The notes beneath the pieces are model-generated. The model did not search any database. It saw only the letters and a program-made list of their open reading frames with translations, and was not told the DNA's origin. From Sphingomicrobium arenosum (GTDB taxonomy: Bacteria > Pseudomonadota > Alphaproteobacteria > Sphingomonadales > Sphingomonadaceae): DNA of 64,000 nucleotides. The DNA is taken from assembly GCF_026157085.1 (NCBI RefSeq), contig NZ_JANPVN010000001.1, forward strand, positions 1,426,001 through 1,490,000, read 5' to 3'. Position 1 is the stretch's first letter. Each line of letters begins with the position of its first letter. Shown one piece after another: positions 1-64,000 of this stretch. A program made the translations under genes and the position numbers.

Positions 1-10
1 GGACCACGCC

Positions 11-475
11 ATGACCGTGAATGACGCGCCCGTGATCGACGACGAGGTGTCGGCGTCGGAGGGTGGGGTCATGGGCGCCCTCGAAAGCCTCCATCCCGCC
101 ACGGTCCACTTTCCGATCGCGCTGTTCCTAATGGCCGCGATCACCGAATTTTTCGTGGTTGCCCGCCCAAAGCCCGAGCGAGAGGGTGCCGTCAGGATCA
201 TGCTATATGGCGGTGCTTTCGGTGGCGTCGTCGCCGCGCTGTTCGGCTGGATCCACACAGGTCTGTGGTTCGCGGGCGATACTGTCATGCAGATCCATCG
301 ATGGAATGGGGTGCTCATCGCGGTCCTCGGTGTCGTGGCAGCGTGGATCGCACACCGTCGGCCACGGTCCCGCCTTGCGCTTCGCTTGCTTCTCTTCCCG
401 ATCGCGGGTCTGCTGATCGTCCAGGGTTTCATGGGCGGGGAGCTCGCCCACGGTTTCAATCATCTCCAATTCTGA
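11..475 (+). CDS. DUF2231 family membrane protein
   Basis: Predicted inner-membrane protein of 154 residues. After a soluble N-terminus of about 25 residues it has the family-type start LHPATVHFPIALFLMAA, then about four hydrophobic segments, with His residues at the membrane edge (LHPATVHFP, HTGLW, HRWN, AHGFNH) that could bind heme or metal. No function is established for DUF2231. It heads the copper-resistance gene string and is followed 11 bp later by a lipoprotein gene. The frame stays open to the left edge of the window, so the true start may lie upstream; the ATG has no clear ribosome binding site. Confidence 0.75.
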   Translation: MTVNDAPVIDDEVSASEGGVMGALESLHPATVHFPIALFLMAAITEFFVVARPKPEREGAVRIMLYGGAFGGVVAALFGWIHTGLWFAGDTVMQIHRWNGVLIAVLGVVAAWIAHRRPRSRLALRLLLFPIAGLLIVQGFMGGELAHGFNHLQF

Positions 476-486
476 CGGAGCCTGTC

Positions 487-864
487 ATGCAACATCGTTT
501 CTTCCCCCACGCAGTGAAATCGCTGCTCTTTCCTGCGCTGCTTCTTAGTCTCGCCGGGTGCGACGAGGCGTCGGCGCCTGCGGCCGACGCGGCTCCCGAG
601 GCGACGGTGGTCGAGGCTCCGGCGTCCCCAGTCGACATGCCGGCCCCGGCCGCTCCGCAAGCCGATGTCTCGCCCGCAGCCGAACCAGGCGTGACGGCGG
701 CCCCGAAGGCTGCCCCCGCGCCCCAGCCTGCGGCGCGTCCGAAGCCGTCGGCGGCGCCTGCGCCCGCGGAAAAAGCCCCGGCCGAGACGGCGCCCGCCGA
801 TCCCCATGCCGGGCACGATATGTCGGAAATGTCCGACGATGAAATGAAGGCCATGGGCCACTAG
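487..864 (+). CDS. Met/His-tailed lipoprotein, putative periplasmic copper binder
   Basis: A 125-residue exported lipoprotein. The signal ends in the lipobox LSLAGC, followed by a long Ala/Pro-rich linker (PAPA-type repeats, about residues 25-105) and a C-terminal tail with the His and Met pattern HAGHDMSEM...MKAMGH. Such Met/His tails bind Cu(I)/Cu(II) in several periplasmic copper proteins; a role as copper sponge or donor to the neighbouring ATPase pathway is inference. The ATG at 487 was chosen because a ggag site lies just upstream and it gives a proper signal peptide; the frame is open further upstream. It lies 8 bp before the DUF411 gene. Confidence 0.7.
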   Translation: MQHRFFPHAVKSLLFPALLLSLAGCDEASAPAADAAPEATVVEAPASPVDMPAPAAPQADVSPAAEPGVTAAPKAAPAPQPAARPKPSAAPAPAEKAPAETAPADPHAGHDMSEMSDDEMKAMGH

Positions 865-872
865 GAGGCATC

Positions 873-1331
873 GTGATCGGAAGAAGGAAAGCGCGCACCC
901 TGCTCCCCCTGTTCGGGGGTCTCCTGCTGGCAGCCTGCACGGTTGCTGCCGAAGCGTCGAGTTTCACCATGTACCGCGATCCCAATTGCGGATGTTGCGA
1001 AGAGTGGGCGGCGCATATGGAAATGGGCGAACGGCACGACGTCGCCACGGTCGACCATCCCGACATGCTGGCGCTGAAGACAGCGCATGGTGTGCCTGAT
1101 GACCTACGCTCCTGTCACACGGCGATCGGGGGCGGCCTGGTGATCGAGGGCCACGTGCCCGCCGCCGACATCGAGCGGATTATGGTCGACAAGCCGGACT
1201 GGGTTGAAGGACTTGCGGTTGCCGGAATGCCGCTCGGATCGCCGGGCATGGAGGTCGAGGGGCCGAGCCAGCCCTATGAGGTGATCGCCTTCGGCAACGG
1301 GCGCCGCGAGGTGTTTGCGTCCTACCCCTGA
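873..1331 (+). CDS. DUF411 family metal-binding protein
   Basis: A 152-residue exported protein. It starts with GTG behind a perfect aggagg site at 863-868. It has an N-terminal signal with a possible lipobox (LLAAC), then the DUF411 hallmarks: a Cys cluster [10 protein letters not shown] close to the mature N-terminus, the SCHTA and VIEGHVPA segments, and the [10 protein letters not shown] loop. Family members sit in copper and other heavy-metal resistance clusters and are thought to bind metal through the Cys/His/Met residues. Its position directly before a Cu+-ATPase gene fits that role. Confidence 0.85.
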
Positions 1332-1371
1332 TACCGATCGGGCCGAGCCGGCCAGACAGAAGGAGCGAGCA

Positions 1372-3738
1372 ATGAGCTGTTGCGACACCCAATCCCCGGA
1401 TGGAGCGAATTCCGAAGGGACCGCGATCGACCCCGTCTGCGGGATGAGCGTCACGATCGAGGGGGCGTCGCATATCGCCAAGCACGATGGGGCGACGCAT
1501 TATTTCTGTTCGGCCCGGTGCAAGGACAAGTTCCTTGCCGACCCTAAACACTATCTTTCCCGTGCTCATCTCGATCAGGTCGAGGACCTTCCCGAAGGCA
1601 CGATCTATACCTGTCCGATGCATCCCGAGATCCGGCAGGTCGGACCGGGAAGCTGCCCTATCTGCGGGATGGCGCTCGAACCCGAGACGGTCGGTCTCGG
1701 CGATGGCCCCGATCCCGAACTAGTCGATATGACGCGCCGCTTCTGGGTCAGCGCTTTCTTCACGCTGCCGCTCTTCGTTTATGCGATGAGCGATATGATT
1801 CCGGGGGTGAGTTTCGACCAGCTGATCGAACCCGCGCGCGCGCAATGGGCGCAGCTCGCGCTCGCCACACCAGTGGTGCTGTGGGGCGGCTGGCCTTTCT
1901 TCGTGCGTGCATGGCAGTCGTTAAGGACCCGCAACCTCAACATGTTCACGCTGATCGGCTTCGGGGTCGCCATCGCTTATCTGTTCAGCCTCGTGGCCAC
2001 GCTCGTGCCGGACGTGTTCCCGCCCGCTTTCCGCGATCACTCCGGGCGGGTAGGCGTCTACTTCGAGGCGGCTGCAGTGATCACCACGCTCGTGTTGCTG
2101 GGCCAGGTGCTCGAACTCCGGGCGCGCGGATCGACGTCGAGCGCGCTGCGGGCCCTGCTCGAGCTCGCACCGCCTACCGCGCTCAAGATCTTCGGCAGGG
2201 GCGACGAGCGCGAAGTCTCGCTCGACCAGGTGGCAAGCGGCGACCTACTTCGCGTTCGCCCCGGGGACAAGGTGCCCGTGGACGGCGAGGTGACCGAGGG
2301 GGCTAGCGCCATCGATGAATCCATGATCAGCGGCGAGCCGCTACCCGTTTCCAAGCAGGCGGGCGACCGGGTTATCGGCGGGACCGTCAACCAGACAGGC
2401 GGGTTCGTCATGCGGGCGGACGCGGTCGGAAAGGACACGATGTTGTCCAAGATCGTCCAGATGGTGGCCGAGGCACAGCGCAGCCGCGCTCCCATCCAGC
2501 GGCTGGCCGACCAGGTGGCGGCATGGTTCGTTCCCGCGGTCGTCGTGATCGCGATCGTCACCTTCGCCGTCTGGGCCCTCTGGGGGCCGTTCCCCGCTCT
2601 TGCCTATGCTCTCGTGAATGCGATCGCCGTCCTGATTATTGCCTGTCCCTGTGCGCTCGGCCTCGCAACGCCGATGTCGATCATGACTGGCACCGGCAAG
2701 GGCGCACAGCATGGCATTCTCATCCGGAATGCCGAGGCGCTCGAAACGCTCGAGAAGATCGACACGCTTGTGGTCGATAAGACGGGGACGCTCACCATGG
2801 GCAAGCCCGACCTCGTTGCCGTCAGCCCTCATGGTGGGCTCGATGAGACAGAGTTCCTCTCTGCAGTCGCCGCCGTCGAGGCGGGTAGCGAGCACCCGCT
2901 CGCCCACGCCATCGTCGAAGGCGCCAAGGCGCGCGGCGTACCCGTCATTGCGGCATCGGATCTCTCATCGACCACAGGGGAAGGCGTGGAGGCGCGTGTG
3001 GGGTCGAAGACCGTCGCGATCGGGAACGAGAAACTGATGCGGCGGATCGGCATCGAGGACACGGCGTGGCTCGATTCAGCCGACGCAGGCCGCTCGCTCG
3101 GCCAGACCGTGATGTTTGTGGCAATAGACGGCGTGCCCGCGGGGCTGATCGCGGTCGCCGACCCGATCAAGCCCACGAGCGCGGCGGCGATCCGGGCCTT
3201 GCACGATCGCGGCATCGAAGTGGTAATGTTGACAGGCGACAGCCACGCAACGGCGCAAGCGGTTGCCGACCAACTCGGGATCGATCAGGTTGAAGCCAAC
3301 GTCTCCCCCGAAGAGAAACATCGCAAGATCGAGGCGCTGAAGGCCGCAGGCAAGCGCGTCGCCATGGCCGGCGATGGCATCAACGATGCGCCTGCGCTGG
3401 CCGCGGCCGACGTGGGCATCGCGATGGGGACGGGCACCGACGTGGCCATCGAGAGCGCCGGTGTCACGCTGGTGCGCGGCGATCTTACCGGGGTTCTCCA
3501 GGCCATCGTCCTGTCGCGTGCGACCATGCGCAATATCCGCGAAAATTTGGTCTTCGCCTTCGGTTACAACGCGCTCGGCATCCCGGTGGCAGCCGGCGTC
3601 CTCTTTCCCGCCTTCGGCTTATTGCTGAACCCCATGATCGCTGCGGCGGCGATGAGTCTCTCATCCGTGTCCGTCATTGCCAATGCGCTGCGGCTACGTG
3701 GGCTAGCTCTACCCAAGCTTCAGGAAGCTTCGTCATGA
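1372..3738 (+). CDS. copA: Cu+-exporting P-type ATPase
   Basis: Exports monovalent copper from the cytoplasm using ATP. The 788-residue protein has, in order, an N-terminal YHS domain (DPVCGM at 20-25, YFCSARC at 44-50), a heavy-metal-binding domain (YTCPMHP at 79-85, PICGM at 96-100) and a P1B-ATPase core. The membrane site is Cys425-Pro-Cys427; the phosphorylated Asp is 469 in DKTGT; the HP motif (SEHPLAHA) and the hinge GDGINDAPA are intact. The GYN and MSLSS motifs in the last two helices mark the Cu+ class. The usual HMA domain is replaced by the YHS and metal-binding domains. Start at 1372 has aaggag upstream. The stop overlaps the next start (ATGA). Confidence 0.95.
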
Positions 3739-4151
3739 TTGAAGCGACCGCTATCGGGATATCGCTGTTTCTAGCATCGCTGACATTGCACCTTGCGATG
3801 TTGCGACTGGCGAAAAAGGTCTCGCCACCCGGCGTCGCGCCCGCGAACTTGCGGCTGACTGCCGGTTCGCTGCTCGTCCTGCTCAGTCACATGCTCGTTG
3901 CCGTCGTTTTCGCTTCGGGTTTCGCATGGGCGGCATCGCTCGGACTGGGCGATTTTGCGAAAGAGCCGAGCATGTCAGCCATGGACTACTACTATTTTGC
4001 GCTGATTACTGTCACGACGGTCGGACTGGGCGACATCTATCCGACCGAGCATCTGAGAGTCATCACGGGCATCGCATCGCTGACCGGATTCATCCTGATC
4101 AGTTGCACGGCCCAATACGTCTATAAGACAATGAACCATCAGCAGAACTGA
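3735..4151 (+). CDS. Two-helix potassium channel-like protein
   Basis: A 138-residue membrane protein. Two or three hydrophobic helices surround a pore loop with the selectivity filter TVGLGD (residues 95-100), a variant of the K+ channel TVGYGD, followed by a pore-lining helix. There is no C-terminal RCK domain, so it is a minimal pore subunit (Ion_trans_2 type). It is translationally coupled to copA through ATGA, which suggests joint production, perhaps to balance charge during copper export; that idea is inference. The Leu in the filter is found in some bacterial homologues and need not abolish selectivity. Confidence 0.8.
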
Positions 4152-4186
4152 TCTCTTCTCCTCGAGCAGGAAAAAGGAAGGTAATC

Positions 4187-4420
4187 ATGGTCCTTAGGAT
4201 TATTGGCCTCGGTCTTATCGGCTTTGTCGGCTATAAGTTCTTGAGGCCGAAGCCGCATCGTGTGAACGCCGCCTATGCGCCCGACCAGCCCCACAACAGC
4301 CTTACCGACGTTCGCGATGCGGGCCCTCAAGCGATGCGCGATCCACCCACCGAATGGACCGAGACCGACGAAGATCTCGATGAGAGTTTTCCCGCCAGCG
4401 ATCCACCGGGCGGATACTGA
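4187..4420 (+). CDS. Small membrane-anchored protein with acidic DESFPASDPP tail
   Basis: A 77-residue protein behind an aaggaagg ribosome site. Residues 1-19 form a hydrophobic Gly-rich anchor, the middle is polar, and the tail reads EDLDESFPASDPPGGY. The 'DESFPASDPP' tail recurs at the ends of many unrelated small alphaproteobacterial proteins and has no assigned function that I know. It closes the copper cluster and probably shares its transcript (35 bp after the channel gene). Confidence 0.65.
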   Translation: MVLRIIGLGLIGFVGYKFLRPKPHRVNAAYAPDQPHNSLTDVRDAGPQAMRDPPTEWTETDEDLDESFPASDPPGGY

Positions 4421-4463
4421 AGAGAGTTAATGTGCGCCGATCTGGCCCCAAGGAAAGATTCAC

Positions 4464-4510
4464 AACCGGCCGAGCAGTCGGCAATTGGGCCGACTGCCGA
4501 CGGACCGGTT
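4464..4510. repeat. Large imperfect hairpin in the gap between copper cluster and islet
   Basis: The 369-bp gap 4421-4789 contains no gene. It holds a 9-bp perfect stem (GCAGTCGGC 4474-4482, GCCGACTGC 4489-4497, loop aattgg) nested in outer arms aaccgg (4464-4469) and ccggtt (4505-4510). No T-run follows, so it is not a classic intrinsic terminator. It may end the copper transcript or mark the border of the next islet. The rest of the gap shows nothing I can name. Confidence 0.5.
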
Positions 4511-4789
4511 CTGGTCGGCAGGGAGCGGGAAGCAGACGCTTTCCAGCTAGCTAGCAAGGGTGGAATGACCAGCAGCCATTCGTTTCGGCACCCCCTCTAG
4601 GCTCATCAGCTTCAGCCATGGTTTATTGGTGACCCATATCGCAAACTATCAGCCATCACCGAATGCAGGACCGGCAACGTAGCGTTGCATCTGCGAAGCG
4701 GTCGTGATCCTGTCATTTTGAGTGTCGAGCTACAGATTGCTATCTGGGCAATACAGGGATATGTTCTTGAATCGTTCTAGGGAAACGGC

Positions 4790-5527
4790 ATGGCTGATGG
4801 AAGCTCAATCGAATGGACAGATGCAACGTGGAATCCTGTAACGGGTTGCACGAAAATCACGGCTGGCTGCGACAATTGCTATGCCGAGCGCTTCGCCGAA
4901 CGGTGGCGAGGCATTCCGGGCCATCCTTTTGAATTTGGTTTCGACCTAACCCTCCGCCCAGACCGTCTAGACCAACCGCTCCGTTGGAAGCGAAGCCGGA
5001 TGATATTCGTCAATTCCATGAGTGATCTCTTCCATAAGGAAGTGCCGTTCCCATTCGTCGACTCCGTATTCAACACCATGGAGGAAGCGCATTGGCATGT
5101 GTTTCAGGTGCTGACGAAACGCAGCTCCCGGATGCGTGACTACTTGCAAAGGCGTTATGCGGATCGCCAACCTCCCAAGCATATCTGGCTTGGCGTGTCG
5201 GTCGAGGACGCGAGAGGCGCCACACGCATCAAGCACCTGAGCGAAGCTCCGGCCGGCATTCGCTTCCTCTCCGTTGAACCGCTGATCGGGCCAGTCGGGC
5301 CAGTCGATCTCTCGGGCATCCATTGGGTGATTGCCGGCGGGGAGAGCGGCCCGGGAGCGCGCATCCTCAATATCGAGTGGGCTCGCCAGATTCGCGATGA
5401 GTGCGCTCGGCAGGGCGTGGCATTCTTCTTCAAGCAATGGGGCGGAATTCGACCAAAAAGTGGTGGCCGCGAACTTGATGGTCGCGAGTGGAATGAGTTT
5501 CCTTCGAACATGACAGCGTTTGGCTAA
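4790..5527 (+). CDS. DUF5131 (phage Gp37/Gp68-like) three-Cys-motif protein
   Basis: A 245-residue cytoplasmic protein. Its N-terminal signature is WNPVTGCTKITAGCDNCYAE: Cys20-x6-Cys27-x2-Cys30, the family's three-Cys motif, suited to an Fe-S cluster or zinc. Other conserved pieces are the segment around TWNP, VSVED (~140), VEPLIGP (~165) and VIAGGESGPGAR (~180). The Cys pattern and barrel-like segments recall radical SAM enzymes, but the spacing is not CxxxCxxC and the reaction is unknown. Its stop TAA shares its last A with the ATG of tcmP, so the two proteins are made together. Codon use is AT-richer than that of the flanking genes, suggesting transfer. Confidence 0.85.
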   Translation: MADGSSIEWTDATWNPVTGCTKITAGCDNCYAERFAERWRGIPGHPFEFGFDLTLRPDRLDQPLRWKRSRMIFVNSMSDLFHKEVPFPFVDSVFNTMEEAHWHVFQVLTKRSSRMRDYLQRRYADRQPPKHIWLGVSVEDARGATRIKHLSEAPAGIRFLSVEPLIGPVGPVDLSGIHWVIAGGESGPGARILNIEWARQIRDECARQGVAFFFKQWGGIRPKSGGRELDGREWNEFPSNMTAFG

Positions 5528-6687
5528 TGGCGATCGACGTCGCGCATTACGAGGGTCGCGAACAGGCTTTCGTCAAACATACATTCTTGGACAAGTACCT
5601 ACCCGCGCTCATCGGGAAGGTGTGCTCGAGATACGACGAGTTTGTGTATGTCGATGGGTTCGCCGGGCCTTGGAAATCCGCGGCGGGCGAGAACTTCGAC
5701 GATACCTCGTTTGGTATCGCACTCAATCACATGACGAGCCAGCGTCTGCTTTATCTGTCTCGCGGCCGCAATGTGCGAATGCGGGCGTTTCTAGTAGAGA
5801 AAGACCCATCATCATTTGCACAGCTGCAACGAGCGGTAGCTCTCTATCCAAAGATCGAGATCACGCCCCTCAACGGCAAGATGGAAGACCATGTGGCAGC
5901 CATTGTCGCCTCAATTCCTCAGGAATCTTTTTCATTCACGTTGATCGATCCCAAAGGATTTCCGGCGATCGGTTCGATGATGCCGCTTCTGCAGCGTCAG
6001 AATGCCGAAGCCCTCGTCAACTTCATGTTTGATTTCGCAAACCGGTTCGGCGGGACTGACCTTATCCCGGCTTTGGAGGAGTGGCTATCCACGAGCGCAC
6101 CAGATGATTGGCGCAAGCGGATCAAGGCGGTCAGCGGCGAGCAGCGCGAGCGACTCTACGAAGAATTGGCGGTTCAAGCGCTTCGGCAAACGTCAGGCTA
6201 TGTCTATGCGCCCGTCATCACAGTCGACAAGGTTTTGCACAACCGTCCCCTGTACAAACTCATCTTTCTCACACGTCATTCGGAGGGGCTAAAAGTTTTT
6301 CGCGATAGCGAGCGCAGCGCACTTGATGCGCAGGCCATCACGCGATCGGCATCAAAAGCTAAGAAGCGAGAAGCCTGCACACTGATGGGCGATCTGTTTG
6401 CAGATGGTTTTGACGCTGTGCCCAATGACCGCAGCACGCAGGTCATTCGACGCAGCGAGGAGGAGGCATCACGCCGGCTACAAGCGATGCTGACGACTGC
6501 AAACTCCGGCTTCTGTAAGTGGAAGGAATGCTGGCCACCAATACTCGAGGAGCTTTCGGTAACGCATTCGTGGCTCGGCAGGCATGTCAACGATCGTCGA
6601 AAGGCGGGGCAGATTTCAGCCCCAGCTTGGCCAAGCGAAAGAACTCAAATTCCTCGCGATGAGCAGCAGTTAAGATGGAACGGGTGA
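5527..6687 (+). CDS. tcmP: Three-Cys-motif partner protein TcmP
   Basis: A 386-residue protein of the family defined by pairing with three-Cys-motif proteins such as the gene before it. The N-terminal half looks like a Rossmann methyltransferase: motif-I-like VDGFAGP (42-48), an acidic loop LVEKDP (89-94), and motif-IV-like LIDPKGFP (139-146), followed by NFMFDFANRF (165-174). The C-terminal half is charged and of unknown fold. Homologues are scattered among bacteria, often in variable islands; a defence or nucleic-acid modification role is inference. Coupled to the DUF5131 gene by a 1-nt overlap. Base composition is lower in G+C than the neighbours. Confidence 0.85.
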   Translation: MAIDVAHYEGREQAFVKHTFLDKYLPALIGKVCSRYDEFVYVDGFAGPWKSAAGENFDDTSFGIALNHMTSQRLLYLSRGRNVRMRAFLVEKDPSSFAQLQRAVALYPKIEITPLNGKMEDHVAAIVASIPQESFSFTLIDPKGFPAIGSMMPLLQRQNAEALVNFMFDFANRFGGTDLIPALEEWLSTSAPDDWRKRIKAVSGEQRERLYEELAVQALRQTSGYVYAPVITVDKVLHNRPLYKLIFLTRHSEGLKVFRDSERSALDAQAITRSASKAKKREACTLMGDLFADGFDAVPNDRSTQVIRRSEEEASRRLQAMLTTANSGFCKWKECWPPILEELSVTHSWLGRHVNDRRKAGQISAPAWPSERTQIPRDEQQLRWNG

Positions 6688-6697
6688 TTCAAGCTGG

Positions 6698-6797
6698 CGC
6701 TTAGCTGACCGGCAGTTCACAGGTTCTACCGCGTGCGTTCTGAATGACCGGACTGGGGCGCTAAGCGGACATCAATTTCGTCTCCGGACATAAATTT
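6698..6797. repeat. Short repeats resembling mobile-element debris
   Basis: The 178-bp gap after tcmP (6688-6865) holds an inverted repeat CGCTTAGC (6698-6705) / GCTAAGCG (6760-6767) and two near-identical direct repeats ggacatcaattt (6767-6778) and ggacataaattt (6786-6797) spaced 19 bp. Multiple short direct repeats of this kind occur at the ends of some insertion sequences. No transposase remnant is visible, so the assignment is tentative. Confidence 0.35.
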
Positions 6798-6865
6798 CCC
6801 AATGATTTGAGTGCCCATCTTTGTTACGCCGGGCGCACCACCGAGGGGCAAGAGGGGGAAGAGTG

Positions 6866-7921
6866 ATGAACAGGCCATCCGACAGCGCGCCGACCGGCGC
6901 CAATGCGCAGATCCCCGCGGCGCTCGTCCGGGCGGGGCGTCTCGAACAGGCCGGCAAGACGCAGCAGGCCGTACAGCTTTATCGCAAGATCGCTGCCCAG
7001 CCGCGGCTCACCTTACCGCATTGCCGCCAGATCATCGCCGGGCTGGTGCGTTGCGGCGAGACGTCACTCGCCGGGCAGATCAACCGCAGGCTGGTCGAGA
7101 TTCGTGCCGCCAAGCTGCCCGATACGATCGAAGCGGCGCTTGAGCGCGTGTGGGAGGATATCGACGCCGACGCGCTCGACCAGGCGGTGGTCGACTGGGC
7201 CTGGTCCAATCGAGACCCCGAGTTCAAGGGTAACCGCGAAGAATTCGAACGTCGGGCCAAATGGGGCATCCGGGCCGAACGCGTGTTGCTCGATTGGCTC
7301 GAATGTCGGCCCGACGACGATAGCGCGAAAAGCCTCTTTATCGATGGCGATGCGTCCGCGCAGCAATATTCGGCGATCGGCGCCCATTGCCGCGCCGCCG
7401 CCCATGTCGGGCCAATCTTCGCAGGACCGCTTCTCTACGAACTATACGACATCGACGTCAAATATATCGGCTCGTTCCCGGCGCTGCCGGGGAGCGTCCT
7501 GTCGCGCCGCCTGATCAGCACCAGCACCAACGACAAGCAGAGCGTTCGCCGGATGGCCGAAGATGTGGTGCGCGATGGCAGCGTGCTTGTCATGGCGGCC
7601 GATGGCAATAGCGGAGGGCCGCCGCTCGAGGATGCCAGCGAGGAAGAGCTGGCGCTGCGCATCTCGCCGCTCATCCCGCGCCTCGTGCATCGCCATGGGG
7701 TGACCTCGTCCTATGGCATGGCGCAATGGGTCGACTGCAAGAAAATCCAACTGAGCGTGACGGCGCTGCCCCAGCCCGAAGACGGTGAAAGCGAAGAGGG
7801 TTTCATCGCGCGCTGGCGGCAGGCCTATCGCGACCATGCCCTCGCCCAGACCAAGGCGGCGCCGGAGAATTTGCGGCTTCACCGGGGTCTCTGGCGCGAT
7901 ATCGCCCCGGCCAAGGCTTGA
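6866..7921 (+). CDS. Hypothetical protein, possible acyltransferase-like fold
   Basis: A 351-residue protein that I do not recognise with certainty. The N-terminus (about 1-65) is helical, with a TPR-like pattern (ALVRAGRLEQAGKTQQAVQLY). The rest has weak hints of the LpxL/LPLAT layout: a His followed by Gly (AHVGPIF), an 'LISTSTND...RRMAEDVVRDGSVLVMAADG' type block with a late Asp, and a C-terminal SVTALPQP strand, but the catalytic HxxxxD/E is not evident. The start at 6866 follows agggggaagag; a GTG three bases earlier is also possible. It ends 20 bp from the convergent blh gene. Confidence 0.55.
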   Translation: MNRPSDSAPTGANAQIPAALVRAGRLEQAGKTQQAVQLYRKIAAQPRLTLPHCRQIIAGLVRCGETSLAGQINRRLVEIRAAKLPDTIEAALERVWEDIDADALDQAVVDWAWSNRDPEFKGNREEFERRAKWGIRAERVLLDWLECRPDDDSAKSLFIDGDASAQQYSAIGAHCRAAAHVGPIFAGPLLYELYDIDVKYIGSFPALPGSVLSRRLISTSTNDKQSVRRMAEDVVRDGSVLVMAADGNSGGPPLEDASEEELALRISPLIPRLVHRHGVTSSYGMAQWVDCKKIQLSVTALPQPEDGESEEGFIARWRQAYRDHALAQTKAAPENLRLHRGLWRDIAPAKA

Positions 7922-7941
7922 GCGCCGCGATCGGCAGGGAC

Positions 7942-8733
7942 TCAGGCGGCGGCGATGGCGCCCTGCCCCGTCCCCCAGCTGCGGTCGAGCAGCATGTGCG
8001 GGATCAGCGCGGCAAGCGCGAGGGCGGTGAAGACGAGCGGTGGGACAGCGCCCGACAGCACGGCGGCGACGAGAAGGGCAGCGCCAGCGAGCGCGGCAAG
8101 ACCGAAAGGGAGGATCGCGGCGGCGGCGCGATGACGCCCCAGCCGCGCCACCAGTTCCTCGATCCGCACGAGCGCGTGCAGCATGGTGAAATGCAAGGCG
8201 ATGGCGAGAAGCGGGTCGAGCAGCGCATAGGCCGCGAGGAGGAGGAGCGCGCGAAGGCGATGCCCGCCGAGCACGAGCATGGCGGGACCTGCAAGGCCGA
8301 TGAGCGCGAGGGGCATGGCCAACGGCGCGGCCCCGTCCACGCCCATCCATTCGAGGATCGCGTGGGTCGAGACCGGGCGCAAGAGAAACACGCCGCCGAT
8401 CAGCATCAACCCCTCGCCCCATGCGGCGGCGAGCGACACGCCGCGCTGGCGGTTCTCATGCGCGAAATGCCATGCCGACAGGGCGAAGAACAGCATCAGC
8501 CCGTTGACGGGCGCAGCAATGAAATAGGCCGCGGCGCAGCCGATGAGCGCGAGATAGACGAGGCTGTAACCAAGGCCCGGTCGAACCAGCCGTTCGGCCT
8601 CGGCATCGATCGCGCCATGAAAGACGCCGACCGCCAGCAGGGCCCCGGCCAGCAGGAGCGACGGGACGCCCAGCCCCGCCAGGATCGCGGCGGCGATCCC
8701 GACGAGGCCGAAGCGTACCTCCGCGCGGGTCAC
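7942..8733 (-). CDS. blh: Beta-carotene 15,15'-dioxygenase, Brp/Blh family
   Basis: Cleaves beta-carotene to two molecules of retinal, the chromophore of the rhodopsin encoded just upstream. The 263-residue protein is almost all membrane helices and keeps the iron-ligand motifs of the family: GVFHGAIDAEA (His39, Asp43), SAWHFAHE (His89, His92), HFTMLHALVRI and IPHMLLDR near the C-terminus. It starts with GTG overlapping the rhodopsin stop (GTGA), so the two are translationally coupled. No carotenoid synthesis genes are in the window, so beta-carotene must come from elsewhere in the genome. Confidence 0.9.
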   Translation of the reverse strand: MTRAEVRFGLVGIAAAILAGLGVPSLLLAGALLAVGVFHGAIDAEAERLVRPGLGYSLVYLALIGCAAAYFIAAPVNGLMLFFALSAWHFAHENRQRGVSLAAAWGEGLMLIGGVFLLRPVSTHAILEWMGVDGAAPLAMPLALIGLAGPAMLVLGGHRLRALLLLAAYALLDPLLAIALHFTMLHALVRIEELVARLGRHRAAAAILPFGLAALAGAALLVAAVLSGAVPPLVFTALALAALIPHMLLDRSWGTGQGAIAAA

Positions 8734-9578
8734 GCGCCACGCGGCTTGTCGGCAACCGCAGGCGCCTCGCCCAGCGCCTCGGCGGCGGGCAGATAGCCTC
8801 CAAGCGCGCTACGACGCAGAAGATAGCGCGACAGGATGACGCCATAGACCAGCTTGGTCGACAAATCGGCGATGCTGAACAGCAACTGGCGTGCGATCAC
8901 CACTTCGCCGTTGAAGCCCAGTTGGGGCAGCGCATAGGCGATGGGGTAGAGGCCCCAGGTGGCAAGGAAATACCACCACAGCTTGTCGGGAAAGCCCTTC
9001 AACGGCGCAGGCGAATTGACGACCCCCGCCTTGATCGTGGCGCGCACCTCGATCAGCAGCCACACGAAGAAGAGGGTCGAGATGACGCCCCACAGGTTGA
9101 GCTGCGCCCAGTCGCCGGTTTCGCCGAACTGGCCTACCAACCCGGTCCAGATCATCAGCACGGCGGGAATGCTCATGCGGATGGCGCGGCGACGGATTTC
9201 CGGACGTGCCAATCCGAAAGCGAGCGGCAATTGGGTCAGCAGCAGCGGCACCGTGATGGTCCAGTTGCCGTAGCGGAAGGCGTTGGTGAAGGTCTGTCCC
9301 TCGGTCGCGGGCACGTATGCGCCGCCGGAGAAGGTATAGGCCTCGTTCCAGAAACTGAATTCGCGCAGCAGGCTGAGACCCGCCGACGCCATGACCAGCG
9401 CGGAGAGCAACGGCACCAGCCGATAGCGGGGCGCGAGGTCCTTTTGCGTCCAGAGGAAATAGAGGATGAAGGCGAAATGCGCACCGTAGCTGACCATCAG
9501 GATCAGCGATCCCAAGGTGAACTGCGTGTCGCTTAACGTGACCAGATTTTCGATGTTCGCGAAGACCGAGGGGTCCAT
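8730..9578 (-). CDS. Microbial rhodopsin with NTQ motif, probable light-driven chloride pump
   Basis: A seven-helix retinal protein of 282 residues. Helix C reads FRYGNWTITVPLLLTQ (101-116): Arg102 is conserved and the three pump-defining positions are Asn105, Thr109 and Gln116 (NTQ), the pattern of bacterial inward Cl- pumps (Nonlabens ClR, Fulvimarina rhodopsin), not the DTE of proton pumps or NDQ of sodium pumps. Retinal forms its Schiff base with Lys242 in ADLSTK; Asp238 is the remaining counterion. Gly164 in LWGVIST of helix E could leave the side opening that carotenoid antennae use; that is inference. A GGAGGAG site precedes the ATG. Coupled to blh. Confidence 0.93.
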   Translation of the reverse strand: MDPSVFANIENLVTLSDTQFTLGSLILMVSYGAHFAFILYFLWTQKDLAPRYRLVPLLSALVMASAGLSLLREFSFWNEAYTFSGGAYVPATEGQTFTNAFRYGNWTITVPLLLTQLPLAFGLARPEIRRRAIRMSIPAVLMIWTGLVGQFGETGDWAQLNLWGVISTLFFVWLLIEVRATIKAGVVNSPAPLKGFPDKLWWYFLATWGLYPIAYALPQLGFNGEVVIARQLLFSIADLSTKLVYGVILSRYLLRRSALGGYLPAAEALGEAPAVADKPRGA

Positions 9579-9642
9579 ACAGATACTCCTCCACCCGGGC
9601 GTATCGTCGTGATGCGGCCGGACGAGCCCCCTGTTTGCTCGG

Positions 9643-9668
9643 GGAACTCAAGACGCGAGGCTGCCGTT
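9643..9668 (+). promoter_or_regulatory. Putative EcfG-type general stress promoter
   Basis: GGAAC (9643-9647), 17 bases, then CGTT (9665-9668): the alphaproteobacterial general-stress-response sigma factor pattern GGAAC-N16/17-cGTT. It sits 22 bp upstream of the GTG at 9690 and reads towards the DUF2254 gene. It lies in the gap divergent from the rhodopsin operon. Confidence 0.55.
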
Positions 9669-9689
9669 CGGTTCCCCGTGAGGCAGCGA

Positions 9690-10994
9690 GTGACCAGCGA
9701 CGAACCCAAGAACCTCGGCGGGCTCGTCGCGTCGGTGGTGCGTGCCTGGAAGAGCTTCTGGGCCCTGCCTGCGCTCATCATTCTTGTCGCCATCGGCGTG
9801 ATGTTCGCGCTCACCGCAGTGGACGGCAGCGGGTGGTCGCGATGGTTGTGGGCGCAGGGCGTCGTGCTCGTCGAGACGAGCGATGGCTATCGTGAGGCGG
9901 TGTCGGTGATGACCGGCGTCAATGTCGCCTTCACCACGCTCTATTTCTCGATCACGCTCCTTGTGCTCACGCTCGCGGCGAGCAACCTCGGGGTGCGGCT
10001 CATCGATCGCTGGATCGCCCGGACCTTCGTGCGCGCCACGCTGGGCCTGCTGCTGGCCGCGACCGCCGCCAGCCTGTTGCTCCTCATGCTGTTCGATGGC
10101 GAGGGCGATGGCGCGAGCCTGCCGCATGCCAGCCTCTTGTTCCTGTCGCTGCTGATGCTGGTCGAACTGGTGTGGCTGGCGGTGGCGCTCAACGACCTCG
10201 GGCGCGCGATCTTCGTCGATACCGCAATCGGCAAAATCGGGCGCGACAGTTGCGCGGTCGGCAATGGCGCGTTGCGCGCGGTCCTCGCCCCCGACTGGCC
10301 CCGCGCGACGCCCATCCGCTCGGTCCGAGATGCCTATATCGTCACAACCGATATCGAGCGCCTCTCGCGGCTCGCCGCACGGTGGGACAGTGAATTCCGC
10401 ATCGACCGCGCCGCAGGGGACCGGGTGATGGACGGCGAGCCCATTCTTTTCAGCCGCGAACCGCTGTCGCAGGAGCAGACCGACGAGGTGCGCGACTGCT
10501 TCACCTTTGCCGCCACGCGGTCGGACCAGGAAGGGCTGAGCTATCGCATCCGCCTGCTGGTCGAGATCGCCGCGCGGGCGCTGTCGCCCGCCGTCAACGA
10601 TTTCTACACCGCGCGCGCGTGCGTCGATGAACTGGCGACCATCATGCTGCATCACCGCGAACGGCTCACCCCGCCCGGCCATATCCTGATGGAGGTGGAG
10701 CGCGTCTATTGTCCGACCGCCTCGTTCGACCGATTGTTCGACAAGCCCGTGGCGGCGCTGCGACAGGGCGCGGCGCCCTATCCCGCGATCGTCATTCGCC
10801 TAATCGAGCGGCTCGGGGTCGCGTCGCGCTGTGCCGACAGCGCCGACTTCACCGGGCGTCTTCGCGAGTATGCGGCAGCGGCGCGGCAGCATGGCCTCGA
10901 CAGAGCCGAGACCGACATCGATCGCGAGGACATCGAACGCGCCTTCGCTACCGCTTTTGGTCCGGGGGCATCGTCGGGACAGGTCGCCGGCTGA
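9690..10994 (+). CDS. DUF2254 family membrane protein
   Basis: A 434-residue predicted inner-membrane protein. The N-terminal half has four hydrophobic helices (about residues 15-35, 65-90, 110-130 and 140-160); the C-terminal half is soluble and alpha/beta. DUF2254 has no known reaction. The GTG at 9690 was chosen over GTG/ATG at 9609/9612 because gaggcag lies upstream, the codons between 9609 and 9690 are unlike the rest of the gene, and the predicted stress promoter (9643-9668) would otherwise lie inside the coding region. It is transcribed away from the rhodopsin operon. Confidence 0.8.
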   Translation: MTSDEPKNLGGLVASVVRAWKSFWALPALIILVAIGVMFALTAVDGSGWSRWLWAQGVVLVETSDGYREAVSVMTGVNVAFTTLYFSITLLVLTLAASNLGVRLIDRWIARTFVRATLGLLLAATAASLLLLMLFDGEGDGASLPHASLLFLSLLMLVELVWLAVALNDLGRAIFVDTAIGKIGRDSCAVGNGALRAVLAPDWPRATPIRSVRDAYIVTTDIERLSRLAARWDSEFRIDRAAGDRVMDGEPILFSREPLSQEQTDEVRDCFTFAATRSDQEGLSYRIRLLVEIAARALSPAVNDFYTARACVDELATIMLHHRERLTPPGHILMEVERVYCPTASFDRLFDKPVAALRQGAAPYPAIVIRLIERLGVASRCADSADFTGRLREYAAAARQHGLDRAETDIDREDIERAFATAFGPGASSGQVAG

Positions 10995-11089
10995 CGACCA
11001 AGCGCCGCAACGCCGCGCCCCGCCGAGCAACGAGGAGTGCAAGCGGTCCGTTCTCTTTTCGAACCGACATTCGACGAGAAGGACCTGCC

Positions 11090-12472
11090 ATGAGCGAGCG
11101 TATCACCACCATCAACCCCGCCACCGAGGAAGAGATCGACCATTTCGACCTCATTTCCGATGGGGACGCCGAAGCCGCGATCCAGCGTTGCCACGACGCC
11201 TTCGTCCTGTGGTCGCAGCGCCCCGCCGAGGAGCGCGCCGAGATCATCGGGTCGATCGGCGAGACGCTGGCGAAGAACAAGGAGGCGCTGGCGACCAAGA
11301 TGACTGAGGAGGTCGGCAAGCTGATCGGCGACAGCCGCGACGAGGTCGACCTGTGCGCCGCCATCTGCAAGTTCACCGCCGAGAATGGGCCCGAGCAGCT
11401 GAAGGAGGAAGAGCGTCCGCTGTTCGCCAATGAGGGCCGCGGCGTGGTCGCACATCGTCCGATCGGGGTCATCTATGGCATTCAGCCGTGGAATTTCCCC
11501 TCCTATCAGGTGATCCGCTATTCGATCGCCAACCTGATGGCGGGCAATGGCGTGCTGTTGAAGCACGCGTCCAACTGCACCGGCACGGGCATCATGTTGC
11601 GCCATCTGTACGAGGAGGCGGGTCTCCCCGAGGATCTGTTCAGTGTGCTTGTGATCGACCATGACCAGTCGAACAAGGTGATCGACAACGACCTCGTGCG
11701 CGGGGTGACGCTGACGGGGTCGGACGCGGCGGGGCACAAGATCGGCGAACGGGCGGGCGCGGCACTGAAAAAGACCGTGCTCGAGCTGGGGTCGAACGAT
11801 GCCTATCTGGTGCTCGACGATGCCGACTTGGACGTCGCGGTGAAGACCAGCGTCCAAGGGCGGCTCTATAATAATGCGCAGACCTGCATCAACGCCAAGC
11901 GCTTCATCGCGACCGAGGCGGTCTATGACGAATTCCTCGAGCGTTTCGTCGAGGCGATGAAGGCGGTGAAGGTCGGCGATCCGATGGACGAGGACAGCGA
12001 ACTCGGGCCGATGGCGCGCGGCGATCTGCGCGACAAGCTGATCGGCCAGATGGAGGAAAGCGTCGAGAAAGGCGCGCGCATCGAGACGGGCGGCAAGAAG
12101 CTCGATCGCACCGGCTTCTATTTCGAGCCGACCATCCTGTCGGGTGTGGCGCCGGGTATGCCGGCCTATGAGGACGAATTCTTCGGTCCCGTCGCCAGCG
12201 TCATCAAGGCGGTCGACGATGTCGATGCGGTGCGCATCGCCAACGAGAGCCGCTATGGCCTTGGCGGCGGCATCTTCAGCCGCGACGAGGAGCGCGCCAA
12301 GCGCATCGCCATCGACCATTTCGACACGGGCATGGTGTTTATCAACAGCTTCGGGCTGGCCGATCCGAACATGCCCTTCGGCGGGGTGAAGGATTCAGGC
12401 TATGGCCGCGAACATGGCGGTTTCGGCATGAAGGAATTCACCAATGCCAAGGCGGTCTTCCTCGGCGCCTAG
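11090..12472 (+). CDS. NAD(P)-dependent succinate-semialdehyde dehydrogenase family protein
   Basis: A 460-residue aldehyde dehydrogenase. The catalytic Cys266 lies in NNAQTCINAKR and the general base Glu232 in VLELGSND; IQPWNFPSYQ is the usual nucleotide-fold PWNFP motif. Length and motifs fit the short succinate-semialdehyde dehydrogenase group, which oxidises succinate semialdehyde to succinate; other aldehydes are possible. The frame is open well upstream, but 11090 has agaagga before it and begins the family N-terminus (MSERITTINPAT). Its stop TAG shares the CTAG with the convergent FAD oxidase gene. Confidence 0.85.
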   Translation: MSERITTINPATEEEIDHFDLISDGDAEAAIQRCHDAFVLWSQRPAEERAEIIGSIGETLAKNKEALATKMTEEVGKLIGDSRDEVDLCAAICKFTAENGPEQLKEEERPLFANEGRGVVAHRPIGVIYGIQPWNFPSYQVIRYSIANLMAGNGVLLKHASNCTGTGIMLRHLYEEAGLPEDLFSVLVIDHDQSNKVIDNDLVRGVTLTGSDAAGHKIGERAGAALKKTVLELGSNDAYLVLDDADLDVAVKTSVQGRLYNNAQTCINAKRFIATEAVYDEFLERFVEAMKAVKVGDPMDEDSELGPMARGDLRDKLIGQMEESVEKGARIETGGKKLDRTGFYFEPTILSGVAPGMPAYEDEFFGPVASVIKAVDDVDAVRIANESRYGLGGGIFSRDEERAKRIAIDHFDTGMVFINSFGLADPNMPFGGVKDSGYGREHGGFGMKEFTNAKAVFLGA

Positions 12473-13878
12473 GGGATCAGTTTTCCCGGATTGAAAATGC
12501 CCTCGGGGTCCATTGCGGCCTTGAGGGCTTTCAATGTCTGGAGACGCGCGGGATCGCCGAGGCGGGCAAATTCGCCGCGCTTCATCTGGCCGATGCCATG
12601 TTCGGCGCTGATCGAGCCGCCATGGTCGACGACCATGTCGTGGACGACCTGCTCGATCGCCGCGCCCTCGTTGTCGCGCCAGCCCTGCCACGCGCGCTCC
12701 ATCGCGCGAACGTGGAGGTGGATATTGCCATCGCCGAGGTGGCCGTAGCCCGAGACGCTGACGCCAGGCCATTGCCCCTCGACCCAGCCTTTCACCGCGT
12801 CGAGAAAGGCGGGCATGGCGTCGACGGGGACCGAGATGTCGTGGCTGCCCGCCATGCCGTAATGTTTCTTTTCCGCTTCGGAGAGCGAATGGCGGATGTG
12901 CCAGAAGGCGTCGGCCTGCGCCTCGGCGCGGGCGATGACAGCGTCGGTCGCGAGGCCGCGTTCGAGGGCATCGGCGAGCAGGCCTTCGAGCGTGGCGGTG
13001 AGCGTTCCGGGGGCGCCGTCGCCCTTGGCCTCGATGAGCACGTGCCACGGCGCCTCGAGCGGGCGCTGGACGCCCATGACCGCGACCGCCGCATCGAGAA
13101 CGTCGTCGGGGATGAGTTCGAAGCCTTCGATCGCGTCGGTGCGCGCCTCGGCGAAACGCAGGAGGTCGAGCGCGGCCTGCGGGGTCTTCACCCCGACCCA
13201 GGCGGTGGCGCGGTCGCGGGGGACGGGTGCGAGTTGGAGGCGCAGCGCGGTGATGATCCCAAACTGCCCCTCCCCGCCGATCAGCAGCCGGTCCACGCGC
13301 GGGCCGCGATTGTCCTTCTTGAGGGGCGAGAGCGTGTCGAGGATCTCGCCGCCGGACAGTACGGCCTCCAATCCCACGACCATCTGGCCCATGGTGCCGT
13401 GGCGCAGCACTTCGGTGCCGCCGGCATTGGTGCTGGCGAGCCCGCCGATGGTGGCCGAGCCGCGCGCGCCGAGGTCGAGGGGCAAGCGCAGCCCTTCATC
13501 GGCGAGCAGCGCCTGCATCGCCTCGAGCACCAGCCCCGCTTCGGCGACAACCTGCCGCGTGGCGGGGTCGATGCGGCGCACCGCCTTCATCCGGCGCAGC
13601 GACAGGATGGCGGCACTGCCGCTGTCGTCGGGGGTGGCGCCGCCGACCATCGATGTATTGCCGCCTTGCGGGACGAGCGGCACGCCATGTGCTTCGGCCG
13701 CGCGCACGATGGCCTGCACCTCGGCTGTGGTGGCGGGCTGGAGCAAGGCGATGGCCTTGCCTGTCCAACGCCCGCGCCAGTCGGTCGTCCACGCGTCGAT
13801 GTCGGCGGGATCGATGACCACGGCCTTGTCACCGAGCGTGGTGGTCAGTTCGAGAAGGAAATCGTCGCTGGCGCTCAT
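12469..13878 (-). CDS. FAD-binding oxidase, D-2-hydroxyacid dehydrogenase type
   Basis: A 469-residue flavoprotein of the GlcD/D-2-hydroxyglutarate dehydrogenase family. The N-terminal PCMH-type FAD domain carries PQGGNTSMVGGA (about 71-82); the C-terminal substrate domain ends in the conserved GSISAEHGIGQMKRGEF stretch, whose His residues take part in metal and substrate binding in relatives. D-2-hydroxyglutarate or D-lactate oxidation to the keto acid is likely, passing electrons to quinone or an electron carrier. Convergent with the aldehyde dehydrogenase, with overlapping stops. Confidence 0.85.
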   Translation of the reverse strand: MSASDDFLLELTTTLGDKAVVIDPADIDAWTTDWRGRWTGKAIALLQPATTAEVQAIVRAAEAHGVPLVPQGGNTSMVGGATPDDSGSAAILSLRRMKAVRRIDPATRQVVAEAGLVLEAMQALLADEGLRLPLDLGARGSATIGGLASTNAGGTEVLRHGTMGQMVVGLEAVLSGGEILDTLSPLKKDNRGPRVDRLLIGGEGQFGIITALRLQLAPVPRDRATAWVGVKTPQAALDLLRFAEARTDAIEGFELIPDDVLDAAVAVMGVQRPLEAPWHVLIEAKGDGAPGTLTATLEGLLADALERGLATDAVIARAEAQADAFWHIRHSLSEAEKKHYGMAGSHDISVPVDAMPAFLDAVKGWVEGQWPGVSVSGYGHLGDGNIHLHVRAMERAWQGWRDNEGAAIEQVVHDMVVDHGGSISAEHGIGQMKRGEFARLGDPARLQTLKALKAAMDPEGIFNPGKLIP

Positions 13879-13932
13879 ATGCTGCCTCTTAGCCCTTCCC
13901 TCGCCCCATCAAAAGCCGCATGAATGCGGCGC

Positions 13933-14424
13933 ATGAGCGACCGGCCCGTCAACATGATCATCGCGCGCGCGACAAATGGCGTCATCGGCAAGGATGGCGA
14001 CATGCCGTGGCATTTGCCCGCCGACCTTAAGCGCTTCAAGCGGCTGACGATGGGCGGGGCGATGATCATGGGACGCAAGACCTTCGAGAGCCTGCCGGGT
14101 CTGCTGCCGGGACGGCGGCACATCGTGCTGACGCGCGGCACCTATTGGAAGGCGCAAGGGGCCGAGGTGGTGCATGACGTCGAGGGTGCGCTCCGCCAAG
14201 CGGGCGAGGAACCCGTGTGGGTCATCGGCGGGGCGGAGATCTTCGGCCTGTTCGTGCCGCTGGCCAAGCGCATCGAGCTGACCGAACTCATGATCGAGCC
14301 CGAAGGCGACACCTTTCTGGACGATCCGCGCGAGGAAGAGGGCTGGCGCATGACGGCCTGCGAAGAGCATGCGGCAGAAGGCGACGCCCCTGCCCATCGC
14401 TTCATCACGCTGGAACGCGACTAG
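13933..14424 (+). CDS. folA: Dihydrofolate reductase
   Basis: Reduces dihydrofolate to tetrahydrofolate with NADPH. The 163-residue protein shows ARATNGVIGKDGDMPWHLPAD with the catalytic acidic residue in PADLKRFK, the NADPH loop MGRKTFESLP and the VIGGAEIF strand. An ATG nine bases upstream (13924) is an alternative start; 13933 gives the normal short N-terminus. Neither start has a strong ribosome site. The stop overlaps that of the convergent SRPBCC gene through CTAG. Confidence 0.93.
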   Translation: MSDRPVNMIIARATNGVIGKDGDMPWHLPADLKRFKRLTMGGAMIMGRKTFESLPGLLPGRRHIVLTRGTYWKAQGAEVVHDVEGALRQAGEEPVWVIGGAEIFGLFVPLAKRIELTELMIEPEGDTFLDDPREEEGWRMTACEEHAAEGDAPAHRFITLERD

Positions 14425-14957
14425 CGGCGCGGCAAGGCGGCGGCGGCGGTGCGGAAGCGCAAGCCCTGCTCGGCCAGTACCGCATCGACGCGGCTTGCCC
14501 AGTCGGCGGCATCGCTCTCGGCAAAGCCAGTGACCTTGTAATCGATGGTGAGGATCGCGCCGGTGCCGCCGTCCTCGACCTTCCAGATCATGGTGCCGGT
14601 GGCGGGGGCATAGAGGAGCGGGCCGAGGCCGCCCGTCATCACGATCTGTTCGCCCGGCGTGACGGCGGCGACCCGCAAATGCTCGACCGCGCCGCCGTCC
14701 CAGATTTCGCAAAAGCAACCGCCGGGGCGCAGCTCCAAGCGCATATTGGCGGCATCGCCCGAATAGCTGTGCGACCCATTCCACCAGGCACCGGGCCGAG
14801 TAAGCAGGTCGAAGGCGCGCGCGGCGGGGACGACCAGCGGGATTTCGTGGCGCAGGTGAAAGCTGTTGGTGGTGGTATTGATGACGTCCGCGTGCGCCGC
14901 GCCCGGCAGGGCGAGGCTCGCGGCGGCAAGGCTCAGCAGGGTCGGCAAGTGGCGCAT
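14421..14957 (-). CDS. Exported SRPBCC/START-like protein
   Basis: A 178-residue protein with a clear signal peptide (cleavage after GAAHA, about residue 23). The mature part looks like a polyketide cyclase/SRPBCC hydrophobic-ligand fold: IPLVVPAARAFDLLTRPGAWWNGSH, then RPGGCFCEIWDGG and a C-terminal helix (ASRVDAVLAEQG). Ligand unknown. The start at 14957 was chosen over 14999 because it gives the signal peptide and follows GGAGGGG. It lies 47 bp downstream of adk on the same strand. Confidence 0.8.
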   Translation of the reverse strand: MRHLPTLLSLAAASLALPGAAHADVINTTTNSFHLRHEIPLVVPAARAFDLLTRPGAWWNGSHSYSGDAANMRLELRPGGCFCEIWDGGAVEHLRVAAVTPGEQIVMTGGLGPLLYAPATGTMIWKVEDGGTGAILTIDYKVTGFAESDAADWASRVDAVLAEQGLRFRTAAAALPRR

Positions 14958-15004
14958 GGGTCGTTCCCCTCCAAATGGATGGACGAGCCTAAGCGCCAAA
15001 AGCC

Positions 15005-15646
15005 CTAGCTGTCGAGGATGGCGTCGATCGCGGCGGCGACCTCGTCGACGCTGCCCATGCCATCGACGTGACGGACGAGGCCCTGGTCCTCGTAGAAGGG
15101 CAGGATGGGCGCGGTCTTGGCGCGATATTCGGCCATGCGGTTGCGCACCGTTTCCTCATTGTCGTCGGGACGCTTCTTGAAGTCGTGCTCGCCGCAGACA
15201 TCGCAGGTCCCCTCGACCTTCGGCGGCTTGGCGGTCTCGTGATAGAGCGCGCCGCAATTGGCGCAGCTGAAGCGGCCGCAGATGCGGGTCACCAGCGCGT
15301 CCTCGTCGACCTTGAGTTCGATCACATGGGCCAGCTTGCGGCCACGATCGGCGAGCAGCATCTCGAGCGCTTCGGCCTGGTGCTGGGTGCGCGGATAACC
15401 ATCGAAGATGGCGCCGTTGGTGGCATCCTCAAGATGCTCGCCGATCAGCGCCGAGACGATGGCGTCGGAGACGAGTTCGCCCCGCTCCATGACTTCCTTG
15501 GCCTGTTTGCCGACGGGGGTGCCCGCCTTGATCGCGGCGCGCAGCATGTCGCCGGTCGAGAGCTGTTTCATGCCGCGGGTCGCTTCGAGACGATGCGCCT
15601 GCGTCCCCTTGCCGGCGCCCGGGGGGCCAAGAAGGATGATGTCCAT
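15005..15646 (-). CDS. adk: Adenylate kinase
   Basis: Interconverts ATP + AMP and 2 ADP. 213 residues, long-lid form. The P-loop GPPGAGKGTQ begins at residue 7; the lid contains two Cys-x2-Cys pairs (CANC and CDVC), so it binds zinc as in many Gram-positive and some alphaproteobacterial enzymes. It follows secY by 48 bp and appears to be the last gene of the spc operon here. Confidence 0.97.
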   Translation of the reverse strand: MDIILLGPPGAGKGTQAHRLEATRGMKQLSTGDMLRAAIKAGTPVGKQAKEVMERGELVSDAIVSALIGEHLEDATNGAIFDGYPRTQHQAEALEMLLADRGRKLAHVIELKVDEDALVTRICGRFSCANCGALYHETAKPPKVEGTCDVCGEHDFKKRPDDNEETVRNRMAEYRAKTAPILPFYEDQGLVRHVDGMGSVDEVAAAIDAILDS

Positions 15647-15694
15647 GTGAAGGCCTCGCTTCGAATCGTTACCGTCTTGCGACAGGGCTAGCGG

Positions 15695-17068
15695 CTAGCG
15701 GCGGCGACCGCCACCCTTGAGCTTCGCCTTCTTGATGAGGTCGCCATATTGATGCGCGATGAGATGGCTCTGCACCTGGCTGACGAAATCGACCGTCACG
15801 TTGACGATGATGAGCAGGCTGGTGCCGCCGAGAAGCGCGCTGCCGACATCGAGGTTCGAGAAGAGGATCTCGGGGATGAGGCAGATGGTGACGAGGTACG
15901 CCGCGCCGATGACGGTGATGCGGTTGAGCAGGTAATCGAAATATTGCTCGGTCGCCTTGCCCGGACGGATGCCGGGGACGAAGCCGCCCGCGCGCTTCAA
16001 ATTCTCCGACGTGTCCTCGCTGTTGAACTGCACCGAGGCGTAGAAGAAGCAGAAGAAGGCGATGCCGGCCCCGTAGAGGAACAGGTAGAGCGGCGCGCCG
16101 CGCTGGAGGAAGGTCGAGATGGTGATAAGCCAGTCGCTCGAATCCGACGCGGGGTCCGCACCGCCGCCCGCGAACTGTAGGACGGTGAGCGGCATGAGCA
16201 GGATCGAGCTGGCGAAAATCGGCGGGATGACGCCCGCGATATTGACCTTCATCGGCAGGTGGCTGCGCTCCTGCTGCATCATGCCGCGCGCGGTGGCGCG
16301 CTTGGGATATTGCACGAGGACGCGGCGCTGGGCGCGCTCCATGAAGCAGATGAAGAGAACGAGGACGACCAGCAGCAGGATGACCGAGACGACGACCAGC
16401 GGGTCGACCGCGCCCGAACGGCCGCTTTCGAACAGCTGGGCGAGCAGGCCCGGCATGGAGGCGACGATGCCCGCCATGATGATGAGGCTGATGCCGTTGC
16501 CGATCCCGCGGCTGGTGATCTGTTCACCCAGCCACATGAGGAAGAGCGTGCCGCCGATGAGGCTGATCGTGGCCGCGATGCGGAAGGTCATGCCCGGTTC
16601 GACCACGGCGGCGATGCCCTGGTTGGCCCCGAGGCCTTCGAGGCCGGTGGCGATGACATAGCCCTGCACGGTCGTCAGCAGCACGGTCAGGTAGCGGGTG
16701 TATTGGTTGAGCTTCTTGCGCCCGACTTCGCCTTCCTTCTTGAGCTGCTTCCACGGTTCGTGGAGCGCGGCACCGAGTTGGACGACGATCGAGGCGGTGA
16801 TGTAGGGCATGATGCCGAGCGCGATGATGCTCATGCGCTCGAGGCTGCCGCCCGAGAAAGTGTTGAAGAAGTCGAGGACGCCGCCGCGCTGCGTGTCGAA
16901 CAGCTGCTGCAGCGAGCGCGGATCGATGCCGGGAATGGGCACGAAGGAGAGGAAGCGGAAGAGCACCAGCACGCCGAGCGTGAACCAGAGGCGCTTCTTC
17001 AGGTCGGTGGCCTTGCGAAAGCTGTCGAAGCTGATGCCGGCAGCCATGTTCTCGGCGGAGGTCGCCAT
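15695..17068 (-). CDS. secY: Preprotein translocase subunit SecY
   Basis: Channel subunit of the Sec translocon in the inner membrane. 457 residues with ten predicted helices; typical segments are PGIDP near the N-terminus (after helix 1), the plug region LDFFNTFSGG, GEQITSRGIGNG and GFVPGIRPGKATEQY in the ribosome-binding cytoplasmic loops. It lies between rplO and adk, the usual spc-operon position. The rplO-secY gap is 103 bp. Confidence 0.97.
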   Translation of the reverse strand: MATSAENMAAGISFDSFRKATDLKKRLWFTLGVLVLFRFLSFVPIPGIDPRSLQQLFDTQRGGVLDFFNTFSGGSLERMSIIALGIMPYITASIVVQLGAALHEPWKQLKKEGEVGRKKLNQYTRYLTVLLTTVQGYVIATGLEGLGANQGIAAVVEPGMTFRIAATISLIGGTLFLMWLGEQITSRGIGNGISLIIMAGIVASMPGLLAQLFESGRSGAVDPLVVVSVILLLVVLVLFICFMERAQRRVLVQYPKRATARGMMQQERSHLPMKVNIAGVIPPIFASSILLMPLTVLQFAGGGADPASDSSDWLITISTFLQRGAPLYLFLYGAGIAFFCFFYASVQFNSEDTSENLKRAGGFVPGIRPGKATEQYFDYLLNRITVIGAAYLVTICLIPEILFSNLDVGSALLGGTSLLIIVNVTVDFVSQVQSHLIAHQYGDLIKKAKLKGGGRRR

Positions 17069-17171
17069 GTGCTATTCCCTTGTCTTCAAGCCGGGCGGCA
17101 CAAGACGCCACCCCCCCAGGAGGCTCGATATAGGAAGGGGTGGGACGATGCCCACCCCTTCACGGTTCTTT

Positions 17172-17666
17172 TTAGGCGTCGGCCTTGTCGTCGGTCTTGA
17201 CCGGCGCGGTCACTTCGACCTTGCCGCCAGCCTTCTCGACCGCCTCGATGGCGCCCTTGGAGGCACCGGCGACCTTGAAGCTGACCTTCGACTTGAGTTC
17301 GCCCTTGGCAAGGAGGCGCACGCCATGCTTGCCGCCACGGGTCAGGCCGATGGCGTTGAGGGCTTCCTGGTCGACGACCTTCTTGGCGTCGAGCTTCTTC
17401 TCGTCGATGGCCTTCTGGACCATGCCGATGTTGACGATCGCATAGTCCTTGCCGAACGGGTTGTTGAAGCCGCGCTTCGGCAGGCGCATGTGGAGCGGCA
17501 TCTGGCCGCCTTCGAACCCGTTGATCGAGACGCCCGAACGGCTCTTCTGGCCCTTCTGGCCGCGACCGCCGGTCTTGCCCTTGCCCGAGCCGATACCGCG
17601 GCCGACGCGCATGCGGCCCTTGCGGGCGCCGTCATTGTCCTTGAGGTCGTTGATCTTGATGGTCAT
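17172..17666 (-). CDS. rplO: 50S ribosomal protein uL15
   Basis: 164 residues. The Arg/Gly-rich loop ([20 protein letters not shown]) threads into 23S rRNA, and the [18 protein letters not shown] motif is intact. The C-terminus carries a charged tail ([16 protein letters not shown]). The ATG at 17666 was chosen over upstream in-frame starts because it gives the family N-terminus (MTIKINDL). It is separated from rpmD by a 191-bp gap with a hairpin. Confidence 0.96.
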
Positions 17667-17783
17667 GTCTTGCACTCGCTTTCGCTTTTCATCGCGCTTG
17701 GATTGGATAAAGGGAGGCCTTCCAGCGACTTGATCGGAAGCTCCCGGCGCGCTGCCTCTAGGACAGGTCGCCTGAACGGGCAA

Positions 17784-17813
17784 GAGGGGCCGTCACCGAA
17801 GTGCTAGCCCCTC
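17784..17813. other. Hairpin with UUCG loop between rpmD and rplO
   Basis: On the operon (minus) strand GAGGGGC pairs with GCCCCTC (7 bp), then a 3x3 internal loop, then CAC-UUCG-GUG. It lies in the 191-bp gap 17667-17857, long for this otherwise compact operon. There is no U-run, so RNA processing, attenuation or mRNA stabilisation are more likely than full termination. The rest of the gap shows no gene. Confidence 0.5.
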
Positions 17814-17857
17814 TCCCCTTTGCTACCCGGCTCGAGGGCCCGGCAGCGGATCCTTGC

Positions 17858-18052
17858 TTACGCGTCTTCGACGGTGACGAGGTGCTGGACCTTCTTCACC
17901 TGGCCGAGGACTTCCGGGGTCGCCTTGACTTCGACGGTCCGGTGCATCTTGTTGAGACCGAGGCCGACGAGGGTCGCGCGCTGGGTCTTGTCACGACGGA
18001 TCGGCGAACCGGTCTGCGTGATCTTGATCGTCTTGGTGTCGTTCTTGGCCAT
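17858..18052 (-). CDS. rpmD: 50S ribosomal protein uL30
   Basis: 64 residues, the short bacterial form: [19 protein letters not shown] followed by [13 protein letters not shown] and a terminal VEDA. It starts 5 bp after the rpsE stop, in the standard spc order. Confidence 0.95.
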
Positions 18053-18057
18053 GGGGC

Positions 18058-18855
18058 TTACTCCGTCACCGCGTCGGCGGTCGCTTCGGCCTCGGCCTTG
18101 TCCATGCCACCACGGCCGAGAAGGTCGGCGACCTTCTTGCCGCGACGCTGGGCGACGCTGCGCGGGCTGGTCTGATCCTTGAGCGCCTCGAAGGTGGCGC
18201 GGATCATGTTGAACGGGTTGGCGGTGCCGTTCGACTTGGTCACGACGTCGGCGACGCCGAGCGCTTCGAACACGGCACGCATCGGACCGCCGGCGATGAT
18301 GCCGGTCCCCGGAGGCGCGGTGCGAACCACGACCTTGCCGGCACCGAAGTGGCCCTTGCCGTCATGATGAAGGGTGCGACCTTCCTTCAGCGGCACGCGG
18401 ACCATCGCCTTTTTGGCGGCGGCCGTCGCCTTGTTGATCGCTTCGGGCACTTCGCGGGCCTTGCCCGAGCCGAAGCCCGCGCGGCCCTTGCCGTCACCGA
18501 CCACGACGAGCGCGGCGAAACCGAAGCGCTTACCGCCCTTCACGGTCTTCGAGACGCGGTTGATGTGAACGAGCTTTTCAATGAGCTCTTCGCCATCTTC
18601 CTCATTGCGGCGGTTGTCACGACCACCGCGACCGCGGCCACGGCCACCGTCGCGACCGCCACGACCGCCATCACGGCCACCGCCGCGACCGCCGCGACCG
18701 CCGCGGGGCTTGTCGTCACCGGCGACGCCGGCAGCAGCCTGGGCAACGGCAACCTCGGGGGTTTCCGCGACGCCGGGGGCCTGTTCGCCGTGGGCCGTTT
18801 CGGTGGCGGGCGTTTCGGTCGCCTGCACGTCGTCGGTCTTCTTTTCGTCAGCCAT
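18058..18855 (-). CDS. rpsE: 30S ribosomal protein uS5 with long RG-rich N-terminal extension
   Basis: 265 residues, versus about 167 in E. coli. The S5 core begins near residue 87 ([20 protein letters not shown]) and is normal through the decoding-fidelity region ([28 protein letters not shown]). Ahead of it lie about 48 Ala/Glu/Thr-rich residues and then an Arg/Gly block (residues 50-83, repeats of GGRGG, GGRDG). Such RG-rich stretches bind RNA in other proteins; here the role is unknown. The start at 18855 directly follows rplR. The core is certain; only the function of the tail is open. Confidence 0.96.
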
Positions 18856-18856
18856 A

Positions 18857-19210
18857 TTAGAACTCCAGCCCTTCTTCACGGGCGGCTTCGGCCAGCGCCT
18901 TGACGCGGCCATGGAAGAGGAACCCGCCACGGTCGAACACGACCGTGCTCACGCCGGCCTTCTTGGCCTTGGCGGCGACGGTCTTGCCGACGGTGGTCGC
19001 GGCATCGACATTCGCACCCGACTTGACCTTGACGTCCTTGTCGAGGGTCGAGGCCGAAGCGATCGTCTTGCCGGCGGCATCGTCGATGACCTGGGCGTAG
19101 ATGTGCTTGCCCGAGCGGTGCACCGACAGGCGGGGCTTACCGGCGGAGCGCGCCTTGAGCGCCGAGCGGACCCGGCGACGGCGGCGTTCGAAGAGGGACA
19201 GTTTAGCCAT
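18857..19210 (-). CDS. rplR: 50S ribosomal protein uL18
   Basis: 117 residues; 5S rRNA-binding protein. Arg-rich N-terminus ([13 protein letters not shown]), [17 protein letters not shown] and the C-terminal [25 protein letters not shown] are typical. It begins one base after the rplF stop and ends just before rpsE. Confidence 0.97.
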
Positions 19211-19211
19211 C

Positions 19212-19748
19212 TTACTTCTTCTTGCCTTCCTTGCGGAAAATATATTCCCCGCGATATTTGATGCCCTTGCCCTTATAGGGTTCAGGCTTGCGCCACTTGC
19301 GGATTTCCGCCGCGAAGTGCCCGACGAGCTGCTTGTCGATCCCCGAGACTTCCACCGTGGTGTTGTCCGGGGTCTTCACCTCGACGCCTTCCGGTACGTC
19401 GAGATCGACATCGTGGCTGTAGCCGAGCTGAAGCTTGAGCTTCTTGCCCTGCGCCTGCGCACGGTAACCGACGCCGTTGATCTCGAGGACCTTCTGGTAG
19501 CCCTCGGTGACGCCGTCGACGAGGTTCTGCACGAGCGTGCGCTGCATGCCCCAAACCTGGCGGCTACGCTGCGACATGTTGTGCGGCGTGACCTTGATCT
19601 CGCCGTCCTCGATGTCGAACTTGATGAGGTCGTCCATCATCTCCATCGCCAAGGTGCCTTTGGGCCCCTTGACGGAGAGGGTGGTGCCTTCGGTGCTGGC
19701 GGTGACGCCAGCAGGAAGCACGACCGGTTTTTTCCCGATGCGGCTCAT
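19212..19748 (-). CDS. rplF: 50S ribosomal protein uL6
   Basis: 178 residues with the two tandem L6 domains; MSRIGKKPV start, [19 protein letters not shown] in the middle and the C-terminal [13 protein letters not shown] rRNA-binding loop. Its ATG overlaps the rpsH stop by one base. Confidence 0.97.
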
Positions 19749-20143
19749 TAGAACACCTCCGCCAGCACTTCGCCGCCGACATTGTTCTCGCGCGCTTCGG
19801 CGTCCGAGAGGACACCGCGCGGGGTCGACACGATGGTGATGCCAAGGCCGTTGCGAATGCGGGGCAGATCCTGCGAACCCGAGTAGACGCGGCGGCCCGG
19901 CTTGGAGACGCGGGCCACGTGCTTGATCGCCGGCTGGCCTTCGAAATATTTCAGCTCGATCCGCAAGCCGGCCTTGCCCGCCAGCTCTTCTTCCGAATAG
20001 CCGCGGATGAAGCCTTCGCGCTGCAGCACGTCGAGAACGCGCGCACGCAGCTTGGACGCGGGCGACAGGATCGAGTCCTTGCGCGCCTGCTGGCCGTTGC
20101 GGATGCGGGTGAGCATATCACCCAGGGGGTCGGTCATCGCCAT
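19748..20143 (-). CDS. rpsH: 30S ribosomal protein uS8
   Basis: 131 residues. [14 protein letters not shown] at the N-terminus and the C-terminal [13 protein letters not shown] (16S rRNA helix 21 and operon mRNA binding region) are conserved. In E. coli S8 represses the spc operon; whether that holds here cannot be seen. Confidence 0.97.
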
Positions 20144-20153
20144 GCCAGATTCC

Positions 20154-20459
20154 TTACCAGCTCGACTTGGTGAAGCCCGGGATCAGGCCCTTGTTGCCCA
20201 ATTCACGGATCATGATGCGCGAAAGACGGAACTTGCGGTAGTAACCGCGGCTCCGGCCGGTCAGCTCGCAGCGGTTGCGGATCCGGGTCGGATTCGCGTT
20301 GCGCGGCAGTTCGGCCATCTTCAGGCGGGCAATCAGGCGCTCGGTTTCATCGAGCGACTTGTCGTTCGCCTGTTCCTTCAGCTTTGCGTACTTCGGCGCA
20401 TATTGCTTCGCGAGCTTCTTGCGCTTCTCGTTCTTGTTCACGGAACTCAGTTTCGCCAT
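20154..20459 (-). CDS. rpsN: 30S ribosomal protein uS14 (zinc-free form)
   Basis: 101 residues, the long form without the CxxC zinc knuckles; [16 protein letters not shown] and [16 protein letters not shown] are intact. It lies 49 bp after rplE and 10 bp before rpsH. Confidence 0.96.
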
Positions 20460-20508
20460 GACTTAAGTTCTCTCTTTCCTGTTTGAGGGATCGAGAGACC
20501 GCGTATGT

Positions 20509-21087
20509 TTACGCGGCCTCCTCTTCCTTCTTTTCCGCGGGGAACGGGAAGTTGAAGAGACGCAGCAGTTCGCGCGCTTCCTCGTCCGTCTTCGCGGTGG
20601 TGGTCACGATGATGTCCATGCCCCGGACCTTGTCGACATTGTCGTAGGAGATTTCCGGGAAGACGATCTGTTCCTTGAGGCCCATCGCATAGTTGCCACG
20701 GCCGTCGAACGACTTCGGGTTCAACCCACGGAAGTCGCGCACGCGCGGCAGCGCGATGGTCACGAGGCGGTCGACGAATTCGTACATGCGCTCGCGGCGA
20801 AGGGTCACCTTCGCGCCGATCGGCATGCCTTCACGCAGCTTGAACTGCGCGATCGACTTCTTCGCCTTGGTGATGACGGGCTTCTGGCCCGAGATCAGTT
20901 CCATTTCGGCGGCCGCGTTCTGGACCTTCTTCTTGTCCTGCGTGGCTTCGCCGACGCCCATGTTGATGACGACCTTCTCGAGCTTGGGAACCTCCATGTG
21001 GTTCTTGTAGCCGAACTTTTCGGTCATCGCCTTCACGATGCGCTCGTCATAGTCCTTCTTCAGGCGCGGAGTGTAATCCTTAGCCAT
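20509..21087 (-). CDS. rplE: 50S ribosomal protein uL5
   Basis: 192 residues; binds 5S rRNA and the P-site t[39 protein letters not shown] and a C-terminal charged tail with Glu/Lys repeats (AEKKEEEAA). The start at 21087 is chosen because longer frames upstream overlap rplX; it already overlaps the rplX end by 8 bp. Confidence 0.96.
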
Positions 21088-21400
21088 CGATCTTCTCCCC
21101 GGAACGCGTCGCGACGCGAACCTTCTTGCCGTCGACCGTCTCGAAGCGGACGCGGGTCGCCTTGCCGTCCTTGGGATCGGCGAGCGCCACCTTGGAGGCG
21201 AACATCGGCGCCTCGCGCTTCTCCAGACCGCCATTGGGGTCCATCTGGGTCGGCTTCTTGTGACGGGTGATGATGTTCACACCCTCGACGACGAGCTTGC
21301 CTTCCTTGGGGAGGACCTTGGTGACCGTACCGGTCTTGCCCTTGTCCTTGCCCGACAGGATGACGACGCTGTCGCCCTTCTTGATCTTCGCGGCGGCCAT
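21080..21400 (-). CDS. rplX: 50S ribosomal protein uL24
   Basis: 106 residues with the KOW motif [18 protein letters not shown] and [13 protein letters not shown]. One of the first proteins bound in 50S assembly. Its ATG overlaps the rplN stop by one base. Confidence 0.96.
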
Positions 21401-21768
21401 TACAGCACCTCCGGAGCCAGGCTGATGATCTTCATGTGCTTCTTGGCGCGCAGTTCGCGCACCACCGGGCCGAAGATACGAGTGCCGATGGGCTCTTCAT
21501 TCTTGTTGACGAGGACCGCGGCATTGCCGTCGAAACGGATCACCGTCCCGTCGGGGCGGCGAATGTCCTTGGCGGTGCGGACGATGACGGCACGGTGCAC
21601 GTCACCCTTCTTCACCTTGCCACGCGGTGCGGCTTCCTTGACCGACACGACGATCGTGTCGCCGACGCTGGCGAAACGACGCTTGGACCCGCCCAGTACC
21701 TTAATGCACTGGACGCGCTTGGCGCCGCTGTTGTCCGCAACGTCGAGGTTCGATTGCATCTGGATCAT
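21400..21768 (-). CDS. rplN: 50S ribosomal protein uL14
   Basis: 122 residues, the near-invariant length. [17 protein letters not shown] start, AVIVRTAK and the C-terminal IISLAPEVL. The gap to rpsQ is 31 bp. Confidence 0.97.
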
Positions 21769-21799
21769 GGTTGACCCTTCCTACCTTCCTTAACGCTGC

Positions 21800-22075
21800 T
21801 CAGCCTTCGACCGGGGTGTCGAGGTCGGCCGGATTGGCCGCCGCGACGCGATCGAGAACTTTCCAGCTCTTGGTCTTCGAAATCGGCTTGCATTCCTCGA
21901 TGCGCACCGTCTCGCCCATCGAGATCTCGTTGTTCTCGTCATGGGCGTGATACTTTTTCGACAGCTTGATGATCTTGCCGTAGAGCGGGTGCTTCACCCG
22001 GCGCTCGACACGAACCACCACCGTCTTGTCTCCCTTGTCGGAGACGACCGTTCCCTGAAGGATACGTTTCGGCAT
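21800..22075 (-). CDS. rpsQ: 30S ribosomal protein uS17
   Basis: 91 residues; OB-fold with [18 protein letters not shown] and [17 protein letters not shown]-terminal stretch (about 12 residues) extends beyond the minimal form. Standard position after rpmC. Confidence 0.96.
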
Positions 22076-22090
22076 TCTTCGTCTCCTACC

Positions 22091-22297
22091 TTACGCCTTG
22101 GCCGCTTCGACCTGGCGCTGGTTCTGCAGCGTCATGATCTGCGCGATCGAACGACGCACTTCACGGACGCGGGCGGGCTTTTCGAGCTGACCGGTGGCAG
22201 CCTGGAAGCGCAGGTTGAACTGCTCCTTCTTCAGCTGCGACAGCTCGTCGGCGAGCTGGTCGTCGCTCTTGGCTTTGAGATCGTCGATCTTGGCCAT
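22091..22297 (-). CDS. rpmC: 50S ribosomal protein uL29
   Basis: 68 residues, two-helix protein at the polypeptide exit; [21 protein letters not shown] followed by [15 protein letters not shown]. The reading frame is open far upstream inside rplP, but the ATG at 22297 matches the family start and overlaps the rplP stop by one base. Confidence 0.95.
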
Positions 22298-22731
22298 TAC
22301 TTCTTCTCCTCGATCAGGCTCTCGCCGAGGCGGGCCACGACCTTGGTCTTGATCGGCAGCTTCTCCGCGGCACGCTCGAAGGCGGCCTTGGCGAGCGGAC
22401 CCGAAACCCCGTCCAGTTCGAACAGGATACGACCCGGCTTGACGCGAGCGGCCCAGAATTCGGGGCTGCCCTTGCCCTTGCCCATGCGGACTTCGGCGGG
22501 CTTCTTCGAGACCGGAAGGTCCGGGAAGATGCGGATCCACAGGCGGCCCTGACGGCGCATGTGGCGGGTGATCGCACGGCGGGCGGCTTCGATCTGGCGC
22601 GCGGTGATGCGCTCCGGCTCGAGGGCCTTCAGACCGTAGGCGCCGAAGTTCAGTTCGGTCCCACCCTTGGCATTGCCATGGATGCGGCCCTTGAACGCCT
22701 TGCGGAATTTGGTGCGCTTGGGTTGCAGCAT
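22297..22731 (-). CDS. rplP: 50S ribosomal protein uL16
   Basis: 144 residues. [16 protein letters not shown] start, [20 protein letters not shown] and [19 protein letters not shown]; the Arg in the last motif (E. coli R81 region) is the hydroxylated site in other bacteria. Overlaps rpmC by one base. Confidence 0.97.
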
Positions 22732-22743
22732 CTCAAATCACTC

Positions 22744-23448
22744 CTATCGACGGTCGCGCGCCGGGCGAACGCCCGAAGTCTGCGCATCCATCATCAGCTT
22801 TTCCTGCGCCAGCGGGTCGTGGCCGAGGATCTCGCCCTTGAAGACCCAGCACTTGATGCCGCACACGCCATAAGCGGTGTGCGCCTGCGCTTCGGCATAG
22901 TCGACGTTACCGCGCAGCGTGTGCAGCGGGACGCGGCCTTCGCGATACCATTCGGTACGCGCGATTTCGGCACCGCCGAGACGACCCGCACAGGTGATGC
23001 GGATGCCTTCGGCACCAAGACGCAGCGCCGACTGGACGGCACGCTTCATGGCACGGCGGAAGGCGACACGGCGCTCGAGCTGGTCGGCCACACCCTGCGC
23101 GACGAGGCGCGCATCGATTTCCGGCTTGCGGATCTCGACGATGTTGAGGCTGACTTCGCTGTCGGTCATCTTGCCGAGCTTGGCCTTCAGCTTCTCGATG
23201 TCCGCGCCCTTCTTGCCGATGATGACACCGGGACGGGCAGCGTAGATCGAGATGCGGCACAGCTTGGCCGGACGCTCGATGACCACCTTGGAGATCGCCG
23301 CCTGGGGCAGTTCTTCCATGATGAACCGACGGATCTTGAGATCCTCGAGGAGCTGCTTGCCATAGTCCTGGCCTTCCGCGAACCAACGCGAATCCCAGGT
23401 GCGGTTGATCTGCAACCGCAGGCCGATGGGGGAACTCTTGTGACCCAT
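22744..23448 (-). CDS. rpsC: 30S ribosomal protein uS3
   Basis: 234 residues; part of the mRNA entry channel. [22 protein letters not shown] start, KH-type segment ([17 protein letters not shown]) and the C-terminal domain with [17 protein letters not shown]. Begins on the last base of the rplV stop. Confidence 0.97.
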
Positions 23449-23825
23449 TAGGCTTCTTCCTGCTCGCGAACGACGACACGCAGACGGCTGAACGGCTTTT
23501 CGATCCGGGTCGAACGGCCGCGCGCACGGGTCGCGAAACGCTTCATGGTGAGCGACTTGCCGACCGAGGCTTCGGCCACGATCAGGCTGTCGACGTCGAG
23601 ATTGTGGTTGTTTTCCGCATTGGCCACGGCGCTGGCGAGCACCTTATAGGCGTCCTCGGCCATCCCCTTGTTCGAAAACTTGAGGATGTTGAGGGCTTCC
23701 TCGACCTTGCGGCCACGGATCAGGCCCGCGACGAGGTTGAGCTTGCGGCTCGACCCACGGATCATGGAGCCGACCGCGAGCGCCTCGTTATCGGCGACCT
23801 TGCGGGGGGATTTCGCTTTCGACAT
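23448..23825 (-). CDS. rplV: 50S ribosomal protein uL22
   Basis: 125 residues; lines the exit tunnel. [23 protein letters not shown] and the beta-hairpin tip [13 protein letters not shown] are conserved, so no macrolide-resistance insertion is visible. One-base overlaps at both ends. Confidence 0.97.
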
Positions 23826-24100
23826 TAGCGCTTACCCTTCTTGTCGGCGGCGTGGCCCGGGAAGCTGCGCGTCGGCGCGAACTCGCCAAGCTTCATGCCG
23901 ACCATCTCTTCGGAGACGGCGACCGGCACGAATTTCTTGCCGTTGTAGACGTTGAACGTGAGGCCCACGAACTGCGGCAGGATCGTCGAGCGGCGCGACC
24001 AGGTCTTGATCGGCTTGGCGTTCGACTGTTCCTGCGCCGCTTCCGCCTTCTTCAGAAGCGACAGTTCGACAAAGGGACCTTTCCAGATGGAACGAGCCAT
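23825..24100 (-). CDS. rpsS: 30S ribosomal protein uS19
   Basis: 91 residues. [18 protein letters not shown] start and [19 protein letters not shown] end are typical. It lies 6 bp downstream of rplB. Confidence 0.97.
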
Positions 24101-24106
24101 GTTCGT

Positions 24107-24940
24107 TTAGCCCTTCTTCTTGGCGTGACGCGAACGGATGATGAACTTATCCGTCTGCTTGTTCTTGCGGGTACGCGCACCCTTGGTCGGCTTGCCCCAC
24201 GGGGTGACCGGGTGACGGCCGCCCGAGGTGCGGCCTTCACCACCGCCGTGCGGGTGGTCGACCGGGTTCTTGGCGACACCGCGGGTGAGCGGACGCTTGC
24301 CCATCCAGCGGGTACGACCCGCCTTGGCCAGCGTCTGGTTCGAATTGTCCGGGTTCGAGACCGCACCGACCGAAGCCATGCAGTCCGAGCGGATGTAGCG
24401 CTGCTCGCCCGAGTTCATGCGAACGATGACCATGCCCTTGTCGCGGCCGACGACCTGGCAATAGGTGCCAGCGGCGCGCGCGATCTGACCGCCCTTGCCG
24501 GGCTTCAGCTCGATGTTGTGGACGATGGTACCGACCGGCATCTGGCCGATCTTCATCGCATTGCCCGGCTTCACGTCGACCTTGTCGCCCGCAACCACCT
24601 TGTCACCCGGCGCGAGGCGCTGCGGAGCCAGGATGTAGCTCTGCGTGCCGTCGGCGTAGGTGATCAGCGCGATGAACGCCGAACGGTTGGGATCATATTC
24701 CAGGCGCTCGACCGTGGCTTCGCCCTCGGTCCGACGCTTGAAGTCGATGATGCGATACTTCTGCTTGTGACCGCCGCCGATGCCGCGGGCCGTGACATGG
24801 CCCTTGTTGTTGCGGCCGCCCGACTTGGTCTTGCCTTCGGTCAGCGCCTTGACGGGCTTGCCCTTGTGCAGCGCCGAACGATCCACGAGGATCAGGCCAC
24901 GGCGCGCGGGGCTCGTCGGTTTATATGCCTTGAGTGCCAT
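24107..24940 (-). CDS. rplB: 50S ribosomal protein uL2
   Basis: 277 residues; needed for subunit joining and peptidyl transfer. [15 protein letters not shown] start, and the essential His in [12 protein letters not shown] is present. Six bp after rplW. Confidence 0.97.
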
Positions 24941-24946
24941 TGGTCC

Positions 24947-25261
24947 TTACACCCCGCTCGTATAGTCGATCATCTGCCCGTCTTTCAGGGTGATGACCGC
25001 CTTCTTCTCGTCCGAACGCTTGTAGGGCTTGCCCTTCCAGCGCTTGGTCTTGCCCTTCACGTTGATGGTGTTCACCTTGGTGACCTCCACCCCGTAAAGC
25101 GCTTCGACCGCTGCCTTGATCTGCGGCTTGGTCGCGTCGCCCGCGACCTTGAACACCACCGCATTATGTTCGGCGGCCATGGTCGCCTTTTCGGTGATGT
25201 GCGGCGCGCGGATCACGTCATAGTGACGGTTCTCGACCGCTTTCTTCTCTGCCTTAGCCAT
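24947..25261 (-). CDS. rplW: 50S ribosomal protein uL23
   Basis: 104 residues; docking site for trigger factor and SRP at the exit. [21 protein letters not shown] and the loop [21 protein letters not shown] are intact. The ATG at 25261 (8-bp overlap with rplD) was preferred to an upstream frame that lies in rplD. Confidence 0.96.
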
Positions 25262-25883
25262 TGAAACGGGCCTCCAGCTTTTCGATGCCGGCCTTGGTAA
25301 GGACCAGCGTGTCGTGACGCAGGATGTCGTAGACGTTGGCACCGACGGCCGGCAGCAGGTTGATGCCGGGGATGTTGGCGCTGGCGCGGGCGAAGCCCAC
25401 GTTCACCGCATCGCCGTCGACGACCAGGTTGGTCTTGCCGAAGCCGAGCTTGTCGAGCTTGGCGACCAGCGCCTTGGTCTTGGCGTCACCGTTCATGTCG
25501 AGATTGTCGAGCACGATCAGCTTGCCGCCCTTGGCCTTGGCCGAGAGCGCCATCTTCAGGCCGAGCGCGCGAACCTTTTTGTTGAGACTCGAGCTGAACG
25601 TGCGGGCACGGGCGCCGTGCGCCTTGCCGCCGCCGATGAAGATCGGCGCCTTGCGATCGCCGTGACGAGCGGTACCGCCGCCCTTCTGGCGACCGAACTT
25701 CTTGCCGGTGCGCGCGACATCCGAGCGCTCGCGGGTCGCACGCGCCGGGGCGCGGCGGTTGACGAGCTGCCAGGTGACGACGCGGTGCAGGATGTCTTCG
25801 CGCGGCTCGACACCGAAGATGGTGTCGTCGAGCTGCACGTCGCCGCCTGCTTTCGCATCGAGGGTCTGAACCTTGACCTTCAT
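25254..25883 (-). CDS. rplD: 50S ribosomal protein uL4
   Basis: 209 residues. [33 protein letters not shown] forms the tunnel loop. In E. coli L4 also represses its own S10 operon; no matching mRNA site can be proved here. Three bp after rplC. Confidence 0.97.
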
Positions 25884-25886
25884 GGC

Positions 25887-26639
25887 TTAGCCTTCCTTGC
25901 TTTCGTCGGCCGCGACCGCGTTGTCCGCAGTCTGGTCGGCGCCAGCTTCATTGTTCGACTTCGCGTCGCTCTTGAGCGCGGCCGGATAGGGCGCGTCCGA
26001 GTGGCGCGGAAGCTTGACCGCGTCCGAGACCATCAGCCAGCCACCCTTCGAACCGGGCACCGAGCCCTTGACGAAGAGAAGCCCGCGCTCGGCATCGGTG
26101 CGGACGATTTCGAGATTCTGCTGCGTACGGGTGCGAGCACCCATGTGACCGGCCATCTTCTTGTTCTTGAAGACGCGGCCCGGATCCTGGCGGTTACCCG
26201 TCGAACCGTGCGCACGGTGGCTGATCGACACGCCGTGCGTGGCGCGCATGCCGCCGAAGCCCCAGCGCTTCATGGCGCCGGCGAAGCCCTTACCCTGGGT
26301 CACGCCCTGGATGTCGACCTTCTGGCCCGGAACGAAATGCTCGGCCGAGATCTCGGCGCCGATGTCGAGGAGCGCATCCTCGTCGACGCGGAATTCCGCG
26401 ACCTGCATCTTGGGTTCGACTTCGGCCTTGCCGAAGGCTTCGCGCTGCGGCTTGTTGACGTTCTTCGCCTTCGCCTTGCCGGCGCCGAGCGCCACAGCGG
26501 TGTAACCGTCTTTGTCTTTTTCGCGACGACCGACGACCTGGACGCCGTCGAGGTGAAGGACGGTAACCGGCACGTGCCGACCGTCCGCCTCGAACAGGCG
26601 GGTCATCCCCATCTTCTTCGCGATCACGCCAGTGCGCAT
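25887..26639 (-). CDS. rplC: 50S ribosomal protein uL3 with acidic C-terminal tail
   Basis: 250 residues, versus about 209 in E. coli. The core ([16 protein letters not shown] start, [23 protein letters not shown] in the peptidyl-transferase loop) is normal; about 40 acidic residues (rich in Asn, Ala, Glu and Asp) are added at the C-terminus. The start at 26639 has GGGAG nine bases upstream; an ATG two codons earlier (26645) is too close to it. First gene after the palindrome-rich gap. Confidence 0.95.
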
Positions 26640-26924
26640 GATCATATGCTCCCATCAGAGGCCCGCGCCGCTTCATTGCGACGAGGGCGTGCGACCCGTT
26701 GAAATGTGCGAAACCCCCGCTTGGGTCGTTCCTGCCGATGGGGCAGGAGGCGGGGGACGCATGACCACGGCCTTGCCGTGCGGTATCCCAGTGCCTCGAA
26801 GGCGCCGATCGGGACCGGCGCCCAGAGTATGCAGCTTTGAGGGCTGCAAATCCTTGATTTTGCTGGCTCCCGGCGCGCGCCGGGCGACTCACAAAGCCTT
26901 CCCGCGGGAAGTCTTGCGCGCCCT
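26640..26924. promoter_or_regulatory. Palindrome-rich gap between rpsJ and rplC
   Basis: 285 bp without a gene inside the S10 operon. It holds a nested hairpin (cccccgc 26714-26720 with gcggggg 26750-26756; inner tcctgcc 26730-26736 with ggcagga 26742-26748; on the operon strand TTT follows), paired GGCGCC boxes (26801-26806, 26817-26822), a perfect 16-bp palindrome cccggcgcgcgccggg (26869-26884) and a 14-bp one cttcccgcgggaag (26898-26911). An attenuator or ribosomal-protein control site for rplC onwards is plausible; a second promoter is also possible. Confidence 0.5.
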
Positions 26925-27236
26925 TTAGGCCAGTTTGATCTCCACGTCCACCCCTGCGGCGAGGTCGAGCTTCATCAGCGCATCTACCGTCTGCGGCGTG
27001 GGCTGCACGATATCGAGGAGGCGCTTGTAGGTGCGGACCTCGAACTGCTCGCGCGACTTCTTGTCGATGTGCGGACCGCGGTTCACGGTGAACTTCTCGA
27101 TGCGCGTCGGCAGCGGAATAGGACCGCGAATAAGGGCACCGGTACGGCGCGCCGTGTCAGCAATGTCGCCCGTGGCCTGGTCGAGGACACGATGGTCGAA
27201 GGCCTTCAGACGAATACGAATATTCTGCGTTTCCAT
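26925..27236 (-). CDS. rpsJ: 30S ribosomal protein uS10
   Basis: 103 residues; [20 protein letters not shown] start, [19 protein letters not shown] with the conserved Arg/His tip. The protein is also the transcription antitermination factor NusE. It begins a new transcription unit after the tuf terminator. Confidence 0.97.
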
Positions 27237-27414
27237 TTTCCACTCACCGATGCGAAAGAGCCAGGCCCTTCAGGCAGCCGCCGTCCGGGCCAAACATGTT
27301 CAAACCAAAAAATCGAAGCCCCTGTTCTTCTAGGTGCGTTGTATATCGCAACCCATCTGAACGGGGCCTGAAACCTGTACTCGAGGACCGAAAATCTCCG
27401 GGCCTCAAAACAAT
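27237..27414 (-). promoter_or_regulatory. Leader/promoter region of rpsJ
   Basis: Since a strong terminator closes the tuf transcript at 27415-27448, this 178-bp AT-richer stretch must carry the promoter for the S10-spc operon. I see an imperfect palindrome TTGCGATATACAA on the operon strand and a run of six T downstream of it, but no convincing -35/-10 pair, so the exact promoter is not assigned. Confidence 0.4.
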
Positions 27415-27448
27415 CGCGGGGGTCGATGACGAATCACCGACCCCCGCG
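27415..27448 (-). terminator. Intrinsic terminator after tuf
   Basis: Perfect 11-bp stem (cgcgggggtcg 27415-27425 with cgacccccgcg 27438-27448), one mismatch, three more pairs and a CGAA loop. On the tuf strand it is followed by ATTGTTTTG. Located 17 bp after the tuf stop. Confidence 0.75.
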
Positions 27449-27464
27449 GCTGTGTGGGCCTATA

Positions 27465-28655
27465 TTAGGCTTTGATCGAGCCGACAACCCCCGCGCCGAC
27501 GGTACGACCGCCTTCACGGATGGCGAAGCGCAGGCCCTGGTCCATCGCGATCGGCGCGATGAGCTTGACGCCCAGCTTCACATTGTCACCCGGCATGACC
27601 ATCTCGGTGCCTTCCGGCAGCGTGACTTCGCCGGTGACGTCGGTGGTGCGGAAGTAGAACTGCGGACGATAGTTCGCAAAGAACGGCGTGTGACGGCCGC
27701 CCTCGTCCTTCGACAGGACGTAGACTTCGGCATCGAACTCGGTGTGCGGGGTGATCGAACCCGGCTTGGCCAGAACCTGGCCACGCTCGACGTCGTCACG
27801 ACCAACGCCGCGGATCAGCGCGCCGATGTTGTCGCCAGCCTGGCCCTGGTCGAGCAGCTTGCGGAACATTTCGACGCCGGTCACGGTCGTCTTGGTGGTG
27901 TCCTTGATGCCGACGATTTCGACTTCGTCACCCACGTTGACGATGCCGGTTTCGACACGGCCGGTCACGACGGTGCCGCGGCCCGAGATCGAGAACACGT
28001 CTTCGATCGGCATGAGGAAGTCCTTGTCGAGGGGACGTTCCGGCTCGGGGATCCACTCGTCGACCGCAGCCATGAGCTTCATGATCGCGTCCTGGCCGAT
28101 TTCACGGTTGCTGTCTTCCAGCGCCGCAAGCGCCGAACCGGCGATGATCGGAATGTTGTCGCCGTCGAAGTCGCGCTTCGAGAGTTCTTCGCGGATTTCG
28201 AGTTCGACGAGTTCGAGCAGCTCGGGATCGTCGACCTGGTCGACCTTGTTGAGGAAGACGACCATGGTGGGGACGCCGACCTGCTTGGCGAGCAGGATGT
28301 GCTCCTTGGTCTGCGGCATCGGGCCGTCAGCGGCCGAGACGACGAGGATCGCGCCGTCCATCTGGGCGGCACCGGTGATCATGTTCTTCACATAGTCGGC
28401 GTGACCCGGGCAGTCGACGTGCGCATAGTGACGGTTTTCGGTTTCATACTCGACGTGCGCGGTCGAGATGGTGATGCCACGCTCGCGCTCTTCCGGAGCC
28501 TTGTCGATGTTCGCGAAATCGACGGCTTCCGAAGTGCCATGCTCCGCGAGCGTCTTGGTGATCGCCGCGGTGAGCGAGGTCTTGCCGTGGTCGACGTGAC
28601 CGATGGTGCCGATGTTGACGTGCGGTTTGTTCCGCTCGAATTTTGCCTTCGCCAT
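27465..28655 (-). CDS. tuf: Elongation factor Tu
   Basis: Delivers aminoacyl-tRNA to the ribosome. 396 residues: P-loop GHVDHGKTS, the switch regions ([17 protein letters not shown]), NKVD for guanine, and the C-terminal barrel domains ending [10 protein letters not shown]. Only one copy is in the window. It is the last gene of the str operon, 97 bp after fusA. Confidence 0.98.
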
Positions 28656-28752
28656 TATACGCCTCTTTGTCTGTTCGTATGTCTTCAGTTGGTTGGGCGG
28701 GCGCCCTAAGACGCGCCGCCCATAACGCCTAATTTGCGGTTACGCCAGCCCT

Positions 28753-30840
<2,088 letters not shown>

Positions 30841-30908
30841 GGGATCAGTCTCCGAAGATCAAGGGGTGGCCGCCGAATGGCGACCCCCCGTTACAGTTTG
30901 AATGCGAA

Positions 30909-31379
30909 CTACCAGCGATAGTGGCTGAAGGCGCGGTTCGCTTCGGCCATGCGGTGCGTGTCTTCGCGCTTCTTGACGGCGTTGCCACGGTTGTTGGCGG
31001 CATCCATCAGCTCGCCCGACAGGCGCGCGGCCATGGTCTTTTCGGGACGCGCACGCGCGGCACCGATAAGCCAGCGAATGGCCAGCGCCTGGGCGCGGTC
31101 CGGACGGACCTCGACGGGCACCTGGTAGGTCGCACCACCGACGCGGCGCGAACGCACTTCGACGGCAGGCTTGATGTTGTTGAGGGCGTCGTGGAAGACG
31201 GCCAGCGGATCGTTCTTTAGGCGCGCTTCGACGCTGTCGAGGGCACCGTAGACGATGCTTTCGGCGACCGACTTCTTACCATCGAGCATGACCGAGTTCA
31301 TGAACTTGGACAGCACCAGATCCCCGAACTTGGGATCGGGAAGGATGACGCGCTTCTCAGGGCGACGACGACGGGACAT
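30909..31379 (-). CDS. rpsG: 30S ribosomal protein uS7
   Basis: 156 residues; [10 protein letters not shown] start, [14 protein letters not shown] and the C-terminal helix ending AFSHYRW. The longer upstream frame (from 31457) is not used because the ATG at 31379 is the family start. Confidence 0.97.
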
Positions 31380-31498
31380 AGGAAATTCCTTTTTCAGTTC
31401 CACCGGCCCACCGGCCCGACCCCTGTCGGACCCTCGTGGCGAGCGGCGGACGATCAACCTGTCATCCGGTCAGGCAAGGCCGACCGGACGCGAAGCGC

Positions 31499-31870
31499 TT
31501 ACTTGGGACGCTTGGCGCCGTACTTCGAACGGCTCTGCTTGCGGTCCTTGACGCCCTGCGTGTCGAGCACGCCGCGCAGCACGTGATAGCGCACGCCCGG
31601 AAGGTCGCGCACACGGCCGCCGCGGATCAGCACGACGCTGTGCTCCTGGAGGTTGTGGCCTTCGCCCGGGATGTAGGAAATCACTTCGCGGCTGTTCGTC
31701 AGACGCACCTTGGCGACCTTGCGAAGCGCCGAGTTCGGCTTCTTCGGGGTCGTGGTGTAGACGCGGGTGCAGACACCGCGCTTCTGCGGGTTCTGTTCCA
31801 TCGCAGGGACCTTCGATTTGGCCTTCTGGATGGTGCGACCCTTGCGGATCAACTGGTTAATCGTGGGCAT
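31499..31870 (-). CDS. rpsL: 30S ribosomal protein uS12
   Basis: 123 residues; [12 protein letters not shown] start, [19 protein letters not shown] and [20 protein letters not shown] with the wild-type Lys residues, i.e. no streptomycin-resistance substitution visible. First gene of the str operon. Confidence 0.97.
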
Positions 31871-32051
31871 GAAGCCTTCACCTTTCATCGTGCCGGGCAA
31901 CCCCCGGCGGTTACTTTGCTCCAACAGGCAATAGCGAAGACCCCTCCCCGATCGTTCGAAGAAGGCCTCCGCGTCCCATGCTGCAAGCAATGTTCAGCTC
32001 TGTCCGTGGTTTAGGTCGATCAGAATCGCCATCCGCCCCGGACGAGCGCGC

Positions 32052-32079
32052 CTTTAAAGGAGCTTGGGGCAAGCGTCAA
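32052..32079 (-). promoter_or_regulatory. Candidate housekeeping promoter of the str operon
   Basis: On the minus strand TTGACG (32079-32074) is followed after 15-17 bases by a TTTAAAG-type -10 region (32058-32052). It lies about 180 bp upstream of rpsL, leaving a long leader. The -35 is good and the -10 is weak. The remainder of the gap 31871-32125 shows no gene. Confidence 0.4.
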
Positions 32080-32125
32080 TGGCACCGGCGGAACAAGACG
32101 GCGAGGCGAGACGCTGGCACGAGCG

Positions 32126-32389
32126 ATGACGCTCTATCTCGTGCTGCTCCCCGCCGACGTGTCGGTCGATTTCGCCGACGATGCCCACCCGCTCAGCGAG
32201 ACGCTGTGGCTGGTTCGCTCGGCCCGCGACCGCTCGCGGCTCTTTCACGACCTGCGCGACCAGTTCGCGCGCGGCCTGCCGTTGATGGTGGCGCCGCTCG
32301 AGGATTGCCCCGAGGGCTGGCCCAAGTTCAAGCATCTCGCCCCCGGCGCCCTCGCGTGGCTGCGCGCGGGCGCGCCGAGCCAAGGCTAG
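32126..32389 (+). CDS. Hypothetical protein (87 residues)
   Basis: A small soluble protein starting MTLYLVLLPADVSVDF, with a conserved-looking LSETLWLVRSARDRSRLFHDLRDQF helix and a KFKHLAPGALAWLRAG end. Not recognised. Codon use is typical of the genome, and its stop shares CTAG with the convergent serine hydrolase gene, as in other real convergent pairs here. No clear ribosome site before the ATG. Confidence 0.55.
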   Translation: MTLYLVLLPADVSVDFADDAHPLSETLWLVRSARDRSRLFHDLRDQFARGLPLMVAPLEDCPEGWPKFKHLAPGALAWLRAGAPSQG

Positions 32390-33870
32390 GGCCGCTCGCC
32401 CGCCTCGATCCGTGCGATCATGGCAGAGGCATTCTCAAGGTTCGGGTCGAGCGCGAGGGCGCTGCGATAGGCCGCGATCGCGTCGGCATCGCGCCCGGCA
32501 TGCCACAGCGCCTCGCCATAGCTGTCGCGCATATTGGCGCTTTGCGGATGCGCCTCGATCCCGCGTTCGAGCAGGGCGATCGCTTCATCCGGTCGGCCGC
32601 GGCCGAGGAACTGATAGGCCATCCAGTTGATCGAGCCCTCGTCCATCTCGCCCGCGAGCTGCGTGGCCTCGTCGTCAGCGCCGGTGCGCAGCGCCATCGC
32701 CGCGCGGCGCCACAGGCTCGCCTCGGGCGGCGCGACGGGCTCGCCATGGGCAAGGCTTTCGAGTGCGTCGGAGACGTGCGTGACCGCCATCGAGCCGTCC
32801 ATTTCGTCGCCGTTGATAAGCACCACGGTGGTGATGTCGCTCTGCGGGAAATAGCGCAGGTCCGAATAATAAGGCCCGATATGGCCGTCGTGATAGATGA
32901 AGGTGCGGCCATTGGCGCGTTCGGCGCGGAACAGGCCGCGCCCGGTCGCCACCTTGCCGTACCAGTCGCTATCGACCCACGGTTCGGCGGGCTCGGTCAT
33001 GACGGTGAGCATGGCGGGATCCTCGAACACTTCGCCGCCGTGCAGCGCGCGGGTCCAGCGGAACAGGTCGCCGACGGTCGAGACGATCATCCCGGCGGCA
33101 TAAGGCGCGCCATGGTCGTCCATATAATCCGCGGCCTCCCAGCCGAGCACGGTAGGGGCCATGCCGCGCGCTTCCATCGCGATGGGCTCGTCCGCCTCGG
33201 GCAGGCTGGTCTCGTCGAGCCCAAGCGGATCGAGCAGCAGGGTGCGCACCGCCTCCTTGTAGGACAGGCCGCTCGCCTCCTCGATGATCGCGCCGAGGAT
33301 CCAGTAATTGGCATTGGAATAATGCGACTGCCCCTCGCCGCGCGCCGCCGCGCCGGGCTCGCCGCGCAGCGGATCGCTCATGATGCGGCGGATGTGCGGT
33401 TCGGGATCCTCGACCTTCAGCACCCGGACATCGGCGCGGCGACCGGCGCGGCGGTCGATCCCGCTGTCATGCGCCATCAGCTGGGCGATGGTGATGCGAT
33501 TGCCGGCCGCCGGTTCGTAATAGGGCAAGTGATCGGTGATGACATCGTCGAGCGAGAGCTTGCCCTGCTCGGCCAGCTTGAGCGCGGCCGCGACGGTGAA
33601 CTGCTTGGAGACGGACGCGATACGGAAGCGATGGTCGGCGGTGAGCGGCTCGCCGTCGACGCCGCCCAAGCCATGGCCTGCGGCATAGAGGATCTTGTCG
33701 CCCTTGCCGATCAGCACCGCGCCATTGAGGACCCCGGCCTCGCGATAGCGCTCGAGTTCGGTGGCGGGATCGCCCGCGATCGCGAAGGCCGCGGCCTCGC
33801 GCGTTTCGGTGCAGCCCGCGCTCGGCACGGCCATCGCAAGTGCCGCCACCGTCATCCATGCCCTGACCAT
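32386..33870 (-). CDS. Lipoprotein serine hydrolase (beta-lactamase/DD-peptidase fold) with C-terminal TPRs
   Basis: 494 residues. Signal with lipobox VPSAGC (Cys20), then a class-C beta-lactamase-like domain: catalytic Ser-x-x-Lys in ASVSKQFT, the tyrosine motif SHYSNANYW, and a late HDGHIGPYYSD segment in the place of the KTG-type box. The last ~110 residues are TPR-like (YQFLGRGRPDEAIALLERG, ALWHAGRDADAIAAYRSAL). Likely an envelope esterase or peptidase rather than a true beta-lactamase. The start at 33870 gives the signal and follows GGAGAG. Confidence 0.85.
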   Translation of the reverse strand: MVRAWMTVAALAMAVPSAGCTETREAAAFAIAGDPATELERYREAGVLNGAVLIGKGDKILYAAGHGLGGVDGEPLTADHRFRIASVSKQFTVAAALKLAEQGKLSLDDVITDHLPYYEPAAGNRITIAQLMAHDSGIDRRAGRRADVRVLKVEDPEPHIRRIMSDPLRGEPGAAARGEGQSHYSNANYWILGAIIEEASGLSYKEAVRTLLLDPLGLDETSLPEADEPIAMEARGMAPTVLGWEAADYMDDHGAPYAAGMIVSTVGDLFRWTRALHGGEVFEDPAMLTVMTEPAEPWVDSDWYGKVATGRGLFRAERANGRTFIYHDGHIGPYYSDLRYFPQSDITTVVLINGDEMDGSMAVTHVSDALESLAHGEPVAPPEASLWRRAAMALRTGADDEATQLAGEMDEGSINWMAYQFLGRGRPDEAIALLERGIEAHPQSANMRDSYGEALWHAGRDADAIAAYRSALALDPNLENASAMIARIEAGERP

Positions 33871-33968
33871 GCCACTCTCCGTCAATTTTCGCCCCCGGCT
33901 ATCGCCGCCACGCAGGGCTGGCCACCGGGCTTTCGACAAACGTCATGGACGCTCCCATCGGCGGCGAT

Positions 33969-35273
33969 TCAATTCTCCAGGTCGACCACCTGCCCGCGCG
34001 CCATGACGAAGGCGGGCGCCTTGTAGACTTCGACGTCGGCGAGCGGGTCGCCGGTGACGGCGAGGATATCGGCGCTCTTGCCCGGCTCGATGGTGCCGAC
34101 TTCGTCCGACAGCCCCAAGAGGTCGGCGGCGTTGATGGTGGCGGCCACCAGCGCGGCCTCGGGGGTCATGCCATTGGCCACCATCAAGGTGAACTCATCG
34201 GCGTTGCGACCATGTTTCCACACGCCCGCATCGGTGCCGAAAGCGATTTTCACCCCGGCGGGCACGAGCCGCTGGAGCGACTTGCCGGTGATGCCGATGC
34301 GCCACTGGATCTTCTCGGCGACCGAGGGGGCTTCATTCTCGATCCCCGCTGCGACGCGCGCGTGATAGCTGTTCACGGTCATCAGCGTGGGAACGTAATA
34401 GGTGTCGCTCGCCGCCCAGGCGCGCACCAGTTCATCGGACAGGATGGTGCCATGTTCGATACTGTCGACGCCAAGCTGGACTGCCATCAGCGCGCCGTCG
34501 GCGCCATGGGCGTGGACCGCGATCCTTTTGTCGTAGAGCCGCGCGGTCTCGACGATGGCACGCGCCTCGTCCATGTGCATCTGCGCGCCGAGGCCAGCGC
34601 CGATGCGGCTGTTGACCCCGCCGGTGATGGCGAACTTGATGACGTCGGCGCCATTGGCGACCTGTTCGCGCACCGCGCGGCGGCAATCGGCGGGCCCGTC
34701 GCAGGTATTGCCGTTCAACTCCATCATCGGACGAAAGTCGGGACGCAGCCCGACCGCGCCGTCCATGTGACCGGCGGTGGTCGAGATGGGCATGCCGGCA
34801 TCGAGGATGCGCGGTCCCATGACGAGCCCTTCGGCCACCGCGGTGGAGAGCGCTTCGGTCGCGCCGGTGCCATCGCCGAGATTGCGCACCGTGGTGAAAC
34901 CCGCGCGCAACGTCTTCATGCCGTTGACGTAAGCGTTCAACGTGTACCAATTGTCGGTGCGCACGAAGCCTTCGAGGAAGCCCGCATTGCCGGTGCTGTC
35001 GCTGGTGAGATGGACATGGGCATCGATGAGGCCGGGAAGCACCGTCTTGTCCGACAGGTCGATCAGCGTGGCGCCTGCGGGCACGTCGGCAAAGCCGTCG
35101 GCGAGCGAGATGATGCGGCCGTCATCGACGATGATGGTCGAGGGGCCGCGCACCGCCTCGCCCGGCACGGCGATCAGCCGTCCGGCGTGAATCACCTGCG
35201 GCGCGGCCTGCGCCCCGCTCGCGAGCAGGGCGGCGACCAGCCCGCCGATCAGTCCTTTGGTTGCAATGCCCAT
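33969..35273 (-). CDS. Exported amidohydrolase (imidazolonepropionase-like) II
   Basis: 434 residues with a signal peptide (ending ASGAQA). TIM-barrel metal-dependent hydrolase: first metal pair HVH in GLIDAHVHLTSD, then KFAITGGV with the bridging Lys, AVHAHGADG and SIEHGTILS His residues, and FGTDAGVWKHG with the catalytic Asp. Relatives hydrolyse Xaa-Pro or other dipeptides and cyclic amides. The ATG at 35273 follows GGAGGAG and overlaps the end of the upstream amidohydrolase gene by 25 bp, so both form one operon. Confidence 0.87.
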   Translation of the reverse strand: MGIATKGLIGGLVAALLASGAQAAPQVIHAGRLIAVPGEAVRGPSTIIVDDGRIISLADGFADVPAGATLIDLSDKTVLPGLIDAHVHLTSDSTGNAGFLEGFVRTDNWYTLNAYVNGMKTLRAGFTTVRNLGDGTGATEALSTAVAEGLVMGPRILDAGMPISTTAGHMDGAVGLRPDFRPMMELNGNTCDGPADCRRAVREQVANGADVIKFAITGGVNSRIGAGLGAQMHMDEARAIVETARLYDKRIAVHAHGADGALMAVQLGVDSIEHGTILSDELVRAWAASDTYYVPTLMTVNSYHARVAAGIENEAPSVAEKIQWRIGITGKSLQRLVPAGVKIAFGTDAGVWKHGRNADEFTLMVANGMTPEAALVAATINAADLLGLSDEVGTIEPGKSADILAVTGDPLADVEVYKAPAFVMARGQVVDLEN

Positions 35274-36565
35274 GGCACCATCTCCTCCACGGGCGTGCCG
35301 CCCTTCAATACCTGTTGCACATCCTCGAGCAGCGTCACGTCGGCGAGCGGATCGCCCGCCACCGCCACCATGTCGGCATAGCGCCCGACGGCGATGGCAC
35401 CGACATCGTCCTCGCGGCCCAATGCCTCGGCGGCATTCCATGTCGCCGCGCGGATCGCCTCGAGCGGCGTCATGCCATAGTCCACCATGACCGCGAACTG
35501 GCCGGGCACCCAGGCGGGCGGCATGACGCCCACGTCGCTGGCGAAGACCATGCGGACCCCGGCCTCGTGCGCGGCGCGGAAATTGTCGCGCTGCGCCTGC
35601 GCGATTTCGCGGTCCTTGCGCAAATTCTCGGGCAGGGTGCCGGTGCTCTCCCCCATCGCCTGCGTATAGTCGGTGTTGCGGATATCCATCGCGAACCAGA
35701 CCGGGCGGTCGCGGTTCACGGCCATGGCGATGCCTTCGGCATCGACGAGGCTGGCATGTTCGATGGTGTCGATTCCGGCCGTGATGGCGCGCTTGATCCC
35801 TTCGGCCCCATGCGCATGCGCGGCGGCGCGAAGGCCCCATTGGTGCGCTTCCTCGGCGATGGCGGACAGTTCGGCGACCGACAGCTGTGGCTGCCCCGGC
35901 TCGGTATTGAGCGAAAACACCCCGCCGGTAGCGCAGACCTTGATGACCTCGGCGCCATATTTGCGCTGGCGGCGGACCTGGTAGCGCAGTTCCTCGGGCG
36001 TATCGCCGATCCCCTCGCCTTTTTCCTCGGGATCGAGGCTGGGCGGCAGGAAGCTGCTATCGCAATGTCCGCCGGTGGCGCCGAGCGAATAGCCTGCCGG
36101 GACGATGCGAGGGCCGACGACATAGCCGTCCTCGATCGCTTGGCGGAGGCCGACACCGATGCGGTCGCGGCTGCCGACCATGCGCACGGTGGTGAAGCCC
36201 AGTTCGAGCATCGCCTGCGCGGTCGGCACGCTGGTGATGGCCCAGAAACTGTCGGTCTTTTGATAACGGCGATAGCCGCGAATGTCGGCGGGCGAAGAGA
36301 AATGGACGTGCATGTCGATCAGCCCCGGCAGCAGCGTCATGCCGGGGTAGGTCCACACCGTATCACCGGGGCGTGCGCCAAGCGTTTGGCCCTCGCCCAG
36401 CTCCTCGATCGAGACGATGCGCCCGTCCGCGCCGACCCGGATTACCGGATTGTCGACATAGCGCCCCGCCGCCACATCGAGATAGCGTTCGGCGGTAATA
36501 TAGGTGTCGGCGCTGGCCGCCTGCGGCAGCATCATCGCCGCAGCGATCGTCAAGGCAAGGCGCAT
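35249..36565 (-). CDS. Exported amidohydrolase (imidazolonepropionase-like) I
   Basis: 438 residues, signal peptide ending QAASA. Same fold and motif set as the next gene: GLIDMHVHFSSP, KVCATGGVFS (bridging Lys), AAHAHGAEG, TIEHASLVD and FASDVGVMPP. The two proteins clearly belong to one family but differ enough to suggest different substrates. First gene of the pair. Confidence 0.87.
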   Translation of the reverse strand: MRLALTIAAAMMLPQAASADTYITAERYLDVAAGRYVDNPVIRVGADGRIVSIEELGEGQTLGARPGDTVWTYPGMTLLPGLIDMHVHFSSPADIRGYRRYQKTDSFWAITSVPTAQAMLELGFTTVRMVGSRDRIGVGLRQAIEDGYVVGPRIVPAGYSLGATGGHCDSSFLPPSLDPEEKGEGIGDTPEELRYQVRRQRKYGAEVIKVCATGGVFSLNTEPGQPQLSVAELSAIAEEAHQWGLRAAAHAHGAEGIKRAITAGIDTIEHASLVDAEGIAMAVNRDRPVWFAMDIRNTDYTQAMGESTGTLPENLRKDREIAQAQRDNFRAAHEAGVRMVFASDVGVMPPAWVPGQFAVMVDYGMTPLEAIRAATWNAAEALGREDDVGAIAVGRYADMVAVAGDPLADVTLLEDVQQVLKGGTPVEEMVPWALQPKD

Positions 36566-36635
36566 GGTTCGTCCCCCATTTCGTCACGGAAGACTAGGGC
36601 GCGGGGGTGGCCGCCTGTCAATCCTTAGGCGCGCA

Positions 36636-36977
36636 TCAATCCTTGAGCGGGTCGTGGCCCCAGTTCATGAGGCTGTAGCGCCAGTCCGAATGTTCGACAT
36701 CGCCGTCGGGTCCTTGCGCGCAGTGGCGGTGCACATAGCCGATGACCTTTTCCATATGGTCGTGATCGGCATCGGTGAGCTCGTCGACATTCTTGCGCTT
36801 GATCTCGACGATGCGGCGGCCCGAACGGTGGCCGGTGCTCTCGCCGGAGTCATTGTCGCCGACCGATTTCGATTCCTCGGTGTCGAGCCAGTCTTCGAGT
36901 TCGGACGGGCTCATGTTGACGACGTCGCGAAATTCCTTGCGGATGTCGACGCGGTCTTTCTGGTCGCTGTCACTCAT
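36636..36977 (-). CDS. DUF3140 family protein
   Basis: 113 residues. Family hallmarks: EFRDVVNMSPSELEDWLDTEESKSVG, GESTGHRSGRRIVEI, the helical DADHDHMEKVIGYVHRHCAQ and the end WRYSLMNWGHDP. Function unknown. It starts after an AAGGAG site that is partly buried in a hairpin (36989-37012). Confidence 0.85.
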   Translation of the reverse strand: MSDSDQKDRVDIRKEFRDVVNMSPSELEDWLDTEESKSVGDNDSGESTGHRSGRRIVEIKRKNVDELTDADHDHMEKVIGYVHRHCAQGPDGDVEHSDWRYSLMNWGHDPLKD

Positions 36978-36988
36978 GTCCGTGTCTC

Positions 36989-37012
36989 CTTCGCCCGATT
37001 GAACGGGCGAAG
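36989..37012 (-). promoter_or_regulatory. Hairpin overlapping the ribosome site of the DUF3140 gene
   Basis: Nine-bp perfect stem cttcgcccg (36989-36997) / cgggcgaag (37004-37012) with a 6-nt loop. In the mRNA the 3' arm ends in GAAG, which runs into the AAGGAG site 10 bases before the ATG, so the folded form would hide part of the site. It could also slow or end transcription from the gene upstream. Confidence 0.4.
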
Positions 37013-37024
37013 AGCCGCGTGGGT

Positions 37025-37471
37025 TCAGGCGAGCTTGCGACCGAAGGCCATCGAGCGCTGGACGAAGGGGTCGAGCGGGGTGTCGAGTTCGAGCACTTCT
37101 TCGTTGGCCGCCTTGCGCTCGCGCGCCTCGGCCTGTTCGGATTTCTCGGCCTCGCGCGCGGCCTTGGCCGCGGCGGCGGCGCGTTGGCGCTCCTGCTTGT
37201 AGCGGGCGATGGCCTCGTCGGCCTCGAAACCGTCGAACTGGCCGGGCGCGGCCTTGGGGCGCGGGTCATCGGCGAACAGCGCGGCGATCTCACTGCCCAT
37301 GTCGAGCAGCTTGGGCAGGGCGAGCAGCAGGCAGGCACCGCCGATGGCGACGATGAACGCACGCATATTGCCGATGATGCCGTCATCGGAGCCGAGGAGG
37401 AGGATGGCGAGCGTGCCGAGGATGACGACGCCGACGCCGGAGCGAACGGGGGTGACGATCTTCTGGTCCAT
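37025..37471 (-). CDS. Membrane-anchored coiled-coil protein of unknown function
   Basis: 148 residues. Two hydrophobic helices (about 12-28 and 34-55), then a basic/Ala-rich coiled coil (YKQERQRAAAAAKAAREAEK, about 91-125) and a short end. Not recognised. A perfect TTAA-N7-TTAA box (37521-37535) lies 50 bp upstream of its start, so it is a likely CtrA target and may act in the cell cycle, division or motility; that is inference. Confidence 0.65.
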   Translation of the reverse strand: MDQKIVTPVRSGVGVVILGTLAILLLGSDDGIIGNMRAFIVAIGGACLLLALPKLLDMGSEIAALFADDPRPKAAPGQFDGFEADEAIARYKQERQRAAAAAKAAREAEKSEQAEARERKAANEEVLELDTPLDPFVQRSMAFGRKLA

Positions 37472-37520
37472 GACCCAGCGTTAAACAAAGAGCGGGCTAC
37501 CACGAGGTAACCGATTGGCG

Positions 37521-37535
37521 TTAATCGTGATTTAA
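37521..37535. promoter_or_regulatory. Perfect CtrA box (TTAA-N7-TTAA)
   Basis: TTAA (37521-37524), seven bases, TTAA (37532-37535): the full consensus for the CtrA response regulator, whose gene lies at 47188. It precedes the coiled-coil membrane protein gene and overlaps the last codon of the lipoprotein gene upstream. Confidence 0.6.
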
Positions 37536-38209
37536 TCCTGTTCGGGACCCGTTTCCTCACCCGCCTGCGCCTGCGCCAGTGCGGCGGCGGCAGCCTCGGC
37601 GGCGGCCTGGCTGTTGACCGTGACCAGCTTGGGCCGTGCCCCGGTCTCGGGCACGACGAGCCACAGCGCGCCGAGATCGAAGAAAGCGCCCTTGTCGGGG
37701 ATGACGGTCATCTGTTCGAGCGCCAGCGAGCGCATCCGGTCGAGCGTATTTTGCGTGAAGACTTCGTCGAAGGCCTCCTCGAGCATGGCAGCCTCGGTCA
37801 GTTCGCGGATCGTCCCATCCTCGCCGATGAAGAGGAGCGGGATGCCTGCCTCGGCGAGCGTGGCGGCGCGGTCGCCGCTGGTGGCGGCATCGCGCAGCGC
37901 CTTCAGCGTCTTTTCAAATTGCGAGGCGCTGGTGGCGGTGGCGCAACTGATCGCCCCGCCCTCGGCCGCGTCATGGCTGCGGTCATAGTCGCGTTCGCTT
38001 TCACCGACGAAATCGCCGGCTTTTTCGCGCGCGTCCCAGATGACGAGCAGGCAATCCTCGGCGGCGCTGCTGCCCGCGGCCTCGCGGCTGCCGTCGACCT
38101 GCGCCTCGTCGAGCGCCTGCATCGCCGGGCTCTCGCCTTCGCCGCAGCCCGTCAGCGCCAGTGCGAACGCGGCCAGAAAAGCCCATTCAACCTTCACGCG
38201 GATCACCAT
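37532..38209 (-). CDS. Lipoprotein of unknown function
   Basis: 225 residues with lipobox ALTGC (Cys22). The mature part is Ala/Glu-rich, with two internal Cys (AEDCLLVIW, AISCATAT) and an Ala-rich C-terminal helix. The segment FIGEDGTIRELTEAAMLEEAFDEVF looks globular. No family recognised. Its start lies within the last 23 bp of the GH24 gene upstream, so the two are co-expressed. Confidence 0.65.
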   Translation of the reverse strand: MVIRVKVEWAFLAAFALALTGCGEGESPAMQALDEAQVDGSREAAGSSAAEDCLLVIWDAREKAGDFVGESERDYDRSHDAAEGGAISCATATSASQFEKTLKALRDAATSGDRAATLAEAGIPLLFIGEDGTIRELTEAAMLEEAFDEVFTQNTLDRMRSLALEQMTVIPDKGAFFDLGALWLVVPETGARPKLVTVNSQAAAEAAAAALAQAQAGEETGPEQD

Positions 38210-38819
38210 ATTCCCCTCTTTCGAACATTCGTCGCCGCCGTTCGGAGCGGTTGACGAGCCCGCCCGCGCGCCGGCCGTCGCGCGCTTTGCTATAGCTCAA
38301 TTCGCGCGCGACCCCGGCATAATCGCCCCTTGCCAGCGCCTCGTTGAGCTTGGGGCTCTTGGACGGCAGCACATTGCCCGGGCCGACGTTATAGACGAGA
38401 TCGACCAGCGCATCGAATTCGTTCTGGCTCAGCGGCGTCGCCTTGGCGATGCGTCGCACGCCGTCCTCGGCCTGTTTGAGGTCGCCTTTCAGGAACTCGC
38501 GCATCTGCGCCTCGGTGATGCGGTCGCCCACGCGCAGCCCGTCCTCGGGGCGGACGAGATGCCCCGCGCCGACGGTCGGCAGGCCGGTGATGTCGCGATA
38601 GACGGTAAGGACCTTGCCCTCTTCCTCCTGGATTGCGTCGACTAGGTCGTCGGAGGCGAACAATTCCTCGGCGAGGAAACGCTGCCCCTCATCGAGCACG
38701 TCACCGACTTCCTGGTCGATGTCTTCTTCGAGGTCCCGAAGGTCCTCGACAGGCGTTTCGCTCACCGTGAAGAAGGCGATCAGGGGGGCGAGCAATTGCG
38801 ACCTGCCGGTGAAGGGCAT
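38187..38819 (-). CDS. GH24 phage-type lysozyme-like protein
   Basis: 210 residues. The region 60-95 carries the T4-lysozyme pattern: Glu in EEEGKVLTVYRDITG, then PTVGAGHL, and the later LSQNEFDALVDLVYNVGPGN typical of endolysins. The first ~55 residues are acidic and helical, with a weak N-terminal hydrophobic stretch but no clear signal peptide. No phage structural genes are nearby, so it is probably a domesticated cell-wall hydrolase. Overlaps the lipoprotein gene by 23 bp. Confidence 0.8.
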   Translation of the reverse strand: MPFTGRSQLLAPLIAFFTVSETPVEDLRDLEEDIDQEVGDVLDEGQRFLAEELFASDDLVDAIQEEEGKVLTVYRDITGLPTVGAGHLVRPEDGLRVGDRITEAQMREFLKGDLKQAEDGVRRIAKATPLSQNEFDALVDLVYNVGPGNVLPSKSPKLNEALARGDYAGVARELSYSKARDGRRAGGLVNRSERRRRMFERGEYGDPREG

Positions 38820-38917
38820 GACGGTCCTTGGGAAAGGGGACGACCCCTGCCCTACGAACCAGCATCAACCCGCGTTCCCCCGATCGGCGGGGCCGACCCG
38901 GCCTCATCGACCCAAGC

Positions 38918-40330
38918 CTAGATGTGCAGCACGCGCCCTTCGGCCGACAGCACCGCCTCGTGCATCATTTCCGACAGGGTCGGATGCGCGAAAACGGTGT
39001 TGATGAAGTCGGTCTCGACCAGTTCGGCGGTCTTGCCGATGGTATAGCCCTGGATGAGCTCGGTCACCTCGGCGCCGATCATGTGCGCGCCCAAGAGTTC
39101 GCCCGTCTTGGCGTCGAACACGGTCTTGATGAAGCCCTGCGTCTCGCCCAGCGCGATCGCCTTGCCATTACCGATGAAGGGGAATTTGCCGACCTTGACG
39201 GTGTAGCCCTCTTCCTTGGCCTTGGCCTCGGTCAGGCCGACGCTGGCGATCTGCGGATGGCAATAGGTGCAGCCCGGAATATTGCGCACGTCCATCGCGT
39301 GGGGATGGACGTCCTTGTTGCCCATTTCCTTGGCGATGGCCTCGACGCAGATGATGCCCTCGTGGCTGGCCTTGTGCGCGAGCCACGGCGGCGCGGTGAC
39401 GTCGCCGATCGCCCAGATGCCCTTGACGTTGGTGCGGCACATTTCGTCGGTGTTGATATGCCCCTTGGTGGTCGCGACCTTGAGCTTTTCCAGCCCGATA
39501 TTCTCGGTGTTGGGGACGATGCCGATGGCGACAATGCAGTGCGAGAACTGCTTCTTCTCGACCTTGCCCGCCGCATCCTTGATCTCGGCGGTGACGCCGC
39601 CCTTGTCGGCCTTGAGGCTGTTGACGCCGGCCTTCGGCAGGATGGTCATGCCCTGCTTCTTGAGCTGCTTCAGGAGTTCGGCACTGATGTCGGCATCCTC
39701 GACCGGCACGATGCGGTCCATCACCTCGACCACGGTCACATTGGCGCCCATGTCGTTGTAGAAGCTGGCGAACTCGATGCCGATCGCGCCCGAGCCGATG
39801 ACCAGCAGGTCCTTGGGCATCGCAGGCGGGGTCATGGCGGTGCGATAGGTCCAGATGCGGTCCCCATCGGCGGGGGCGAAGGGCAGGTCGCGGGCACGCG
39901 CGCCCGTCGCGACGATAATATGCTTGGCGGAAAGCTGCGTTTTCTTGCCGTCCTTCTCGACGGTCATCTTGCCCGGCGCGTCGATCGAGCCATTGCCCAT
40001 ATGCACGTCGATCTTGTTCTTCTTCATCAGCCCGGTGACGCCCTGGTTGAGCTGCTTTGCCACCGCACGGCTGCGCGCCACCACTTTCTCGAGGTCCATG
40101 CTCACGCCCTCGGCCTTCAGCCCGAAGCTCTCGGCGTGCTTCATATGGTGAAAAATCTCGCCCGAGCGCAGCAGCGCCTTGGTCGGGATGCAGCCCCAGT
40201 TGAGGCAGATGCCGCCCAGATTCTCGCGCTCGACGATCGCTGTCTTGAGGCCCAATTGCGACGCCCGGATCGCCGCGACATAGCCGCCGGGGCCCGAACC
40301 GAGGACGATGAGGTCGTAAGTATTGGCCAT
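38918..40330 (-). CDS. lpdA: Dihydrolipoyl dehydrogenase (E3)
   Basis: Re-oxidises dihydrolipoyl groups of 2-oxoacid dehydrogenases with NAD+. 470 residues: FAD site GSGPGGYVAAIRA, redox disulphide GGICLNWGCIP, NAD site VIGSGAIGIEFASFY and the C-terminal active-site HAHPTLSEMMHEA. The E2 gene pdhC lies about 3 kb upstream on the same strand, so it probably serves pyruvate dehydrogenase. Confidence 0.96.
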   Translation of the reverse strand: MANTYDLIVLGSGPGGYVAAIRASQLGLKTAIVERENLGGICLNWGCIPTKALLRSGEIFHHMKHAESFGLKAEGVSMDLEKVVARSRAVAKQLNQGVTGLMKKNKIDVHMGNGSIDAPGKMTVEKDGKKTQLSAKHIIVATGARARDLPFAPADGDRIWTYRTAMTPPAMPKDLLVIGSGAIGIEFASFYNDMGANVTVVEVMDRIVPVEDADISAELLKQLKKQGMTILPKAGVNSLKADKGGVTAEIKDAAGKVEKKQFSHCIVAIGIVPNTENIGLEKLKVATTKGHINTDEMCRTNVKGIWAIGDVTAPPWLAHKASHEGIICVEAIAKEMGNKDVHPHAMDVRNIPGCTYCHPQIASVGLTEAKAKEEGYTVKVGKFPFIGNGKAIALGETQGFIKTVFDAKTGELLGAHMIGAEVTELIQGYTIGKTAELVETDFINTVFAHPTLSEMMHEAVLSAEGRVLHI

Positions 40331-40396
40331 CTTGCCGCGTCTCCTAACTGATCAGGAGCCGGTTAGCTGGCCAGCCCGACAGCGACAAGTCCCCCG

Positions 40397-41191
40397 CTAC
40401 AGGCCGAGTACGGTCAGCGCGGCGTAGAGGAGGCCGAGGACGAGGCCGATGGCGCCGAGGATGTTGAACTTGAAGGCGAATTCGCGCCAGTCGTCCATCT
40501 TCACCTTGAAGATCAACGCCCAGATGGTCATCAGCGCCCGCGGCACGACGATCCAGATGGTCATGCCGACGACCCCGCCGATAGGAAATTTGAGCCATGG
40601 GCTGTCGGGCAGGACGGCCGCGCCGAACCCCATGTCGATGGGCACGAACCCCAGCGCGAGGAAGAAGGCCATGAAGGTGCCGAACATCAGCGCGCGGGCC
40701 CAATTGCCCCGCGACCCCTCCGCGCCCAGCGCGACGAAGGGGGTGGCAAGGAGGACGGGCTTGATGAACATGCCGACCTCGCCCGTGGGCGGATCGGCGA
40801 GCGCGATCGCCCAGCCGGCCATGGCGGTGAGATAGGCTGCCGCCCCGGTCATGAAGAGCGCGGTGCAGCCCTTCAAACCCTTGGGGTTCTGCTGGATCAT
40901 CAGGATCCACCAAGCGATGCCGACTGCGGCGCCGATGGCCCAGCCCGACAGCGGCAAGGGGATGGCAAGCAGGATGGGGAGGAAGAAGAGCGAGACGAAG
41001 GCGGCCAGTCCCGCGGGAATGCCGACGAGGATGCCCGAGCCGACGACCAGCTCGAACGGGTCCTTCATTGAAAAGGCTTTCTTGCCGAGCAAGGCGCCGA
41101 CGCCATAGACGAGGATGAACACCCCCACCGCGCTCGCCCAGGCGAGCCCCGCGATCTGCGGCACGATCTCGCCCATCTCCAGTCCGCTCAT
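40397..41191 (-). CDS. Multi-helix membrane protein of unknown function
   Basis: About 264 residues with seven or eight predicted helices and no recognised motif; the loop DPPTGEVGMFIKP and the last helices (GLVLGLLYAALTVLGL) are the clearest features. The ATG at 41191 was chosen; a GTG at 41209 would add six residues and has a poorly spaced GAAAGG. It is the last of a series of small membrane-protein genes between pdhC and lpdA. Confidence 0.65.
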   Translation of the reverse strand: MSGLEMGEIVPQIAGLAWASAVGVFILVYGVGALLGKKAFSMKDPFELVVGSGILVGIPAGLAAFVSLFFLPILLAIPLPLSGWAIGAAVGIAWWILMIQQNPKGLKGCTALFMTGAAAYLTAMAGWAIALADPPTGEVGMFIKPVLLATPFVALGAEGSRGNWARALMFGTFMAFFLALGFVPIDMGFGAAVLPDSPWLKFPIGGVVGMTIWIVVPRALMTIWALIFKVKMDDWREFAFKFNILGAIGLVLGLLYAALTVLGL

Positions 41192-41263
41192 GCTGTGATG
41201 CGCCCCCACGCCTTTCGTCCGATGTCCACCCTGCCGCCAGCGCGGCCCGTGATCAAGCGCCGA

Positions 41264-41785
41264 TCAGGCGAGCCCGCGATCGAGGTGCCGCGCCGCGCCC
41301 TCGGCGTCCTTGCGCTTCTTGCCGTGCCAGGCAGCTGCCACGCTGCACAGGATGATATTGGCGGGCGGGAACCACCACGCGCGCCAGAAAATCTCGCGCA
41401 GGTCGTGGAACAGCGGCGAGAGAAAATCGATCACGAAGAGCGCCTGCACGTACCAGACGAACAGGAAGACCATCGCGAAATGCGCCACCCAGCGCCAGCG
41501 CGCTTCATGGTCGGAGCGCTTGTTGGCGATATGCGCGGCGAGGATGTTGGGCAGGATGCTGAGGAACAGCGGCACCGAGAAGACCATGGCGAAGAAGACC
41601 GGCGCCATCAGCGCCTCCATGGGGCCGAAGGCGGGGTCGTTCCAATTGTCGGGATTGCTCAGCACTTCGACCGCGCCATAGGCGAGGAGGAGGCAGAGCC
41701 CGACCTGCAGCGTCAGGACGGCAGCGATCCGGCGCGGCAGGTGCATCCAGCCGCGATCGTTCCAGAACCGCACCGTCGTCGCCAC
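41264..41785 (-). CDS. Four-helix membrane protein of unknown function
   Basis: 173 residues with about four hydrophobic helices (20-42, 60-85, 100-120, 135-150) and a basic C-terminus. GTG start without an evident ribosome site; an ATG 13 codons later (41746) is an alternative. Not recognised. It follows the 69-residue gene after 14 bp. Confidence 0.6.
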   Translation of the reverse strand: MATTVRFWNDRGWMHLPRRIAAVLTLQVGLCLLLAYGAVEVLSNPDNWNDPAFGPMEALMAPVFFAMVFSVPLFLSILPNILAAHIANKRSDHEARWRWVAHFAMVFLFVWYVQALFVIDFLSPLFHDLREIFWRAWWFPPANIILCSVAAAWHGKKRKDAEGAARHLDRGLA

Positions 41786-41799
41786 GACCGGCGCGCGCT

Positions 41800-42009
41800 T
41801 TAGTTATGCCAGCTGAACAGCATCTTCAGCCCGAAGGTGGTGAAGAGCAAGGCGGGGACCGAGATGAGGAGGCCCGGCGAATGATCGAAGGGCCGGATCG
41901 TGCCGACGCCGAAATCGCTCGCCATCCAGACGCCGCCGCGTCCCCCGAACGCCATCGGCAGCGCGACCGCGAGGATCAGCCCGATGATGATGCACGTCGA
42001 AAGTTTCAT
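41800..42009 (-). CDS. Small two-helix membrane protein
   Basis: 69 residues: a first helix (5-22) that could also be a signal peptide, a Gly-rich polar loop, and a second helix (47-64). GGGAAC precedes the ATG. No family recognised. Confidence 0.55.
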   Translation of the reverse strand: MKLSTCIIIGLILAVALPMAFGGRGGVWMASDFGVGTIRPFDHSPGLLISVPALLFTTFGLKMLFSWHN

Positions 42010-42068
42010 GTCCGTTCCCTTTTCTCCCTGGTGCGCGAGATTCTGCCCCCGACAGGGTAAAGAGAAGG

Positions 42069-42473
42069 TTACGAGGCGAGGAGGCGCGGCTGTTTTTCGC
42101 GCAGGCGGTCGACGTTGAAAAGGCAGCAGGCCAGCGCGGTCAGCATGCCGGTGGGCGCCGTGACGATGAAATAGGGGAAGAAGACGAGGCTGGGGATGGC
42201 GCCGCCGATCATCGTGAGGAGGAGGGTGCGCCAGGCGAACCCCGTTTCGCGCGCGGTGACCCAGCGCGCCACCGGCAGGCCGATGAGGAGCGCGCCGAGG
42301 CTGAGCATCGTGCCGACCCAGAGGATGGCTTCGGGATCGAAGATGCCTTGTGACGGATCATCGACCATGCCGCCCGCCCAGCCGGTCACCAGCATGACCA
42401 GTGGCGCGACAAGGAAACAGGGCGCGATGATACGCAATGCGAGCACCGCGACCGCGCGCAGCGTCCTGCTCAT
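42069..42473 (-). CDS. Membrane protein of unknown function
   Basis: 134 residues with four hydrophobic segments and a basic C-terminus (NVDRLREKQPRLLAS). Its ATG overlaps the stop of the thioesterase gene (ATGA), so it is coupled to it. No motif recognised. Confidence 0.6.
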   Translation of the reverse strand: MSRTLRAVAVLALRIIAPCFLVAPLVMLVTGWAGGMVDDPSQGIFDPEAILWVGTMLSLGALLIGLPVARWVTARETGFAWRTLLLTMIGGAIPSLVFFPYFIVTAPTGMLTALACCLFNVDRLREKQPRLLAS

Positions 42474-42832
42474 CCCTTGACCGGGCGCTTCTGGTTGTCG
42501 GCGGTGGTGGCGACGAAGGTGAAGGTGCCGCTGGCGACGTCGAATTCGCGCTCGCCATCGCGCTCGCGACCCTTGGCGGTGGCGCGGATGGTCATCGAGG
42601 TCGTGCCCTCTTTCACCAGCTCGGCGTAGACGGAGAGCTCGTCCCCCACCTCCATCGCGCCGGGAAAGGCGAGGTCGGTGGCGGCGACGACGACGGCCTT
42701 GCCCTTGCTGTGCCGCGAAGCGAGCGAGCCCGCCGCCAGCGCCATCTGGCTCATCAGCCAGCCACCGAAAATCCCGCCATAGGGATTGGTGTCGGCCGGC
42801 ATAGCGGTGACGCGGATGAGGGGGTCAGGCAT
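42470..42832 (-). CDS. Acyl-CoA thioesterase, hotdog fold (YciA type)
   Basis: 120 residues. The active-site region PADTNPYGGIFGGWLMSQM carries the family Asp and Gly-rich helix; VVVAATDLAFPGAMEVGDELSVYAEL is the typical strand-loop-strand after it. Hydrolyses acyl-CoA thioesters. Its gene overlaps the membrane-protein gene before it by 8 bp and couples to the one after it. Confidence 0.85.
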   Translation of the reverse strand: MPDPLIRVTAMPADTNPYGGIFGGWLMSQMALAAGSLASRHSKGKAVVVAATDLAFPGAMEVGDELSVYAELVKEGTTSMTIRATAKGRERDGEREFDVASGTFTFVATTADNQKRPVKG

Positions 42833-43364
42833 CGCGAAAACTTTTCATCCCATTCCACCAGATGAGCGCTCCAACGGCTCCTGCGATACCGCAAGCGACA
42901 GTAGTCCTAAATATGGGAGGCCTGAAAGCGTGCGGATTATCGGGAAGAGCTAGGATGTTAGCGAAATATGCAAGAGAGAACGCAACTACTGCTCCGATCA
43001 CAGAGCCTACGAGCATTGTCACCAACAAGTTGGCTCGAAGCTGGCGAGGAGCGCATCTTTCATAAAGAAGCGCAGTTGGCACCGCGACCGTCCCAAACAA
43101 AAGTGCAAGAAAAAACCAGAAAAGGGGGACCACAATCGTCAAAGCCAACAAGGCGATAAAGTCTTCCTCTGTCGAAGGAAAAAATAGCGCTTCGCTCCAA
43201 TCGAAATAGGCAAAACTGAATGCCAAGCCAGCCCCGACACACATTGCGGGCAAAATGCGCTTGCGTGCCGCAACAGACGTTCCTGTTACGGCTTTTCGAT
43301 ATTGAACAGTTATAACCGCTATCACCACCAGCGCCACGCTGGAGATGATTGCCAAAGGTAGCAC
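42825..43364 (-). CDS. Membrane protein with atypical base composition
   Basis: 179 residues with about five hydrophobic helices. No family recognised. Starts with GTG sharing one base with the pdhC stop. The stretch 42840-43320 is clearly richer in A+T and uses codons (ata, tta, aga-type) rare in the genes on both sides, so it may have been acquired or be under relaxed selection, although it sits inside a tightly packed gene string. Confidence 0.6.
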   Translation of the reverse strand: MLPLAIISSVALVVIAVITVQYRKAVTGTSVAARKRILPAMCVGAGLAFSFAYFDWSEALFFPSTEEDFIALLALTIVVPLFWFFLALLFGTVAVPTALLYERCAPRQLRANLLVTMLVGSVIGAVVAFSLAYFANILALPDNPHAFRPPIFRTTVACGIAGAVGALIWWNGMKSFRDA

Positions 43365-44653
43365 TAAGCCACCAACCCCATCGGGTTTTCGACCAGCTTC
43401 TTGAACGCCTGCATGAACTTGGCCCCGTCGGCGCCGTCGATAGCGCGGTGGTCGAAGCTGCCGGTGGCGCTCATGATGGTGGCGATCTGGACGCTGTCGT
43501 CGATGATATACGGCCGCTTCTCGCCCGCGCCGACGGCGAGGATCATCGCCTGCGGGGGGTTGATGACCGCGTCGAACGACTTGATGCCGAACATGCCCAT
43601 GTTGGAGATGCTCGCGGTGCCGCCCTGATATTCCTCAGGGGCGAGCTTGCCTTCCTTGGCACGGCCCGCGAGGTCCTTCACCTCGGTCGAAATCTTGGAC
43701 AGCGACTTGTCGTTGGCGCCCGCGACGATGGGGGTGATCAGCCCGCCGTCGATCGACACGGCGACCGAGATGTCGGCGCGGCTATATTTGATGAGGTTCG
43801 AGCCCGCGAAGCTGACGTTGCACTCGGGCACCTCGATCAGCGCGAGGGCCTGTGCCTTGATCAGCATGTCGTTGACCGACAGCTTGATGCCGCGATCCTC
43901 GAGGCTCTTGTTCAATTGGCTGCGTAGCTTGAGCAGCGCGTCGAGCTGGATATCGACGGTGAGATAGATGTGCGGGATCTGCTGCTTGGCCTCGGTGAGG
44001 CGGCGCGCGATCGTCTTGCGCATGTTCGAGAGCTTCTCGACCTCGTGCGGGATGTCGAGCGGTTCGACCTCGGCGGGGGCGGCAGCGGGCGCGGGTGCAC
44101 TGGCGGCGGGGGCAGCGGCGGCTTTGGCTCCGCCCTTGCCCGCGGCGGCGTCAATATCGGCGCGCACGATCCGGCCGCTGGGGCCCGAGCCGGTCAGCGA
44201 GGTAAGGTCGATGCCCTGCGCCTCGGCGAGGCGACGCGCGAGCGGGCTCGCCTTGATCCGCTCGCCGTCCTTCTTGGGGGCGGCGGGGGCGACGGCCTTC
44301 GATTCCGGCGCAGGCGCGCTGTCGCGGCCATAGCCCTTGTCGGGGGTCGGCGCGGCTTCGGGGGCGGACTTCTCCTCGGGGGCGGCCTGCGAGACATCGC
44401 CGACCTCTTCGCCTTCCTCGCCGATCATGGCGATGACGGTGCCGACCGCGACCCCGTCCGTGCCTTCCTCGACGAGGATCTTGAGGAGCGTACCTTCATC
44501 GACCGCCTCGAATTCCATCGTCGCCTTGTCGGTTTCGATCTCGGCGAGAATGTCGCCCGAACTGATCGCATCGCCCTCTTTCACGAGCCACTTGGCCAGC
44601 GTGCCTTCTTCCATCGTCGGCGAGAGGGCGGGCATCTTCAGTTCGGTCGGCAT
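43364..44653 (-). CDS. pdhC: Pyruvate dehydrogenase E2 (dihydrolipoamide acetyltransferase)
   Basis: 429 residues. One lipoyl domain with the lipoylated Lys43 ([11 protein letters not shown]), an Ala/Pro linker, the peripheral subunit-binding domain ([15 protein letters not shown]...GRIVRADI, about 135-170) and the catalytic domain with FDHRAIDG (His402) close to the C-terminus. Transfers the acetyl group to CoA. The start at 44653 follows AAGGAG. E1 genes are not in the window. Confidence 0.95.
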
Positions 44654-44757
44654 GAAAGTCTCCTTGGGTCTTGAAGCGCTCAAAGCGAAGCTCCCGTTCC
44701 CCGTCAAGCCTTGCATGGCGGCATGAATTGGGTCAGCACTCTTGTTCGGAGGGGAAA

Positions 44758-45216
44758 ATGGACCAGCATTATCTCGTGATCGTCAACGAGAGCGACGAGG
44801 CCAGGGTCTCGCTGCGCTTCGCGGCAAAACGCGCCTTGAAGACCGATCGCGGTGTCGAGGTGCTTGCCATCGTCGAGCCGCAGGAGTTCGTCTCCTGGGG
44901 CGGGGTGCAGGCGGCGATCGAGGAAGAGGACATGCACCGCGTCGAGGCGGCCATCGCCGCGACAGTGGGCGAGATCGTCGAGACGAGCGGGCTTAAGCCC
45001 AAGATCACCATCCGCCAGGGCGATCCCGTCAAGGTGATCAAGGAGATCATCGCGGGCCGCGACGACATTGCCGCGCTGGTGCTGGGCGCGGCGGCGGGCA
45101 AGAACCCCGGCCCCATCGTCAAGCATTTCACGGGCGAGGGCGCGGGCGACCTGCCCTGCCCCGTGCTGCTGGTGCCGGGCGGGCTGGACGATGAGCGGAT
45201 CGAGTTGCTGGCTTAA
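44758..45216 (+). CDS. Universal stress protein family
   Basis: 152 residues, alpha/beta UspA fold: [19 protein letters not shown] at the N-terminus and a C-terminal [19 protein letters not shown]...CPVLLVPGG, the nucleotide-binding G-x2-G-x9-G(S/T)-type region in modified form. Likely an ATP-binding stress protein. The ATG at 44758 has cggagggg upstream; the upstream in-frame ATG lies in the pdhC promoter area. Confidence 0.8.
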
Positions 45217-45225
45217 GCTTTTACC

Positions 45226-45303
45226 GTCATCCTAGCGCAGGCTGGGATCCATGCCATCGAGATTATTCGACAAGACATGGGCCCCAGCCTTCGCTGGGGC
45301 GAC
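45226..45303. repeat. 78-bp palindromic interspersed repeat, copy A
   Basis: Begins gtcatcctagcgcaggctgg and ends cagccttcgctggggcgac. The two ends are inverted copies of each other (CCCAGC...GCTGGG boxes), so it folds into a long hairpin. Same length and same outer arms as copy B at 45806-45883; only the centre differs. Six bp past the msrC stop. Confidence 0.7.
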
Positions 45304-45309
45304 GGGAAT

Positions 45310-45789
45310 TTAGAGCGCGGCCTCGAGCACCTTGACCAATTTCTCGCAGCCTGCCTGATCCTCGGCGTCGAAGCGCGCGGGGGTGGGGCTGTCGAGGTCG
45401 AGAACGCCGAACAATTCGCCGTCCTTCATGATGGGCACGACGAGTTCGGAGCGCGAGGCGGCGTCGCAAGCGATGTGGCCGGGGAAGGCGTGGACGTTCT
45501 CGACCAGCTGCGTCTCGCGCGTCGCTGCGGCGGCACCGCACACGCCCTTGTCGAAGGGAATGCGGATGCAGGCGGCGCGGCCCTGGAAGGGACCGAGCAC
45601 CAGCGTGCCATCAACGTTGCGATAGAAGCCCGCCCAGTTGAGGTCGGCCATCTGCTCCATGATGAGCGCCGAGGCATTGGCCATGTTGGCGATCGCGTCG
45701 GGTTCGCCCGCGACCAGCGCTTCGAGCGCCTTGGCCATTTCGTCGTAGAAAGCGGCCTTGTCGGTCGCATCGATCTTGAAGTCGTACAT
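45310..45789 (-). CDS. msrC: Free methionine (R)-S-oxide reductase, GAF type
   Basis: 159 residues, a single GAF domain. The three redox Cys are present: Cys74 (GRAACIRI), Cys84 (KGVCGAA) and Cys108 (GHIACDA), together with NWAGFY and SELVVPI. Repairs free methionine sulfoxide using thioredoxin. The ATG at 45789 has AAGGA upstream; the longer frame runs into repeat B. The gene sits exactly between the two 78-bp repeats. Confidence 0.92.
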   Translation of the reverse strand: MYDFKIDATDKAAFYDEMAKALEALVAGEPDAIANMANASALIMEQMADLNWAGFYRNVDGTLVLGPFQGRAACIRIPFDKGVCGAAAATRETQLVENVHAFPGHIACDAASRSELVVPIMKDGELFGVLDLDSPTPARFDAEDQAGCEKLVKVLEAAL

Positions 45790-45805
45790 TTCAGTCCTTC
45801 TTCTC

Positions 45806-45883
45806 GTCGCCCCAGCGCAGGCTGGGATCCGTGCCGTGGGGAATATTCTCCATGCCATGGGCCCCAGCCGTCGCTGGGGCGAC
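45806..45883. repeat. 78-bp palindromic interspersed repeat, copy B
   Basis: Begins gtcgccccagcgcaggctgg and ends cagccgtcgctggggcgac; the first and last 12 bases are perfect inverted repeats. It lies 16 bp upstream of msrC and 4 bp after the arfB stop, so it could act as terminator for arfB as well as a mobile REP/MITE-like unit. Confidence 0.7.
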
Positions 45884-45887
45884 GCTT

Positions 45888-46298
45888 CTAATAATCCACT
45901 TTCCCGCGCATCTTCTTGACCGCGCCGCGCTTGACCTTGCTGTCGGTGCGGCGCGCCTTGGCGGCTCTACTCGGCTTGGTCTTGCGGCGGGCCTTGGGCA
46001 TGACATGGGCCTTGGCGATGAGCTCGGCAAGCCGGGCACGCGCCTCGCGGCGATTGTCCTCGCGGCTGCGCGAACCCTTCGCGGTAATGATCATCGCGGC
46101 GCGGTCCTTGGTGACCTTCGAGCCCGCGAGGTGACGCAGGCGGTTGAGGACGCGGCCCGAGAGGCCGAGCGCGGTGAGGTCGACGCGCATCTGCACGCCG
46201 GTCTCGGTCGTATTTGCATGCTGCCCGCCCGGGCCCGAGGCGGCGAGATAGCTTTCCTCGAGCGCTTCCTCGGGGATCGACACGTCCTCGGGCTTCAC
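45888..46298 (-). CDS. arfB: Alternative ribosome-rescue factor ArfB
   Basis: 136 residues. Release-factor-like domain with the catalytic GGQ in SGPGGQHANTTETGVQ and a basic tail (KARRKTKPSRAAKARR...KVKRG) that enters the mRNA channel of stalled ribosomes; hydrolyses the trapped peptidyl-tRNA. The GTG at 46298 overlaps the RluA stop as GTGA and gives the usual short N-terminus (KPEDVSIPE); an ATG at 46325 without ribosome site is the alternative. Confidence 0.88.
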   Translation of the reverse strand: MKPEDVSIPEEALEESYLAASGPGGQHANTTETGVQMRVDLTALGLSGRVLNRLRHLAGSKVTKDRAAMIITAKGSRSREDNRREARARLAELIAKAHVMPKARRKTKPSRAAKARRTDSKVKRGAVKKMRGKVDY

Positions 46299-46957
46299 GA
46301 CGACACGCCTGCAAAGGCGGCCCATTCACCGAAATGGTCGGGCAGCGGAGCCTCCAGCTTGATCGTCTTTCCCTTGGGGCGCGGGACTTCGAGGCGGTGG
46401 GCGTGGAGCAGCATGGGGCCGCCGGGAAAGCCGTAGACGCGGTCGCCGACGATGCCCGCGCCCAGCCCCTCGCGCGCGTGCACGCGGATCTGGTGGGTGC
46501 GGCCCGTTTCGGGGACGAATTCGACGAGCGTGCGCCCTTCGGCCTCGTGGAGCTTCTTCCAATTGGTCACGGCAGGCTTGCCCGAAGCGTCGGCGACCAT
46601 GCGCCAGCCCGCCTTTTCGCTCGACACCTTGGCAATGGGCAGGTCGATGACGCCTTCCTCGCCCTCGACCGTGCCGCCGAGCAGCGCGACATAGCGCTTG
46701 CGTACCTCATGCGCCTCGAAGGCGGCCTGCACCCATTTGCGAGCGGGCGGGTTGCGCGCGAGGAGGAGGCAACCCGACGTATCCTGGTCGAGACGGTGCA
46801 TGATCGCGGGCAGGCGCTTGTAGCCCTGACGCAATTGGTGAAGGCGATTCTCGACCGAATCACCCCCGCGCCGCGGCGTGTCGACGGGCAAACCGGCGGG
46901 TTTGTCGATGGCGACGACGGCGGCGTCGATAAAAATGATGCGCGATTCCAGGTCCAT
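46295..46957 (-). CDS. RluA-family pseudouridine synthase
   Basis: 220 residues, no S4 domain. Catalytic Asp in HRLDQDTSGC; also VVAIDKPAGLPVDTP and GRTHQIRVHAREGLG. Modifies uridine in rRNA or tRNA; the exact site cannot be told from sequence. The ATG at 46957 has GGGAG upstream. It is transcribed away from ctrA and coupled to arfB. Confidence 0.88.
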   Translation of the reverse strand: MDLESRIIFIDAAVVAIDKPAGLPVDTPRRGGDSVENRLHQLRQGYKRLPAIMHRLDQDTSGCLLLARNPPARKWVQAAFEAHEVRKRYVALLGGTVEGEEGVIDLPIAKVSSEKAGWRMVADASGKPAVTNWKKLHEAEGRTLVEFVPETGRTHQIRVHAREGLGAGIVGDRVYGFPGGPMLLHAHRLEVPRPKGKTIKLEAPLPDHFGEWAAFAGVSS

Positions 46958-47100
46958 GGCGCTCCCGTACCGATCCCCGCCTTTCGGGGGAAGAGGGCGA
47001 CTTCCTCCATTATGAGTCTTTTTCGCCACAGGGTGGATCGTAAATGGCTCGCGTTAACCTTTATGACTTTGTTAACTTTTCCAAGTCAGATACGGAATGG

Positions 47101-47172
47101 TTAATGGACGCTTAGACGACGTTAAGCGCCGGTTACTTTTTAGGTTGGTAAACGCCCTTAACGACGGACTAA
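47101..47172 (+). promoter_or_regulatory. Array of CtrA-like boxes upstream of ctrA
   Basis: Three near-consensus boxes in 72 bp: TTAA-N7-TTAG (47101-47115), TTAA-N7-TTAC (47122-47136) and TTAA-N7-CTAA (47158-47172). Each has one full half site and one half site with a single change. A GANTC methylation site (GAGTC, 47014-47018) lies further upstream, as in the Caulobacter ctrA promoter. Confidence 0.55.
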
Positions 47173-47187
47173 TCGGGGGAATTACTT

Positions 47188-47895
47188 ATGCGTGTACTGC
47201 TGATCGAGGATGACGCCACCATCGCCAAGAGCATCGAGATGATGCTCTCGACGGAAGGCTTCAATACCTATGTCACCGATCTTGGCGAAGAGGGCTTGGA
47301 TCTTGGCAAGCTCTACGATTACGACATCATCCTTCTCGACCTCAATCTGCCGGACATGCACGGCTATGACGTCCTGAAGAAGCTGCGCACGGCGAAGGTG
47401 CAGACGCCGGTCCTCATCCTGTCGGGCATCGGCGAGATGGATTCGAAGGTCCGCGCGCTGGGCTTCGGCGCCGACGACTATGTCACCAAGCCCTTCCACC
47501 GCGACGAGCTGGTAGCGCGCATCCACGCCATCGTGCGCCGTTCGAAGGGTCACAGCCAGTCGGTCATCCGCACCGGCAAGCTCGCGGTCAATCTCGATGC
47601 CAAGACGGTCGAAGTGGACGGCAACCGCGTCCACCTCACCGGCAAGGAATATGCGATGCTCGAGCTCCTGAGCCTGCGCAAGGGCACGACGCTCACCAAG
47701 GAAATGTTCCTCAACCACCTTTATGGCGGGATGGACGAGCCCGAATTGAAGATCATCGACGTCTTCATCTGCAAGCTCAGGAAGAAGCTGTCGCTGGCCT
47801 GCGGCGGCGAGAATTATATCGAGACCGTCTGGGGCCGCGGCTATGTGCTGCGCGACGCCGAAGAAGACAAGGCGGCGGGCGAAGCGGCCGCGTAA
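47188..47895 (+). CDS. ctrA: Cell-cycle response regulator CtrA
   Basis: Master regulator of the alphaproteobacterial cell cycle and motility genes. 235 residues: receiver domain with the acidic pocket IEDD (6-9), phospho-acceptor Asp51 (LLDLNLPD) and Lys in TKPFHRDE, then an OmpR-type DNA-binding domain with [25 protein letters not shown], nearly identical to Caulobacter CtrA. The C-terminus ends AAGEAAA, fitting the ClpXP-type Ala-Ala signal. GGGGGAA precedes the ATG. Confidence 0.97.
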
Positions 47896-47928
47896 AACAG
47901 TTACGCTCGAGAGCGAGCGGGCAAAAGA

Positions 47929-47964
47929 GGCGGCGGCGCTGGGGAGAGCGCCGCCGCCTTTTTT
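47929..47964. terminator. Strong bidirectional terminator between ctrA and GNAT gene
   Basis: 12-bp perfect G+C stem (ggcggcggcgct 47929-47940 / agcgccgccgcc 47947-47958) with a six-base loop, followed by six T. On the opposite strand the stem is followed by TCTTTTG, so it can serve the convergent GNAT gene (stop at 47970) too. Confidence 0.85.
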
Positions 47965-47969
47965 CGTGG

Positions 47970-48437
47970 CTAAAGCACCCGCTCCATCGCGAAGCGGCGA
48001 AAGCGCTGGTCGGCGATGCTGACCTCTTCCTCCTGCGTCACCTCGAAGCCGCAGGCGGCGAAGGCGGGCTGGGCCATCAGGCTGGCGTGCACCGTGATCT
48101 TCTCGAACCCGCGCGCCCGGCCGCGCGCGAGGATGCGGGTCAGTAGCTCGCGGAACAGGCCCGTGCCCTGCGCGGCGGGTCGGATATAGGCGAAGTCGAG
48201 ATAACCGCTGTCACGTTCGAGGCTCATGAAGCCCAGCGCCTCGCTTTCATCCTCGGCGATGAGCACGTCCTGCGCGGCGAGCCGCTGGCTCCATTCGGGA
48301 CCTTTTCGCGGGGCGGGCACCCAGGCGGCGCGCTGCGCCTCGCTATAGTGGCTGCGCCCGTTGCGCACGGCGTCGTGCATGATCTCGCCCAGCAATATAT
48401 CGTCCGCCGGGCTTGCCCAGCGAAAGGTCCGGCTCAT
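47970..48437 (-). CDS. GNAT family N-acetyltransferase
   Basis: 155 residues, GCN5-related fold. The acetyl-CoA loop is in the region YIRPAAQGTGLFRELLTRIL (Q/R-x-x-G-x-G/A pattern), followed by ITVHASLMAQPAFAACGF typical of motif B. Substrate unknown. Confidence 0.82.
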   Translation of the reverse strand: MSRTFRWASPADDILLGEIMHDAVRNGRSHYSEAQRAAWVPAPRKGPEWSQRLAAQDVLIAEDESEALGFMSLERDSGYLDFAYIRPAAQGTGLFRELLTRILARGRARGFEKITVHASLMAQPAFAACGFEVTQEEEVSIADQRFRRFAMERVL

Positions 48438-48539
48438 CGCGCCCTCCTCCGTCGCTCCATCGAAAGCGCGCGCCTCTGCCCGCGACGTCGGCCGGGGTCA
48501 AGAGTTGCCGAGCGCTCGCCAATTGCTAAGGCTGGTCTC

Positions 48540-49460
48540 ATGACACGACTGGCCTCACTTCTTGCCGCCGCCGCCCTTGCCGCCTGCTCGGGCGCGGCGG
48601 CCGTCCCCGATGGCATGACCGCCATCCCCGGCCATCCCGGCAGTGCCTTTGCGCGCATCGACCTCGCGACCAAATTGGCCAGCCCCTACCGGGGCGGGCG
48701 CGAGGCCGTCGAGGCGGCAGCACGCGCGACGCTCGGTCCCGACGTCACGCTCACCGCCTTCGACTTTGGCGACTATCACTTCCCGGTGATGGCGGAGGTG
48801 GACGGCAAGCGGCATTATTTCATCCTTGCCGACGATCAATTCGGCCAGCACCCCGCTTACGACCATGAACCACGGCTCGAGATCGGAGAGGCCGTCTGCC
48901 ATGTCATGATCGACGGCGTCTCGCTCGGGGCCGAGATGGTGCTGGACGAACAGGCGCTGCTCGGCGGTATCGGGATCGGACAGGGCTGCGCCTTGCCGCG
49001 CGAGGGATATTCGGTCGGGCCGTGGACGGTTGAACAACTGGGCGAGGCGAAGGCCAGCATCGAGGAGGAAGTGGTGGTCGAGATAGGCGGCACGCCGTAT
49101 CGCGCGGCGCTGGTCGATCTCGATCCTTCGGACGAGGTGCCGCACCTCCTCGCAATGGCGGCCGCCCTGGTCGACCCCAGCATGCTCGAACGCGTCCGCG
49201 CCGCGGCACCGCCGAAAGGGCGCCGCAAGCTGCGCGCGACCCTGATCGAGCGCCGCTCGGGCGGCGATATTCTGTACTTTCCTGCGGATTGCATGCTGGT
49301 CCCGCTCGACGTGCCGACGGGGGCACTCGACATGGACGCACTGGCGGCGGCCTGTGACGAGCTCGACGAGAAGCGCAAGGAGCGCCGCAGGGCGCAATGG
49401 CGCCGTGACGGTTCGCCCGCGCCCATCGCGGTCGACCCGCCCCAGCCCCCACGCGACTAG
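48540..49460 (+). CDS. Exported protein of unknown function
   Basis: 306 residues with a lipoprotein-type signal (LAAAALAACSG). The mature part contains single Cys residues (EAVCHVMID, GQGCALP, ADCMLVPL) and a helical, basic C-terminus (DELDEKRKERRRAQWRRD). No family recognised. The stop shares CTAG with the convergent HD-GYP gene. Confidence 0.65.
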   Translation: MTRLASLLAAAALAACSGAAAVPDGMTAIPGHPGSAFARIDLATKLASPYRGGREAVEAAARATLGPDVTLTAFDFGDYHFPVMAEVDGKRHYFILADDQFGQHPAYDHEPRLEIGEAVCHVMIDGVSLGAEMVLDEQALLGGIGIGQGCALPREGYSVGPWTVEQLGEAKASIEEEVVVEIGGTPYRAALVDLDPSDEVPHLLAMAAALVDPSMLERVRAAAPPKGRRKLRATLIERRSGGDILYFPADCMLVPLDVPTGALDMDALAAACDELDEKRKERRRAQWRRDGSPAPIAVDPPQPPRD

Positions 49461-50662
49461 CGCGTTGCCGCGACCAGTGCGTCGTAGCAGTCGCCGTCGA
49501 CCGCCTTGCCGATGTCGCGCTCGATGATCGCGAGTGCGTCCTCGCGGGACATGGCGGCGCGATAGGGGCGGTCGGCGGTGAGCGCGTCGTAGAAGTCGCA
49601 GGCGGTGATGATGCGCGTTTCGAGCGTGATCTCGCGCGCTTCAAGCCCCAAGGGATAGCCGGTGCCGTCGAGCCTTTCATGATGCGCCGCGGCGACATCG
49701 GCCATGTCGGCCATGCAGCCGATGCGCGCCAGCACATCGCGCGTGTGTCGAGCGTGATCGCGCATCTCGGCCCATTCCTCTTCGGCCAGCTTTCCCGGTT
49801 TTTCGAGGAGGCGGCTCGACACGCCCAGCTTGCCGATGTCGTGGAGCAATGCGGCGCGGTGCAGCCAGCGGCGGCGCGCGGGGTCGACCTGCATCGCTCC
49901 GCTCATCGCGTCGGCATAGGAGGCAACGCGCCCCGAATGGCCGCCGGTGAAGGGGCTCTTGGCATCGACCACCGCGCCGAAGGCGGCCGCGATGGCGTCG
50001 AGATAGTCCTCGTCGACGCCGACCTCTTCCTCGGGCGGGGCGAGCCGCGCCACGACGGCGTCGATCGCGGGGCTTTCATAGTCGCGCCAGAAGCCCTCGT
50101 CACTGCTCACCATCTGGAAGCAGGCGGCGAGCTGCGGGTCGAGCCAGCTGCCGGCGCGGCGGGCGACTTCGGCGCGCGCGGCGTCGCGCCCGCCGACCTG
50201 GTGGAAGACGTCGGCAACCTGCGCGAGCAGCGCGACGCGCGCCTCGAGCGGGATGGCATCGCCAGCGAGCCCCTCGGGGCGTCCCGATCCGTCGAAATGT
50301 TCATCGAGGCTGAAGACCCCCGCCGCCACGCCCTCGTCGAAGCGCAGCATCCGCGCGATCTCGGCGCCGCGGGTGCAACGGGTCTCGATCATTTCCTGCG
50401 CGACCGCATCGCCGTTCTTGAGGATATGGGCGATGCGGCCGATCTTGGTGCGAAGCCCCGCCCCCTCGCCCGTCTTGGCGAAGACGAATTTGAGCGTCGC
50501 GGGGAGACCTTCGGGGATGGTCTTCCAGCTCGCCTTGAAGCCGCGATCGTCGGTAGCATACAGCTCGGCGATGCGAGCCGCATTACTCGAACAGCCGAGA
50601 TCCTTGAGGAGGACGGCATAATGGAGCCGGCGACGCGCGGGCGCCGACAGCCCGAGCGACAT
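49457..50662 (-). CDS. HD-GYP domain protein, putative cyclic-di-GMP phosphodiesterase
   Basis: 401 residues from the first ATG. The C-terminal HD-GYP domain is complete: GHSGRVASYA, LLHDIGKLG, and HHERLDGTGYP, the metal and substrate residues for c-di-GMP hydrolysis. The N-terminal half is a second, degenerate HD domain (LKDLGCSSNAARIAELY, DEHFDGSGRPEGL) with a missing HD pair. The frame continues upstream with convincing coding sequence (see 50663-50809), so this ATG is probably internal. A CtrA box lies upstream. Confidence 0.88.
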   Translation of the reverse strand: MSLGLSAPARRRLHYAVLLKDLGCSSNAARIAELYATDDRGFKASWKTIPEGLPATLKFVFAKTGEGAGLRTKIGRIAHILKNGDAVAQEMIETRCTRGAEIARMLRFDEGVAAGVFSLDEHFDGSGRPEGLAGDAIPLEARVALLAQVADVFHQVGGRDAARAEVARRAGSWLDPQLAACFQMVSSDEGFWRDYESPAIDAVVARLAPPEEEVGVDEDYLDAIAAAFGAVVDAKSPFTGGHSGRVASYADAMSGAMQVDPARRRWLHRAALLHDIGKLGVSSRLLEKPGKLAEEEWAEMRDHARHTRDVLARIGCMADMADVAAAHHERLDGTGYPLGLEAREITLETRIITACDFYDALTADRPYRAAMSREDALAIIERDIGKAVDGDCYDALVAATR

Positions 50663-50809
50663 GCCGAGCCAGGCGGCGGTGCAGGCACAGCGCAGGCTGT
50701 GCCCGGCGGGCTGCCCTTCGGTCAGGTCGAGCGCATGGCTGAACGCCCCCAGCAGTTCGGCGAGGCTCGTCGTGGCGGCGCGATCCGCGTCGATCCGGTC
50801 ATGGCGAAT
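50663..50809 (-). other. Probable N-terminal extension of the HD-GYP gene lacking an ATG/GTG/TTG start
   Basis: In frame with the ATG at 50662, the DNA back to a stop at 50828-50830 encodes ...TTSLAELLGAFSHALDLTEG followed by QPAGHSLRCACTAAWLG, which looks like the conserved start of this HD-GYP subfamily (the LTEGQPxGHxxR stretch supplies the N-terminal HD domain). No ATG, GTG or TTG occurs in this frame. An ATT at 50809-50807 lies seven bases after GGGAG and could be the start; an out-of-frame ATG (50803-50801) would need a frameshift. Confidence 0.6.
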
Positions 50810-50853
50810 GGGAGCTCTCCCGCTGCGTCAACCTGCGGGATAGACGTTTCGGG

Positions 50854-50868
50854 TTAACAACGCTCTAA
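50854..50868. promoter_or_regulatory. CtrA-like box upstream of the HD-GYP gene
   Basis: TTAA (50854-50857), seven bases, CTAA (50865-50868); on the gene strand TTAG-N7-TTAA. Same pattern as the third box before ctrA. About 45 bp upstream of the probable start. Confidence 0.5.
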
Positions 50869-50872
50869 GCGC

Positions 50873-51688
50873 CTATTTGACGGGGAGCACCTTGTCCGAG
50901 CGAGTGCGGGCGGGCAGCGGCTTGCCGCGATCGGCATAGTCGACCGTCAGGCTTTCCTCCATCGGGCGCCAGCCGTCGCGACCCAACCGCTCCATCGGCT
51001 TGAAGCGGGTCTTGTAGGCCATGCGGTCCGAGCCCTCGACCCAATAGCCGAGATAGACGTAGGGCAGGCCGGCGCGCTGGGCGCGCAGGATATGGTCGAG
51101 GATGATGTAGGTGCCGAGCCCCTTGCGCGCATCCTCGGCGGTGTCGAAGAAGCTGTAGATCATCGACAGGCCGTCCGACTGCTGGTCCGACAGGCAGGAG
51201 CCGACGAGCTTGCCCGGGCGGCCATATTCGTCGGCAGGTTCGCGATATTCGATGACATAGGTGCGCACCGGCGTCTGCTCGACCATGTCGGCATAATCCT
51301 GCTCGTCCATCTCGGCCATGCCGCCACCGGGGTGGCGATCGGTGAGATAGCGGGCGAGCAGCTCATATTGCTCGGCGGTGGTCCACGGCTTGCAGGCGGT
51401 GACGTCCAAGTCGGCATGCTGGCGCATCAGGCGGCGATGGGTGCGGCTGGGCGCGAAATCCTCGGTGCGCACGCGGACCGAGACGCAGGCGTTGCAGTCG
51501 GCGCAGCTCGGGCGATAGGCGACCGATTGCGAGCGGCGAAAGCCGATCCGCCCCAGCGCCTCGTTCAATTCGGCGGCGTTGCGACCCGACAGTTCGGTGA
51601 ACACCTTCCGCTCCACCTTGCCCGGCAGATAGGGGCAGGGTGCAGGGTTGGTGACGAAAAATTTGGGAAAGCGAAATGGTGCGCTCAC
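50873..51688 (-). CDS. bpt: Aspartate/glutamate leucyltransferase (N-end rule)
   Basis: Transfers Leu from Leu-tRNA to proteins with N-terminal Asp or Glu, marking them for ClpAP. 271 residues: the N-terminal Cys motif [16 protein letters not shown], and [22 protein letters not shown] in the ATE C-terminal domain. GTG start behind AGGAGG. Its stop lies next to the HD-GYP control region. Confidence 0.93.
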
Positions 51689-51850
51689 CCCGGGCCTCCT
51701 GCGTCTTATCCTTACCGAAATGATGTGGAAGGAAGTTAACAGGTCTGCAACGTTTTTGCACGACGCGCGGTGCCCAAGAGTGAATCAAAATGTGCCGCTT
51801 CGACACGCTTCTTAGTTAATCGCCATTTTTGACGGTGAGAGGCGGCATTT

Positions 51851-53068
51851 TTACAGCACCGCCTCGCGCCGGACCTTGAATCCGCCCTCGGTCAACTTGT
51901 CGATGAGATTGTCGATCGCGGCGGCGTCGCGCGCCTCGCATTCGACCTCGATCAACGTGTCCTTGGCGGGTAGTGCGGTGAAGACGCGGTGGTGGTTGGT
52001 CTCGATGATATTGACCCCGCATTCGTGGAAGGTGCGGGTGATGGCGGCGAGCGCGCCGGGGCGATCCTCCGCCTCGATCTTGAGCCTCGCGATACGGCCG
52101 CAGCGCACCAGCTCGCGCACGAGAACGTTGGAGAGGAGGTGCGGGTCGATATTGCCGCCGCACAGGACGGTGCCGACCTTCTTGCCTTCGTAGCGCCCCG
52201 GCTCGGCGAGGAGGTGCGCGAGGCCCGCGGCCCCTGCCCCCTCGACCACGGTCTTCTCGATCCCGACGAGCAGCGCGACGGCATGTTCGATCGCCGCTTC
52301 CTCGACCAGTTCGATGCGATCGACGAGGTCTCGGATGATCGCCCGCGTGATCCTGCCCGGCTCCTTGACCGCGATGCCCTCGGCCAGCGTGTCGCCGCCC
52401 ATCACGCTCTTCTTGCCCTCGATGATGTTCTTCATCGCGGGGAACATGGCGGCCTCGACGCCGACGATCTCGATGTCGGGATTGTGGTCCTTGGCGGCAA
52501 TCGCGATGCCGCTCATCAGCCCGCCGCCGCCGATCGGCACGACCAGCACGTCGAGGTCGGGCACCTTGGCCAGCATCTCGAGGCCCACTGTCCCCTGCCC
52601 GGCGATCACGTCGGGATCATCGAAGGGGTGGACGAAGACATAGCCTTTCTCGTCGGCGAGCATCTGGGCATGGGCATAGGCATCATCGAACACCTTGCCT
52701 TCGAGCACGACATTGGCGCCATGGCCCTCGGTCTGCTCGACCTTGATGGTCGGGGTGGGGCGCGGCATCACGATGGTGACGGGAATGCCCAATCGTGCGC
52801 CGTGATAGGCGACCGCCTGGGCATGGTTGCCGGCGCTCGCCGCGATCACGCCGCGTTTCTTTTCGGCATCGGTCAGCTGGCACAGCTTGTTCAGGGCGCC
52901 GCGCTCCTTGTAGGCGGCGGTGAACTGGTAATTCTCGAACTTGAGCCAGACCTCGGTCCCGATGATCTCGCTCAGCGTGCGCGACTTGGCCATCGGCGTT
53001 TTCACGACATGGCCCTCGATCCGTGCGGCGGCGGCGCGCACGTCCTCGACAGTGATATCCTTCTCCAT
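51851..53068 (-). CDS. ilvA: Threonine ammonia-lyase
   Basis: Deaminates threonine to 2-oxobutanoate for isoleucine synthesis. 405 residues: PLP Lys in FTAAYKERGALNKL, ASAGNHAQAVAY, the phosphate loop VVPIGGGGLMSG, and a C-terminal ACT domain (ALAAITRTFHECGVNIIETNHHR) for feedback or substrate control. The short form with one ACT domain may be catabolic or biosynthetic. ATG at 53068 preferred to a TTG two codons earlier. Confidence 0.93.
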   Translation of the reverse strand: MEKDITVEDVRAAAARIEGHVVKTPMAKSRTLSEIIGTEVWLKFENYQFTAAYKERGALNKLCQLTDAEKKRGVIAASAGNHAQAVAYHGARLGIPVTIVMPRPTPTIKVEQTEGHGANVVLEGKVFDDAYAHAQMLADEKGYVFVHPFDDPDVIAGQGTVGLEMLAKVPDLDVLVVPIGGGGLMSGIAIAAKDHNPDIEIVGVEAAMFPAMKNIIEGKKSVMGGDTLAEGIAVKEPGRITRAIIRDLVDRIELVEEAAIEHAVALLVGIEKTVVEGAGAAGLAHLLAEPGRYEGKKVGTVLCGGNIDPHLLSNVLVRELVRCGRIARLKIEAEDRPGALAAITRTFHECGVNIIETNHHRVFTALPAKDTLIEVECEARDAAAIDNLIDKLTEGGFKVRREAVL

Positions 53069-53121
53069 GGCCAAGCCGCCTAGCCCTTTCCCCCGGCCCA
53101 GACAATGCTATGCGAGAGGGC

Positions 53122-54780
53122 ATGACCCGCATGATCCTCCTCGCGGCGAGCACCGCCGCCACCGCCCTCCTCGCCGCGCCCGCGCAGGCCGACACGCTCT
53201 ATCACAATCTCGATGGGCTCCATGCCAGCGCGTCGGGCGAGCTCCAGCGTTTTGCCGGGATGATCGTCGACGATGACGGGCGCATCGTGGCGCTTGTCGA
53301 GCCGGGCGGCGCGCTGCCCTCGGCGGTGGACGAAATGGTCGACCTTCAAGGAGCGCATGTGCTGCCCGGCCTGATCGATGCGCATGGCCATGTCATGGGG
53401 CTCGGTCTCGCCGCGCTCGACACCGAGCTCGACCTCACCGGTACCGCCTCGATCGAGGAGCTCCAGCAGCGGGTGGCCGCCCATGCCGCCGCGCATCCCG
53501 ATTTGCCGTGGATCACCGGGCGCGGCTGGAACCAGGAATTGTTCAGCGATGGACGCCTGCCCAGCGCCGCCGATCTCGACGCGGTGGTGGCGGACCGGCC
53601 CGTCTGGCTCGGCCGCGTCGATGGCCATGCCGCCGTCGGCAACAGCGCGGCCATGCGCCTTGCGGGCATCACTGCCGAGACCGCCGATCCCGATGGCGGC
53701 GCGGTCCTGCGCGATGAGGCTGGCCAAGCGACCGGCGTGTTCGTCGATGCCGCCGAGGCGCTGGTCAATGTGCATATCCCCGCCCCCGATGCGGCGCGGA
53801 TGGACGCCGCGCTGATCGCCGCGCAGGACTTCCTGCTCAGCCAGGGCATCACCGCCATCGCCGACATGGGCACGAGCATTGCCGACTGGCACGCCTTTCG
53901 CCGCGCGGGCGATGCCGATGCGCTGAATGTTCGGATCATGAGCTATGCGGCGGCAAGCGCACCCGCCGCCGCCATCGCGGGGACGGGGCCGACGCCGTGG
54001 CTTTATGACGATCGGCTGCGCATGGGGGGCATCAAGCTCTATTCGGACGGTGCGCTGGGGTCGCGCGGCGCGCTGTTGAAGGCCGATTACGAGGACGATC
54101 ATGGCAATCGCGGCCTGCCCGTCATGTCGGGCGAGCAATTGCGCGAACAAGCAGGCTGGGCCGCCGAGCGCGGCTTCCAACTCGCCATCCACGCCATCGG
54201 CGATGCCGCCAATGCCGAGGTGATCTCAATCTTCGAGGAACTGGGTAGCGGCCACGAGGCGCGCCACCGCATCGAGCATGTCCAGATCCTCGACCCCGCC
54301 GACCTCCCCCGCCTGTCCGCCGCCGGGATCATCGCCTCGATGCAGCCGGTGCACCAGACCTCGGACTGGCAGATGGCGGAAAAGCGGCTCGGGATGGATC
54401 GCCTCGGCGGGGCCTATGCGTGGAAGAGCCTGCTCGATGCGGGCACGCGGCTCGCGCTCGGCTCGGACGTCCCGGTCGAGCATCCCAACCCCTTCGTCGG
54501 CTTGAAGGTCGCGGTGACCCGCGAGGATGCGCAAGGGTCGCCGCGCGGCGGCTGGCGCGCGCAGGAGGCGCTGACGCTGGGGCAGGCGCTGGCAGGCTTC
54601 ACCGGCTGGGCGGCCTATGCGGGGATGGCCGACGGGCGCTTCGGCAGCCTTCAGCCCGGCGCGCATGCCGATTTCATCATCGTCGATCGCGACATCTCGG
54701 CGGTGTCGCCGCAGGCCATCGCCGACACTGAGGTCATCGCCACCTATGTCGACGGCGAGGCGGTCTGGGTCGCGCCCTAG
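53122..54780 (+). CDS. Exported amidohydrolase, YtcJ-like
   Basis: 552 residues with a signal peptide ending APAQA. Amidohydrolase_3 family: metal pair HGH in GLIDAHGHVMGLG, GGIKLYSDGALGSRGA, LAIHAIGDAAN, HRIEHVQIL and ALGSDVPVEHPNP with the catalytic Asp. Substrate unknown. ATG codons at 53110 and 53131 are alternatives; gagaggg at 53114-53120 is best spaced for 53131. Convergent with dsbD, sharing CTAG. Confidence 0.87.
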   Translation: MTRMILLAASTAATALLAAPAQADTLYHNLDGLHASASGELQRFAGMIVDDDGRIVALVEPGGALPSAVDEMVDLQGAHVLPGLIDAHGHVMGLGLAALDTELDLTGTASIEELQQRVAAHAAAHPDLPWITGRGWNQELFSDGRLPSAADLDAVVADRPVWLGRVDGHAAVGNSAAMRLAGITAETADPDGGAVLRDEAGQATGVFVDAAEALVNVHIPAPDAARMDAALIAAQDFLLSQGITAIADMGTSIADWHAFRRAGDADALNVRIMSYAAASAPAAAIAGTGPTPWLYDDRLRMGGIKLYSDGALGSRGALLKADYEDDHGNRGLPVMSGEQLREQAGWAAERGFQLAIHAIGDAANAEVISIFEELGSGHEARHRIEHVQILDPADLPRLSAAGIIASMQPVHQTSDWQMAEKRLGMDRLGGAYAWKSLLDAGTRLALGSDVPVEHPNPFVGLKVAVTREDAQGSPRGGWRAQEALTLGQALAGFTGWAAYAGMADGRFGSLQPGAHADFIIVDRDISAVSPQAIADTEVIATYVDGEAVWVAP

Positions 54781-56783
54781 GTCGCGGCCTCCTCTTTGGC
54801 CGCTTCGGCGCGCTCGACGAGCATGCCGGGGGTGAGGATCTGCGGCAGTTCCTCGGGCACCGTCGCGCCCGGCGCATACCAAAGGTAGACCGGCACTGCC
54901 GCGCGCCCGCGTTTCTCGAGGAAGCGGGTGATGCTGTCATTGCCGTCGGTCCAGTCGGCGACATAGACGGCGACATCGGCGGCCTCGAACGCCTCGCGCA
55001 CGTCGTCGCGGTCGATGGCGATCTTTTCGTTGGCCTTGCAGGTGAGGCACCAGTCGGCGGTGAAATAGACGAACACCGGGCGCCCGGCGCCGCTCGCCGC
55101 CGCGACGCGCTGGGGCGACCAGCTGGTGGCGCCGGCCACCGCCTGCGTGCGCTGGACGGGCTCCGAGGGTAGCGCGAAGAGGCCGAGGACCGCGATGAGG
55201 ACGCTTCCGCCGACGGCATAGCGCAGCAGGCCGAGGCGTCGCCCGAGCAATCCGAAGAGACCGATCATCAGCCCCAGCGCGACCATGCCGCTGGTCAGGC
55301 CGATGGGGCCTGCGAGCCGCCACAGGAGCCACAGGCAGGCCGCGACCGTGGCCGCCATCGGAATGGCGAGATAGCGCTTCAACCGGTCCATCCACGGCCC
55401 CGGGCGCGGCAGGCGGTTGCGCAAGGCGGGCACGAAACCGATGGCGAGGAAGGGCAGCGCGAGCCCCAGCCCGAGCATCGCGAAAATGCCGAGCGCAGCG
55501 GCGGGCGGCAAAATCAGCGCGGTGCCGAGCGCGGTGCCGAGGAAGGGGCCGGCGCAGGGGGTGGCGACGAAGGCGGCGAGCGCGCCGGTGCCGATCGAGC
55601 TGCGCGCCTCGACCTCGCCCGCCACGACGGGAAGTTCGAACAGGCCGATGAGGTTCAAGGTGATGGCCGCCGCGAGCAGCAGCAGGAGGAAGATGGTGCG
55701 CGGATCCTGCAGCTGGAAGGCCCAGCCGACCGCATCGCCGCCCGCGCGCAGGAAGAGGAGCATGACGCCGAGCGCGGCAGTGCCTGCGACCGCGCCCAGC
55801 GTATAGCCGAGCGCATCGCGTCGCGCGCGCGTCTCGTCGGTGCCGCTCCGCGCGAGGTGCAGCGCCTTCATGGTGAGCACGGGAAAGACGCAGGGCATGA
55901 GGTTGAGGATGAGCCCGCCGACCAGCGCACCGAGCATGGCGGCGAGGATCGCGGCGGCACTGGTATCGGCGAGCGGCGACCCGCCCGTCGGCACATCGCC
56001 GGGACGCGCGGTGAATTCGAGGCCCTGGCCGCTACCGAGCTTGACGACCCCTTCGATGGTCTCGGGCAGCTTGGCGGGGTCGGCGCGCGGGTGCAGTGCG
56101 AGTTCGGCGATCAGCTGGTCGCCCTCGCGGCGGAAGACGGGCTCGACCGCCGTGTCGATGATCCGGTTCTGCGCGATGAACAGGTCGGGGCTGCCGAGCG
56201 CGAGGTCGGCGGGAATGGGCACGGCGATGCCGAGCATGGACCGGCTCGGCTCGTAGAAGGCATCGCCCGCCAGCGGGCGCGGCAGGGCGCTGCGCCAACG
56301 CGCGAAATCCGCGTCGGGCTCGGCGCGCGGGCGGCCGCGACCGACGACGGTGGCAAAGCGCCCGCGTTCGGGCACGCAAACCTTGTCGGTGCAGGCGAGC
56401 CACGTCGCCTCGCCCTCGACGGTGAAACTCATCGGCGCATCGCCCGTCACGCGGATTTCGGTGAGGAAGGCATGTTCGCCGCGATAGACGTAGCTGGTCA
56501 GCCCGGCCGCCTCGTAGCGCATCGGAGTGGGGAAACGGATCGGCCCCATGGTGACGCCCTCGGGCACGTCCCATTCGACCGTGAAGGGCAGGCCAGCATC
56601 GCCGGGGTTCTTCCAATAGCCGTGCCAGCCGGGCTCGGATTCGAAGACGATCGCCGCCTCGACCTTGTCCTCGACGATCCCGCCCTCGACCTCGAGCCGG
56701 GGGGTGAGATGCGTGCTCGTCTGCGCGCTCGCGGGGAGCGCGGAAAGGAGCAGGGCGAGGCTGAGGAGTAGGCGCTGGATCAC
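54777..56783 (-). CDS. dsbD: Thiol:disulfide interchange protein DsbD-like
   Basis: 668 residues. Signal peptide, N-terminal DsbD/ScsB-like periplasmic domain with CTDKVC, a membrane domain of about eight helices with the redox Cys in NLMPCVFPVL and ATPCAGPFLG, and a C-terminal thioredoxin domain with ADWCLTCK. Carries electrons from thioredoxin across the membrane to periplasmic partners. The GTG at 56783 gives the signal peptide; the longer frame overlaps metH. It follows metH by 10 bp. Confidence 0.9.
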   Translation of the reverse strand: MIQRLLLSLALLLSALPASAQTSTHLTPRLEVEGGIVEDKVEAAIVFESEPGWHGYWKNPGDAGLPFTVEWDVPEGVTMGPIRFPTPMRYEAAGLTSYVYRGEHAFLTEIRVTGDAPMSFTVEGEATWLACTDKVCVPERGRFATVVGRGRPRAEPDADFARWRSALPRPLAGDAFYEPSRSMLGIAVPIPADLALGSPDLFIAQNRIIDTAVEPVFRREGDQLIAELALHPRADPAKLPETIEGVVKLGSGQGLEFTARPGDVPTGGSPLADTSAAAILAAMLGALVGGLILNLMPCVFPVLTMKALHLARSGTDETRARRDALGYTLGAVAGTAALGVMLLFLRAGGDAVGWAFQLQDPRTIFLLLLLAAAITLNLIGLFELPVVAGEVEARSSIGTGALAAFVATPCAGPFLGTALGTALILPPAAALGIFAMLGLGLALPFLAIGFVPALRNRLPRPGPWMDRLKRYLAIPMAATVAACLWLLWRLAGPIGLTSGMVALGLMIGLFGLLGRRLGLLRYAVGGSVLIAVLGLFALPSEPVQRTQAVAGATSWSPQRVAAASGAGRPVFVYFTADWCLTCKANEKIAIDRDDVREAFEAADVAVYVADWTDGNDSITRFLEKRGRAAVPVYLWYAPGATVPEELPQILTPGMLVERAEAAKEEAAT

Positions 56784-56793
56784 GCCACCCGCC

Positions 56794-59387
<2,594 letters not shown>

Positions 59388-59391
<4 letters not shown>

Positions 59392-60431
59392 GCGCGCACC
59401 TCGAGCGGTTCGAGCCCGGCGAGCAGCATGGAATCCTGGGGCGCGGCAAGCTGGCGCGGCGCGGCGCCTGCGACCGCGCTGGCGATCTCGGCGATATGCG
59501 CGGGCGTGGTGCCACAGCAGCCGCCGACCACATCGACGAGCCCTTCGTCCAGCCATTCGGCGACCTGCGCGCGGGTTTCGCCCGGCCCCTCGTCATATTG
59601 GCCGAGATCGTTGGGCAGCCCCGCATTGGGATAGGCCATGACGAGCGTATCGGCCTCAGCGCTCAACACCTTCAAATGCGGGCGCAGCGCTTCGGCGCCG
59701 AAGGAGCAGTTGAGGCCGATGGTGAGCGGGCGGGCGTGGCGCACGCTGGCCCAGAAGGCCTCGACCGTATGGCCCGACAGGTTGCGGCCCGACAGGTCGG
59801 TCAGCGTCATCGACAGCATGATCGGCAGGTCGCGGCCCAATTCGCGCTCGACATTCCTGACCGCCATGATGCCCGCCTTGGCATTCAGCGTGTCGAAGAC
59901 GGTTTCGATGAGGATGAAATCCACCCCGCCCTCGGCAAGGCTGCGCACCTGGCCTTCATAGACCTGCACCACTTCATCGAAGCCGACCTCGCGATAGCCG
60001 GGGTCGGCGACGTCGGGCGACAGCGACAGCGTCTTGTTGGTCGGCCCCACCGCGCCCGCGACGAAACGCGGTGCCTCGGGAGTGGCGAAGCGGTCCGCCA
60101 CCGCGCGCACGATCCGCGCGCCCTCGACATTGATGTCGTGGACGAGATGCGCGGCGCCATAATCGGCCTGGCTGATCGCATTGGCGTTGAAGCTGTTGGT
60201 CGCGAGCACATGCGCCCCGGCCTGCGCATAAGCGGTGCAAATCGTCTCGATCGCCTCGGGCTGGGTGAGGTTCAACAGGTCGTTGTTGCCGCGTTGCTCG
60301 CGTTCCAGCGCGACACACCCACGAAATTGCGTTTCGCCGAGCCCCAGTGCCTGGATGGCGGTGCCATAGGCGCCGTCCTTCACCAGCACGCGGGTGCGGC
60401 TGAGCGCCCTCAGTTCGTCGGCCTTGCTCAT
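59388..60431 (-). CDS. metH: Methionine synthase, N-terminal homocysteine-binding part
   Basis: 347 residues, only the first domain of Met[17 protein letters not shown] start; zinc Cys ligands in [10 protein letters not shown] and [10 protein letters not shown]. Transfers the methyl group from cobalamin on the partner protein to homocysteine. Both ends overlap neighbours by ATGA. The split matches that of other sphingomonads, so it is not a frameshifted pseudogene. Confidence 0.94.
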
Positions 60432-61333
60432 TCGGGGATCGGTCCTGGCTGGACCCCCAACAGGCGACAGATCGCATAGGACAGGTTCGCGCGGTTGAGA
60501 GTGTAGAAGTGGAAATGGCGAACGCCGCCAGCATAGAGCTGGCCGCACAGTTCGGCGGCGATGGTCGCGGCGACCAGTTCGCGCGCCTGCGGATTGTCGT
60601 CGAGCCCGTCGAAGCGGCGCTCCATCCACCCCGGGATCTGCGCGCCGCAAAGCCCCGCGAACTTGCGCGTCTGCGCGACGTTCGAGACCGGCAGGATGCC
60701 CGGCACCAATTCGATCTCGCGCCCGCGCGCGGCGAGCGCGTCGCGTAGCCGGAAGAAGGGCGCGGGGTCGAAGAAGAACTGGCTGATCGCGCGGGTCGCC
60801 CCGGCGTCGATCTTTCGCAGGAGATGGTCGAGATCCTTCTCGAAGCTCAGCGCCTCGGGATGGCATTCGGGATAGGCGGCGACCGACAGGTCGAAATCGG
60901 CGACCTCTTTCAGCCCCGCGACCAGCTCGGCGGCATTGGCATAGCCGTCCGGGTGCGGCGCGAAGGCCTCGCCCTCGGGCGCATCGCCGCGCAGCGCGAC
61001 GATATGGCGCACGCCCGCCTCCCAATAGTCGCGCGCGATGCCCTGCACTTCCGCGCGGCTCGCGCCGACGCAGGTGAGGTGCGCGGCGGGAGTGAGGCTC
61101 GTTTCCTCGACGATGCGCTTGACCGTCTGGTGCGTACGTTCTCGCGTCGAGCCGCCAGCGCCATAGGTGACCGAGACGAAACGCGGGGCAAGCGGTTCGA
61201 GCTTCTCGACCGCGTCCCACAGTTTCTCGTTCATCTTCTCGGTCTTGGGCGGGAAGAATTCGAAGCTGACATCGATGTCGCCCGCGGGGCGTTCGAACAG
61301 CGGCGGGGGGGCATCGGCGGTGGTGTCGGTCAT
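60428..61333 (-). CDS. metF: Methylenetetrahydrofolate reductase
   Basis: 301 residues. FEFFPPKT near the N-terminus with the catalytic Glu, VTYGAGGSTRERT, GDAPEGE and the late HFYTLNRANL. Makes the methyl-folate used by MetH. ATGA overlaps with both the regulator gene and metH. Confidence 0.96.
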   Translation of the reverse strand: MTDTTADAPPPLFERPAGDIDVSFEFFPPKTEKMNEKLWDAVEKLEPLAPRFVSVTYGAGGSTRERTHQTVKRIVEETSLTPAAHLTCVGASRAEVQGIARDYWEAGVRHIVALRGDAPEGEAFAPHPDGYANAAELVAGLKEVADFDLSVAAYPECHPEALSFEKDLDHLLRKIDAGATRAISQFFFDPAPFFRLRDALAARGREIELVPGILPVSNVAQTRKFAGLCGAQIPGWMERRFDGLDDNPQARELVAATIAAELCGQLYAGGVRHFHFYTLNRANLSYAICRLLGVQPGPIPE

Positions 61334-62286
61334 GCCGCCCTCCGCTTCTTTGCGGGCCGATCGGCAGTCCAGATCGTGACCGTCAGTTCGCCGCCTTCGA
61401 CCTTGACCGGCGCGCGCGGCGCAAGTCCCGCGAAGCTCAACATCTGTTCGATCCCTTCATCCGAAAAACCCAATCGCTGATGGCCGTGGTCCCGGCGCAA
61501 TTCCTCGCGGCCATGCGCCTCGAAATCGACCAGCACGAGCCGCCCCCCCGGCCCCAGCACCCGCGCGGCCTCGTCGATCGCGGCGCGCGGCTGGTGCGCG
61601 AAATGCAGCACCTGGTGGAGGATAACCGTGTCGGCGGCGCCGTCGCTCAGCGGCAGCGCGAACATGTCGCCCTGCCGCAGGCTCGCCTGCACGTCGTCAC
61701 CCGCCGCCTCGAGGCGAACCCGCGCGATGCGCAGCATGTCGGGCGAGCGATCGATGCCGATCGCTTCGGCCGCGCCCGGCGAAAACAGTTCGAGCATACG
61801 CCCGGTGCCAGTGCCGACATCGACCAGCCGCCCGAGCGGGCGCCCTTTCAGCGCCTTCACCATGGCCGCCTCGATCTTCTCCTCGGGCGCGTGGAGCTTG
61901 CTCAACAGTCCCCATTGCTCCGCGCGCGCGTTGAACCAGCGGCTCGCGGTCTCGGCACGCTCGATGCGGATCGCTTCCAATCGCTTGGCGTCGGCGGCGA
62001 TGGCGCGGGCGATATCGCCATCGGCGGCGTCGAGAAGCTGCCGCACCGGCGAGCCTTCCTCGAGCCGCAGCGTGACGAAGGTCCACGCCCCTTCCTTGCG
62101 ACGCGCGACGATTCCCGCCTCGTCGAGGATTCGCAAATGACGCGACACGCGCGGCTGCGATTGGCCGAGCGCCTGCGCGATCTCGCCGACCGTCAACTCC
62201 ATCTCGGTGAGGAGCCTGCAGATGCGCAAGCGGCTCTCATCGGCGAGGGCTTGGAAAAGTGCCAATATGTCCATTGCTTGGCTCAT
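61330..62286 (-). CDS. sahR: SahR-like ArsR-family regulator with methyltransferase domain
   Basis: 318 residues. N-terminal winged helix of ArsR type (LADESRLRICRLL, LGQSQPRVSRHLRIL), without the metal-binding Cys of ArsR, then a SAM-methyltransferase fold (LVDVGTGTGRMLEL, HQVLHFAHQP). In Proteobacteria such proteins (SahR) sense S-adenosylhomocysteine and control the methionine cycle. Position as first gene of the metF-metH operon and an inverted repeat 12 bp upstream fit this. An ATG at 62274 is an alternative start. Confidence 0.85.
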   Translation of the reverse strand: MSQAMDILALFQALADESRLRICRLLTEMELTVGEIAQALGQSQPRVSRHLRILDEAGIVARRKEGAWTFVTLRLEEGSPVRQLLDAADGDIARAIAADAKRLEAIRIERAETASRWFNARAEQWGLLSKLHAPEEKIEAAMVKALKGRPLGRLVDVGTGTGRMLELFSPGAAEAIGIDRSPDMLRIARVRLEAAGDDVQASLRQGDMFALPLSDGAADTVILHQVLHFAHQPRAAIDEAARVLGPGGRLVLVDFEAHGREELRRDHGHQRLGFSDEGIEQMLSFAGLAPRAPVKVEGGELTVTIWTADRPAKKRRAA

Positions 62287-62297
62287 GACTTAAAGAC

Positions 62298-62313
62298 ATA
62301 AAGAAACCTTTAT
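62298..62313. promoter_or_regulatory. Putative SahR operator
   Basis: Perfect inverted repeat ATAAAG-AAAC-CTTTAT, 12 bp before the sahR start. An AT-rich island in GC-rich surroundings. Related half sites (taaag 62291-62295, cttcaag 62317-62323) flank it. Confidence 0.55.
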
Positions 62314-62343
62314 CTTCTTCAAGTGAGAAATTCACCGCCCCCG

Positions 62344-62369
62344 GGAACCCGATATGTGAAAAGATCGTT
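62344..62369 (+). promoter_or_regulatory. Putative EcfG-type general stress promoter
   Basis: GGAAC (62344-62348), 17 bases, CGTT (62366-62369). Points to the lipoprotein gene 115 bp downstream. Same pattern and spacing as at 9643-9668. Confidence 0.6.
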
Positions 62370-62483
62370 GCACCCGTCTTCCGAACCAATTAAGTCTCGT
62401 TGCAGGCCCGCCCTAGAAATAGGCGCGGGTCGTGCCTTGTGCGCGCGACGAGCGGGCACGCTAACAAGGAATGGGAATACGTT

Positions 62484-62729
62484 ATGAAGAAGATTGCTCT
62501 GACCGCTGCGGTCCTCGGCCTCGGCCTCGCCGCTTGCGAAGCGCAGACCGACGAAGCCGCGGAAACCGGCATCGAAAACACCGGTGAAGCCATGGAAGCG
62601 GACGCTGAAGCCGCTGGCGAAGCCACCGAAGCTGCCATGGAAGAAATGGCCGCCGAAGCCGACGAAACTGCGACCGAAGTCGAAGCTGCCGTCGAAGGCG
62701 AAACCGAAGCGGAAGCCGCTGCCGAGTAA
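62484..62729 (+). CDS. Small acidic lipoprotein, probable stress protein
   Basis: 81 residues. Lipobox LGLAAC, then an almost purely Glu/Ala/Thr helix with repeats like EAAGEATEAAMEEMAAEA; it should form a long acidic amphipathic helix on the membrane. Not assigned to a family. The predicted stress promoter and strong terminator make it a single-gene transcript. The ATG at 62484 is the only start giving the signal. Confidence 0.75.
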   Translation: MKKIALTAAVLGLGLAACEAQTDEAAETGIENTGEAMEADAEAAGEATEAAMEEMAAEADETATEVEAAVEGETEAEAAAE

Positions 62730-62759
62730 TTGGCTGCCTTCCACCTTCGGGTGAGATCA

Positions 62760-62794
62760 GGGTCGTCCGGTTCGCCGGGCGGCCCTTTTCTTTT
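62760..62794 (+). terminator. Intrinsic terminator of the acidic lipoprotein gene
   Basis: Stem GGGTCGTCCGG (62760-62770) / CCGGGCGGCCC (62775-62785), 11 pairs including two G-U, closed by a TTCG tetraloop and followed by TTTTCTTTT. Thirty bp after the stop. Confidence 0.85.
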
Positions 62795-62802
62795 GCGGGT
62801 TG

Positions 62803-63549
62803 CTAGGCCTCGTCGCGCGGGGCCCGCAGCCGGTCGAGGTCACGCTCGACTTCGAGCGCCTCCAAATCGCACCCCGCGCCCAGATCGAGCGCTTCCACCT
62901 GCGCTTCGGCGAGCCTCGCTGCACGCTCGCGCGCCTCGGCCTTCGCCATCGCTGCCTCGGCAAGCGTGCCGTGGACGAGCTGTCGTGCCCGGATCGTGTC
63001 GCGCGCGCTAGCGATCCGCGCCTGCGCCAGCACCTCGCGGCGAAAATCATCGCCGATCCGTCCTTCGAGCGCTTCGATCTCGCGGCACAGGGCGGACAAG
63101 GTTTCTTCGCCCTTGGCGATATCCTCGCGCAGCGCGTCGTGGCGCCGATCGAGGCTGCGCCGTTCGGTGACGAGGCCGCGCGCGCGCTCCTCCTCGCCCG
63201 CCGCCAGCGCATTGGCCGCATCGGCCTCCATCTCGCTGGCCTGTCGGACGAGATCGCGCTCGATCGCGCGCCAGCTGGTGATATTGGCGCCCAGCCGCGC
63301 CGCATTGTCGGTGAGGCGCTTCAATTCCTGTTGCGCCTGCCAGGCCAAACCATGGCTACCGGCCATTGCATCGGCAGAATCGATCCGCTTCGACCAAGCG
63401 CGATATTCGGCGTCGGTCCATTGCTCGCGCACGACCATCGGCAACACCCGCCGCCGTGCCTTGGCGAGGAGTTGCCCGAACCCCATCCAGGCGAGCGTCG
63501 CGATACCGACCACCGTGCCTGTCAGGAAAAGAAGATCGAGCGCATCCAT
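62803..63549 (-). CDS. Membrane-anchored coiled-coil protein
   Basis: 248 residues: one N-terminal helix (about 5-27), a basic stretch, then nearly continuous charged coiled coil (about 70-235). The pattern recalls PspA/IM30 in length and helicity, but PspA has no such anchor and no clear motif supports it. Function unknown. Confidence 0.65.
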   Translation of the reverse strand: MDALDLLFLTGTVVGIATLAWMGFGQLLAKARRRVLPMVVREQWTDAEYRAWSKRIDSADAMAGSHGLAWQAQQELKRLTDNAARLGANITSWRAIERDLVRQASEMEADAANALAAGEEERARGLVTERRSLDRRHDALREDIAKGEETLSALCREIEALEGRIGDDFRREVLAQARIASARDTIRARQLVHGTLAEAAMAKAEARERAARLAEAQVEALDLGAGCDLEALEVERDLDRLRAPRDEA

Positions 63550-63624
63550 ACCTCGCTGCTAGCAGCAATGCCTTGCCAATCTCTTTACCTTCGCAAGCCG
63601 TGGATTTGCGCTATCATGGCCGCC

Positions 63625-63837
63625 ATGATCCGTACTCTTCCCCTCGCCATCTGCCTGAGCCTTGCTGGCTGCGGCACGAAGGACGAGGCGCCGCCGCGTC
63701 CCGACGAGCGGGCGAGCGAGCGGCTTGCTTCGATCGAGGAGCGACTCGATGCGGCGGAGGCGGCCGATCCGACGGTGCGCGCGCCAAAAGAAAAAGGGCC
63801 GGATGCCGAAGCACCCGACCCATATTCTTCCGACTGA
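63625..63837 (+). CDS. Small lipoprotein
   Basis: 70 residues. Signal with lipobox SLAGC, then a short helix (ERASERLASIEERLDAAEA) and a Pro-rich end. An ATG three codons upstream (63616) is possible. No family recognised. Confidence 0.55.
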   Translation: MIRTLPLAICLSLAGCGTKDEAPPRPDERASERLASIEERLDAAEAADPTVRAPKEKGPDAEAPDPYSSD

Positions 63838-63854
63838 GCAGTCGGCGGGAGGAC

Positions 63855-64000
<146 letters not shown>

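Follow-up and report, generated by a model that had tools for sequence, protein, structure and literature searches.

The question raised by this locus is what a cell would gain from importing chloride in the light when the importer is its only rhodopsin. The window (the whole stretch of 64,000 nucleotides analysed here, from Sphingomicrobium arenosum) carries on its minus strand a gene for a rhodopsin of 282 amino acids (positions 8730-9578; PF01036 match at 7.2e-32) and, directly behind it, a blh-like gene with a GTG start (7942-8733, minus strand; 263 amino acids, PF15461 match). As the original prediction had stated, the two are joined by a GTGA overlap (8730-8733, minus strand), the rhodopsin stop TGA overlapping the GTG start of the second ORF. 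A gene for a DUF2254 membrane protein (9690-10994, plus strand; PF10011 match) diverges from the rhodopsin gene, and this neighbour is a point beyond the original prediction. Judged from its sequence, the rhodopsin is most likely an NTQ (ClR)-type light-driven inward chloride pump within a set of genes largely kept together in Sphingomonadaceae, a set that would consist of the NTQ rhodopsin, an often divergent Blh directly behind it and the divergently transcribed DUF2254 gene.

The residues expected of an NTQ rhodopsin were claimed at the outset and are observed in the ORF: Asn105 (codon 9264-9266), Thr109 (9252-9254) and Gln116 (9231-9233) make up the helix C triad, accompanied by the retinal lysine Lys242 (8853-8855; all codons on the minus strand). 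Arg102 and Asp238 are present as well. The proposed chloride-pump type likewise finds support in this triad and in the best solved match, the chloride pump of Nonlabens marinus (NM-R3/ClR; PDB 5g28, 6ab9 and others; E 4.8e-53, 38% identity), which has the same triad, equivalents of the other three residues in Arg95, Asp231 and Lys235, and an Asn92 that corresponds to N99 here. In the N. marinus pump, as described in PMC4999514, the chloride near the Schiff base is bound by Asn98 and Thr102, a second chloride is held by Ala44-Pro45-Lys46 of the AB loop, and Asn98, Thr102 and Asn92 matter for pumping; N105 and T109 are the counterparts of the first two here. The second site is kept in the window rhodopsin as A49-P50-R51, with Pro-Arg in place of Pro-Lys, and the 3-omega aromatics F15/W72/Y83 are matched by F20/W77/Y88. 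The two proteins differ near the Schiff base and the cytoplasmic cavity, where Ile64, Ala50 and Thr228 of the N. marinus pump are replaced by Ser69 (codon 9372-9374, minus strand), Val55 and Ser235. Three listings of protein homologues were used, each giving 120 matches (of 266, of 264 and of 353); the residue survey combined the 120 listed of 266 homologues with 41 locus rows, that is 161 rows and 147 distinct sequences. Each of the 147, all of them Sphingomonadales NTQ rhodopsins, keeps N99, R102, N105, T109, Q116, D238, K242 and the AB-loop Pro50-Arg51. In helix B, position 69 holds Ser in 141 of these sequences, Thr in four and Asn in two. In the N. marinus-like group it is Ile (115/115 rows, two of them carrying Glu as the third triad residue), and in DTE rows it is His (44/44). 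The related sodium pump ErNaR of Erythrobacter (PDB 8qle), also from Sphingomonadales and of the NDQ type, has Glu64 at this position, which is described as aimed at the Schiff base (PMC11006869); by analogy, Ser69 could therefore be an extra chloride ligand in the Sphingomonadales NTQ clade.

Pumping, the ion and its direction are what we infer, along the following lines. Retinal bound to Lys242 would give a protonated Schiff base whose usual Asp counterion is replaced by Asn105, so that the negative charge would come from a chloride held next to it by Asn105 and Thr109. Photoisomerisation would then drive the chloride past Gln116 into the cytoplasm and so render the cell interior more negative. 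The retinal would come from the Blh homologue, whose metal site may be altered, and the DUF2254 protein may act in the same process, most simply in anion, osmotic or membrane-potential balance, both roles being guessed from gene linkage.

The statement that no proton pump lies beside the rhodopsin can be extended to the entire genome (2.56 Mb in three contigs, 100% complete), in which a whole-genome search gave a single PF01036 match and thus no second rhodopsin; a whole-genome search for the PF00124 reaction centre found none. Both crtY and crtI, for which a genome search had been suggested, were detected; they adjoin at C1:97163-99762, with the phytoene synthase gene crtB alongside. The crtI match is indicated with one internal TGA, but the covering ORF is open for 562 codons with its stop at the end of the match, so that the gene looks intact. 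With crtB, crtI and crtY present, synthesis of beta-carotene is plausible from the gene content. The genome holds one PF15461 match, the blh-like gene of the window, and no PF03055 carotenoid oxygenase was found in it; the blh-like gene is the only candidate of a known type for retinal synthesis in this genome. In Gly164 the rhodopsin also keeps the counterpart of Gly178 in Gloeobacter rhodopsin, which we take to be the opening for a carotenoid antenna; by this analogy, such an antenna is possible on the window rhodopsin.

How unusual this arrangement is can be judged from the family. Among 397 sampled Sphingomonadaceae genomes, 58 have a PF01036 match and 24 carry an NTQ rhodopsin, which does not bear out the idea that the type is confined to a few alphaproteobacteria. 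In a sample of 385 genomes of the class, none outside the family showed it: 30 matched the window rhodopsin, all at no more than 32% identity except the window's own. In the genus, NTQ rhodopsins occur in 3 of 71 genomes, and the nearest named homologue among the matches listed is that of Sphingomicrobium flavum (81%). The locus table holds 73 rhodopsin loci from 57 genomes (56 with a full-length PF01036 match, plus G413); partial matches were left out, namely G010, G109 and a weak second match in each of G137 and G192. It comprises 29 NTQ loci in 25 genomes, one NDQ locus and 43 others, mostly DTE with some DTG, the motif having been read in all but L019, L021, L022, L028, L029, L034 and L078. 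The classes are widely separated with the window rhodopsin as query, NTQ loci scoring at least 377 bits and the others at most 125, with no match at 1e-4 for L019-L022, L028, L029, L034 and L078. Four genomes (G337, G314, G377 and G100) have two NTQ rhodopsins each, in different places, of which one adjoins a blh and the other does not. An origin of the rhodopsin from plasmids was considered and dropped, the four plasmid records that matched being all below 60% identity.

In 16 of the 25 NTQ genomes no rhodopsin other than the NTQ protein was found (in G413, others were sought by protein search only, without a Pfam search), so that a chloride-pump type as sole rhodopsin is frequent in Sphingomonadaceae; nine of these 16 also have no PF00124 match, which is present in 8 of the 25. 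Such solitude, together with a Ser69 in place of the Ile of the characterised pump, would also suit a light sensor, or a pump for some other anion, rather than chloride import for energy or turgor. We regard this as very unlikely: the pump residues are invariant in the 147 distinct sequences among those listed, and no transducer gene was seen among the eight neighbouring proteins scanned, two of which have no Pfam match. The chloride-pump reading also places the protein in known company. The Sphingomonadales proteins CbClR and CsClR (Citromicrobium) and SpClR (Sphingopyxis baekryungensis), which share the NTQ motif with the window rhodopsin as far as their descriptions go, are listed as putative chloride pumps (PMC4585134, PMC5118547), a peak at 518 nm is given for the S. 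baekryungensis protein (PMC7979833), and chloride- and sodium-pump rhodopsin sequences related to Erythrobacter are described from the North Pacific (PMC5864233). The alphaproteobacterial NTQ rhodopsin FR of Fulvimarina pelagi is comparable by its description, which includes a chloride-dependent colour (PMC4585134). In our own set, the Citromicrobium MAG locus L013 has a rhodopsin of the same clade as that of the window, with blh and DUF2254 in the same layout. Chloride-pump-type rhodopsins of Sphingomonadales are thus already in print, and that of the window is a further member; a literature search for Sphingomicrobium together with rhodopsin found no paper.

Whether this group shares its motif with the N. 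marinus pump by descent is a separate matter. The NTQ rows from Sphingomonadales group in a single clade (56 rows, support 100; 19 rows, 100/99 in a second tree). In two trees, the Bacteroidota-type (N. marinus-like) NTQ group was placed with NDQ pumps, apart from this clade (SH-aLRT 93; 84/98 and 93/93), which pointed to an NTQ motif that had evolved twice, the Sphingomonadales protein being a convergent anion pump outside the N. marinus ClR clade. Further tests took this support away. A tree with all NTQ sequences in one clade outscored the free search of the second tree (p-AU 0.77), and upon removal of the three motif columns, in a set from which L113 was dropped and to which DTE rows were added, the free tree itself united both NTQ groups (p-AU 0.54). 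A separately searched one-clade tree ranked below that free tree (p-AU 0.38), and a tree with the Sphingomonadales NTQ rows outside was likewise acceptable (p-AU 0.51). An independent origin, in trees built without the NTQ sequences of Fulvimarina pelagi and Parvularcula, is therefore no longer proposed as a finding and stays a possibility on the doubtful side.

As to retinal supply, the description of the second gene as the rhodopsin's own retinal synthase holds for the linkage of a PF15461 gene, and needs qualifying for the protein itself, which is a divergent Blh with Arg190 (codon 8164-8166, minus strand) in place of a His that is essential in a characterised Blh, at a position that varies in other Sphingomonad Blh too. 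The pair is not a chance arrangement, because two further genomes of the genus (G332 and G413) have an NTQ rhodopsin of 81% identity followed by a blh-like ORF. The window protein scores 65 bits with PF15461 (cut-off 28) and 71 bits with the NCBI curated model TIGR03753, below the cut-off of 95.25; in the TIGR03753 scan, all six NTQ-type Blh fell short of this value (57-93 bits), while both DTE-linked ones exceeded it. It keeps H39, H89 and H186, three of the four essential histidines of the Brp/Blh family member from the uncultured marine bacterium 66A03, whose His192 corresponds to Arg190 here; His188 and His192 of that enzyme were equated with the HxxxH of DTE-linked Blh rather than aligned through the 66A03 sequence. 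Replacement of His21, His78, His188 or His192 by Ala is described as leaving less than 5% of the activity of Blh 66A03 (PMC9227343).

The same departure is found across the NTQ loci. Among 36 rows of NTQ-linked Blh, 30 of them distinct, H39, H89 and H186 are present in 30/30 and H246 in 29/30, and the fourth position is Val in 17, Ile in six, Arg in three, Met in two, Leu in one and Glu in one, His in none; a Gln follows one position later in 26 of the 30. Two NTQ-type Blh sited away from the rhodopsin (G019 and G105) also appear by eye to have no fourth His. A first comparison, in which 12 DTE-linked Blh, the 12 best-scoring PF15461 matches, had His in 12/12, suggested a loss peculiar to NTQ-linked Blh, an idea that was given up upon a wider control: of the 34 distinct Blh found next to other rhodopsins, 24 carry His at the fourth position, nine carry Gln and one has a gap (HSPRH by eye). 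The HxxxQ form is seen beside DTE and other rhodopsins, for instance at L030, L031, L079, L087, L093, L094, L028, L029 and L034. Given such variation, loss of the His does not prove an inactive enzyme.

We thus consider it probable that the linked Blh makes retinal in the ordinary way, its fourth metal His swapped for another ligand or dispensable, and that the operon simply couples a pump to its chromophore enzyme. The overlap of the blh start with the rhodopsin stop, the conserved histidines, the variation at other rhodopsins, the host genome with neither a second PF15461 gene nor a PF03055 one, and the occurrence of PF15461 in 20 of the 25 NTQ genomes all argue in this direction. Against it stand the TIGR03753 scores, the low activity left in the His192-to-Ala form of Blh 66A03 and a fourth position that is neither His nor Gln in any of the 30 distinct NTQ-linked copies. 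No PF15461 match was found in the NTQ genomes G006, G162, G211, G249 and G358, and in the first three of these no PF03055 match either; a precedent for retinal made without known genes is described in PMC7734400. The range of residues seen at the fourth metal position (His, Gln or neither) makes these Blh proteins a natural series for the requirements of the retinal enzyme.

The DUF2254 gene is the more distinctive neighbour. Its ORF is already open from a GTG at 9609; as the alignment of relatives begins at about residue 30, the GTG at 9690 is the likelier start, and this probable start would leave 111 bp (9579-9689) between the divergent genes. The protein matches PF10011 with 210 bits (cut-off 28.8). 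PF10011 was searched in 58 genomes, with the short-contig locus L010 excluded from the counts. A DUF2254 gene adjoins 26 of the 29 NTQ loci (the exceptions being G051, G019 and G337-C2) and is divergent in all 26, with a domain gap of 158-393 bp; within 5 kb of the other rhodopsin loci it was found at none of 43 and not at the single NDQ locus, some of these controls lying on short contigs, which weakens the contrast but does not explain it. None turned up either when 49 non-NTQ rhodopsin loci were scanned separately, for the most part with flanks of 1.5-2 kb. Two types can be told apart, about 20% identical to each other. The short type (163-211 bits) adjoins NTQ-blh pairs and is present in 18 of 25 NTQ genomes and in one of the 32 remaining genomes with a rhodopsin (Fisher p 2e-8, a value that ignores descent). 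The classic type (286-387 bits) occurs alone at ten NTQ loci whose rhodopsin gene has no adjacent blh, or in tandem behind the short type (nine loci). With ten of the 29 loci having the classic type without an adjacent blh, and three others having no DUF2254, the three-gene set is not universal.

Part of this association is a matter of descent. When surroundings are defined by outer genes shared within about 6 kb (at least 45% identity over 120 residues), six can be told apart among the 29 NTQ loci, with 20, 3, 2, 2, 1 and 1 loci; since 20 of them lie in one neighbourhood, the loci are not independent and much of the count is inherited order. That DUF2254 stands beside the rhodopsin wholly as a relic of an ancestral neighbourhood, with no shared function, is accordingly a serious possibility, if somewhat short of probable. 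It is favoured by the shared neighbourhood, by further DUF2254 copies sited away from any rhodopsin, and by the genome G373, whose right flank matches that of the window (aldehyde dehydrogenase 89%, up to 98% further on) and which has a DUF2254 gene (51% identity) in the same place. No rhodopsin was found in the G373 genome, and the 19 kb read there show no remnant of either rhodopsin or blh; this pattern reflects either loss there or gain elsewhere. On the other hand, DUF2254 accompanies the NTQ rhodopsin in five of the six surroundings (19/20, 3/3, 1/2, 2/2, 0/1 for G051, and 1/1), which have no common outer gene at 45% identity or more, so that the two genes appear to have moved together more than once. 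The constant divergent orientation, the occupation of the same place by two such dissimilar types and the absence of DUF2254 within 5 kb of the 44 other rhodopsin loci in the same family sample also speak against order alone.

At the far end of the readings, the NTQ rhodopsin, the divergent Blh and DUF2254 might constitute one undescribed light-driven anion module, in which Blh, its metal site changed, would make or deliver retinal. DUF2254 would be a cognate membrane partner, for example a channel or a regulator drawing on or restraining the chloride gradient or membrane potential that light builds up. We put this forward only tentatively and think it rather unlikely as a whole, since Blh beside other rhodopsins can lack the fourth histidine too, which weakens the module and strengthens the case for an ordinary synthase. 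For DUF2254, a search by sequence gave no solved homologue and Foldseek no match at E of 0.001 or below; the DUF2254 papers found in PMC do not mention rhodopsin, and no description of the pairing was found in the open-licence literature, searched mostly under subjects other than DUF2254. The conserved divergent position of this gene is the main reason to study the locus further, with the divergent Blh a lesser one: the link to NTQ rhodopsins is a functional lead for a membrane protein family of unknown function, and a partner at 26 of 29 loci provides a handle on what the cell gains from a chloride importer as its sole rhodopsin.

To the left of blh, the window has on its plus strand (4790-7921) a DUF5131 gene and then two ORFs without a Pfam match (386 and 366 amino acids). 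No counterpart of the three was seen in the regions read from G332, G413 and G373, and they are possibly a mobile insertion.

The region between the divergent genes contains the sequence GGAAC-N17-CGTT (9643-9668, plus strand, towards DUF2254), which we take to resemble the alphaproteobacterial general-stress (EcfG) promoter consensus and which is weak evidence for such a promoter. Sites of this kind are present at 2 of the 29 NTQ loci, those of the window and G332; with a background rate of 0.022 per 320-bp stretch, this is no family-wide signal, and a promoter motif shared by rhodopsin and DUF2254 was rejected. A search for dyads and 8-mers turned up CAACCAAA or the complementary 8-mer in 10 of the 26 rhodopsin upstream regions given.
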